Positions 1 to 41,022 of a stretch of 41,022 nt of DNA are shown here, piece after piece (within the stretch, counting starts at the first letter, position 1; each line of letters begins with the position of its first letter). Below the pieces are notes generated by a model. The model did not search any database. It was not told where the DNA came from and saw nothing but the letters and a program-made list of their open reading frames with translations. Both the position numbers and the translations under genes were made by a program. This DNA comes from Saprospiraceae bacterium (lineage in GTDB: Bacteria; Bacteroidota; Bacteroidia; Chitinophagales; Saprospiraceae): NCBI GenBank assembly GCA_020436785.1, contig JAGQXC010000374.1:1-41022 (forward strand), written 5' to 3'.

Positions 1-1036
1 ATACGTTCATTTTGTAAAATGCTCTCCACTTCTCTCTTTCCACTTCATTAAGCGGAATGATGTCTGCGGCAATGCTGCGAGTGGTTGGTTCGTATTTTTT
101 CTGAAATTCCTCAGGCAGTTCAAACGTCGCAAAGTAGAACCGGTGCAAGACACCTTCACTGGTGGTGCCATCGGGAAATTCAATATTGACAATGTCTCCC
201 TCGTGGAGTTTTTTCAGATCTTTTTGATCGTAAAATGCCTTGATAAAAAGATTACTTGGTTTATGAATGGACATGACGGTCTCACCCTCCACAGCGACCT
301 CATAATTCTCCTTCATGATCTGGGTGATGGTACCACGTATCGGGCTAATGTAGGGCTTCAACTGGCGTCGCCATTGATTCACTTCAGATTGATTGTCCGC
401 CACGTACAATGCCCTGATGTTGATCTCCTGCTGGTCCAGCCAATCCAGATATTGGCGCTGGAGACTAATTTCTTTTTGAATGCTCAGGATCTGTCCGTTG
501 TATTCGATGTCCCGGTGGCTGTACATATCCAGTTTATCCGCAGAATAAATGTCAAGCATGATCTCCTGTTTGACCCGTTTGGTCTCCGATGAATTGAGCT
601 GGGCCATTTTCTCAAATTGTTTCAGGTCTATTTGCAACAATTCAATTTTGCGGCGGGTGGAAAGCCGGTCCTGATCGATCCACTGGGTACTCGGAGTCTT
701 TACCGTTTGATTATTGACCTGAACAAACTGGGTCAGATCCCGGTCGAGGTACCAAAAGAGGGTATCTCCCAGCCTGATGGTGTCCCCCTCCTGTTTAAGC
801 AATTCGATGACCTGGATGTTGGAGGTGAACATAATGTCCAACTTTTTAAACCGCACCTGCCCTTCTCCTTCAACGGTCGTTACCGTTCTCAAGGCATAAA
901 AACCGATGTAGGCGATTCCCATGATGAGAATGGAAAGGTAAAGCAGTCGATCCCAGTTGACCTTGCGTTTCTGTGGTCTGATCTCCTTTAATACCTCGAT
1001 CGGATTATTCCTCCTTTTAAAATCGGTACTCCGCAT
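1..1036 (-). CDS. HlyD-family periplasmic adaptor (membrane fusion protein), 3'-truncated by window edge
   Basis: 345 codons are visible and the reading frame is still open at base 1. The protein starts with a short basic cytoplasmic tail, has one membrane span at about residues 31-49, and then a lipoyl-like half-domain (GEGQVRF...GDTIRLGDTLFWYL). A charged helical hairpin rich in Q/K/E/L follows at about 110-190, then the second half-domain (ISPIRGTITQI...VEGETVMSI) and a beta-barrel segment (FIKAFYDQKDLKKLHEGDIV). This is the order seen in HlyD/EmrA-type adaptors, which join an inner-membrane pump or synthase to an outer-membrane channel. The only in-frame ATG (1036) lies inside the upstream gene, giving a 20 bp overlap and suggesting translational coupling. 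A perfect AAAAGGAGG lies just downstream of that ATG and has no well-placed ATG after it. The partner is almost certainly the outer-membrane-factor-like gene immediately upstream. Confidence 0.85.
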   Translation of the reverse strand, partial: MRSTDFKRRNNPIEVLKEIRPQKRKVNWDRLLYLSILIMGIAYIGFYALRTVTTVEGEGQVRFKKLDIMFTSNIQVIELLKQEGDTIRLGDTLFWYLDRDLTQFVQVNNQTVKTPSTQWIDQDRLSTRRKIELLQIDLKQFEKMAQLNSSETKRVKQEIMLDIYSADKLDMYSHRDIEYNGQILSIQKEISLQRQYLDWLDQQEINIRALYVADNQSEVNQWRRQLKPYISPIRGTITQIMKENYEVAVEGETVMSIHKPSNLFIKAFYDQKDLKKLHEGDIVNIEFPDGTTSEGVLHRFYFATFELPEEFQKKYEPTTRSIAADIIPLNEVEREKWRAFYKMNV

Positions 1037-3074
1037 TGGCGCTAATCGTTTTTTCTTCCAGTTTCATCAAATCTTCCAGGTCATGCAGTGCAATTCGGGG
1101 GTTGTGGAATCGCTGATCCAGTGATTGACAAAACAACTCCAGTTCATAGCGGTCATTAAAATCCTGACAACGGATGGCAATGGTTGTTTTATCAGCCCCC
1201 AGTAAAAATGCTGCTTGTGTTTTACGCTCGATGAAATCGATGTCCTTATGTTCATAGGCCATCAAATACACATGGTTGGCTAATGTGTAAATGGCTTGTA
1301 AAAAATCATCCTGATAGGATAATGGAATGGAAACCGATACCTTATATTTCATGGACAGCCGGTGAATCATTTCGAGATATCGCGCCTGATAGACCGCTTT
1401 GTTTTCCTCCCATTCCTTCAGCGTATGCGGCTCCAGATCCAAATGAATTTCATCTACCGGTAAGTTCATCAGTGCAGGCAACGTCTCAGTAACGGGTTTT
1501 TGGAGCATGCTGTTATTACCTATTAAAAGGCTTACCTGAATGTCATCCTTGAATGCCAGGTCGTGCACTTCCTGAAATTTTTGCATCATATCCTGGCCGG
1601 TGCCGGCAGATACGATGAGTTCACTGATCCGGTTGATTTTTGCATAGTGCACGATGTAGTCCGGGCTTAGATCTTTGAGGGTTGCCGACCATACATACAT
1701 GGCACGGGGACCGGTCTGAGGATTGAATAAGTTGTTAAAATCTTTGGGCTCCAGGTAATCGGTAATGTTCCCCTGGGGCAATTTGGAATGCATCTTTAAC
1801 GCTTTCAGATACAGACTTTGCTGGATATCCAGCAATTCCAGATCGACGGCCAATAATTCATCAAATTTATCGACAATAAACTTCGGAGAATAGCCCGGAT
1901 CTCCGAGGTCTTTTTGCCGCTCGCCACGCGCTATGGCTTGGGCCAATTTGAGTTTATTGTAGTAGAAATGGATAAACTGTTTTAAATCGTACCCGTATTC
2001 ATAATACAGGTTGAGCATTTCATTAGCATCGTTATCAAACCGGGTAATGTATTCAACTTCTTCCAACTTTTTGTCCGCTTCCAGCTTCCGTTTGCGCTCT
2101 TTGGCATTAAAATCCAGAGGGATTTGCATCGACAATCCGGCTGAAATAAAGTCCCGGCTAGACCCTAATAGGGGCTGCCCGGCCAGGAAATTATAACGCA
2201 CGGTACTTTTCAGGCCAACCCGGGAAGACCAATGGGATTGCAGGTCCATGGCTTGAGATTTCCATTTCAGTGCAGATTGCATTAGCGTACTATCGAAATA
2301 GATCTGTTTGATGCGATCAATGTCAATATCGAAGATGGGCAGTTCACCCACCTGGTTTGTTTTCCATCCATTGGGTAAATCCACCTGGTCGATGTAGGTC
2401 TGATAGGTATTCAGGAATAATTCCGCTTCTCCTTTACTGGATAGCAAGGTCAGAACATCCTCCCAATGGATGCGCTTGAGGTAAAACAACTGGAAGGCGA
2501 TGGATATTTGTACATTGAGAAGATCAAGCCGCTTTTTGGTGACTTCGATCTTAGCCTGATTGAAGACGTAAATAATGTAATTGTACTGATACCGGTAATA
2601 ATCATTGTGCCGGTATCGCAATAGATCCAGGGAGTCTGCTTTCCATGATGCCACACTGGCTTGCAATTGTTTTTTGTGGGAAAGCATTCCGTCCCGCAGC
2701 AAATTCCAATCCACACCGACCTGCCCGCGACTGCGATAATAAAGTCCATCCTCCAGGTCAAATACCGGATTCGCGAAATTCTGTTGCCAGGCAGTTGTCA
2801 ATTGAAGACCCAAGTCTTTTTTTAACGCTGCATTCCGAGCCGAATATTGCTGCTGACGGGCGACGTCGGACACCTCGGCTAATGAGTCTATATCATAAAT
2901 TTTGTGGAGAAAATCCGTTTCCTGTGCAAAGTGATTGGTCAGGGCAATATCTTCCAGATAGGAGGTAACCAGAGCGTCGAGATGTTGTGCAATGAACTGG
3001 ACATCCTGCGCTATGATGACCTTACCCGTAAACAGGAAGACCGCTAACCATATGCTAACGAAATTGAATTTCAT
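1017..3074 (-). CDS. Outer-membrane-factor (TolC-like) protein fused to a C-terminal GH18-like TIM barrel
   Basis: Positions are numbered from the upstream ATG at 3098. I prefer the ATG at 3074 (residue 9), because it begins a typical signal peptide ending near VIIAQ. Residues ~35-450 are long helices with two beta-hairpin-like segments (~121-137 and ~316-330), each followed by a Lys/Arg-rich helix. This is the two-repeat layout of TolC/OEP proteins. Residues ~465-680 read as eight beta/alpha units: MYVWSATL, SELIVSAG, IQVSLLIG, VDEIHLDLEP, KVSVSIPL, VYLMAYEH, KTTIAIRC and RIALHDL. The fourth carries DEIHLDLE (549-556), close to the GH18 signature DxxDxDxE with the second Asp replaced by His. 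The sixth carries MAYE, like the GH18 MxYD. A hydrolase joined to an outer-membrane channel and followed by an HlyD adaptor suggests polysaccharide export with trimming. The fold and function are inferred. A non-catalytic sugar-binding barrel is the alternative. Confidence 0.7.
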   Translation of the reverse strand: MKFNFVSIWLAVFLFTGKVIIAQDVQFIAQHLDALVTSYLEDIALTNHFAQETDFLHKIYDIDSLAEVSDVARQQQYSARNAALKKDLGLQLTTAWQQNFANPVFDLEDGLYYRSRGQVGVDWNLLRDGMLSHKKQLQASVASWKADSLDLLRYRHNDYYRYQYNYIIYVFNQAKIEVTKKRLDLLNVQISIAFQLFYLKRIHWEDVLTLLSSKGEAELFLNTYQTYIDQVDLPNGWKTNQVGELPIFDIDIDRIKQIYFDSTLMQSALKWKSQAMDLQSHWSSRVGLKSTVRYNFLAGQPLLGSSRDFISAGLSMQIPLDFNAKERKRKLEADKKLEEVEYITRFDNDANEMLNLYYEYGYDLKQFIHFYYNKLKLAQAIARGERQKDLGDPGYSPKFIVDKFDELLAVDLELLDIQQSLYLKALKMHSKLPQGNITDYLEPKDFNNLFNPQTGPRAMYVWSATLKDLSPDYIVHYAKINRISELIVSAGTGQDMMQKFQEVHDLAFKDDIQVSLLIGNNSMLQKPVTETLPALMNLPVDEIHLDLEPHTLKEWEENKAVYQARYLEMIHRLSMKYKVSVSIPLSYQDDFLQAIYTLANHVYLMAYEHKDIDFIERKTQAAFLLGADKTTIAIRCQDFNDRYELELFCQSLDQRFHNPRIALHDLEDLMKLEEKTISANAEYRF

Positions 3075-3112
3075 ATACCTATACCTATAATTATACATTC
3101 AAAAAATGCGCC

Positions 3113-3145
3113 ATGTTTGGGTAGAAAGATCGATGGTCCAAACAT
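3113..3145. repeat. Inverted repeat upstream of the outer-membrane-factor gene
   Basis: ATGTTTGG (3113-3120) and CCAAACAT (3138-3145) are perfect 8 bp inverted arms separated by 17 bases. They lie in the 227 bp gap between the divergent genes at 3074 (-) and 3302 (+). The size and location would suit a dimeric-regulator operator, but no T run follows that would make it a terminator. I see no clear TAnnTTTG promoter in the gap. Confidence 0.4.
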
Positions 3146-3301
3146 TACATAGATATCGTATACGTAAGTCAGCCAATAGCAGTGTATTGTAAATTTATCT
3201 GTCGGAGTATTTTTTCAAGGTAAATGTGGACCTACCGGTGTCCTCTTTGATCTCAATAAGTTTCTGAAGGGGAATTGGTGCATTACCCTTAACTTAGAAG
3301 C

Positions 3302-3598
3302 ATGACTCAACAGTATTTAGTGACCTTTCACATTGACCAGCCCGTAGATGGAATATTTACCTCAAAAATACCCCATCAAAGACTAATCGTTGATCAACTG
3401 TTGCAATCCGGTAAAATGTTGATGTACAGCCTGACCAAAGACATGTCCACACTTTACATCGTTTTTCAGGTGGAAAGTACAGAGCAACTGGGTACCCTGA
3501 TCGATACCTTACCGCTGAGTGAATACATGACCTGGGACTATCAGGAGTTATTCTTCCATTTAAGTACGGTGGTGTTGCCGGAAATCTCACTGAACTAA
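3302..3598 (+). CDS. Small muconolactone-isomerase-like (ferredoxin-fold) protein
   Basis: A 98-residue soluble protein with no signal peptide. It has the beta-alpha-beta pattern of the muconolactone isomerase/YciI-like ferredoxin folds: a first strand QYLVTFHI, a helix RLIVDQLLQSGK, strands MLMYSL and TLYIVFQV, a helix EQLGTLIDTLPL, then SEYMTWDYQELFFHLS. The segment LPLSEYMTWDYQEL resembles the LPLFPYMDIEVDGL region of classical muconolactone isomerases. No catechol-degradation genes are nearby, so that reaction is not implied, and members of this fold often have unknown roles. It stands alone between two minus-strand genes and is convergent with the YciO-like gene. The ATG at 3302 is the only good start. 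Confidence 0.6.
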   Translation: MTQQYLVTFHIDQPVDGIFTSKIPHQRLIVDQLLQSGKMLMYSLTKDMSTLYIVFQVESTEQLGTLIDTLPLSEYMTWDYQELFFHLSTVVLPEISLN

Positions 3599-3623
3599 CC
3601 GGTCCGGTCCAACCTATTTCAGT

Positions 3624-4247
3624 TTACAGGTCAAGCTCGCCAATACCTTGTCGCAAAATGATAATTTCATTGCCGGTGCAATCCAGAATGGTTGATGCTT
3701 CTGCATTTCCCATCCCTCCGTCAATCATAAAATCAACCCGCTTTTCAAAGTCCTCCTTTAATTCAAACGGGTCCAGGTAATAAGTATCCCATTCCAGCTC
3801 CGATTCCCGCTTGATACTCGTGGTGATTAACGGAAGGTCCAGCTGTGCTAAAATGGCTTGCAGAATGGCATGATCGGGAACACGGACGCCTATGGTGCCT
3901 TTTCGGTTCTTGATGATCTTGGGCAGTTCATTGTTGGCATTCAGGATGAAGGTGTAAGGTCCGGGAACATGCCTTCGAATGACCCGGAAAATGTGGTTGT
4001 CTATTTGTCTGGAAAACCTTGCCACTTGTTGGATATCACGACACAAGAGTGAAAATTGTTCCTTTTCCGGTTTGATATTCTTGATTTGACAAATCCGTTC
4101 GATCCCTTCCCGGTTATTGGCCAGACAGGCTAAGCCATAGACGGAATCGGTAGGAAAAATTCCAATTCTTCCTTGGCGCAGTTCGGTGACCACTTGATGG
4201 ATCTTCCGCTGGTCCGGGTTATCCTGATGGACTTCAAAATAAATCAT
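3624..4247 (-). CDS. Sua5/YciO/YrdC/YwlC family protein (YciO type)
   Basis: The 207 residues form a single YrdC domain. Recognisable elements are TDSVYGLAC (33-41), KNIKPEKEQFSLLC (56-69), RRHVPGPYTFIL (91-102), KGTIGVRVPDH (116-126) and PLITTSIK (139-146). YrdC/TsaC proteins make threonylcarbamoyl-AMP from threonine, bicarbonate and ATP for the t6A modification of tRNA. The length and the details around 56-69 and 139-146 match the YciO subfamily rather than TsaC, so a direct t6A role is less certain. It is cytoplasmic and a single gene. Its stop lies 26 bp from the stop of the convergent small gene, and it is followed at a distance of 95 bp by mqnA in the same orientation. Confidence 0.85.
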   Translation of the reverse strand: MIYFEVHQDNPDQRKIHQVVTELRQGRIGIFPTDSVYGLACLANNREGIERICQIKNIKPEKEQFSLLCRDIQQVARFSRQIDNHIFRVIRRHVPGPYTFILNANNELPKIIKNRKGTIGVRVPDHAILQAILAQLDLPLITTSIKRESELEWDTYYLDPFELKEDFEKRVDFMIDGGMGNAEASTILDCTGNEIIILRQGIGELDL

Positions 4248-4342
4248 TTACTTATCCGGTATTCTACCATCGAAGGTAAGCAATTCTTGCCGGGAGAACG
4301 GTTGGGAAAAAAACATGGCAATCAGGAGTATTAAGGTTTTGC

Positions 4343-5089
4343 CTACGCCAGAGACCCTTCAACCAAATGGGCTGCTTTTGCAAGGAACAACTTCAAGGCT
4401 TGCTGTTTCCTACCATCGAAAGGATAGGAAATGTATTTTTCAAAGTATTCCAGTTCCACCGGACCGCCGGCAAATTCAACCACATGATTTACTCCCCAGC
4501 TGACCGCTTCATCAAATCGTTTCTTAAAAGAGGCATCGAGTGGATGTAGTTCCACCCAGACGGCAAACGCAAAGGGTAATCCGGTCCATTCGGTCCAGGC
4601 TTTGCCTAAATCCAGTTTGTACGGATACCGGTCATCCAATTGAAATGTCCGGTCACCAATAACCAGGCCAGCCTTTTTACCACTGATCTCCGCCTCAAAA
4701 TGCGGATAGGCCGGCTCAAAGCGCAAAGGCAGCTTTAAGTAATCCTGTATAACCATTTGCGCCAGCAGGACCGATGTCCGGGATTGATAATCCAGGAAGA
4801 CGGACTCACATTCTTGCAGAGGGACCTCACTGTACACCGCAACCGTGCGTACGGGCCCTTCCGCCCCAATGCACCAGCCGGGTAATAGACGATGATTGGG
4901 TAGTTCTGGCAACGCACCTACCGGTACCAGGACAAGATCCGCAGAACCAGTCACTGCCGCTTCCGCACATTTGGCAGGATGGGCCAATTCAATGATAACT
5001 TCTTCAGGCGTAAAATGCCGTTGAAGTCCTTCGATAAAAGGCTGGGTATTCAGGTACGAAACCGTAACGATGCGAACGGGGTTGCTCAT
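4343..5089 (-). CDS. mqnA: Chorismate dehydratase MqnA (futalosine menaquinone pathway)
   Basis: A 248-residue member of the MqnA/MqnD periplasmic-binding-protein-like family. The N-terminus RIVTVSYLNTQPF carries the SYLNTxP motif that binds the enolpyruvyl group. Later matches are DLVLVPVGALPEL (~51-63), SRTSVLLAQMVIQDYL, AGLVIGDRTF and GLPFAFAVWV. MqnA removes water from chorismate to give 3-enolpyruvylbenzoate, the first step of the futalosine route. The start ATG overlaps the stop of the phosphatase gene (ATGA, 4 bp), and that gene in turn overlaps mqnE, so the three are probably co-translated. MqnA and MqnE make consecutive intermediates. Full family length with no missing motif. Confidence 0.93.
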   Translation of the reverse strand: MSNPVRIVTVSYLNTQPFIEGLQRHFTPEEVIIELAHPAKCAEAAVTGSADLVLVPVGALPELPNHRLLPGWCIGAEGPVRTVAVYSEVPLQECESVFLDYQSRTSVLLAQMVIQDYLKLPLRFEPAYPHFEAEISGKKAGLVIGDRTFQLDDRYPYKLDLGKAWTEWTGLPFAFAVWVELHPLDASFKKRFDEAVSWGVNHVVEFAGGPVELEYFEKYISYPFDGRKQQALKLFLAKAAHLVEGSLA

Positions 5090-5709
5090 GATTCCATAAT
5101 TGGTTCCAGGTGGCGGACGTCATTTTCCAGCAACGTTTCATAGACGCCATCCGCCCAGGTGAAGCGATACAATCCGGTATTATGGTGGTTGTACAATTCC
5201 ATTTCTTTCAATGGCCGTTGATGGATCAGGGCGAGCATACAGCGCATGGTCCGGCCATGAGAACAGACCAGAATGGTTCTTTCTTCTCTCACCGTCAGCC
5301 AGTCTAAAAATCGTTGAATGCGCCGGGCCAGTGCATTGGCACTTTCTCCGCCTTCAATGGCGAAATCGTAATTTTCTGCATCCCAAGCCCGGATCATTTG
5401 TTGGTAGGCCTCAGAAACCTCACCACCGTAAGCCATGCCTTCATAGCGGCCCCAGCTGATTTCATTGATATCCGGTGTGGCATAAAATGGGATGCCTTTC
5501 GTTTTAAATTGGGCCACCGTTTGTTGGGTGCGAAGCAAGTTGGAAGTGACCACCAATTCAAATGGGATTTCCTGGTAGGTGTCAAAAAAAGCCTGTGCCT
5601 GCATCAGGCCTAGCGCGTTGATGGAGGAGTTGATTCCCTGGCCTTGCACTCTCCCTTCCCGGTTGTATTCCGTTTCCCCGTGGCGGATCAGGTAAATCTG
5701 TTTGGTCAT
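5086..5709 (-). CDS. Histidine phosphatase (phosphoglycerate-mutase-like) embedded in the menaquinone genes
   Basis: The 207 residues carry the RHG signature at 9-11 (LIRHGETEYN), a probable acid donor in EISWGRYEGM (~94-103), and the second catalytic histidine in VCSHGRTMRCML. This is the catalytic set of broad histidine phosphatases (GpmB/CobC/PhoE-like). The substrate cannot be read from the sequence. It sits between mqnE and mqnA with a 1 bp overlap upstream (TAATG) and a 4 bp overlap downstream (ATGA), the closest possible coupling. No phosphatase step is part of the known futalosine pathway. It may recycle a side product, act on an unrelated metabolite, or simply be co-transcribed. Confidence 0.9.
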   Translation of the reverse strand: MTKQIYLIRHGETEYNREGRVQGQGINSSINALGLMQAQAFFDTYQEIPFELVVTSNLLRTQQTVAQFKTKGIPFYATPDINEISWGRYEGMAYGGEVSEAYQQMIRAWDAENYDFAIEGGESANALARRIQRFLDWLTVREERTILVCSHGRTMRCMLALIHQRPLKEMELYNHHNTGLYRFTWADGVYETLLENDVRHLEPIMES

Positions 5710-6893
5710 TATCGTTGATTGTTCGTGACCGGCAATTCAAGATAGCCGCTCCAGTTTTCATTCAGGTCCAGGTGTGAAAAGTCCTGGACGATACGGTATA
5801 AGGTATCCCTTTCTACCGGTTGACGGCCTACCTGCAAGATCATTTCGGCCAGTTGCCGGGTGGTGAGGCTGGGATTCTGTTCCTCCGATCCAGCCATCGA
5901 ATAGATCTTAGTGGTATCGTCGATGGTTCCATCGAGATCATCCACCCCGTAGGCCAATGCCATCTGTGCGGTCGTACGGCCAATCATCGGCCAGTAGGCT
6001 TTGATGTGATCAAAATTATCCAGATAGATCCGGGAAACGGCATAGTTTTTCAGGTCTTCGATTACACTGACCTCCGGAAGATGGGCCATTTCATTGTCCT
6101 TGTTCCGGAATTTCAGAGGTATATAAGTCTGGAATCCTCCGGTTTTGTCTTGCAGATCGCGCAAAAGGCGCATATGATGAATGCGGTGGCTGTAATTTTC
6201 AATGTGTCCGTACAGAATGGTCGCATTAGAACGTCCGCCCAGATTATGCCAAATCTCATGGATCTTAAGCCATTGCTCGGCATTGCATTTGTCCTTGGCT
6301 ATTTGATCCCGGACTTCCGGGTGGAAAATTTCCGCTCCCCCACCCGGCATGGAATCCAGTCCCGCTTCTTTCATGCGACGCATTCCCTCCTCGTAGGAGA
6401 TTTTCTCTTTCTTAAAGATGTAATGGTACTCAACCGGAGTTAGCGCTTTAATGTGTAATTCCGGCCGGTGCAACTTGATCTTTCGGAACAGGTTCTCATA
6501 GAAGGTTACATCATATTGGGGCAACACGCCACCCACGATGTGTACTTCCGTGACCGGTTGATCGTCGTAAGCCCGGATGACATCCATCATTTCCTCCATG
6601 GTATATTCCCAGCCATCCTCGCGGTTTTTTATCAGCCGGGAATAGGAGCAAAAGGCACAGGTATAGATGCAAACATTGGTTGGTTCAATGTGAAAGTTCC
6701 GGTTGAAATAAGTCCGGTCTCCATGCCGTTTTTCCCGGATGAAATTCGCCAGGGATGCGGTAAAACCAAGTGGGGCCTTTTCAAATAGATAGAGACCATC
6801 CTCCTCATTGATTCGTTTGCCGCGGTATACTTTGGACGCTATTACCTCCTCTTCTTTATTTTGGGCTAAAGATTGCATACTGTTTTCCTGCAT
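5709..6893 (-). CDS. mqnE: Aminofutalosine synthase MqnE (radical SAM)
   Basis: A 394-residue radical SAM enzyme from the preferred start. The cluster motif CIYTCAFC (CxxxCxxC, with SYSR after it) sits in FHIEPTNVCIYTCAFCSYSR. Other family matches are EVHIVGGVLPQYD, AEIFHPEVRDQIAKDKC and SNATILYGHIE. MqnE joins 3-enolpyruvylbenzoate to S-adenosylmethionine to give 6-amino-6-deoxyfutalosine. MqnC is the closest alternative, but the N-terminal KRINEEDGLYLFEKAPLG and the overall order fit MqnE. A GTG further upstream (6917) overlaps a perfect TAnnTTTG promoter element, so the ATG at 6893 or the one at 6878 should be the real start. The gene ends one base into the phosphatase gene. Confidence 0.92.
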   Translation of the reverse strand: MQENSMQSLAQNKEEEVIASKVYRGKRINEEDGLYLFEKAPLGFTASLANFIREKRHGDRTYFNRNFHIEPTNVCIYTCAFCSYSRLIKNREDGWEYTMEEMMDVIRAYDDQPVTEVHIVGGVLPQYDVTFYENLFRKIKLHRPELHIKALTPVEYHYIFKKEKISYEEGMRRMKEAGLDSMPGGGAEIFHPEVRDQIAKDKCNAEQWLKIHEIWHNLGGRSNATILYGHIENYSHRIHHMRLLRDLQDKTGGFQTYIPLKFRNKDNEMAHLPEVSVIEDLKNYAVSRIYLDNFDHIKAYWPMIGRTTAQMALAYGVDDLDGTIDDTTKIYSMAGSEEQNPSLTTRQLAEMILQVGRQPVERDTLYRIVQDFSHLDLNENWSGYLELPVTNNQR

Positions 6894-6916
6894 AAGAATT
6901 GTTGCATTTGAAACCA

Positions 6917-6924
6917 CAAAAATA
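6917..6924 (-). promoter_or_regulatory. Bacteroidota -7 promoter element for the mqnE operon
   Basis: On the minus strand, 6924-6917 reads TATTTTTG, an exact match to TAnnTTTG. It lies 24 bp upstream of the ATG at 6893, giving a short leader of about 20 nt. No clear TTTG is present 18-21 bp upstream, so it rests on the -7 box alone. Confidence 0.5.
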
Positions 6925-6956
6925 ACAATGCTTCTTATATATTAGTTTGAAGCTAA

Positions 6957-7847
6957 ATGACAATGCTCAGTATCTGCATTCCCATCTACCGGTATTCGGT
7001 CCGTCCTCTGATCCAGGCTCTGCAAAAAGAAATCACCGGATTCCGGTTGCCCTGTCAGCTGGTATGTGCGGACGATGGATCGGACGATGACACCTTATCC
7101 CGCAATGCATTCCTGGAAGAAGATCCAACCATCCATTACGACCTGTTACCGGCTAATATCGGACGTGCGGCCATTCGCAATCATTTGGCCCGGCAAAGCA
7201 AGTACCCTTTCTTGCTGTTTATGGATGCCGACGTAATGCCCGTCCATCCCGATTTCATCAGAAAATACCTGAGCAGCCTCGATCCTGGCGCCCTTCTTTA
7301 CGGCGGCACAACCTATTTCAGCCAACCTCCGTCGGATCCGGCGAAACGTTTTCATTGGCGGTATGGGAAAGCTAAAGAAGAAGTGCCTGTTTCCCGGCGC
7401 AATCAACAGGAATACCGTACCTTTAAAACCAATAATTTTGTCATTCCAAAGGCCATCGTGGAAAAACATCCTCTGGACGAGCAATTACAAGGGTATGGGC
7501 ACGAAGATTCACTATTGGCCCGCGAATGTGCCCTATCCGGAATACCGATCCGGCATCTGGACAATCCGGTCTTGCACCTCGGACTCGAAGATCAACCGGT
7601 ATTGTTAGCCAAACTGGAGAATTCCCTGGATAATCTTTATGAACTTTACCTGCGCAACGAACTTCCGGATACCCCCCTCCAGGTGGTATTCCGTCCGGGA
7701 CCAGTTCGCTGGTTAAGCGGCCAGCTACGTGCCTTATTGCCCACATTACACCGCAAATTAGCCGCTGAACCGGATATTAACATGGCGCTTCTTGACCTAT
7801 ACAAGCTCCTATATTTGAACCGGCTGCAGGAAAAAGATGCACCTTAA
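6957..7847 (+). CDS. GT2-family glycosyltransferase
   Basis: A 296-residue GT-A-fold glycosyltransferase. The N-terminus MLSICIPIYRYSVRPLIQAL is followed by the nucleotide-binding CADDGSDDDT (38-46), the metal-binding DAD at 90-92, the KTNNFVIPK acceptor region (157-165) and GHED at 181-184, which supplies the catalytic base. There is no membrane span, so it acts in the cytoplasm on a nucleotide sugar; the acceptor is unknown. The second ATG (6963) matches the usual MLSI start equally well. It is divergent from mqnE with only about 60 bp between the likely starts, and its stop overlaps the stop of the convergent TonB receptor by 4 bp. It is a single-gene unit with no other polysaccharide genes adjacent. 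Confidence 0.9.
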   Translation: MTMLSICIPIYRYSVRPLIQALQKEITGFRLPCQLVCADDGSDDDTLSRNAFLEEDPTIHYDLLPANIGRAAIRNHLARQSKYPFLLFMDADVMPVHPDFIRKYLSSLDPGALLYGGTTYFSQPPSDPAKRFHWRYGKAKEEVPVSRRNQQEYRTFKTNNFVIPKAIVEKHPLDEQLQGYGHEDSLLARECALSGIPIRHLDNPVLHLGLEDQPVLLAKLENSLDNLYELYLRNELPDTPLQVVFRPGPVRWLSGQLRALLPTLHRKLAAEPDINMALLDLYKLLYLNRLQEKDAP

Positions 7848-10261
7848 ATCCCGATGATCAACCCGATGGTGGGCAAAACCTGCCCGGTCGCATCATTAAT
7901 CGATTTCAGCAAATACCGCTGCTCGGCATAAGGAGCATCCGGATTGACAATGACCGGTGGCCCGACCGGAAGATTGTCGGAATCCAGAGGACGGTCCAGA
8001 AGTAATTGATCCCGGCCCACCGCGTTGCCAAATATATTTTGGACGTCGAGATAAAGATTCAGCGACCATTTAGCAAAATACCATTGCTTATCCAAACGCA
8101 TATCCAATGTATTAATCGGATCATAACGCAGGGTGTTGATCCTGGTATAATCCAGAATCCCGCTGTTATTACGGTCCCAATTGGCCACCAGACTGGAGGC
8201 TTCGGAGAAAGGTGTATAGGGAATACCGGACTGGAAGCGCCACCGCAGTCCAACTTCCCAGTTCCGGGAAAATTTTTTTCCTCCGGTCAGGTTAATGATG
8301 TGACGGGAATCCCAGGAAGAAGGTGCATAGTTACCATCGCCATTGGTGAAGATGCTTTTACCAAAAGTATAGGCCAATATGCCATACCATCCTTTGTAAA
8401 ACCGCTGCTGCAACAAAAGTTCCAGTCCATAACTTTTGCCATCGCTGTTGGGCAGCGCAGGTTCGTTGCCGATGATCCCAAAATCTCCCCCGATGTTTGC
8501 CAGAGAAATCTGATCCCTGAGCAGCAGCGGATAATTTGCGTATTTCTTGTAAAATCCTTCCAGGGTAATCTTCGTGTGCGCGTTCAGGTTGTATTCGAAG
8601 CCACTCACTACGTGCGTGTTCCGGATGTATTTTATCGAAGGCCGGTTCACCAGCTCCGCACCGGATCGGTAACCCAAAAGGGTATAAGGCGGTAACTGAT
8701 AATAGATACCGGTATTGGCATTCCAAAACAAAGATTTGGACAACCCTACCGACAGGGCGATCCGGGGAGATAATTGTTGGAAGGGGTTGGACATCCCAGG
8801 TGCATAGGTGTTGCCATCCATACGCACTCCCCCACTCAACGTGATGCGGTCATTGCGCCAGCTTCGGGAAATCTGGGAAAACAATGCATATTTGGAAAAG
8901 CCCAGATCACTTTGGTAATTGATGTCCTCCGGACCGGAGCTGGTGTAGATCTTATTGAAGGTATTGTTATTGTACTTGACGTATTCATAACCGCCACCTA
9001 CGTTTAATTTCCAGTCTCCGGTACGCAACGTGTGTTCAAAACGCAATTTATTTTCGATCTCCTGGCTATGATAGCGGATGATGAGATTTTCTACCGAACT
9101 TTCGTCGTTATTCCGGTATTTCTCGAACCGATTGTCCAGCATATTGCGGGACAGGACCCAGGTCGAATAACCTTGCTTGCCAAAATGCTTATACACCAGT
9201 CCATTCGTATAATTCCACTGAGTCTGGACCGGCAGAACCTGCAATAAAAATTGTTGCTGTTCGGTCTCATTGGCATCCAGGTTCAGTTTAAAATCATCGA
9301 TCGCACCCAGGCCTACAAAATAGATTTCATTCTTGCTGTTGATTTTGTGTTTGACCTTAGCCTGAAAATCCGAATAAATGGGCAAGAAAGGCAATTGAAG
9401 GGCTTTAAACAAAAACTGTAAATAAGACCTCCTCGCCGATGCAATGAAAGTTGTTTGTTTGTTGATAGGTCCCTCGAGGGTAACGCCAAGATCGCTCGCC
9501 CCCACCGTTGATGTAAAGCCCAACCGATCTGACCGGCCATCTTTTTGCTTAAACTCAAACAAGGAACTAAGCATATTCCCACGGTTAGCCGGAAAGGCAC
9601 TGGAATAAAAATTTACTTCCCGGATGAAATCCACATTGATGATGCCGGCTGGGCCTCCCGATGCACCCTGCGTTGCAAAGTGATTGATGTTAGGCACTTC
9701 CACATCATCGAGATAGAAACGGTTTTCATTGGGTGCTCCACCCCGGATAATCAGGTCATTGCGGAATGAAACCGTCGAGGTAACTCCCGGCAAACTCTGA
9801 ATCACCCGGGATATGTCGCGGTTTCCGCCCGGGCTGCGCTTGATTTCTTCGGTTCCAATGGTTCTCAGAGAGACCGGACTCTCTTCCGTTTTGTTGAAAG
9901 GACTGGCCTGAACGACGACTTCCTGTAAATTTTCAGTGTTGGCATCCAGATAAATCTCGATGTTCGCCGGTTGGGAATTTGTGACTTTAAGTTGATAAAT
10001 GTACTTCTCCTTGTATCCCAGAAAACTGACCTTGAGATCATAGATTCCCGGTTCCAAACCGGCGATCGTAAATACCCCTTCTTCATCGGTGATCTCTCCC
10101 CGTCCGGTTCCTTCGACCTGTACCGTTGCAAACGGGATCGGATCCTTATTAAGTGCATCCTGAACGGTACCTTTTATAATTCCGTTTTGGCCGGATAGCA
10201 ATCCCAGGTAGCTGACAAAGAAAACAAGAAACCAGAACAATTTGTACGTCCCCATAGTCAT
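7844..10261 (-). CDS. TonB-dependent receptor with carboxypeptidase-regulatory-like N-domain
   Basis: An 805-residue outer-membrane receptor. The signal peptide ends near LLSGQ (about residue 25). An Ig-like regulatory domain follows (GIIKGTVQDALNKDPIPFA to EIYLD, ~28-107) and then the plug: EEIKRSPGGNRDISRVIQSL, LIIRGGAPNENRFYLDDVEV and a second half ending FEFKQKDG (~120-240). The remainder is beta-barrel with alternating aromatic strands. The C-terminus TIGLIIGI lacks the usual terminal Phe but ends in a hydrophobic strand. Its ligand is unknown. No SusD partner is adjacent, which argues against a classical Sus glycan system. It is divergent from a second receptor, with 76 bp between the two starts. 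Confidence 0.92.
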   Translation of the reverse strand: MTMGTYKLFWFLVFFVSYLGLLSGQNGIIKGTVQDALNKDPIPFATVQVEGTGRGEITDEEGVFTIAGLEPGIYDLKVSFLGYKEKYIYQLKVTNSQPANIEIYLDANTENLQEVVVQASPFNKTEESPVSLRTIGTEEIKRSPGGNRDISRVIQSLPGVTSTVSFRNDLIIRGGAPNENRFYLDDVEVPNINHFATQGASGGPAGIINVDFIREVNFYSSAFPANRGNMLSSLFEFKQKDGRSDRLGFTSTVGASDLGVTLEGPINKQTTFIASARRSYLQFLFKALQLPFLPIYSDFQAKVKHKINSKNEIYFVGLGAIDDFKLNLDANETEQQQFLLQVLPVQTQWNYTNGLVYKHFGKQGYSTWVLSRNMLDNRFEKYRNNDESSVENLIIRYHSQEIENKLRFEHTLRTGDWKLNVGGGYEYVKYNNNTFNKIYTSSGPEDINYQSDLGFSKYALFSQISRSWRNDRITLSGGVRMDGNTYAPGMSNPFQQLSPRIALSVGLSKSLFWNANTGIYYQLPPYTLLGYRSGAELVNRPSIKYIRNTHVVSGFEYNLNAHTKITLEGFYKKYANYPLLLRDQISLANIGGDFGIIGNEPALPNSDGKSYGLELLLQQRFYKGWYGILAYTFGKSIFTNGDGNYAPSSWDSRHIINLTGGKKFSRNWEVGLRWRFQSGIPYTPFSEASSLVANWDRNNSGILDYTRINTLRYDPINTLDMRLDKQWYFAKWSLNLYLDVQNIFGNAVGRDQLLLDRPLDSDNLPVGPPVIVNPDAPYAEQRYLLKSINDATGQVLPTIGLIIGI

Positions 10262-10337
10262 TAAGCGGTTAACAATCCATGAAATGAAAATTTACATATT
10301 TTGTTTACCTTAAGTTCAGTTTTTAAACTCCGGGTTA

Positions 10338-13154
10338 ATGAAGAAGCTAGGGTTCATCGCTTGGTGCATGATGGTACCACTATTGTACACTGCCCAGGTC
10401 ACGATCAAAGGGGGGGTATTCGACAAAAACAACGGCGACCCGCTGATTGGTGCCAACATTGTACTAAAAGGCACCTCTACGGGAACCACTGCTGATTTTG
10501 ACGGATCTTTTGAATTAAAGGTCGATGCCATTCCCGTTACAGTCATCATTTCCTATACCGGCTATGAATCATTGGAACTTGTCATTACCGAGGCCTCGGA
10601 AAAACTAACGATTGAATTGGAGGAAACCAGCTTGACCATGGCTACCATCGAGGTACGCGGACAACGGATTTCCGACAAACAAAAGGCATCCCCGCTTACG
10701 GTTGAGTCCATGGATTTGCTGGCCATCAAACAAACCCCATCGGATAATTTTTACGATGGCCTGGGCACGCTCAAAGGGGTGGATCTTACCGCCGCCAGTC
10801 TTGGTTTTAAAATCATCAATACCCGGGGATTCAATTCGACAAGTCCGGTCCGGTCCCTCCAGATTATTGATGGCGTCGACAATCAGGCGCCTGGCTTGAA
10901 TTTTTCACTGGGTAACTTCCTGGGCACCAGCGACCTGGATGTCCTCAAAGTGGATTTAATCCAGGGAGCCAGTTCCGCATTTTATGGCCCAAACGCCTTT
11001 AATGGGGTCATTAGCATGACCACCAAGGATCCCTTTTATCAAAAGGGACTTTCCGCATCCGTAAAAGGAGGCGAAAGGGCGCTTTTTGAAGGGGCGGTAC
11101 GGTGGGCGGACGCCCTAAAAAACAAAGCGGGCAAAGATGTATTTGGTTACAAATTCAATTTCTTCTACCTGCGTGCCGACGATTGGTTGGCTAACAATTA
11201 CGATCCCATTTCCAACTCGGTGAGTTCAGCAAACAATCCGGGACGATACGATGCGGTGAACATCTATGGGGATGAGTATCAGGCAGGTATGGACCTGTCC
11301 ACCGCCCCACCCTGGCGGTTTCCGGGATTAGGCGTATGGTACCGCACCGGTTACCGGGAAGAAGACCTCGTCGATTACAATACGCGAAACATCAAGGCCA
11401 ATGCCGCATTTCACTTCCGTACCAACCCGGCCATGGAAGCCGAATCACCGGAATTGATCCTTTCCGGCAATTTTGGCAACGGTACAACGGTCTATCAGGG
11501 GGACAACCGGTTCAGCCTGAAAAATATTTTGTTTTTCCAGAGCCGACTCGAATTCCGCAAACGCGATAAGTATTTTATCCGGGCCTACCTGACCCAGGAC
11601 GATGCCGGCAATTCCTACGACCCTTATTTTACCGCCTTGCGCCTGCAGGAACGGGCAAAATCAAACTTTGACTGGGCGTCCGATTACATCCTCTTTTATC
11701 GCAATAATTACGAAAAGAAAGCCAATGAGTTGGGTTATCCCAAACTGCAGACCATCATCAATCCCGATGGCACGTTCAGTTTTTCCTTTGACCAGGCTGC
11801 TGCGGATCTGTGGTTAATGCAATACCACGATTCCTTGGTCACCTGGCATACGAATTCTGAAGCGTATGCCAACACTCGGAATCCTTCCCTGCCATCAGCC
11901 AATACGGATTTTCTACGACCCGGAACACCGGAGTTCGAAGCTGCATTCAATGAGATCACCTCCAAATTGTCCAACACGGATGAAGGAGGTACCCGCTTTT
12001 ACGATCATTCTGCATTGTACCATATCCACGGAGAATACACCTTCAATCCCACCTGGGTAGACCGATGGGTGGTTGGAGCCAATGCCCGGTTGTACACACC
12101 CCAGTCGAAAGGCACGATCTTTTACGATACGGCAGACATCAAGATTACCAATTTTGAATATGGCGTGTACACCGGCGCTGAAAAACATTTTAACGACAAT
12201 ACCTGGACATTGAGCGCTACGGTTCGCCTGGATAAAAACCAGAATTTTGATTTTCTGGTCTCACCGGCCGCCTCGGTCGTCTACAAACCGCGCGCAAACA
12301 ATTACCTGAGGATCAGTTTTTCCTCAGCCATCCGCAACCCGACTCTTACGGACCAATACCTGAATCTGAACGTTGGCCGGGCCACCCTGGCCGGAAACCT
12401 GAATGGCGTTGAGGATCTGATCACCCTGAGTTCATTTAGTGAATACCGTAAAAAGCTGGATATCAAAGAATTGGTTTATTTTAACATCGACCCCGTACGT
12501 CCGGAACGGGTTAAAACGGCAGAACTGGGTTACCGCACCACCCTCTGGAACAAGTTGTATGTCGATGCCGGCTATTATTACAGCATTTACAACGACTTCC
12601 TGGGATTCAACATCGGCCTGGATGCCACTTTCGATCCCAACTCCGGGCTACCTTCGCGCATCTCCGCTTACCGGTATGCTGCCAATTCGACCAATCAGGT
12701 CACTACCCAGGGGGCGAACATTGGCCTCAATTACTATTTCGCCGAATATTTTGCCGTCAATGGAAATTACTCATGGAATCGACTGAACAAAACATTTGAA
12801 GACGATCCGATCATACCTGCATTCAACACTCCGGAACATAAATTCAATGTTGGACTTTCCGGAAGAGATGTCATTTGGAAACTCGGAAACCGTGCTTTGA
12901 AAAACTTTGGATTCAATATCAACTACAAGTGGATTCAGGGTTTTGTGTTTGAAGGATCGCCCCAGTTTACCGGCATCATACCCGACTACGATCTTCTGGA
13001 TGCACAGGTCAACTGGAGCATCCCAAAACTGGATTTAACGGTCAAGCTTGGAGCCTCTAACTTATTGAACAACAAACAATTCCAAACATATGGCGGTCCA
13101 CGCATAGGTAGACTTGCATATATTTCGTTTCTGTATGAAAACAAGAAAAATTAA
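10338..13154 (+). CDS. TonB-dependent receptor, larger type, with CarboxypepD_reg-like domain
   Basis: A 938-residue receptor. The signal peptide (MKKLGFIAWCMMVPLLYTAQ) is followed by the regulatory domain VTIKGGVFDKNNGDPLIGAN to LTIELEETSL (~21-98). The plug runs from VESMDLLAIKQTPSDNFYDG through NTRGFNSTSPVRSLQIIDGV to GASSAFYGPNAFNGVISMTT. The barrel then contains many Asn/Tyr-rich strands and the ILNN-type ending LGASNLLNNKQFQTYGGPR. The plug resembles those of the SusC-like/FecA-like Bacteroidota receptors, but no SusD follows. The next gene, 61 bp downstream in the same direction, encodes a T9SS-exported hydrolase-like protein. The two may form a receptor plus surface protein unit. Substrate not known. 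Confidence 0.92.
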   Translation: MKKLGFIAWCMMVPLLYTAQVTIKGGVFDKNNGDPLIGANIVLKGTSTGTTADFDGSFELKVDAIPVTVIISYTGYESLELVITEASEKLTIELEETSLTMATIEVRGQRISDKQKASPLTVESMDLLAIKQTPSDNFYDGLGTLKGVDLTAASLGFKIINTRGFNSTSPVRSLQIIDGVDNQAPGLNFSLGNFLGTSDLDVLKVDLIQGASSAFYGPNAFNGVISMTTKDPFYQKGLSASVKGGERALFEGAVRWADALKNKAGKDVFGYKFNFFYLRADDWLANNYDPISNSVSSANNPGRYDAVNIYGDEYQAGMDLSTAPPWRFPGLGVWYRTGYREEDLVDYNTRNIKANAAFHFRTNPAMEAESPELILSGNFGNGTTVYQGDNRFSLKNILFFQSRLEFRKRDKYFIRAYLTQDDAGNSYDPYFTALRLQERAKSNFDWASDYILFYRNNYEKKANELGYPKLQTIINPDGTFSFSFDQAAADLWLMQYHDSLVTWHTNSEAYANTRNPSLPSANTDFLRPGTPEFEAAFNEITSKLSNTDEGGTRFYDHSALYHIHGEYTFNPTWVDRWVVGANARLYTPQSKGTIFYDTADIKITNFEYGVYTGAEKHFNDNTWTLSATVRLDKNQNFDFLVSPAASVVYKPRANNYLRISFSSAIRNPTLTDQYLNLNVGRATLAGNLNGVEDLITLSSFSEYRKKLDIKELVYFNIDPVRPERVKTAELGYRTTLWNKLYVDAGYYYSIYNDFLGFNIGLDATFDPNSGLPSRISAYRYAANSTNQVTTQGANIGLNYYFAEYFAVNGNYSWNRLNKTFEDDPIIPAFNTPEHKFNVGLSGRDVIWKLGNRALKNFGFNINYKWIQGFVFEGSPQFTGIIPDYDLLDAQVNWSIPKLDLTVKLGASNLLNNKQFQTYGGPRIGRLAYISFLYENKKN

Positions 13155-13215
13155 TTTGCTAATATTGCAAAGAGGATAGCATCTATCTCATTACATCTTA
13201 ATAAAATTTAGGTTT

Positions 13216-14775
13216 ATGAATTGGAAGTTCTTTACACCCTTATTTGCGTTGGTACTCATGGTCTTCGGCCAGTTGAATGCCCAACGATACCTGAGTCCGG
13301 TCTTTGAGTCGGTCAATGTAGCGAGCGACGCCCCGTATGGCGTCAATTACACAGTATTATACTACTCGACGGTGGGGAAGACCGTGCCGGAAATCTTAAA
13401 AATGGACATTTATGCTCCGCAGGGGGACAGTATTACCGAACGCCCCTTGGTGCTGTTGTTCCATACCGGGAACTTCCTTCCTCAGGGCCTCAATGGCGGT
13501 GTGACCGGTGTAAAAACCGATTCAACTCCTGTGGAAATTGCCACCCGCCTGGCCAAGATGGGTTATGTCGCGGCTTCCTGTGATTATCGCCTGGGATGGA
13601 ATCCCCTGGCAGCCACGCAGGAAGAGCGTACCAATACGCTGATCAATGCCGCCTACCGGGGTGTACAGGATGCACGAACCGCCATCCGCTTTTTCCGGTC
13701 CAGTTATGAGCAAGGTAATCCCTATGGCATCGATACCTCTAAAATCGTATTGTGGGGTGTGGGCACCGGTGGTTACATTACGCTGGCTGCGGCAACATTG
13801 GACAAGTATACCGATGTACTGATCCCCAAATTCATCGGATCGGATGTTACCGGTGACGGACAGCCGGACCCCATGGTCATTGAGCCGATCAACGGCGACA
13901 TCTACGGGACTTCTTATGGTATCCTGCCTACGACGAATGATACCTTCTGCATCCCCAATCATCAGGGATACAGCAGCGATTTCGATTTGTGCGTGAATCT
14001 GGGTGGTGCACTGGGTGACACCTCCTGGCTGGATGCCGGAGACCCCGCCATGATCGGGATCCAGGTGCCGACGGACCCGTTTGCGCCCTATAAAGAAAAC
14101 ATACTTATCGTACCTACCACCGGCGAGCAAGTGGTCGAAGTACAGGGAAGTTATCTGGCCATTCAGAAAGCGGATGCGTTGGGTAACAACCAGGCAATGA
14201 TCGATGCCAATATCGACGACCCAATCACGCAGGAAATCAATACCCGTAACGATGGACTGGAAGGGCTATGTCCTTTGATCGGCCGGGTGGGAGAAGACAG
14301 TTCTCCCTGGAGCTGGTGGAATGCCGCGTACTGGTCAACGGTTGCACATCCATTTTGTACTGATCCAGTACCAACATGCAGCTTTCATACTATTGGCTTA
14401 CAATCAAATCCTGATATGTCGGCGGAAAAAGCCCGGACCTACATCGACACGATCATGGCGTACTTTGCACCGCGTGCTGCCGCCGTATTAGGACTTACCA
14501 CCACCTCCTCCGTTGACCTGCTGACCGGTCCGGACGTACAGTTGCGTATTTCGCCCAATCCGGCAACTTCCAATCTGCGGATCCAAACCGGAGGAGATAA
14601 CCCCATCCTGGATGCCGCCATTTTCAACCTGGCTGGCATGCAGCTGTACGGTAAAAATGGCTTGAACCACAACCAAATCGAATTTGACCGGGGCAATTTA
14701 CCCGCCGGTACCTACCTGTTGCGTTTGCGTTTCCAACAAGGGGTGGTCACCGAGAAAATCGTTTTTGTTGATTAA
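13216..14775 (+). CDS. T9SS-exported alpha/beta-hydrolase-like protein lacking the nucleophile Ser
   Basis: 519 residues: a signal peptide to about residue 22 (FGQLNAQ), a hydrolase-like core (~45-440) and a type A T9SS sorting domain (~443-519: LRISPNPATSNLRI ... LPAGTYLLRLRF ... EKIVFVD). The core starts like BD-FAE/carboxylesterase proteins, with LKMDIYAPQGD, PLVLLFHTGNF in the oxyanion region, MGYVAASCDYRLG, and AYRGVQDARTAIRFFR before the elbow. At the nucleophile elbow the expected GxSxG reads GVGTG (181-185), so Ser is replaced by Gly183 (codon GGC, 13762-13764). This predicts loss of normal esterase activity. Four cysteines lie in FCTDP...TCSFH and nearby. It is predicted to be surface-attached or released, and it lies directly downstream of a TonB receptor. 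A terminator follows. Confidence 0.82.
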   Translation: MNWKFFTPLFALVLMVFGQLNAQRYLSPVFESVNVASDAPYGVNYTVLYYSTVGKTVPEILKMDIYAPQGDSITERPLVLLFHTGNFLPQGLNGGVTGVKTDSTPVEIATRLAKMGYVAASCDYRLGWNPLAATQEERTNTLINAAYRGVQDARTAIRFFRSSYEQGNPYGIDTSKIVLWGVGTGGYITLAAATLDKYTDVLIPKFIGSDVTGDGQPDPMVIEPINGDIYGTSYGILPTTNDTFCIPNHQGYSSDFDLCVNLGGALGDTSWLDAGDPAMIGIQVPTDPFAPYKENILIVPTTGEQVVEVQGSYLAIQKADALGNNQAMIDANIDDPITQEINTRNDGLEGLCPLIGRVGEDSSPWSWWNAAYWSTVAHPFCTDPVPTCSFHTIGLQSNPDMSAEKARTYIDTIMAYFAPRAAAVLGLTTTSSVDLLTGPDVQLRISPNPATSNLRIQTGGDNPILDAAIFNLAGMQLYGKNGLNHNQIEFDRGNLPAGTYLLRLRFQQGVVTEKIVFVD

Positions 14776-14802
14776 ATGAAATCACAAAAGATCTATTAAT
14801 TT

Positions 14803-14838
14803 AAGGGGTTTTCCTAAACTTGGGAAAGCCCTTTTTTT
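14803..14838 (+). terminator. Rho-independent terminator after the receptor/hydrolase-like pair
   Basis: The arms AAGGGGTTTTCC and GGGAAAGCCCTT pair around a short loop and are followed by a run of seven T. It lies 28 bp after the stop at 14775 and separates this unit from the small lipoprotein gene. Confidence 0.8.
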
Positions 14839-14860
14839 ATTAACAATTAATACTTTATTC

Positions 14861-15250
14861 ATGAAAGCGACGACTTTTAGTATCAGCCTGGGCGGCTTGC
14901 TTATCTTCCTGATGGCAGCCTGCAGCAGCAGTAAAATGGCTACCGCACCTAAAATGTTTGATCCCTCCGGAACCTGGAGTTATACAGTTTCCAATACACC
15001 GATGGGAACGATCACCGGCACCCTCGATCTAACGAAACAGGGCGATCAATGGTCGGGAAAAATGTCGTCTTCCCTGGGTACTATGCCTATCGAAAGCATC
15101 GAGATCACCGACCGGAACATTCTGGCCCGATTCACCTATGATGGTTCGCCGATGCGTCTGGAAGGAAATTTTGATGCGGACGCAATGCTCAAGGGGAGCA
15201 TCGTGAGCGATTACGGTTCCTTCCCCATCAGCGGTACCCGCTCCAATTAA
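14861..15250 (+). CDS. Small outer-envelope lipoprotein, calycin-like beta-rich domain
   Basis: A 129-residue protein with a lipoprotein signal peptide ending in LMAAC (lipid-anchored Cys at about residue 21), followed by a Ser-rich linker. The rest is a short beta-rich domain: FDPSGTWSYTVSNTPMG, GTITGTLDLTKQGDQWSGKM, MPIESIEITDRNILARF, MRLEGNFDADAMLKGSI. The repeated pattern of strands ending in Gly-x-Trp or Gly-x-Phe resembles small lipocalin/calycin-like lipoproteins of Bacteroidota. No enzymatic motif is visible. It is transcribed alone between two terminators. Function unknown. Confidence 0.8.
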   Translation: MKATTFSISLGGLLIFLMAACSSSKMATAPKMFDPSGTWSYTVSNTPMGTITGTLDLTKQGDQWSGKMSSSLGTMPIESIEITDRNILARFTYDGSPMRLEGNFDADAMLKGSIVSDYGSFPISGTRSN

Positions 15251-15261
15251 CCCTACCCCTC

Positions 15262-15310
15262 AAAAACAAAGGCTTCCTGGTGGACCAGGAAGCCTTTGTA
15301 TAATTTTTTT
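15262..15310. terminator. Bidirectional terminator between convergent genes
   Basis: AAAGGCTTCCTGG (15268-15280) pairs perfectly with CCAGGAAGCCTTT (15285-15297) around a 4-base loop. T runs flank it in both directions (T7 at 15304-15310 on plus, T5 on minus from 15266). It serves the lipoprotein gene (+) and ilvE (-). Confidence 0.88.
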
Positions 15311-15321
15311 GAATCACTTAT

Positions 15322-16395
15322 TCATGCCATGACGGGATGTGCAATTGGTACCACCCAACCAAAGCGGTCTTCCTCTTCGCCGTGACGAATGTGTTCCAGA
15401 GTCGATTTTAATTTCTTCGACATTTCCCAATTGGATTCGTCAAAGGTCATATCCAGATCCCCGTAGGTAAGAAGACAGACTTGCGAAGCCACCGCAGCGG
15501 TTCCGGATCCGAATATTTCAATGAGCTCTCCTTTCCGATAGCCCGATGCGACCTCATCAATGGAGATGGGGCGCTCTTCGACTTGATAGCCCCAATCGCG
15601 CAGAATGTGAATGAAACTGTCCCGCGTGATGCCTTTCAGGATCGCACCATCGGTGGCCGGGGTGACAATTTTATCTTTAAATACAAAAAACAAGTTCATC
15701 GTCCCAACTTCCTGAATGTATTTGAACTCATGGGCATCCATCCACATCACCTGATCATAGCCTTTCTCTCGCGCCAATTTGGCTGGGAGCAGTGAGGCTG
15801 CATAATTACCGGCGGTCTTGGCTTCACCGGTTCCTCCGGCGACGGCGCGCACGAAGTGATCTTCGACGATAAGCTTGACCGGTTGTGAATAATAGGGACC
15901 GACCGGCAACGTCAGGATCAGGAATTTATAGGTCTGGGAAGCCGCAACGCCAATGTATTCGTCGGTGGCAAACATGATGGGACGAACATAAAGGGAACTA
16001 CCCGGTTCATTCGGGATCCAGTCACGCTCTAAAGAGACCAAAGCCTCCAGGGCATCCAGAAAAAGATCTTCCGGAATGGAGGGCATACTCATGCGGGCGG
16101 CCGAAGCATTCATCCGGTGGGCGTGCATTTCCGGCCTGAATAACAAAGGGTTGCCATCCTTGTCAGCAAATGCCTTCATGCCTTCAAAGATGGATTGGCC
16201 GTAATGAAGCGCTAAATTGGCCGGATGGATGGCCAGCGGTTCTACCGGACGAATGTTGAAATTGGTCCATTTCCCATCCAGGTAATCGGCTTCAAACATG
16301 TGATCGGAAAATACCCTCCCGAAAGGGATGTGCTTGAAGTCAACGGTTGCTAACCGAGAGTTTTTGGTTTTATTTATTTTTATCTGATTGGCCAT
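15322..16395 (-). CDS. ilvE: Branched-chain amino acid aminotransferase
   Basis: A 357-residue class IV PLP aminotransferase of the long (eukaryotic-like) BCAT type. Family matches are LHYGQSIFEGMKAF (63-76), LLFRPEMHAHRMNASAARM (84-102), SLYVRPIMFATD (134-145) and AGGTGEAKTAGNYAASL (186-202). Lys193 in that last segment is the PLP Schiff-base residue. EIFGSGTAAVASQV near the C-terminus is the cofactor phosphate and carboxylate binding loop. It interconverts Leu, Ile and Val with their 2-oxoacids using glutamate/2-oxoglutarate. A single gene with its own probable promoter upstream; no other branched-chain genes are nearby. Confidence 0.95.
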   Translation of the reverse strand: MANQIKINKTKNSRLATVDFKHIPFGRVFSDHMFEADYLDGKWTNFNIRPVEPLAIHPANLALHYGQSIFEGMKAFADKDGNPLLFRPEMHAHRMNASAARMSMPSIPEDLFLDALEALVSLERDWIPNEPGSSLYVRPIMFATDEYIGVAASQTYKFLILTLPVGPYYSQPVKLIVEDHFVRAVAGGTGEAKTAGNYAASLLPAKLAREKGYDQVMWMDAHEFKYIQEVGTMNLFFVFKDKIVTPATDGAILKGITRDSFIHILRDWGYQVEERPISIDEVASGYRKGELIEIFGSGTAAVASQVCLLTYGDLDMTFDESNWEMSKKLKSTLEHIRHGEEEDRFGWVVPIAHPVMA

Positions 16396-16410
16396 AGGGC
16401 TTCTTTTGGT

Positions 16411-16441
16411 TAAATTTACAAATAATCACTTTATATTTCAA
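16411..16441 (-). promoter_or_regulatory. Probable ilvE promoter
   Basis: On the minus strand a TTG (16441-16439) is followed after 20 bases by TAAATTTA (16418-16411), one mismatch from TAnnTTTG. The spacing fits the Bacteroidota -33/-7 pattern and places transcription start a few bases before the ilvE ATG at 16395. Confidence 0.4.
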
Positions 16442-16512
16442 TCGGTTACAATTACACATTATTTTAATATATTTTTCCACGGGAGTTGAAAAATCCAAAA
16501 TATTATTTTTCA

Positions 16513-16935
16513 ATGGATGCATTTTCAGTGCCAATATTTGCCGTTTCTGAACCAAATCCGGAATTAATCACACCCTCAGGAAACGGAGAAAAAGGTCTGT
16601 TTGTTCTTATGTCCGCCCGGGAATGGCCGGACAGTCAGGCTTTTCTCCGAAAAATTCTCGGGGCCATTCACTTTGATATCGACAAGGATGTGCGTATCTT
16701 CCCAATAGACGACCAGCCTTTCACCTGGAATATATTTCAAGCTTACCAACCATTCAATCACCTTTGGATTGCCGGAGAAGGATTGCTGACTGTGAATCTG
16801 GAGTTTAATCCATATCATTGGGTTTCGATCCATCAAAAGCATATTATCTTTACGCATGCACTCACTCAAATAGAAAATAATGCCACCTACAAAAAGCAAT
16901 TGTGGGATGCCTTGAGAGCGATGTATTTAGAATGA
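16513..16935 (+). CDS. Unknown protein, possibly uracil-DNA-glycosylase/HolD-fold
   Basis: A 140-residue soluble protein from the ATG at 16513. A TTG further upstream (16486) is possible but the added residues look non-coding. Visible features are a hydrophobic strand GLFVLMSA, an HFDIDKDVRIFPI segment, FNHLWIAGEGLLTVNL, then HIIFTHALTQIENNATYKKQLWDALRAMYLE at the end. That ending closely resembles the final helix region of DNA polymerase III psi (HolD) and uracil-DNA-glycosylase-fold proteins, where a short strand, His, then Kxx(L)W appear. The catalytic residues of glycosylases are not evident. It lies 7 bp before rdgB and is probably co-transcribed with it. Assignment is tentative. Confidence 0.7.
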   Translation: MDAFSVPIFAVSEPNPELITPSGNGEKGLFVLMSAREWPDSQAFLRKILGAIHFDIDKDVRIFPIDDQPFTWNIFQAYQPFNHLWIAGEGLLTVNLEFNPYHWVSIHQKHIIFTHALTQIENNATYKKQLWDALRAMYLE

Positions 16936-16942
16936 ACGAACA

Positions 16943-17533
16943 ATGCGATTAATTTTTGCCACACATAATCCAAATAAAGTCCGGGAAATCCAGTCCATCG
17001 TTCCCGGCTATATTAAGATCCAGAGCCTTGCCGAACTGGATTACCACACGCCCATTATTGAATCGGGATTCAATCTGGAGGAGAATGCACTGATGAAAGC
17101 AAAAACGGTTTACGATCAGTTCAACCGGGCATGTTTTGCCGAAGATACCGGTTTGGAAATTGCCGCATTGCATGGGGCGCCGGGGGTGCATACGGCTCGA
17201 TTCGCCGGAGAAAATGCAACTGATGAGGAAAACATCCACAAAGTACTGGCTGAACTTGGTGAAGAGACGAACCGTAAAGCGAGATTCCGGACGATCATAG
17301 CCCTGGTCATGTCACCTGAAGAAATTTACATGTTTGAAGGTCTTTGTGTTGGGCACATCCTGAATGCTCCGCAAGGAAATCACGGATTCGGCTACGACCC
17401 CATTTTCCAACCGAACGGGTATGATAAAACGTTTGGTGAAATGACTGCTTCAGAAAAACAAGCGATCAGTCACCGGACCCATGCTTTTGAGAAAATGAAT
17501 ACTTTCCTGGTCAGATATAGAAGTCCAAGATAA
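16943..17533 (+). CDS. rdgB: RdgB/HAM1 non-canonical purine NTP pyrophosphatase
   Basis: A 196-residue Ham1 family enzyme. The N-terminal THNPNKVREIQSI (8-20) is the nucleotide-binding loop. GFNLEENALMKAKTV contains the metal-binding Glu, and CFAEDTGLEIAALHGAPGVH contains the catalytic Asp. GFGYDPIFQP and SHRTHAFEKM supply base recognition. It hydrolyses ITP, dITP and XTP to monophosphates, keeping deaminated purines out of DNA and RNA. The 3' end overlaps the 3' end of the convergent prenyltransferase gene by 23 bp. Length is typical. Confidence 0.95.
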   Translation: MRLIFATHNPNKVREIQSIVPGYIKIQSLAELDYHTPIIESGFNLEENALMKAKTVYDQFNRACFAEDTGLEIAALHGAPGVHTARFAGENATDEENIHKVLAELGEETNRKARFRTIIALVMSPEEIYMFEGLCVGHILNAPQGNHGFGYDPIFQPNGYDKTFGEMTASEKQAISHRTHAFEKMNTFLVRYRSPR

Positions 17534-18377
17534 CCAGGGTTCCGAAGACCACACTTGCGATGCCGTTAAAGGTAAAAAACGCCAAATTCACTTTGGTCAA
17601 CCCATATTTGCGGATGATGCGATGCTGATAGATCAGCATGACGATGAACAGGAGCACTCCAAACCAGAAAAGGACAAACAATCCCGGATAAACCTTCACC
17701 ATAAAATATCCGGTAATTATCAGGATCATTGCAGCAAGCAGGTGTGCTCCACGGGCGTACCCCAGCGCTTTGTCGCGGCCAAGCCAGGCAGGCAATGACT
17801 TCAAATTCAGAGACTTGTCAAAATCCTCATCTTGAAGGGCATAAATGATATCAAATCCGGAGACCCACAGCAGGACCACCATTCCCAATAAAACCGGCCA
17901 ATAGGCAAAATGACCGGTGACGGCCAGATAGGCACCAACCGGTGCCAATCCCAGGCCCGCTCCCAGTACAAAATGTGACAATGGGGTGATTCGTTTCATG
18001 TAGCTGTACCCGAGAATCACAAATAAGGCAACCGGAGACAACAGGAAACACCAGATGTTGATAAAATAAGTGGCCGCAATAAACAAGGTAATGTTGAGCA
18101 AGATAAACCATCCCACCGATCTCCGGGATAATACGCCGGCGGGCAGCTCGCGGTTTTGGGTTCTGGGATTTTTAGCATCGACATCCTGGTCAGCCCAACG
18201 ATTAAAAGCCATGGCTGCATTGCGGGCGGTGACCATACAAGTTATTACCAGAGCCAACAACCGCCAGGGAAATCCTCCTGTGGTATCCTGATAGCCAAGG
18301 AAGAACCCCACCAATGCAAATGGCAGGGCAAATACGGTGTGACTGATTTTCACTAGGGACAAAAACTTCCGGACCAC
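17511..18377 (-). CDS. mqnP: UbiA-family prenyltransferase, probable menaquinone (MqnP-type) enzyme
   Basis: A 288-residue integral membrane protein with about eight spans. The first Asp-rich motif is FNRWADQDVDAKNPRTQNRE and the second is GFDIIYALQDEDFDKSLNLK; both bind Mg and prenyl diphosphate. The sequence matches the UbiA/MqnP branch, which attaches the polyprenyl tail to an aromatic acid. With mqnA and mqnE in the same window, 1,4-dihydroxy-6-naphthoate is the likely acceptor rather than 4-hydroxybenzoate. The only upstream ATG (18440) lies inside the terminator of the preceding gene. The GTG at 18377 gives VVRKFLSLVKISHTVFALPF, which matches family N-termini, so I use it. The symbol rests on pathway context. 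Confidence 0.88.
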   Translation of the reverse strand: MVRKFLSLVKISHTVFALPFALVGFFLGYQDTTGGFPWRLLALVITCMVTARNAAMAFNRWADQDVDAKNPRTQNRELPAGVLSRRSVGWFILLNITLFIAATYFINIWCFLLSPVALFVILGYSYMKRITPLSHFVLGAGLGLAPVGAYLAVTGHFAYWPVLLGMVVLLWVSGFDIIYALQDEDFDKSLNLKSLPAWLGRDKALGYARGAHLLAAMILIITGYFMVKVYPGLFVLFWFGVLLFIVMLIYQHRIIRKYGLTKVNLAFFTFNGIASVVFGTLVILDFYI

Positions 18378-18403
18378 GTTGACGTAATTTGGTTGGCTAA
18401 CAT

Positions 18404-18443
18404 AAAAAAAATGCCCATGGAAGCAGAGCACCACGGGCATTTT
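18404..18443 (-). terminator. Rho-independent terminator after the DUF1573 lipoprotein gene
   Basis: Read on the minus strand, AAAATGCCCGTGG pairs with CCATGGGCATTTT (one G-U pair), followed by a run of eight T. It lies 22 bp after the stop at 18465 and ends 27 bp before the GTG start of the prenyltransferase gene. Confidence 0.8.
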
Positions 18444-18464
18444 CTTTCGTATGCGATATCGATA

Positions 18465-18974
18465 TTATCCTTCTTTTTTCACCACTTCACCTTTCAAAGT
18501 GACCTTGGTCTGTGCAGGATTTGTGTTGGCCGTAACCGTAATCGGTTTGCTTTGGGTACCTGATTTTCCACGGCTGTTGAATTCAACTGAAATTTCACCA
18601 GTTTCACCAGGAGCAACCGGATCGGTCGGCTTCTTGGGAACGGTACAGCCACAAGTAGAACGGGCATCGGTAACGATCAGAGGCTCAGAGCCGGTATTCT
18701 TAAATTTGAATACGTGCGTAACCACTTCACCTTCCGAAACGGTACCAAAATCAAACTCATCTTCCATCCACTGAATCGAGGTGGTTGGACCAGCGGGAAT
18801 TGCCGGCGTTGATGGAGTGGTCACCGGAGTTGCCTCACCGGCAGGAGAGGTACTGGCCGCATTGCTTTCCAGCGCCTCGCGGGCTTCATCACGAGCTTCC
18901 GATGAACTGTCGCTTTTACAAGCAACCACAAAAAGACCAAAAGCTAAAAAAAGAATTGATGCAAAACTTTTCAT
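18465..18974 (-). CDS. DUF1573 lipoprotein
   Basis: 169 residues. A lipoprotein signal ends in FVVAC (Cys at about 19), followed by a Ser/Glu-rich and a Pro/Thr-rich linker to about residue 65. The DUF1573 domain begins at EDEFDFGTVSEGEVVTHVFK and contains NTGSEPLIVTDARSTCGCTV and PGETGEISVEFNSRGKSG. This Ig-like beta domain, with its conserved CGCT, is very common in Bacteroidota envelope proteins; its function is unknown. Transcribed alone, with a clear -7 box upstream and a terminator downstream. Confidence 0.92.
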   Translation of the reverse strand: MKSFASILFLAFGLFVVACKSDSSSEARDEAREALESNAASTSPAGEATPVTTPSTPAIPAGPTTSIQWMEDEFDFGTVSEGEVVTHVFKFKNTGSEPLIVTDARSTCGCTVPKKPTDPVAPGETGEISVEFNSRGKSGTQSKPITVTANTNPAQTKVTLKGEVVKKEG

Positions 18975-19001
18975 TGTCTAGGGTTTTAAATTTTCAAGTT
19001 A

Positions 19002-19031
19002 CAAAAATAGCACGATTTACATATCTCGAAA
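19002..19031 (-). promoter_or_regulatory. Promoter of the DUF1573 lipoprotein gene
   Basis: On the minus strand, 19009-19002 reads TATTTTTG, an exact TAnnTTTG, with TTTC (19031-19028) 18 bases upstream as a near-match to the -33 TTTG. The predicted leader to the ATG at 18974 is about 20 nt. Confidence 0.55.
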
Positions 19032-19164
19032 GAATAACATATGAAAATGTTTTCTGTCCAATGTATGCACTACAAAGGTAATGCCTGATGCTATTATTCA
19101 ACGTTAAGCATTGAGCAAGAATTGTTAATAAGGCGTTAACATCAAATATTTTACTATCTTAGGT

Positions 19165-19275
19165 CGCTGAAATGAGAAAAGGTCCCTAGAACTTTATCTA
19201 GAAACCTTTCCATTCCGGATATGAGAGCTAAAAGAAATTGTTCATTTACTAGGCGAATGAAATCATTCGCTTTTT
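19165..19275 (+). ncRNA. Candidate small RNA with its own terminator
   Basis: The first stem-loop is AAAGGT (19178-19183) with ACCTTT (19204-19209), extended by CTAGA/TCTAG (19186-19190 with 19197-19201) across a symmetrical internal loop. The 3' end is the terminator at 19253-19275. A weak promoter, TTG (19122-19124) 22 bases before TATTTTAC (19147-19154), would start a transcript near 19160-19170. No known RNA family is recognised, and 5' and 3' ends are approximate. Confidence 0.4.
19253..19275 (+). terminator. Plus-strand rho-independent terminator with no upstream gene
   Basis: GCGAATGA (19253-19260) and TCATTCGC (19263-19270) are perfect arms followed by TTTTT. There is no T run on the minus side, so it acts on plus-strand transcripts only. 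Confidence 0.6.
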
Positions 19276-19389
19276 ACTTTTCCCACCAACCTGCCAAGGT
19301 CGTATCATTCTGCAAATCCTACCGATGACAGCGTATCCTGATGGAATGCATCGGATTTGAAATATTGCTACCGGCATCCTAAAAGATCG

Positions 19390-19522
19390 ATCGGAAACTC
19401 AGTTTTACTTGGGAATTGCATTATATTTACAGATTCTCTGAGTAATGCGGTTTTTCCGATTTCATGATTCGAAGGAGACTCAGCGTTTTACGAAACCTGC
19501 CTGAGTCTCCTTCTTTTTTTTT
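19390..19522 (+). ncRNA. Candidate attenuator-like or small RNA
   Basis: Four alternating complementary segments are present: ACTCAG (19397-19402), CTGAGT (19438-19443), ACTCAG (19478-19483) and CTGAGT (19501-19506). Segments 1:2 and 3:4 can pair, or 2:3 can pair instead and break the terminator formed by 3:4. This is the geometry of a transcription attenuator, yet no plus-strand gene follows. If the possible TATATTTA -7 box (19422-19429) is used, the transcript would begin near 19435 and contain only segments 2-4. Confidence 0.4.
19471..19522 (+). terminator. Strong plus-strand terminator with no upstream gene
   Basis: GAAGGAGACTCAG (19471-19483) and CTGAGTCTCCTTC (19501-19513) are perfect 13 bp arms followed by nine T. 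The minus strand has no T run after the stem. Confidence 0.85.
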
Positions 19523-19606
19523 GTACAGGCTATGTTCTAAGAGATTGATCGCAACCAGGGACGAACCGCTTTTCTCCCAATTCAAAACCATCCTATCTGC
19601 TCCCAA

Positions 19607-19644
19607 AAGGATCTTTTTGATCTTGCACAAGATCAAATATCCCT
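19607..19644. repeat. Near-perfect palindrome / stable hairpin
   Basis: TTTGATCTTG (19616-19625) and CAAGATCAAA (19628-19637) are perfect 10 bp arms around a central CA. The stem can extend outward through GGAT/ATCC and AA/TT with small bulges. It could be a protein-binding operator or an RNA hairpin. No gene start is close by. Confidence 0.55.
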
Positions 19645-19871
19645 TGGTCTTGATTTTTCTGCCAATAATGATGATTTGCTTAATCATTTCTCTCTGACTC
19701 ATTGCGGTTTGCTTCCACGAAGCTAATCATGGTGGGAATACCGTGAAAATCAATAAATGGAACCAATGTGATGGCCAAACCTCGGTTTAAAGCAAATAAA
19801 CTATTAAAATTCAACGGATTGAGTCACTTCAGATTGTGGCCCTCCAAGAGCCCGGACCCTTAAAATTGATC

Positions 19872-21506
19872 CTATTTTGACCTGATGTAGTCGATGAAAT
19901 CCTGTTTTCCCAGGACATTGAGGCATTCACTGCGCTTTAGTCCGGCTTTGCGGGCAGCGGTGATTCCATAGGTTATGTCTTCATATCCACGCACGCTGTG
20001 TGCATCCGGATTAATGGCAATACGCACTCCTTTATCACAGGCATATGGAATCCAGGTCCAATCGATATCCAGCCGGAAGGGATTTGCATTGAGTTCAATG
20101 CTCACCTGGTTGGATGCGCAGGCATCAATAACTTTTTGATGATTGACCGGATAACCGGCTCGGGATAATAAGAGCCGCCCGGTCAGGTGGCCAAGAATAT
20201 GCACGTTGGGGTGTTCGATGGCGCGGATCAAGCGATTGGTCGCTTTTTCCTCATCCATCTTGAGCTGGGCATGAATCGATGCGATCACCACCTCAAATTC
20301 ACGCAGGACATCCGAATCGTAATCCATAGACCCGTCCGTGAGAATGTCGCACTCGATGCCTTTCAAAATGGTGAACGCATGATTGCGATTCCAGGCATCG
20401 ATGGCATCCCACTGATTCCGTAGTCGATCGACGGTCAAACCGTTGGCATACACCGCACTCTTGCTGTGATCGGTTATTACCAGGTATTCGTATCCTGATG
20501 ATTTTGCTGCAGCAGCCATCTCATCAAGGGAATTGATTCCATCGCTGTACGTCGTGTGCACGTGGATCATTCCTTTGATGTCACTTGCACGGATCAACGC
20601 ATCTGGATCGAAGGTCGAATAATCCGGAATCCGGAGGTCCCGGCATTCGGGTGTGATGTAAGGAAGCTGTAATGCATTGAATACTTCTGCTTCGGATTGA
20701 AAAGGCTGGGCGGGCATTTCGAAAGATTCCCACATGTGGCCTCCGGTCGTTTTCGCCAATTCGCTGCCCCAGTTTGCGTCATCTGCACCATAAAACCGCA
20801 CTGGGTAAATCTCATCAAAAATACCAGCCAGTTCACCATTGCTTTGCTGGTAACTGGTAAACAACTCACTGGCCCACGTTCCAATTTGCTTCAATTGAAC
20901 CGTAGGTACTAAAAATGCTATTTCGGAAAGAACTTGCATGCGGCGTCGGAAGTCTCCGGTGGGCTGCCCTTCCCATTCCGGCACGATGGCTTTGATGCGT
21001 GTAAGAAGGCGCTCCGCCACCACATCAAGTGTCGCCAGACGAAACTGCCCCTTTGCTTCCTGGAAATACTGGATCTTCTGCAGAATGTCTTCCTGGGTCT
21101 TGACACCAAATCCGGGTAGTTCCAGAAGGCGATTTTCCAGAATGGCATAACGCAACTCTCCGACGGATTCGATCTGCAAGTGGTCGTACAGCATGCGGAT
21201 TTTTTTCGGTCCGAGACCTCTTATGGTTAGCATTTCCTGCACTCCGGCAGGAGTCATATCCTGGTATTTACGCAGCGTCCGCATTTCCCCGTGATCTTCC
21301 AATTCACGGATCTTCCCAGCCACGGCACTTCCGATGCCTTTGATGGACTGCAACTGCTCCTCCGTTAATGTTCCGACTTCTTCATTTAACTTGCGAAGGG
21401 TGGCATAAACATTTTGATACGTGCGAATCTTAAACGGATTTTCACCATGAAACTCCATCAATTGGGCCAGCTCCTGAAACTTACTTCCAATCTCCTTATT
21501 GGTCAT
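19872..21506 (-). CDS. PolX-like protein: HhH plus degenerate polymerase palm plus intact PHP domain
   Basis: 544 residues with PolX architecture. Residues 1-150 are the 8-kDa-like and HhH region (SIKGIGSAVAGKIREL, TIRGLGPKKIRMLYDHL, ELPGFGVKTQEDIL). Residues ~155-285 are the palm-like part. Residues ~305-544 are the PHP phosphoesterase: HVHTTYSDG (315-323), ITDHS (344-348), GIECDIL (383-389), SIHAQ (410-414), LGHLTGR and NPDAH (499-503). PolX is a base-excision-repair polymerase with a 3'-5' exonuclease. Here the metal-binding DxD of the palm is replaced: after GDFRRRM the sequence is LSEIAFLV, with Glu195 and Ala197 where two Asp belong. The protein is therefore predicted to keep the nuclease and lose the polymerase. 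Its start overlaps the end of the DUF4340 gene by 11 bp. Confidence 0.9.
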   Translation of the reverse strand: MTNKEIGSKFQELAQLMEFHGENPFKIRTYQNVYATLRKLNEEVGTLTEEQLQSIKGIGSAVAGKIRELEDHGEMRTLRKYQDMTPAGVQEMLTIRGLGPKKIRMLYDHLQIESVGELRYAILENRLLELPGFGVKTQEDILQKIQYFQEAKGQFRLATLDVVAERLLTRIKAIVPEWEGQPTGDFRRRMQVLSEIAFLVPTVQLKQIGTWASELFTSYQQSNGELAGIFDEIYPVRFYGADDANWGSELAKTTGGHMWESFEMPAQPFQSEAEVFNALQLPYITPECRDLRIPDYSTFDPDALIRASDIKGMIHVHTTYSDGINSLDEMAAAAKSSGYEYLVITDHSKSAVYANGLTVDRLRNQWDAIDAWNRNHAFTILKGIECDILTDGSMDYDSDVLREFEVVIASIHAQLKMDEEKATNRLIRAIEHPNVHILGHLTGRLLLSRAGYPVNHQKVIDACASNQVSIELNANPFRLDIDWTWIPYACDKGVRIAINPDAHSVRGYEDITYGITAARKAGLKRSECLNVLGKQDFIDYIRSK

Positions 21507-22431
21507 GATCGACGAGATCCAGAAATGACCGGATCACTGTTTGATAAAGCTGAGAACTGTCCGAGCTGAAATAAGCCTGGGGGTTCACTGAGGAGTGGAA
21601 AACAAACGGATGCGCACCGGCATCCTGATAACATTCAATGTGTACCGGTTCCAGTTGCTGATTGGTTGTTACATCCAGCGCATAAGCCGGCGATTGCCCG
21701 GTGGGTCGAAAATCATCGGCGAAGTTCGTTCCATTCAGAAAGCGCAGCCCGGAAAGATAATTTGCAACTGAAGCAGAATCCAGAGGGGTCCCTCCCATGG
21801 CCCATTGACCATTGGCATCTTTGATCAGCGCATAATTACCTGGCATTCCGGTTCCCTGTAAAGTCAAGGATTTTACATCGGCCGGGGATATTGCCGCCAG
21901 CGTCTTGTCACGGAATGAATTGAAGTCACGGGTAAAGCTCATACTCAGGAATCCATCGACGGCATACACGGCATTCTCTCCGGATTTGCGTACGTAAGAA
22001 GTCCCAGACCGGGTGGCTTGATTGAAAGCAAACCTCCCGATCATCAAATCGGCGAGGGTCTTCCCCTTCCCGGTTGCAATCACCTGCGTACCGGAAGTAT
22101 CGGTCACCTCATAATCGGCCCATTTGTCCGGAGAGGTGGTAATGATTCGTTGAGACTGAATGGAAGCCAAACTGCCGATTACACCCTGAGCAGCTGATTT
22201 TAAAGCCGGCGCTTCATTCCCTTGCCCATCTTCAACCTTCCAACTGCTGCCATCGCGGGTGAGTGTGACGGTACCGCTTTTACCGGTCATCACTATCTTG
22301 TCAACAACTGCCGTATCCAGCGTGAGAATGTTTGAATCAAAATTACGTTCGCCCTTTCCGGCAATCATCCGGCCCAGCAGGTACAAGGCTACCAGGACAA
22401 CCAATAGTATTGCTAATCTTTTGTTGTTCAT
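21496..22431 (-). CDS. DUF4340 domain protein, membrane-anchored
   Basis: 311 residues with an N-terminal signal anchor (LAILLVVLVALYLLGRMI, ~5-22) and a large periplasmic part. It is built of repeated short beta segments (KIVMTGKSGTVTLTRDGSSW, KTLADLMIGRFAF, YVRKSGENAVYAVDGFLS, FRDKTLAAISPADVKSLTLQ), which is the DUF4340 pattern of duplicated beta-rich units. DUF4340 genes in Bacteroidota and other phyla regularly follow GldG-type genes, as here (22 bp gap). It probably forms part of the same envelope complex. Biochemical role unknown. Confidence 0.88.
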   Translation of the reverse strand: MNNKRLAILLVVLVALYLLGRMIAGKGERNFDSNILTLDTAVVDKIVMTGKSGTVTLTRDGSSWKVEDGQGNEAPALKSAAQGVIGSLASIQSQRIITTSPDKWADYEVTDTSGTQVIATGKGKTLADLMIGRFAFNQATRSGTSYVRKSGENAVYAVDGFLSMSFTRDFNSFRDKTLAAISPADVKSLTLQGTGMPGNYALIKDANGQWAMGGTPLDSASVANYLSGLRFLNGTNFADDFRPTGQSPAYALDVTTNQQLEPVHIECYQDAGAHPFVFHSSVNPQAYFSSDSSQLYQTVIRSFLDLVDHDQ

Positions 22432-22453
22432 AAGCTATGATTTCACCAAGCGA

Positions 22454-23938
22454 TTATCCAAAGTTTTCTTGCATCCGTTTGACCCTGATCGCCCGCTGAC
22501 GTTGCGAACGAATGAATCCGTAAAGGATGATCAAAACGATCGGGAGAAGAAAATTAAGCCATTTGATCAATGTACGGGTCCCATCTTCTATATCGTCGAT
22601 TGGCCGGGTAACCACCGCCTTGGTCCGTAAGCTGACCAGTCCGGTGTCGTCACAGAGGTAATCGACCGTGTTGGAAAGCAGATTGACATTATCCGGAAGC
22701 GCACCTTGCTGGCCACTCACGGCGAAATCCCCATCGGTATAGACCACCAGGCGAGATGATATGCCACTGCGTAATTGCTGCACCATGGCACCTACCGTCA
22801 ATTTATGCATGGGGAAATCACTATCCTGCCATTTACGATTGATGTCAAAATAAACCGGTGCCCGTTCAATTCCTGAATTCTGAGAGGTCTCCAGGATAGA
22901 AGTAAATTGTTGTGTACTGTCCCCGGACGGCCGGATAGGACTTGCAAACTGCAACATAACCTGTTCCAGTCCATCCGTAATCGGATTTCCATTGAACGAT
23001 TGGATCATGGGCAGGTATGGGAATTGAACCGGAAAGCGCATTATGCTCTGTTGTACGGTTACCGTCCCGCATTTCGCGTCAATGATGAATGCCGGCTCCA
23101 CCTGCATGCCCTGAGTTTGTAACCAGGTCGTCATGTCCTGATTGGTGGGCGATCCCTGGGCAGTTTGAAAATTACCTTCCACGGCATCGTATGCGATAAT
23201 GACCTGACCACCCTTGTTGAGATAATCCGAGACTTTGGCAAACCGGTCGGGAGCAATGCTGTCAACAGGCTTGATCCATAAAACCGCTTTATAACGTGGT
23301 GCAATTTCATTGGCGGTGGCCAGATTAACGGTTTCGATCGAGTACTGCACCGACAACGATTGATACAACTGACCCAATTGTTGCAGATCGGGCTCACCCT
23401 GACCCTGGATGATCCCGACAAAAGGCTTGTCGGAAACAGTCATCTTTTTGATATTGGTGGTCAGATCATACTCCATCGAGGTTCCCGGTTGAATGAATGG
23501 AATGACCTCCTCCTGATCCCCATATTTCAGGACAGCTGCCAGGAAAGCCTTCTGTTGTTTGGACTGATCTTTTTCCCTTACCGAGATCATGATCGGTTGT
23601 ATCCCTTGCTGGGCCAACTTGTTCTCCAATTCAGGATCAGTGCCCGGATCGATGAATTCATAATTGACATTCCCCTTCGATCGCGTGGCATATTCGGCCA
23701 GCATTTCTTTAAAATCCTGTTTTGTTTTTAAAATGTCGGCGGGAAGGTCCGTAGAAAAATAGGCCGTAATGGTTACAGGATCCGACAAGTTTTTAAGGAC
23801 ATTTTTGGTGGCCTTACTCAAGGTGTACTGCTTTTCCTTGGTGATGTCAAACCTTAAAAAATACCGGTTGCTGAGTATATTGATCATGATCAAAATACCG
23901 GTAATCAACAAGGCGGAAATGGTTACATTTTTCTTCAT
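22454..23938 (-). CDS. GldG-family ABC transporter accessory protein
   Basis: 494 residues with N-terminal (ISALLITGILIMINILSNRY) and C-terminal (LLPIVLIILYGFIRS) membrane spans. Between them is a long periplasmic region with the GldG/IFT52-like pattern: FDITKEKQYTLSKATKNVL near the N-terminus, then VTITAYFSTDLP, VNYEFIDPGTDPELENKLAQ, GTSMEYDLTTNIKKM, VGIIQGQGEP and LNKGGQVIIAYDAV. The genes follow the order ATPase, permease, GldG, the same set as gldA-gldF-gldG required for gliding in Flavobacterium. Paralogous sets of this kind exist in non-gliding bacteria, so a gliding role is not shown. It starts 19 bp after the permease stop. Confidence 0.9.
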   Translation of the reverse strand: MKKNVTISALLITGILIMINILSNRYFLRFDITKEKQYTLSKATKNVLKNLSDPVTITAYFSTDLPADILKTKQDFKEMLAEYATRSKGNVNYEFIDPGTDPELENKLAQQGIQPIMISVREKDQSKQQKAFLAAVLKYGDQEEVIPFIQPGTSMEYDLTTNIKKMTVSDKPFVGIIQGQGEPDLQQLGQLYQSLSVQYSIETVNLATANEIAPRYKAVLWIKPVDSIAPDRFAKVSDYLNKGGQVIIAYDAVEGNFQTAQGSPTNQDMTTWLQTQGMQVEPAFIIDAKCGTVTVQQSIMRFPVQFPYLPMIQSFNGNPITDGLEQVMLQFASPIRPSGDSTQQFTSILETSQNSGIERAPVYFDINRKWQDSDFPMHKLTVGAMVQQLRSGISSRLVVYTDGDFAVSGQQGALPDNVNLLSNTVDYLCDDTGLVSLRTKAVVTRPIDDIEDGTRTLIKWLNFLLPIVLIILYGFIRSQRQRAIRVKRMQENFG

Positions 23939-23956
23939 GGTCCGGAAGTTTTGAAC

Positions 23957-24670
23957 TTAACGGTTTTTGATCGCCAGTTCGGCAAAGAATATTCCTATGG
24001 CACTGATCGAAAAGAAATAGATCAGATCTTTTGAATCCAGCACTCCACGCTTAATCGAATCAAAATGGGTATTTATGCTCAGTGTATTCAGTAACTCCCC
24101 GATGAACCCGGTAGTCCCACCGGAAAGCATGTCAAAAATAAACTGGAAACAAATACCGATGATCAGCGCCAGGATAAATGCCACGATCTGATTATTAGTC
24201 ACCGAACTCGCAAATAACCCGATTCCGATGTATGCCGAACTTAGCAGGACCAAACCGAGGTATCCGCTGATGGTTGCACCGTGGTCCATATTGCCCAGTC
24301 GACTAACCGTCACGTAATACGGGATGGTAAACAATAGCGCAATGATCACCAGTAACAGGCAACCTAAATATTTACCCAGTACGACTTCCCGGTCCGAGAC
24401 ATCCTTGGTCAATAAGAGTTCAATGGTCCCGGTCTTCTTCTCCTCGGCCAGCATGCGCATGGTCAATGCCGGAATGAAAAAGAACAGGGTCCATTTGGCA
24501 GTTTCGAAAAAGGCAAGCAAATCGGCTTGTTTCCGGAAAAACACATCCGAGCCCTGCAACCAGGTAAAAAACCCGGTAAAACCCAGAAATGCCACCAGGA
24601 TCAGGTAGGCAACCAGGGAATCGAAAAATGAGTTCAGTTCGCGTTTTGCGATGATCCAAACTTTCTCCAT
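23957..24670 (-). CDS. ABC transporter permease, GldF-like
   Basis: A 237-residue ABC-2 type permease with six predicted spans (for example YLILVAFLGFTGFFTWL, FFIPALTMRMLAE, CLLLVIIALLFTIPYYV, GLVLLSSAYIGIGLFAS, IVAFILALIIGICFQF, FFSISAIGIFFAELAI). RMLAEEKKTGTIELLLTKDV is the conserved cytoplasmic coupling segment of this family. It pairs with the ATPase 18 bp upstream and the GldG-like protein downstream. The exported substrate is unknown. Confidence 0.9.
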   Translation of the reverse strand: MEKVWIIAKRELNSFFDSLVAYLILVAFLGFTGFFTWLQGSDVFFRKQADLLAFFETAKWTLFFFIPALTMRMLAEEKKTGTIELLLTKDVSDREVVLGKYLGCLLLVIIALLFTIPYYVTVSRLGNMDHGATISGYLGLVLLSSAYIGIGLFASSVTNNQIVAFILALIIGICFQFIFDMLSGGTTGFIGELLNTLSINTHFDSIKRGVLDSKDLIYFFSISAIGIFFAELAIKNR

Positions 24671-24687
24671 AATGGTTTGGTTTAGAA

Positions 24688-25605
24688 TTAATTCATGGTT
24701 AAATCACGGAAAATATCTTCGAGTTTGGTCTCCAACGGAGTTAACTCAAGCAGGATCCAGCCTTGCTGAACGCACAGGGCAAAGATGGCCTCACTGGCTT
24801 CCCCGTTGCTCTCAATGACAAAACGCTGCTGATCACGGTTTTCTATCCTGACTTTTTTGACTAAAGGCAATGACTGCAAAGCCTTAAAAGCCGAGTCGGT
24901 GTCCGTACCTTTCAACCTCGTCCTGGTCAGATTATTACCCTGAGCCTGGGAACGCAATGTGGTGGCGGTGCCGTCGGCGACAATCTTACCCCGGTTGATG
25001 ATCAGGATCCGGTCGCAGGTGGCTTCCACTTCTGGGAGGATATGAGTGGAAAGGATCACGGTTTTTTCCTTTCCCAAATGCTTGATCAGGTCACGGATCT
25101 CCACAATTTGATTGGGGTCCAATCCCGTTGTGGGTTCATCAAGGATCAGGATTTCCGGATCGTGGATCATCGCCTGGGCTAATCCCACGCGCTGACGGAA
25201 ACCTTTCGACAATTCGCCGATGTTTTTATGTTTTTCGACATTCAGACCGCAAACCCGGATCATTTCGCGCACGCGGTCGTTGATGCGATCCTTCGGCACG
25301 TCCTGCAGGGCGGCACAGTAGGCCAGATAATCATAGACCGGCATTTCCTGGTAAAGGGGGTTGTGTTCAGGCAAATAACCGATGTAGCGTTTCAAGTTGG
25401 TCTCTTTGACCGATTGCCCGCCCAGACGGATGTCCCCATCATCCAGGGAAAGGTACTGGGTGATCATCTTCATCGTGGTCGTTTTCCCGGCACCGTTCGG
25501 CCCGAGAAATCCAAGAATTTCGCCTGTTTTAACTGCAAAGGAAATCGAGTCAACAGCTTTTTGCGGGCCATAGTATTTGGTGAGGCCCTCAATCTGAATA
25601 TCCAT
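24688..25605 (-). CDS. ABC transporter ATP-binding protein, GldA-like
   Basis: 305 residues from the ATG at 25605. A start at 25638 would add 11 residues before the usual MDIQIEGLTKYYG beginning. All ATPase motifs are present: Walker A FLGPNGAGKTT, the Q-loop region MKMITQYLSLDDG, signature LSKGFRQRV, Walker B ILILDEPTTGLDPNQ and the H-loop STHILPEVE. The C-terminal ~80 residues are the extra domain usual for ABC-2 and GldA-type ATPases. It is the first gene of the ATPase-permease-GldG-DUF4340-PolX series and divergent from the MORN lipoprotein. Confidence 0.92.
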   Translation of the reverse strand: MDIQIEGLTKYYGPQKAVDSISFAVKTGEILGFLGPNGAGKTTTMKMITQYLSLDDGDIRLGGQSVKETNLKRYIGYLPEHNPLYQEMPVYDYLAYCAALQDVPKDRINDRVREMIRVCGLNVEKHKNIGELSKGFRQRVGLAQAMIHDPEILILDEPTTGLDPNQIVEIRDLIKHLGKEKTVILSTHILPEVEATCDRILIINRGKIVADGTATTLRSQAQGNNLTRTRLKGTDTDSAFKALQSLPLVKKVRIENRDQQRFVIESNGEASEAIFALCVQQGWILLELTPLETKLEDIFRDLTMN

Positions 25606-25724
25606 TATTTCCGGAATTTCTTTATTGACAATGAACACGGTTACAGGTCACATAAAAGCGCCCAGGGCCGCAAAATTAGTAAACGCCTCACAGTCAGGCA
25701 ATGGAAACATTAAAAAATGGAACA

Positions 25725-25756
25725 TTGGTGGAAATACCTTGAAACAATTAATTTCG
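25725..25756 (+). promoter_or_regulatory. Probable promoter of the MORN-repeat lipoprotein gene
   Basis: TTG (25725-25727) is followed after 21 bases by TAATTTCG (25749-25756), one mismatch from TAnnTTTG. Transcription from here supports the ATG at 25780 over one at 25717. Confidence 0.35.
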
Positions 25757-25779
25757 CGTTGGTAAAAATTAAACAAACC

Positions 25780-26355
25780 ATGAAAACGAAGGTATTTAGC
25801 CTGCTAGTCCTCGGATTATTATTAGCCTGCAATCAACCAAAGCAAGGTCCCGACATGATCGTGGAGGGGTATGAAGTTTATCCGATTGAAGGCACCAGCA
25901 TTCAGCGTGTAGCTAAAAAACACGATACCGGTAAGGTGATTGAAACCGGTTATTTGGAAAATGGTAAAAAGCATGGGTTGTGGCTCACCTTCAACGAGCG
26001 TGACGGTCGGATAACCACCATGACCAGTTACATTAATGGGTTGAAGGACGGTCCGTTTCTCAAATTTAACAACCGTGAACAAATTGACCTTAAAGCTAAT
26101 TATGAGCAGGATCAGCTTCATGGCCCCTACTGGGAATACCAATATGGCCGGATTCTAAAAGAGGCCAATTATAAGCATGGCAAGCTGGATGGTTTGTACA
26201 AAGAATACTACAACAGCGGTAAAATTCTCAAAGAAATTGAGTTCACCGATGGTGTCCAGAATGGGTATTACCGCTATTACGATGAGAATGGAAACGTAAC
26301 GGTGGAATACGAATACAAGGACGGAGAGAAAGTGAGCGGGGGAATTAAGAAATAA
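25780..26355 (+). CDS. MORN-repeat (YwqK-type) lipoprotein
   Basis: 191 residues with a lipoprotein signal ending LLLAC (Cys about residue 17). The rest is a chain of MORN_2-type repeats of ~23 residues: ETGYLENGKKHGLWLTFNE, SYINGLKDGPFLKFN, ANYEQDQLHGPYWEYQ, ANYKHGKLDGLYKEYYNSG, EFTDGVQNGYYRYYDENG, EYEYKDGEKV. Such proteins are often labelled YwqK-family antitoxins, but a lipid anchor places this one in the envelope, and a structural or binding role is more likely. The next gene starts 3 bp downstream of its stop. Confidence 0.88.
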   Translation: MKTKVFSLLVLGLLLACNQPKQGPDMIVEGYEVYPIEGTSIQRVAKKHDTGKVIETGYLENGKKHGLWLTFNERDGRITTMTSYINGLKDGPFLKFNNREQIDLKANYEQDQLHGPYWEYQYGRILKEANYKHGKLDGLYKEYYNSGKILKEIEFTDGVQNGYYRYYDENGNVTVEYEYKDGEKVSGGIKK

Positions 26356-26358
26356 CCC

Positions 26359-26832
26359 GTGCGGCCACTCAAAGTGCACCTCATCTCCTTTCATGGTTTT
26401 TTACAGACCAGGAAGCAGGACCAGAAGACAACCATTTGGGATCCGGTGCGCCGAAAATATGTGGTACTTACTCCGGAAGAATGGGTCAGGCAACTTTTAG
26501 TACAATACCTGATCCAAAGTTGCCACATCAGCCGTAATCGAATTGCGATTGAAAAACAATTCTCCCTGTATGGCCAGGTTCGGCGATTTGACCTGATGCT
26601 GATCGACGATTCGTTCAAACCCTGGCTTCTGGCTGAATGCAAAGAGCCGGACACTCCAATTGATCAACCGGTTTTTGATCAGGTATTTCAATACAATTTG
26701 CACTTTCAAGTTCCTTATTGTCTGGTAACCAATGGCAACCAGGCCTACCTCTTACAGTTTCAGCATCTTCAGGACGAAGAATTGTCTCCCACCTATTCAT
26801 TTGTCCAGGAATTTCCGGTTCAGTCAGGATAA
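26359..26832 (+). CDS. Solitary HsdR N-terminal-type (PD-(D/E)XK) nuclease domain protein
   Basis: 157 residues forming one HSDR_N_2-like domain. IWDPVRRKYVVLTPEEWVRQ (27-46) is the diagnostic N-terminal element. A PD-(D/E)XK set is visible: Glu65 in IAIEKQF, Asp78 in RFDLMLID, Glu93 and Lys95 in LLAECKEP, and a QxxxY-like motif in FDQVFQYN (about 106-113). No helicase or methylase partner is near, so this is not a restriction system by itself. The gene appears to start with GTG at 26359, 3 bp after the MORN lipoprotein. Bacteroidota carry such stand-alone proteins widely; the role is unknown. Confidence 0.82.
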   Translation: MRPLKVHLISFHGFLQTRKQDQKTTIWDPVRRKYVVLTPEEWVRQLLVQYLIQSCHISRNRIAIEKQFSLYGQVRRFDLMLIDDSFKPWLLAECKEPDTPIDQPVFDQVFQYNLHFQVPYCLVTNGNQAYLLQFQHLQDEELSPTYSFVQEFPVQSG

Positions 26833-26973
26833 CTTAAACGGTTGAAAGTCAATTGTTGCCAAATTGTGGTCCAAGGCAAAAGATGAATGATCCGGAGCCC
26901 TCTTCGATTTTCATTGATTGGCTAAGAAAACAGGCAGAAATTCGGTTTATTTGCCTTGGTTAAGCCTATACCG

Positions 26974-27918
26974 ATGACAAAACGTGAACGAATACTGGTG
27001 ACCGGCGCTTCCGGTCAGATAGGAACCGTACTGGTTCAGGAATTAAGAAGTATCTATGGGATCGATCAAGTGATCGAATCGGACATTAAGCACCCCGGCA
27101 ACAGTGATGGCCCATTTGTAGGACTGGATATTCTTAATGCCCAACGCCTGGGCGAAATCGTTGATGATTTTGAGATTAGCCAAATCTATCACCTGGCAGC
27201 AATCCTTTCTGCCAATGGCGAATGGAATCCCATGAAGACCTGGAATGTAAATCTTAACGGGTACCTGACCATCCTGGAACTGGCCAAGGAAAAACGCATT
27301 GATAAAATTTTTTACCCTTCGACGATCGCTGTCTTCGGCAAGACCACGCCACGATCCCTGACCCCTCAGCACACCTCGATGATTCCCGAGACCATCTATG
27401 GAATTTCCAAACAAAGCGGTGAATTACTCAGCAATTATTACCACTTGAGATACGGGGTTGACGTACGTTCATTGCGTTATCCGGGCATCATCGGTTACCA
27501 GTCTTTACCTTCCGGCGGCACGACCGATTATGCTGTTGAAATATTCCACCATGCCATCAAAGATCAGGCATATACCTGCTTTCTGGCCGAAAACACCACC
27601 CTGCCGATGATCTACATGCCCGACGCCATCCGGGCGACCATCGAATTAATGGAAGCGCCATCCGAATCCATCGGCGTTCGAACCAGTTACAATCTGGCAG
27701 GAGTAAGCTTTTCTCCCTCCGAAATTGCCGCCGAGATCAAGAAGCACATTCCTGAATTCACTACCGTCTACGAACCGGACTTCCGACAGAAAATTGCCGA
27801 ATCGTGGACCGAAAGCATCGATGACCGCCTGGCTCGTGAACAGTGGGGCTGGCAGGAACAATTTGATCTGGCCCGGATCACTGAAGATATGTTGTTTCAT
27901 TTACGTGGTATTCTCTAA
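26974..27918 (+). CDS. tdh: L-threonine 3-dehydrogenase, SDR/epimerase type
   Basis: 314 residues from the ATG at 26974. A TTG at 26956 would add six residues before the usual start. The Rossmann loop is VTGASGQIG. The catalytic pair is YGISK, preceded by YPSTIAVFG for the catalytic Ser/Thr. The later PGIIGYQSLPSGGTTDYAVE and LPMIYMPDAIRATIELMEAP are characteristic of short-chain threonine dehydrogenases like those of Cytophaga and Flavobacterium. It oxidises threonine with NAD to 2-amino-3-oxobutyrate. The next gene, 19 bp downstream, encodes the enzyme that consumes this product. Confidence 0.92.
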   Translation: MTKRERILVTGASGQIGTVLVQELRSIYGIDQVIESDIKHPGNSDGPFVGLDILNAQRLGEIVDDFEISQIYHLAAILSANGEWNPMKTWNVNLNGYLTILELAKEKRIDKIFYPSTIAVFGKTTPRSLTPQHTSMIPETIYGISKQSGELLSNYYHLRYGVDVRSLRYPGIIGYQSLPSGGTTDYAVEIFHHAIKDQAYTCFLAENTTLPMIYMPDAIRATIELMEAPSESIGVRTSYNLAGVSFSPSEIAAEIKKHIPEFTTVYEPDFRQKIAESWTESIDDRLAREQWGWQEQFDLARITEDMLFHLRGIL

Positions 27919-27937
27919 CTGAAAAAATCATCAACTC

Positions 27938-29134
27938 ATGTTCAAGCATCTCGCCGCCTCCCTGCAAGCAGAATTGACCGAATTACGCGATCAGGGATTA
28001 TATAAAGAAGAGCGGATCATCGTTACCCCGCAAGGCGCAGCCATCAAAACGACCAATCAAAAAGAGGTCCTGAATTTTTGTGCCAATAACTATCTCGGAC
28101 TATCTTCCCATCCGGAGGTCCTTAAAGCGGCTAAAGAAGCCATCGATACCCATGGATTCGGGATGTCGTCCGTTCGTTTCATCTGTGGCACCCAGGACCT
28201 GCACAAAGAATTGGAGGCCAGGACAGCCGAATTTTTAGGCACCGAAGATACGATTCTGTACGCAGCGGCATTTGATGCCAACGGAGGTCTGTTTGAACCA
28301 TTGTTGACAGAAGAAGACGCCGTCGTATCCGACCAGTTGAACCATGCCTCGATCATTGATGGCATAAGACTCTGTAAAGCAAAAAGATATCGTTACCTGA
28401 ATAACGACATGAATGACCTGGAAGCAAAGCTAAAGGAAGCTCGTCAGGCCGGCGCCCGGAGGATACTCATCTCCTCAGACGGAGTCTTTTCGATGGATGG
28501 GATCATCGCTCAGGTTGACAAGATCTGTGACCTGGCCGACCAGTATGAAGCCATGGTCATGATCGATGAATGTCACGCAACGGGTTTTATCGGCAAGCGT
28601 GGCCGGGGAACTCATGAATACCGGAATGCCATGGGAAGAGTGGATATCATCACCGGCACCTATGGGAAAGCATTGGGAGGTGCAAGCGGTGGTTTTACCT
28701 CGGCGAGAAAAGAAATTGTGGAACTACTGCGGCAGCGTTCCCGCCCTTATTTGTTCTCGAATACCGTCGCTCCCGCCATCGTAGGGGCGTCTATTAAAGT
28801 GCTGGATATGCTCACCGGATCCACCATGTTACGGGACAAGTTGGAATGGAACACCGCTTACTTCCGCAAAGGCATGATGAATGCTGGTTTTGACATTATT
28901 CCCGGCGAACATCCCATTGTGCCGATTATGCTATACGATGCACCGCTGGCTCAAAAATTTGCCAACGCCTTATTGGAAGAAGGCATCTACGTCATCGGGT
29001 TTTTCTATCCGGTCGTTCCCAAGGGCAAAGCACGCATACGTACGCAGATTTCGGCCGCTCATGAGAAAGAGCACCTGGATCAGGCTATAGAGGCATTTAC
29101 CAAAGTCGGAAAAAAACTGGGGGTTATATCCTGA
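27938..29134 (+). CDS. kbl: Glycine C-acetyltransferase (2-amino-3-ketobutyrate CoA ligase)
   Basis: A 398-residue PLP enzyme of the alpha-oxoamine synthase family. [55 protein letters not shown] and [14 protein letters not shown] are all typical; Lys244 in TYGKALGG binds PLP. It cleaves 2-amino-3-oxobutyrate with CoA into glycine and acetyl-CoA. With tdh it makes a complete two-step threonine degradation route. Its 3' end overlaps that of the convergent tag gene by 11 bp. Confidence 0.95.
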
Positions 29135-29729
29135 ACGCTTGCGACCAGTTGATCCCGGTACTGAGGTCTTTGATTTCCTGGTGACGGTAACATGGGGTGA
29201 TGTGATCCTGGACCATACCTACCGCTTGCATAAAGGCGTAACAGATGGTTGTACCCACAAACTTGAACCCATCCCTTTTTAATTCCTTGCTCATGGCATC
29301 CGACGCCGCGCTGGAGGTAGGTACTTCCTCCTTGCAACCAAAAGCATTGGCAAGCGGGCGGAAGTCCACATGCTTCCAGAGGTAACTGCCAAAATCGATC
29401 CCTTTTTCCCGTAGACTCAGGAAGGACTGTGCATTGGTGATCGCCGCTTCGATTTTCAATTTGTTGCGCACAATGCCAGGGTCGGAAAGCAACGATGCCA
29501 CCTTATCCCGGTCATAACCAGCCATTAGATCCGGATCCAGGCCATCAAATGCCCGGTAGTAGTCCGGACGTTTGCGGAGTATGGTGATCCAGCTCAAGCC
29601 GGCTTGAGCACCATCCAGGATCAGCTTTGCGAAAAGTTCCTTTCCATCAAGCACGGGGACTCCCCAATCTTCGTCGTGGTAGCGAATGTAATCCGGATCA
29701 TTTCCCGGCCAGGTACATCGATTCATCAT
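29124..29729 (-). CDS. tag: DNA-3-methyladenine glycosylase I
   Basis: 201 residues from ATG-ATG at 29729; an ATG at 29816 would add 29 residues and run into the divergent gene. [20 protein letters not shown] carries the first Zn ligands (Cys and His). [19 protein letters not shown] and [20 protein letters not shown] form the HhH-like core. [19 protein letters not shown] and HITPCYRH supply the last Zn ligands (His, Cys). It removes 3-methyladenine from DNA as the first step of base excision repair. Standard length. Confidence 0.94.
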
Positions 29730-29799
29730 AGCGTTTTTCAGAGAGGAAAATAAGGAAATTAATACCTTTATGGGCCGGTAAAGTGACCTATTCAATGGA

Positions 29800-32097
29800 A
29801 TGAATAATAGACTCAAATACTTGCCTCCTAGCAGACCGGAGGATAGGACCTATGATCTTGGATTCACACCTGACGACCACCCTTTCCGGATCTGCAAATC
29901 CTTGATACTCGCTTTCAGCATCATTATGGCACGTGGGCCATTTCTGGTGGCCTCGGTCCCGGTTGTTGTCACTCACTTTAACCAACCGATCGAAGTCGAC
30001 GGTCATCTCGATGAACCCATTTGGCAGCAAGTAGAACCCGTACCTCTGATCACGCAACTCCCAAATTTCGGGCAACCTCCAAGTGAACGAACCGAGATTC
30101 TTCTCGCATACGACGACAATTACTTTTACATGGGAGGACGTTTGTACGATTCCCAACCGGAATTGATCGCCGCCAATTCAAAAAAACGCGATGCATTTGT
30201 CGGGAATACCGACTGGTTCGGTCTGGTGCTGGATACTTACAATGACAAACAAAATGCACTGGCCTTTTTCACCAACCCGAATGGGTTGCGATTTGATGCC
30301 AATGTATTGAACGACGCCGTTGGCCAGTTGCCCATCAACATAAGTTGGAATGCCGTCTGGGATGTGGCGGTCGACATCAATGATGAAGGATGGTTTGTCG
30401 AAATGCGGGTACCGTTCACCTCCCTACCCTGCCAGGTTAAGGGTGAAGAGATCGTCATGGGGTTGATTTGTTCCCGCTACATCGCCCGTAAAAACGAGAA
30501 CATCATTTATCCTGCGATCAACAATGATTTTGGAGAGTGGAGTGGCTGGAAACCTTCATTGGCCCAGGAAATAAAATTACAGGGCATCCAGCCCAAACGT
30601 CCTTTTTACATTGCACCTTATGTGACCGCCGGCCTCCATGCCACGCAACAACTGAATCGTACGGGCCAGGCCTATGAGCCCAACGTCGCACCTACTTACG
30701 ATGGTGGACTGGATGTGCGTTTTGGCCTGACTTCTAACCTCAATGTTGATTTCACAGTAAACACCGATTTTGCCCAGGTCGAGGCAGATGATGAACAAGT
30801 TAACCTAACCCGTTTCAGTCTTTTCTTCCCTGAAAAAAGGCAGTTTTTCCAGGAACGGTCAGGCATTTTTAATTACAATTTCGGACCCGACGACTACTTG
30901 TTCTACAGCCGTCGTATTGGCCTCTATGATGAAGATCCGGTTCGAATATACGGGGGCGCCCGGATAGTCGGCAGAGTTGGCAATCTGGATGTTGGGGCAC
31001 TGAGCATGCAAACAGCAGGCATTGATTCTTTGGGTTTACCTTCATTGAATCATTCGGTCGTCCGTCTGTCCAAAAGAATTTTGAACAGTCAATCGGATGT
31101 CGGTTTATTGGTCACCAATCAGACCGACTTCCACGGTTATTTCAATACAACTTATGGCCTGGATACCCGGTTATTGATCAGCAAGTTGGATTTTATCAAT
31201 TTGAGATGGGCCCAAACCCTGAAACCTGAATTGGCCAATCATACCTTTGACCAGGAGGCTGGTAAATTCTGGGTAAGTCTTTCACGGCAGAATATCCAGG
31301 GCTTCTCCTATGGGGTTAGTTATTCTTATGCGGGAATCGATTTTGATCCGGTTCTTGGTTTTCAGGGCCGCGATGCCTACAACCGTTATGGCCAGCGCAC
31401 CAGTTACGGATGGACGGCACCAGAATCTTCGGTGCTGCAACGGCATGGTATCATTTATCGGGGTGTGACGTATTGGAACCGGCTTTACCGGCTCACGATG
31501 GACTCCCATTCGAGTCGTTTAGGCTGGCAATTTGTGACCAAAAAGGGCGCAGGAGGAGAGTTTACTTTCAATTATTTTAAGGAACGGTTTTTTGAGCCCT
31601 TTGAATTCAGTGACTCGATCATTATCCCTCGCGGAGAGTATCCGTTCATCAATGGGAGTGTAATGTTCAATACTCCGGCAGGAAATCCTTACTTTTTGCT
31701 GGGAGCCATAACGGTGGGAGGATTTTATGATGGCCAGATTCAAAGTGTTGAGTTGATGCCTACCCTGAATTTGTCATCTTCATTGGAGTTGGGAGGCGCC
31801 TATGTATTCAATCACCTTCAAGTTGCGGATACCCGGGAGGTCATCCACATTATGCGCCTCAAAGCGCTTTATATGCTGGATACGAAATTGTCGGTATCGT
31901 CATTGGTTCAGTACAACAGTTCCGAAAATTCTATTTTGGCCAATTTTCGGTTTCGTTACAACCCAAGGGAAGGGACTGATCTTTACCTGGTTTACAATGA
32001 TGACCTGAATACCGATCGTTTTGCCTTCGAACCCATGCGCCCGGTCCATAATGAACATTTGCTGATCCTTAAGTATACGTATACCTTCCGCATCTAG
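29800..32097 (+). CDS. DUF5916 outer-membrane protein with N-terminal CBM9-like domain
   Basis: A 765-residue envelope protein. A hydrophobic segment at about 31-52 (ICKSLILAFSIIMARGPFLV) acts as the export signal, although about 30 residues precede it. The next domain (~58-245) has VVVTHFNQPIEVDGHLDEPI, TEILLAYDDNYFYMGGRLYD and WNAVWDVAVDINDEGWFVEM, as in carbohydrate-binding module 9-like domains. The rest is DUF5916: VDFTVNTDFAQVEADDEQVN, LFFPEKRQFFQERSGIF, FYSRRIGL, then a beta-barrel ending in LKYTYTFRI. DUF5916 proteins are common in Bacteroidota with unknown ligand. A TACCTTTA at 29763-29770 may be the -7 box and supports the start at 29800. Confidence 0.9.
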   Translation: MNNRLKYLPPSRPEDRTYDLGFTPDDHPFRICKSLILAFSIIMARGPFLVASVPVVVTHFNQPIEVDGHLDEPIWQQVEPVPLITQLPNFGQPPSERTEILLAYDDNYFYMGGRLYDSQPELIAANSKKRDAFVGNTDWFGLVLDTYNDKQNALAFFTNPNGLRFDANVLNDAVGQLPINISWNAVWDVAVDINDEGWFVEMRVPFTSLPCQVKGEEIVMGLICSRYIARKNENIIYPAINNDFGEWSGWKPSLAQEIKLQGIQPKRPFYIAPYVTAGLHATQQLNRTGQAYEPNVAPTYDGGLDVRFGLTSNLNVDFTVNTDFAQVEADDEQVNLTRFSLFFPEKRQFFQERSGIFNYNFGPDDYLFYSRRIGLYDEDPVRIYGGARIVGRVGNLDVGALSMQTAGIDSLGLPSLNHSVVRLSKRILNSQSDVGLLVTNQTDFHGYFNTTYGLDTRLLISKLDFINLRWAQTLKPELANHTFDQEAGKFWVSLSRQNIQGFSYGVSYSYAGIDFDPVLGFQGRDAYNRYGQRTSYGWTAPESSVLQRHGIIYRGVTYWNRLYRLTMDSHSSRLGWQFVTKKGAGGEFTFNYFKERFFEPFEFSDSIIIPRGEYPFINGSVMFNTPAGNPYFLLGAITVGGFYDGQIQSVELMPTLNLSSSLELGGAYVFNHLQVADTREVIHIMRLKALYMLDTKLSVSSLVQYNSSENSILANFRFRYNPREGTDLYLVYNDDLNTDRFAFEPMRPVHNEHLLILKYTYTFRI

Positions 32098-32109
32098 CAT
32101 TAAGATTTC

Positions 32110-32130
32110 TTTAACGGTGGTTAAATTTTA
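32110..32130 (+). terminator. Possible terminator after the DUF5916 gene
   Basis: TTTAAC and GTTAAA pair around GGTG and are followed by TTTTA. The stem is only 6 bp and A/T-rich, so it is weak. Confidence 0.35.
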
Positions 32131-32257
32131 ATTTCAATGCAACTAAAGTGGTGTTTTCATCGTCATCTATATACAACTGCATGAAAAACACTTCACCCAC
32201 GGATTAGCACCAGACTTTAGCAATTAATCAATTTATTCAACACTAAACCTAACTGAT

Positions 32258-32623
32258 ATGAAAAATGCATTTTCTATGGCCGTGGTCTGCCTGCTAAGCT
32301 TGTCATTTGCTTTTGCTAATCCACATGTACCAGTGAATGAAAAGTCCTCCGAAAAAAATGTCAAAGAATCTCTAAGCAAAGAAATTCAAAACTTTCTGGG
32401 CGAACCCAACCTCCAGCGTATGGGTGTCGACGATATGACGGTTAAGGTTCAGTTTGTGATCAATTCAAATCATGAAGTGCGGGTCATTGAAATCCGGACT
32501 GAAAATGAACAATTGAAAAGCTACATTGAAAACAGACTGGATAATCAGAAAGTGAAAACTGAAGGAATTTCCCTGCAGGAGAATTATTTCATTCCTCTGA
32601 CTTTCAAGGAGCCTGCCTCCTGA
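32258..32623 (+). CDS. Small secreted protein, TonB-C-like fold possible
   Basis: 121 residues with a signal peptide (MKNAFSMAVVCLLSLSFAFA). The mature part has a short linker, then one alpha/beta domain: DDMTVKVQFVINSNHEVRVI, ENEQLKSYIENRLDNQKV, NYFIPLTFK. This strand-helix-strand order with the VxVxFVI...EVRVIEI pattern resembles the C-terminal domain of TonB and small periplasmic TonB-like proteins of Bacteroidota, but no partner is encoded nearby. Alone between intergenic gaps; function unknown. Confidence 0.75.
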   Translation: MKNAFSMAVVCLLSLSFAFANPHVPVNEKSSEKNVKESLSKEIQNFLGEPNLQRMGVDDMTVKVQFVINSNHEVRVIEIRTENEQLKSYIENRLDNQKVKTEGISLQENYFIPLTFKEPAS

Positions 32624-32741
32624 TCGAAGGACCTCCAAGACATTTGTGGCATCATACCTTTCTTAGTTGATTCGGGAACTTATCCTATTTTGGGTAGGTT
32701 CTTCGAATCAACTTCATTATTTTAATGGAATAACTGGTGGT

Positions 32742-33746
32742 ATGATGCGAAATTTATGGTTATGTTTTCTCCTCGGAGGAACAGGATTGAGTTTGTCCGC
32801 TCAAAAGCTCAACTTCTTTCAATACATGGTTGAACAAGGGATTGACACGTTGGAAATTACGATGCGTTCCGAGATCATCCTGGAACAGAAATTCGTGGAT
32901 ACCTTGTCCCGTGGGGATATCCAATGGCGTTCAAACCACCAACTGAACTCGGTCAATGCAAAATTTTCATTACGCGGCAAATACCGCAGACGGATTTGCA
33001 GTTTCCCGCCGATCAAACTGGATCTCGACAAAGACGGTCTTGAAGATCTGGGCCTTAAAAAACACGATGAGTACAAACTGGTGACCCATTGCAGTGATCA
33101 TCCGGAACAGGAAACATATGTACGCAAAGAATTCCTGGCTTATAAAATCCAGCAGATATTGCTTCCTTATGCCTACGAGGTTCATTACTTGACCGCCGTT
33201 TATCGGGACAGTACGGGGAACATCATTGCTACCGGACCGGCAATCCTGATCGAAAACGATAAAGATTTGGAAGACCGCCTCGATTTGAAAGAGATGAATG
33301 CCTATGACAATGGAATTCCGGTCGATTCGTCAGCTATTCAAGCCAACGCCTTATTCCAGATGCTGATTGCCAATGATGATTACGATGTGTTGGCCGGTCG
33401 GAATTGCAAACTATTTGCCTCTCCGGACTTTACTTACCCTGTCAGCTATGATTTCGACTTCTCCGGATTTGTCAATGCCGATTACGCCAGGGTAAACCCC
33501 AATGTAGTTATGCACCGGTTACAAGACCATCTTTACCTGGGCCCTTCATTTAATGAAAAAGACTGGAAAAAGCTCACTGCGACCTGGTTGGCCAAACAGG
33601 AACAAATCGAACAACTCCTGGATGACGAAACCATATTACCCAAGAGGGAATCAAATGCGCTGCGTCGATATGTAAAAGATTTTATGCGGGAATTGAAAAA
33701 ATCTCCGCCTTTACGGACCAATGACATCTATTTCTTCGACAATTGA
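32742..33746 (+). CDS. Secreted CotH-like protein of unknown function
   Basis: 334 residues from the ATG at 32742, which begins a good signal peptide (MRNLWLCFLLGGTGLSLSAQ). An upstream TTG would precede it with unlikely residues. The mature protein shows a beta segment (EITMRSEIILEQKFVDT) and AKFSLRGKYRRRICSFPPIK, which recalls the RGxSS...K part of CotH proteins. Further on are KEFLAYKIQQILL, AYEVHYLTAVYRDSTGN, GPAILIENDKDLEDRL, ALFQMLIANDDYD, and YPVSYDFDFSGFVNADYA as a likely active-site-like stretch. CotH proteins in other bacteria are atypical protein kinases of spore coats. Here only a distant fold relation is proposed. Convergent 19 bp overlap with the GAF gene. Confidence 0.75.
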   Translation: MMRNLWLCFLLGGTGLSLSAQKLNFFQYMVEQGIDTLEITMRSEIILEQKFVDTLSRGDIQWRSNHQLNSVNAKFSLRGKYRRRICSFPPIKLDLDKDGLEDLGLKKHDEYKLVTHCSDHPEQETYVRKEFLAYKIQQILLPYAYEVHYLTAVYRDSTGNIIATGPAILIENDKDLEDRLDLKEMNAYDNGIPVDSSAIQANALFQMLIANDDYDVLAGRNCKLFASPDFTYPVSYDFDFSGFVNADYARVNPNVVMHRLQDHLYLGPSFNEKDWKKLTATWLAKQEQIEQLLDDETILPKRESNALRRYVKDFMRELKKSPPLRTNDIYFFDN

Positions 33747-36127
33747 GCAGGGGCCTCCAAATTAATTTTGACGCGCAATGCCCGCAATCCTTCGACATCC
33801 TGCAATTGTTCAATCTCAAAATGTTCAATGTCTTTCATCAGATATTGATTCTTGATCAGATAATTGAAATATTCGACATACTCCTGCCGGTTGGATTCTT
33901 GCATGTAGACGACTGATATGTGTCCTGATTTACGCAACCGCTCCTTGGTTCCTTTGATCAGAGCCTTATCGACTCGTTTTTTAATGATTTCAAAGTCCAT
34001 GTTGTACACCCCATCCACATCAAATTTTTTCTCATCGGTCCTGAACCGGATATCGATGGGTGAGGGATACACCAAAATCATCTGAGCGGTTTCCATCGGA
34101 CAGGCCAGGGTGGTCTGGATCTTATCAATCTCCCGCCCGATACGGCACAAGCTGGTTAACTGCCACAGCCGCAAATTCTTTAAATGGACGTCGGTAAATG
34201 TGGCGTCCCGTAAGATAGACTGACCTACATAGATATTGAATTCGTAACCGTCGGTTTTGATCTTTTCAAAATAATGAGGAATCATGCGCTGAGCACGTTC
34301 ATCTTCCTCTTCGAGGATGTGTTCAATGGTATTGTTGATCAGGCGCAGGCTTTCTTCATAGTCCCTGCGTTGGCGGTAAATGATGCCAAAATGAGGATCC
34401 AGATCATTGAAATAGCCTTTCACCAATTCTGTGACTTGCGGATGATCGTGTTCGATCTGACGCAATATGGACTGGATATCGGAATGAATGAACTGGTAAA
34501 TCCGGACTTCATCACTGGTCGTAATGCCCTTGGAGAGCGACTTGATCACTTTATCAATTTCCCACTGATAGTGGGGCAACAAGGGAAGATTCAGGAATTG
34601 ATTGGCTTCTTTCAGGATTTTTTGAATCCGCTTGAGATTGTCAACATAATCTGCCCGGATAGCCTGGTTTCGAAATAGTGAAGAAGAAACCACGTCGGCC
34701 TGTCCATACAACGGATAGACCTGGTGAAAGCGAATGGGCTCCGCCCGTTTGATCGGAATTAATGGATCTTCATCAAGGTATTTATAAGCGGTAGCAATGA
34801 ATTTCCACTCAACGCTGGGATGAATGTGGGTGTAATTGGTCCGGATTAAGGCCTGAACCCGATTGGTAGTTTCTTCCCGGCTGCGCTCAACAGCGATCTC
34901 AAACAATGGAATCAGTTCGGATATTTTCATCAGATTCAATGCATTGAGGCCATTGGGCCGGCTGGATCCTAATTCCAACAACCCGATGATCTGGCCGTGG
35001 TCATCATTCAATGGTACGATCACCATGCTCCGGATGCCATAATTAAGCAACTCGACTTCAATATCTGTTGGATCATGGTATTGGACCAGGTCTTCGATAA
35101 CGATGATGGTATTCTTTCTGCATAACCGCAAGTAGACCGAATTATCAAATTCCGGATCAAAGATTTCCAAGGGGCTATCGATCAAAAAATTGTGTTCAAT
35201 CTTGTACCGGAATGGGGCTTCGGATGTCAAAGGATAATCAAATGCTTTTACCCCAAGACGCAGATCCGGAACACCAAAGTAATTGCGGGCGATAAACTGT
35301 AGATCCTGGATGCTCTGCGGAAGGGTCAGGGCGTCATTTTCCAATAACTTATGCTTGATTCTGGATAGGGATTCTTCTTCGGTGACGTCAATTAGATTGG
35401 CGAAGACCAACCCTTCAAATTCAAAATGAGTCGGAGGGATCACTTCCAGCCATGCCTGGGTGTCATAAATGTTGGACAGTAAACGGTTAATCTGATCCTG
35501 ACTGATCTCAGGCAATGGTTTCAGTTGTTTAATTTCAAGGAAATCACCATAAAGCTCCGATTTGTAATAGCGCTCGATGCTTTTCCCTTTTGGCCGCATG
35601 ACAAAATTAAACGGCGGATCGATGACGATGTTCTGACCATAATATTTGTTAAGGATAATGGCGCATGCCCTGGCGATGGACACCGCTTTGGTGAGAATCG
35701 GATTGGTTCCAAAGCCAAACCGAATCTCCCTAGAGAGCAACAACTCACTCAGCCGGGGTGTAAAGAAGAAGCCTTTCAAGAGGAATGGCGGTATTGCAAA
35801 TCCCAACTGTTTATCTCTCAAGACGCTGGGAAAAATCCCCGCCAGTAGCAGTTCAACCAGATCGTCATGCTGATCCAGAACATTAAAATCGTCGATTGGC
35901 TCTCCCAATTCGGGCGCCTCTTCAAGCATGGACATGATTTCCTGGGAAAGCACCGCCTCCCCGCGGTCTTCACTGTGCAATTTGGTTTTCCAGAAATCTA
36001 TAATTGGCCGAAAACTTAATTGGGTCTTAAACGGAAACGTATAAGGTCCAAACTTCTCTTCATTGATCAGCTGCGCTTTCTTGCTACTATAATTGTCCGA
36101 ATGGGGTGTAATGGTTTCCATCTGCAA
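33728..36127 (-). CDS. Large GAF-domain protein
   Basis: A 799-residue cytoplasmic protein with no signal or membrane span. The central region (~250-415) contains a GAF-like domain: IIVIEDLVQYHDPTDIEVEL, YGIRSMVIVPLNDDHGQIIG, LLELGSSRPNGLNALNLMK. The N-terminal 240 residues and the C-terminal 380 residues are mostly helical and match no domain I know. There is no kinase, cyclase, HD or DNA-binding output domain, so it is not a standard two-component sensor. Proteins of this size and layout recur in Bacteroidota and are annotated only as GAF proteins. The ligand and role are unknown. Confidence 0.82.
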   Translation of the reverse strand: MQMETITPHSDNYSSKKAQLINEEKFGPYTFPFKTQLSFRPIIDFWKTKLHSEDRGEAVLSQEIMSMLEEAPELGEPIDDFNVLDQHDDLVELLLAGIFPSVLRDKQLGFAIPPFLLKGFFFTPRLSELLLSREIRFGFGTNPILTKAVSIARACAIILNKYYGQNIVIDPPFNFVMRPKGKSIERYYKSELYGDFLEIKQLKPLPEISQDQINRLLSNIYDTQAWLEVIPPTHFEFEGLVFANLIDVTEEESLSRIKHKLLENDALTLPQSIQDLQFIARNYFGVPDLRLGVKAFDYPLTSEAPFRYKIEHNFLIDSPLEIFDPEFDNSVYLRLCRKNTIIVIEDLVQYHDPTDIEVELLNYGIRSMVIVPLNDDHGQIIGLLELGSSRPNGLNALNLMKISELIPLFEIAVERSREETTNRVQALIRTNYTHIHPSVEWKFIATAYKYLDEDPLIPIKRAEPIRFHQVYPLYGQADVVSSSLFRNQAIRADYVDNLKRIQKILKEANQFLNLPLLPHYQWEIDKVIKSLSKGITTSDEVRIYQFIHSDIQSILRQIEHDHPQVTELVKGYFNDLDPHFGIIYRQRRDYEESLRLINNTIEHILEEEDERAQRMIPHYFEKIKTDGYEFNIYVGQSILRDATFTDVHLKNLRLWQLTSLCRIGREIDKIQTTLACPMETAQMILVYPSPIDIRFRTDEKKFDVDGVYNMDFEIIKKRVDKALIKGTKERLRKSGHISVVYMQESNRQEYVEYFNYLIKNQYLMKDIEHFEIEQLQDVEGLRALRVKINLEAPAQLSKK

Positions 36128-36224
36128 GGGTCCTGAATTTCATTGTTCCCGTAAATAACGCGCAATTACCAACGGGACTACCTGCTTTTTAGATGAAAAT
36201 AATGAAATGATTGATCAGTAGGGC

Positions 36225-36758
36225 TCAGGATTTGGGTTTATCTGCATCAAAGGACATGTGATAACCAATTTTTGCCGGCTCATCGTCGTCATAATCCTCC
36301 CATCCGATGATCTCCTGCAAGAATTCCTCCATATGCCGGATGATAAACGGTTCTTTGATCTCTTCAGGTCGATAGATGGCAATGGTTTTGGGAACCCTCG
36401 GATCACCAAATCCTTCAATATGAGGATACTGGATCATCACCAGGACTTTGCCATTAAAAAGCTGTTGATAGATCAATGATCCCTTTGACTTGATCAGTGG
36501 TTGCTGCAGATTGTTATTGATCCTTGCAGCGATGCCTGAAGCCTCCGTACCCAAAGAAAACTGAACCAATCCGATGTTAACCAATTCGTCCATTTCACTT
36601 ATTTCGGCATTCAGAGCGCAACGCTGGTTAATTTCTGTCAGGGTTTGCAGGAGTAATGGCTTCAGACCTCCCGACCAGGCTGCCCGGTAGTGTTCGGTCT
36701 TTGCCAGGATAGCCTTATAATTCTGCACTTTACTCAACAAATTGGTGTAAACATCCAT
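36225..36758 (-). CDS. Conserved hypothetical protein, acidic C-terminus
   Basis: 177 residues, soluble and without a signal peptide. The N-terminal half is helical (MDVYTNLLSKVQNYKAILAK, WSGGLKPLLLQTLTEINQRC). The second half is beta-rich (LVNIGLVQFSLGTEASGI, LIYQQLFNGKVLVMIQYPHI, PKTIAIYRPEEIKEPFII). It ends in HMEEFLQEIIGWEDYDDDEP. I do not recognise the family. It lies 97 bp before the GAF gene and 54 bp after the aspartate kinase gene on the same strand, so the three could share a transcript. Confidence 0.75.
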   Translation of the reverse strand: MDVYTNLLSKVQNYKAILAKTEHYRAAWSGGLKPLLLQTLTEINQRCALNAEISEMDELVNIGLVQFSLGTEASGIAARINNNLQQPLIKSKGSLIYQQLFNGKVLVMIQYPHIEGFGDPRVPKTIAIYRPEEIKEPFIIRHMEEFLQEIIGWEDYDDDEPAKIGYHMSFDADKPKS

Positions 36759-36812
36759 GGTAAATCATTTTAGCCTTAAGGTAATCAAGTCTCACCACAG
36801 GGTAATCCCACC

Positions 36813-38102
36813 CTATTTGATAGCATATTCAGGCAAAGCCTGGGTTACGAATTGAACTGTTTCTTTGAAACGTTCTTCCAATAAAACAATCCGTTTTTGC
36901 AACAGTTGCTCCTCGGTGGACGGATGGGTATGCCGGATGGTAATCAACCACACTTCTTTGGTAACGTGGACAGTAAAATCAGCTTCCAGATCTTTTAACA
37001 ATAAGTTCAGATGCCGCGGTCTGTTTTGGGTAACCAACGTCAAGGTAATGGCCGTATTGCGGAGAACATTCACTTTGAAACCATGCCTGGCCATAAGGAG
37101 AAAGGCCGAACTCATCGGAGTGACCTCCATGAATGCATAATCCCTGGTGGATAACTGAATCATGACCTGATCCTCTTCGATAATAACAATGGGGGGATAG
37201 ACGACATCCACATGATCTTCGATCCGGGTTCCAGGATCCGAAAGTTGTTCAAATGACCGGACGACCAGCGGAATCTGACGATTTTGCAATGGTTTTATGG
37301 TCTTGGGATGCAATACTTTTGCTCCGTAATAGGTCATTTCGATGGCTTCCTGGAAAGACATCCGGTCCAACTTATGAACCTCATCGAAACGATCCGGATC
37401 ACCGGTCATAATACCGGGCACATCTTTCCATACCGTCACTGTTCTAGCTTCCAGACAATGAGCCAATATTGCAGCAGAATAATCTGAACCTTCACGACCC
37501 AAAGTGGTATTTTCGTTATCTGCCGTACATCCAATGAATCCTTGCGTAAGGACGACGCAATCATCATGTAAAATGGGCATTACTTTGCGGTAAATGGCAT
37601 TCTTGGTTTCTTCCCAGAGAACCTGGGCCTGTCTGAATGTCCGGTCGGTTTGTATCAGGTCCCTGGCGTCCACCCAGACGACAGCAATTCCTAATTCCCT
37701 GAGGTAAGCCTCTACCAGAGTCGAAGACAACAACTCCCCCACCGCTACAACCTGGTCATAAACGTAGTCATATTGATCAACGTCCTGATCATCAAGTCCC
37801 CATTCCAGCTCAACAAAAAGATCGTTGAGCCTGACTTTGACCGGATTGGAATCATCAAGCAACTGAACGGCAACCTGGATATGGTCTTCAACCAGTTTAT
37901 GCATCAAAGCAGGGACTTTTTCAGGCTGATCAAAGTGTGCATTAACCAACGCTTCCAGTTGATTGGTGGTTTTTCCCATCGCCGAGATCACCAAAACCAG
38001 AGGACCATGCTGAAAATCTTGTATGATCCGGCCTACCTGTCTAATGGCCTCAGGTGTCCGAATCGAAGCACCACCAAATTTATAAACCTCAATATCCTTC
38101 AT
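36813..38102 (-). CDS. lysC: Aspartate kinase (monofunctional)
   Basis: A 429-residue aspartokinase. KFGGASIRTPEAIRQ (8-22) is the ATP/aspartate loop, with Ala where most have Thr. VAVGELLSSTLVEAYL, LTQGFIGCTADNENTTLGRE and GSDYSAAILA are the substrate segments. VTVWKDVPGIMTGDP and YYGAKVLHPKTI are typical of the C-terminal half of the kinase domain. The last ~140 residues form the regulatory part, which is less like a standard ACT pair. No homoserine dehydrogenase is fused. It catalyses ATP-dependent phosphorylation of aspartate for Lys, Met and Thr synthesis; no pathway partners are adjacent. Confidence 0.93.
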   Translation of the reverse strand: MKDIEVYKFGGASIRTPEAIRQVGRIIQDFQHGPLVLVISAMGKTTNQLEALVNAHFDQPEKVPALMHKLVEDHIQVAVQLLDDSNPVKVRLNDLFVELEWGLDDQDVDQYDYVYDQVVAVGELLSSTLVEAYLRELGIAVVWVDARDLIQTDRTFRQAQVLWEETKNAIYRKVMPILHDDCVVLTQGFIGCTADNENTTLGREGSDYSAAILAHCLEARTVTVWKDVPGIMTGDPDRFDEVHKLDRMSFQEAIEMTYYGAKVLHPKTIKPLQNRQIPLVVRSFEQLSDPGTRIEDHVDVVYPPIVIIEEDQVMIQLSTRDYAFMEVTPMSSAFLLMARHGFKVNVLRNTAITLTLVTQNRPRHLNLLLKDLEADFTVHVTKEVWLITIRHTHPSTEEQLLQKRIVLLEERFKETVQFVTQALPEYAIK

Positions 38103-38293
38103 TTGGAACCTCTTCCTTTAAGCTGGCAAAGTTTGATAAAAGCCATCGTTTTGGGAAATTTCTCAGGATCTTTCCGATGCCCTCCGCCAATAATTCCCCG
38201 CAGACCATCAACATTTTATGAGGCGATAGTTCAGACCGCTTCACTGCGGATAAAAATTCTTGCTTTATCTTTAGACACGGCTAATAAATCAGG

Positions 38294-40339
38294 ATGAATA
38301 CCGCAATGCTGCGCATTATTTGGTTTGCATTACTTATGGGTATCTTACCTAACCAGCTTTCAGGCCAAATCCCCGAACCTGATCCGGATCTTTCGTTTGT
38401 AGAAGACTTTCTCCAGAATGAGGAAGGGGTTGATGCTGCCTTTATGGATGAATTAATGCAAACCCTCCGCATCCGGATGACCGATCCCCTTAATTTGAAT
38501 ACGGCCGATTACGATGCGTTAAAGTCGCTTTATCTGCTGTCGGATTTACAAATTGCAGAAATCCTGAGACACCGGGTTCTTTACGGGCCGTTCCTGAACA
38601 CGATGGAGCTGCAATCCATCCCATCACTGGATATCAGCACGATTCGACGGATTCTGCCTTTCATCACATTGAACGATAGTCATTCACAGCGCTTTTCTTG
38701 GCCCGACCTGGGTCGGGGTGATCACGAGATCATTTCCCGGATCACTCGTGTCCTCGAACAACGAAATGGATTCATGCCGGATGCAAGTGGGGCAACCAGT
38801 TATCTTGGCGATCCGAATCAGATTAACCTGCGCTACCGGTACCGGGCTACCAACCGGTTCAGTCTGGGGCTCACGGTTGAAAAAGATGCCGGTGAGCCTT
38901 ACTGGATTGAAGGACAGGGCCCGGATTTCCTGTCTGCCCATGTTTCCATCCGCGACGCTGGCAAAGTGAAAGATTTGGTTTTAGGTGACTTCTCTTTAAG
39001 ACTTGGCCAGGGACTGGTGATCAATACCAGGTACAATGCAGGCAAAAGTGCACTGGTAACCAATTTTGCAAAAGGAGGCCGAACGTTAAACCCCTACACC
39101 GCCATCAATGAATTCAACTTTTTTCGTGGAGCAGCAGGGACGTTCCGTTTAGGACAAAATCTGGAAGCAACCTGTTTTGTCAGCCGGAGAAAGGTCAGTT
39201 CTTCATTGCTCGAAACGGGTGACTCACTGGTGCTGGCCCGCACTTTTGACCAGACCGGATATCACCGGACACTGGCTGAATTGAATCGAAAAGGTGATTT
39301 GCAGGTGGACCTGCTGGGTGGTGCATTACAGTACCGGGCCAATCGGCTTGACCTGGGTATCCAAACAGCCTATTACCGTTTCGCGCCCACCGTAGACCGG
39401 AGAAATGATACGTATGGGCTTTATTACATCCAGGGCGATCGTTTATGGACCAGCAGCATGGATTATCGATACATCTTCGCCAAAGCTTACCTGTTTGGTG
39501 AAGTGGCCTATCAAAATGGACATCTCGCACAGGTCCATGGCTTGCTGATGAGTATTTCCAGGAAAGCGAACCTCGGATTGTATTACCGCAATCTATCCCC
39601 GGAGTACATCCTTCTTCAGGGCGATGTGTTCGGAGAATCCGGCGTCAACGAACAAGGATTCTACTGGGGATTTGAATATCAATTCGATAAGAACTGGAGT
39701 ATCCACACCTACGTAGACTGGTTTGCCTATCCCTGGCTGCGTTACCGGATCAACAAGCCATCACAAGGCCAGGAGTATCTGGGAAGAATACGCTATTACA
39801 TCAAGCGCAAATTGGAAATTTATTTCCAAGCACGCTATGAACAAAAAGAACGGAACACGTCAGCTTCTTCCACTTTGGGCGGGATCGTTCAACCTACTTA
39901 TCTGAGCCGTTTCCGCTTAAATACCGATTGGGACATCAATCGCACCTGGAATTACCGGTCGCGTTTTGAAATTTCACGCTTCAGGATTCAGGACCTCTCA
40001 TTGGAAAAAGGATGGTTATGGTATCATGACGTCATCTATCATCCTCTGGAATATCCGGTAACACTTTCGGGCAGGATCGCCCGGTTTAACACCGACGGTT
40101 TTGACAGCCGGATCTACGCCTACGAACAAGATCTCATTTATACTTTTTCCATCCCATTCTATTACCTGAGGGGATGGCGTTATTACCTGAATTTGCGGTA
40201 CAAATGGGAAGGGTTTACGTTTGAAATACGGGCTGCGCAAACACGTTATGCCGACCGTGGATCCATTGGTACCGGACCGGCTAAGATCAATTCCAACCAC
40301 CGCACGGATGTCCGGGCACAGGTAATTTACCGTTTCTAA
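38294..40339 (+). CDS. Envelope protein with HhH motifs and outer-membrane beta-barrel
   Basis: 681 residues. The signal peptide ends near LPNQLSG. Residues ~55-130 carry two helix-hairpin-helix units of the ComEA type (LNLNTADYDALKSLYLLSD, then LYGPFLNTMELQSIPSLDIS). From about 135 to the end the pattern is repeated amphipathic strands: RYRYRATNRFSLGLTVEKDA, LVLGDFSLRLGQGLVINTRY, ETCFVSRRKV-like strands and many Arg/Tyr pairs, closing with the strand RTDVRAQVIYRF, as expected of a 16-20-strand barrel. HhH motifs bind DNA in competence proteins. Proteins with this layout are common in Bacteroidota, but their role is unproven. The gene is divergent from lysC. Confidence 0.82.
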   Translation: MNTAMLRIIWFALLMGILPNQLSGQIPEPDPDLSFVEDFLQNEEGVDAAFMDELMQTLRIRMTDPLNLNTADYDALKSLYLLSDLQIAEILRHRVLYGPFLNTMELQSIPSLDISTIRRILPFITLNDSHSQRFSWPDLGRGDHEIISRITRVLEQRNGFMPDASGATSYLGDPNQINLRYRYRATNRFSLGLTVEKDAGEPYWIEGQGPDFLSAHVSIRDAGKVKDLVLGDFSLRLGQGLVINTRYNAGKSALVTNFAKGGRTLNPYTAINEFNFFRGAAGTFRLGQNLEATCFVSRRKVSSSLLETGDSLVLARTFDQTGYHRTLAELNRKGDLQVDLLGGALQYRANRLDLGIQTAYYRFAPTVDRRNDTYGLYYIQGDRLWTSSMDYRYIFAKAYLFGEVAYQNGHLAQVHGLLMSISRKANLGLYYRNLSPEYILLQGDVFGESGVNEQGFYWGFEYQFDKNWSIHTYVDWFAYPWLRYRINKPSQGQEYLGRIRYYIKRKLEIYFQARYEQKERNTSASSTLGGIVQPTYLSRFRLNTDWDINRTWNYRSRFEISRFRIQDLSLEKGWLWYHDVIYHPLEYPVTLSGRIARFNTDGFDSRIYAYEQDLIYTFSIPFYYLRGWRYYLNLRYKWEGFTFEIRAAQTRYADRGSIGTGPAKINSNHRTDVRAQVIYRF

Positions 40340-40391
40340 AGGCTGCAAAAAGTACAAACAGGTAAATAAACCGGCAAGGCCTGGACGAAAT

Positions 40392-40423
40392 GAAAATGGG
40401 AACCCGTCTGGATTCCCATTTTC
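40392..40423. terminator. Bidirectional terminator between the HhH-barrel gene and the T9SS cargo gene
   Basis: GAAAATGGGAA (40392-40402) and TTCCCATTTTC (40413-40423) are perfect 11 bp arms with a short loop. The T stretch is inside the stem and short (4) on both sides, so efficiency is uncertain. Confidence 0.55.
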
Positions 40424-40442
40424 CGAATGCAGAACACTTCTT

Positions 40443-41022
40443 TTATCGCAATAGCGTTATATTCCCTTTTTTGGTCAACGTTTCCCCGTTTTCACAGCGT
40501 ACGAACAGGTAGTATCCATAGACATCCGGAGGAAGTTGTGTGTTTTTATAGGTACCATCCCAACCACTCGATTGGATATTGGATTCAAAAACTTTTTCTC
40601 CCCAACGGTTATAAATGAGAAGTTGCATTTCATCAATGATCACTCCCCGCACATAAAGAATGTCATTGTTCCCGTCTCCATTGGGTGTGAATGCATTTGG
40701 AATGAAGATGTAAGGCATATCACACTCCGGTTGCCGGACGGTGACCTGGACGGTATCCGAACCGGTGCATCCGTGCATATCCGTAACGTTGACTGTGTAA
40801 ATGGTGGTTTGTTCCGGAGTAGCAATTGGATTGGAAATGGATCCATTGTCCAGAGAACCGGAAGGATCCCACCCATACGATACGTAATTTGGATGTGTGA
40901 TTACTTCCAGTTGTGATGATTCACCACGGATGATGGTGGTGGGATCAGCGGTAGCAACCACCGGTGGTTCAAAAATGAACACATTGGGTAAGTTGATGGT
41001 ATCTGACTGTACACAACCTCCA
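40443..41022 (-). CDS. C-terminal end of a T9SS type B cargo protein with PKD-like domain (5' end outside window)
   Basis: 193 codons are in frame to the right edge with no start visible. Residues begin GGCVQSDTINLPNVFIFEPP and contain a PKD/Ig-like unit (TIIRGESSQLEVITHPNYVS ... TTIYTVNVTDMHGCTGSD). The last ~85 residues are the gliding motility-associated type B sorting domain: IFIPNAFTPNGDGNNDIL, QLLIYNRWGEKVFESN, SGWDGTYKNTQLPPDVYGYY and GETLTKKGNITLLR. Such C-termini direct export through T9SS and surface attachment, often linked to PorV/SprF partners. The full protein is probably large and repetitive. Confidence 0.92.
   Translation of the reverse strand, partial: GGCVQSDTINLPNVFIFEPPVVATADPTTIIRGESSQLEVITHPNYVSYGWDPSGSLDNGSISNPIATPEQTTIYTVNVTDMHGCTGSDTVQVTVRQPECDMPYIFIPNAFTPNGDGNNDILYVRGVIIDEMQLLIYNRWGEKVFESNIQSSGWDGTYKNTQLPPDVYGYYLFVRCENGETLTKKGNITLLR

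What the first reader, a model, noticed from the sequence alone, without database searches (positions are those of the whole stretch)
1..3098. Outer-membrane factor fused to a GH18-like barrel, paired with an HlyD adaptor
The N-terminal two-repeat TolC-like region is followed in the same chain by eight beta/alpha units. The fourth strand reads DEIHLDLE (like GH18 DxxDxDxE) and the sixth MAYE (like MxYD). The HlyD adaptor overlaps by 20 bp. Tripartite exporters do not usually carry a glycosidase in the channel subunit. This could be a compact secretion device that exports and cuts a beta-linked glycan (chitin- or PNAG-like, or cellulose-like). Known systems such as PgaB or PelA keep the hydrolase separate from the channel.
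Basis: partly seen in the sequence, partly recalled or inferred. Interest (0 to 1): 0.75.

Follow-up and report, generated by a model that had tools for sequence, protein, structure and literature searches.

The report
Sugar-polymer export channel with built-in cutter
A bacterial outer-membrane export channel has a chitinase-like barrel built into the same protein and sits in a four-gene set with a sugar-polymer synthase, so it probably trims a secreted polysaccharide as it leaves the cell; the same arrangement recurs in dozens of environmental bacteria.

The parts
1017..3098 (-). Outer-membrane factor fused to a GH18-like barrel, 693 aa
1755..3098 (-). Signal-peptide-like start (by eye) and TolC/CusC-type outer-membrane factor part (residues 1-448)
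   Evidence: OEP profile; strand pairs and long helices; Foldseek CusC, SilC, TolC E 4e-12 to 3e-11
1071..1715 (-). GH18-like (beta/alpha)8 barrel, residues about 462-676
1431..1445 (-). Strand-4 motif HLDLE, residues 552-556; E556 aligns with the GH18 catalytic Glu, D554 with the Asp two before it
1251..1262 (-). Strand-6 motif MAYE, residues 613-616; M613 and Y615 invariant, E616 variable
2..1036 (-). HlyD-family periplasmic adaptor, cut by the window end; its last 9 residues and stop lie on contig C425 of the same genome
1..127 (.). Exact 127-base overlap with the end of contig G000:C425 (L021), which carries the next two genes: TackOD1 protein (L021:8076-9506, minus) and GT2 synthase (L021:6778-8082, minus)

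Best explanation
This is a four-gene synthase-dependent exopolysaccharide exporter. An inner-membrane GT2 synthase of the processive type polymerises a beta-linked sugar, most likely an N-acetylhexosamine. A TackOD1 protein, presumably cytosolic, controls it (in Balneolota relatives this protein has a receiver domain and a weak GGDEF match; in the window's own protein Pfam sees only TackOD1). The HlyD adaptor bridges the periplasm to a TolC-type trimeric channel. Each channel subunit ends in a GH18-like barrel that would sit on the periplasmic side near the channel entrance (that TolC termini are periplasmic is recalled) and cuts or trims the polymer during export, with E556 as acid and D554 and Y615 holding the acetamido group. 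Shown by computation: the genes, their order, the two folds, homology to GH18, and residue invariance. Inferred: assembly, topology, catalysis, polymer and regulation.
For: Operon completed through a 127-base contig overlap. GT2: best NCBIfam PgaC_IcaA E 2.8e-48, then an XrtG-associated glycosyltransferase and NodC; by phmmer its best solved relatives include chondroitin and hyaluronan synthases; QxxRW in 29 of 30 listed synthases of the named loci, the miss being cut by a contig end. TackOD1 E 2e-50. Same gene order in the 33 named loci: HlyD next in 33, TackOD1 in 32, GT2 in 30; the missing genes fall beyond contig ends. GH18 homology and fold; PF00704 hits for 7 of 34 barrel members, best 5.9e-7. 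H552, D554, E556, S590, M613, Y615, D646, D673 unchanged in 33 of 33 aligned rows and in 7 of 7 profile-found rows, three of the seven being contigs already among the 33. In G249, which keeps the barrel weakly (38 bits), H552, D554, E556, M613 and Y615 are all replaced. In 395 genomes of the phylum sample all 8 genomes with a strong barrel match are among the 12 with TackOD1.
Against: The window's own barrel has no Pfam hit at E up to 1; among the 34 members there are also chance-level hits to other families, such as Imm9 in 6 (best 0.00017) and Spherulin4 in 1 (0.0002). Foldseek's ranking of the barrel is a mix of TIM barrels headed by a designed protein. The GH18 motif is incomplete: first acid not conserved, His at the Asp two before D554, and no conserved Trp at strand 8. 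E616 varies (E in 28 of 33, and in 2 of 7 profile-found rows). GT2 scores far below the PgaC cut-off (165 against 422 bits). No deacetylase is in the cassette, unlike Pga. Seven loci have the system without a barrel, so a barrel is not a universal part of it. pTM of the full model is 0.56, so the place of the barrel relative to the channel is not settled.
Confidence: 0.68

Rival explanations
1. The barrel is a non-catalytic sugar-binding guide (lectin-like pseudoenzyme, like chitinase-like proteins) that threads the polymer into the channel rather than cutting it.
For: Incomplete GH18 motif and no strand-8 Trp; several high fold matches are described as chitinase-like proteins; E616 is variable.
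Against: The acid Glu, the neighbouring Asp and the Tyr that GH18 chemistry uses (PMC9323625, passages) are invariant in 40 of 40 rows, and all change together where the barrel is degenerate (G249).
Confidence: 0.2
2. The barrel is a transglycosylase or a release or length-control enzyme acting on the growing chain rather than a general hydrolase.
For: GH18 chitinases may transglycosylate (PMC9323625, passages); a fixed place on the channel suits end-processing (inference).
Against: Nothing here separates it from hydrolysis.
Confidence: 0.15
3. The barrel is a metal-dependent hydrolase or deacetylase using H552, D554, H558, H672 and D673.
For: H552, D554 and D673 are invariant; H558 and H672 nearly so.
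Against: Profile and VIA-align matches point to GH18 and GH153; hits to metal-dependent barrels were weak, Amidohydro_2 0.1 and AP_endonuc_2 0.027; the Glu and Tyr positions fit GH18 chemistry.
Confidence: 0.06
4. The outer-membrane factor and HlyD adaptor belong to an ordinary efflux or type 1 secretion pump and the glycan genes are neighbours by chance.
For: HlyD matches EmrA-type adaptors weakly (E 6.7e-7, 28.6 of 390.8 bits).
Against: The only genes shared by most loci are the fusion, HlyD, TackOD1 and GT2, mostly with gaps under 40 bases or overlaps; none of nine neighbours scanned with Pfam is a pump. Not every neighbour was scanned.
Confidence: 0.03

Closest known systems
Pga system of PNAG export (PgaC synthase, PgaB with hydrolase GH153, PgaA porin)
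   Different: TolC-type channel and HlyD adaptor instead of the TPR-porin PgaA; hydrolase fused to the channel; no deacetylase in the protein; GH18-type Asp-x-Glu instead of PgaB's D474; TackOD1 protein. That PgaD is the c-di-GMP partner in Pga is recalled.
BcsZ-BcsC fusion of Zymomonas (cellulose)
   Different: A fusion within the Bcs cellulose system, not of a TolC-type channel with a GH18-like barrel (that BcsZ is GH8 and BcsC a TPR-porin is recalled).
XcsAB-TolC model of cyanobacterial cellulose export
   Same: GT2 synthase, HlyD adaptor and TolC channel as one exporter (PMC12430437, passages).
   Different: XcsA has a PilZ domain; the endoglucanase is a separate gene; the parts are scattered in T. 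vulcanus; no TackOD1 is mentioned in the passages seen.
BgsBA mixed-linkage beta-glucan system of rhizobia
   Same: HlyD-like protein next to a GT2 synthase (PMC9495663, passages).
   Different: Two genes; c-di-GMP binds the synthase C-terminus; no hydrolase or channel gene in the bicistronic operon.
GH18 chitinases and relatives such as the spore enzyme SleL
   Different: Incomplete DxxDxDxE, no conserved strand-8 Trp, and the barrel is part of a channel protein.

Membership tests
TolC-type outer-membrane factor (PF02321) | OEP profile above curated cut-off | tested here: met
   29.6 bits against 22
TolC-type outer-membrane factor (PF02321) | Fold: two repeats of strand pair plus long helices, match to solved channels | tested here: met
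TolC-type outer-membrane factor (PF02321) | Trimeric channel in the outer membrane | not testable with these tools
   no multimer prediction or experiment
GH18 | (beta/alpha)8 barrel and profile-level homology | tested here: met
GH18 | Pfam PF00704 above its cut-off for the window barrel | tested here: not met
   no hit at E up to 1 for the window domain; 7 of 34 members hit at E up to 1
GH18 | Catalytic motif DxxDxDxE on strand 4 | tested here: not met
   last D and E kept in 40 of 40 rows; His at the second D; first position variable
GH18 | Tyr of MxYD on strand 6 | tested here: met
   M613 and Y615 invariant in 40 of 40; the D position is E, Q, G, K or D
GH18 | Trp platform at strand 8 | tested here: not met
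   no conserved Trp near residues 668-673; the conserved pair is HD; requirement from PMC9323625, passages
GH18 | Hydrolysis of N-acetylhexosamine linkages | not testable with these tools
   needs an enzyme assay
GH153 (PgaB hydrolase) | Polysaccharide deacetylase domain in the same protein | tested here: not met
   the only Pfam hit on the window protein at E up to 10 is OEP
GH153 (PgaB hydrolase) | PgaB-like fold | tested here: met
PNAG synthase PgaC/IcaA (TIGR03937) | Equivalog cut-off 422.3 bits | tested here: not met
   164.9 bits for the window operon's GT2
Processive GT2 synthases | DDGS, DAD and QxxRW motifs (recalled as marks of the group) | tested here: met
   29 of 29 complete synthases; the window operon's own GT2 read by eye
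TackOD1 (PF18551) | Profile above cut-off | tested here: met
   171.4 bits against 32
HlyD adaptors (PF13437) | Profile above cut-off | tested here: met
   27.0 bits against 22.2
XcsAB-TolC cellulose system | PilZ domain in the synthase | tested here: not met
   only glycosyltransferase and chitin-synthase families on the window operon's GT2 at E up to 0.1

The most novel reading that the evidence does not exclude
A distinct class of exopolysaccharide machine in which a trimeric TolC-type channel carries three built-in GH18-like enzymes at its periplasmic mouth and processes a nascent aminosugar polymer passed to it by a GT2-HlyD pair under a TackOD1 regulator. The barrel forms a new GH family related to GH18. 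One sub-lineage took up a nucleotide-sugar dehydrogenase, changed its polymer, and lost the enzyme from the channel.
Probability: 0.45. Interest if true: 0.75.

Novelty: new variant of a known kind. Interest (0 to 1): 0.62.

Why it matters
For cyanobacteria the link from a glycan synthase through HlyD to a TolC channel is a model that lacks experimental validation (PMC12430437, passages). Here synthase, adaptor, channel and hydrolase are fixed in one cassette, and hydrolase and channel are one chain, so their ratio is set by the gene. That makes it testable whether trimming happens at the channel mouth. It also gives the TackOD1 domain, whose function PMC5847659 calls obscure (passages), a genetic context, and points to an unassigned GH18-related family. 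Named strains carry it (Fodinibius roseus DSM 21986, Gracilimonas amylolytica LA399, Rhodohalobacter sulfatireducens WB101).

Tried and rejected
A first scan of genome contigs with the whole window protein gave 14 pattern stretches and no relative; the C-terminal alignment then worked. Plasmid search at E up to 1: no match. phmmer of the window protein against PDB sequences: nothing significant, best E 1.8. Profile A4 against PDB sequences, 8 hits: 10yv (named putative GH97, Cellulomonas fimi) E 2.6e-6, covering the LDVEP motif, no paper on it seen in one search; six short chains, five of them named as complement inhibitor or inhibitor and one hypothetical, E 0.027-0.032, taken as chance; YaaH 4s3k at E 0.54.

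The idea that barrel-less systems hold the barrel as a separate gene was checked for the protein of about 650 aa in two of the three loci that have it (L078, L079): Pfam shows DUF4114 in both and a weak LVIVD match in one, no glycosidase. L055 (Ruminococcaceae) is taken as a false positive: no hit to the four profiles. Rows dropped before counts: G634 and G756 (E 0.004 and 0.006) before the count of 8; G378 (L015), an OMF match of 251 plus 115 aa near a contig end with no HlyD, TackOD1 or GT2 hit in the stretch, before the count of 8 barrel-less loci. No deacetylase was seen, but only nine neighbour proteins were scanned with Pfam.

Literature searches on the fusion, on HlyD with synthases, and on TackOD1 showed no description of this cassette in the listings of the held open-access library; subscription papers and preprints were not searched.

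Full report

Is it GH18-related by sequence? Of 34 barrel domains, 7 hit PF00704 (best 5.9e-7); the window's own does not, and weaker hits to unrelated families occur too, such as Imm9 in 6 members (best 0.00017). An alignment of 14 GH18 domains from related genomes (14 of the 21 matches listed) against the 34-row barrel alignment gives hhalign E 7.4e-9, probability 95.8, with GIHLDVEP over GIDiDwEy and YlMAYE over nlMsYD. Thirty column shuffles of the GH18 alignment reached at most 23.0 against 66.6; the reversed alignment, GT2 and HlyD gave 17.4, 14.3 and 19.0. Against full membership: the first acid of DxxDxDxE is variable, the second is His, and the strand-8 Trp described as conserved in GH18 (PMC9323625, passages) is absent. 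In that paper the DxE Asp and the strand-6 Tyr position the acetamido group and the Glu is the acid; all three are kept here.

The rest of the operon. The window is the start of contig G000:C80. Its first 127 bases are identical to the end of contig C425 of the same genome, which continues with the last 9 residues and stop of HlyD, a 476-aa TackOD1 protein and a 434-aa GT2. TackOD1 E 2e-50 and Glycos_transf_2 E 5e-25. The GT2's best NCBIfam model is PgaC_IcaA (E 2.8e-48, 165 of the 422 bits required), then an XrtG-associated glycosyltransferase and NodC; CelA is far weaker, 1.7e-4. Its best solved relatives by phmmer are chondroitin synthase and other GT2 enzymes, hyaluronan synthases among them. 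So an N-acetylhexosamine polymer is the better guess, not a proof. Pfam sees only TackOD1 (and a sub-threshold DUF7836) in the window operon's TackOD1 protein; in the Balneolota relative L054 it also has a receiver domain (E 6e-24) and a weak GGDEF match (0.005).

How general it is. The barrel alignment found 34 loci in genome contigs. One (L055) is a false positive. In the other 33 the barrel lies in the same frame as the OMF, followed in order by HlyD (33), TackOD1 (32) and GT2 (30); the missing genes fall beyond contig ends. L032 is the same contig as L014 (G068). The search patterns were HLD[LV]EPHT and MAYEHKD, so the conservation of those letters is partly chosen. Outside the search patterns, Y468, W470, S590, D646 and D673 are unchanged in 33 of 33 and 7 of 7. 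In the phylum sample 8 of 395 genomes have a strong barrel match and 12 of 395 have TackOD1; all 8 lie in the 12 (hypergeometric 3.6e-14, genomes not independent). In an order sample the whole protein matched 7 of 396 genomes, the window's own included.

Where the barrel is missing. Eight loci have the four gene types without a working barrel: L010, L012, L013 and L078-L081 show no hit to the barrel profile, and L008 (G249) keeps a weak one (38 bits) with H552V, D554Y, E556H, M613R and Y615E. Their gene order varies: in L078-L080 a protein of about 650 aa and the dehydrogenase lie between HlyD and TackOD1, in L081 the dehydrogenase alone, and in L012 the TackOD1-GT2 pair lies apart on the other strand. 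Genome G599 holds both kinds, L082 with a barrel and L081 without. In the GT2 tree these 8 of 41 rows form one side of one branch (support 100/97), so one change explains the data; the root is unknown, but the remnant in G249 suggests loss. A UDP-sugar dehydrogenase is found in 5 of these 8 loci and in 0 of the 33 barrel loci, 8 of which are under 15 kb. That fits a change of polymer together with loss of the enzyme, but it is one clade and so one event at best.

Reading. The most economical account is an exopolysaccharide exporter: GT2 synthase, HlyD bridge, TolC-type channel, and a GH18-like enzyme fixed to the channel. GT2 with HlyD is known from BgsBA (PMC9495663, passages) and proposed with TolC for XcsAB (PMC12430437, passages). 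Hydrolase fused to a pore is reported for BcsZC in Zymomonas (PMC7112194, passages). PgaB shows a GH domain processing polymer (PMC5933820, passages), and the PgaA TPR region raises its activity (PMC9384988, abstract). The combination seen here, with TackOD1, was not seen in the searches listed under Tried and rejected. TackOD1 was described with its function obscure (PMC5847659, passages).

What is not shown. No assay, no proof of expression, no multimer model, no polymer. The barrel may be a guide rather than a cutter. Its periplasmic place rests on recalled TolC topology.

Noticed in passing
L078-L080 (between HlyD and dehydrogenase); L049, L052, L054, L082-L085, L087 (near GT2): A lipoprotein-like gene (by eye) recurs with the cassette, mostly in Balneolota; the long form ends in DUF4114, and two short forms scanned had no Pfam hit.
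   Followed up: partly
L014:740-3409 minus; L046:14519-17581 plus: Protein with CotH kinase, lamin-tail and Por_Secre_tail domains directly after GT2; related genes cluster in 5 of 33 loci.
   Followed up: partly
L078-L081, before the OMF: Two small regulator genes (receiver-like by eye, no profile search) precede the barrel-less OMF in all four loci.
   Followed up: no
L049, L051-L054: In Balneolota a short gene of about 110-120 aa that matches the TackOD1-protein profile weakly (42-55 bits) precedes the full TackOD1 gene; the one scanned had no Pfam hit.
   Followed up: no
L042: One Nitrospirae MAG carries the whole cassette; transfer or binning error was not separated.
   Followed up: no
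window 7844-13154: Two TonB-dependent receptor-type genes on opposite strands.
   Followed up: no
PDB 10yv (Cellulomonas fimi): A solved stand-alone protein named putative GH97 shares the LDVEP motif with the barrel family.
   Followed up: partly
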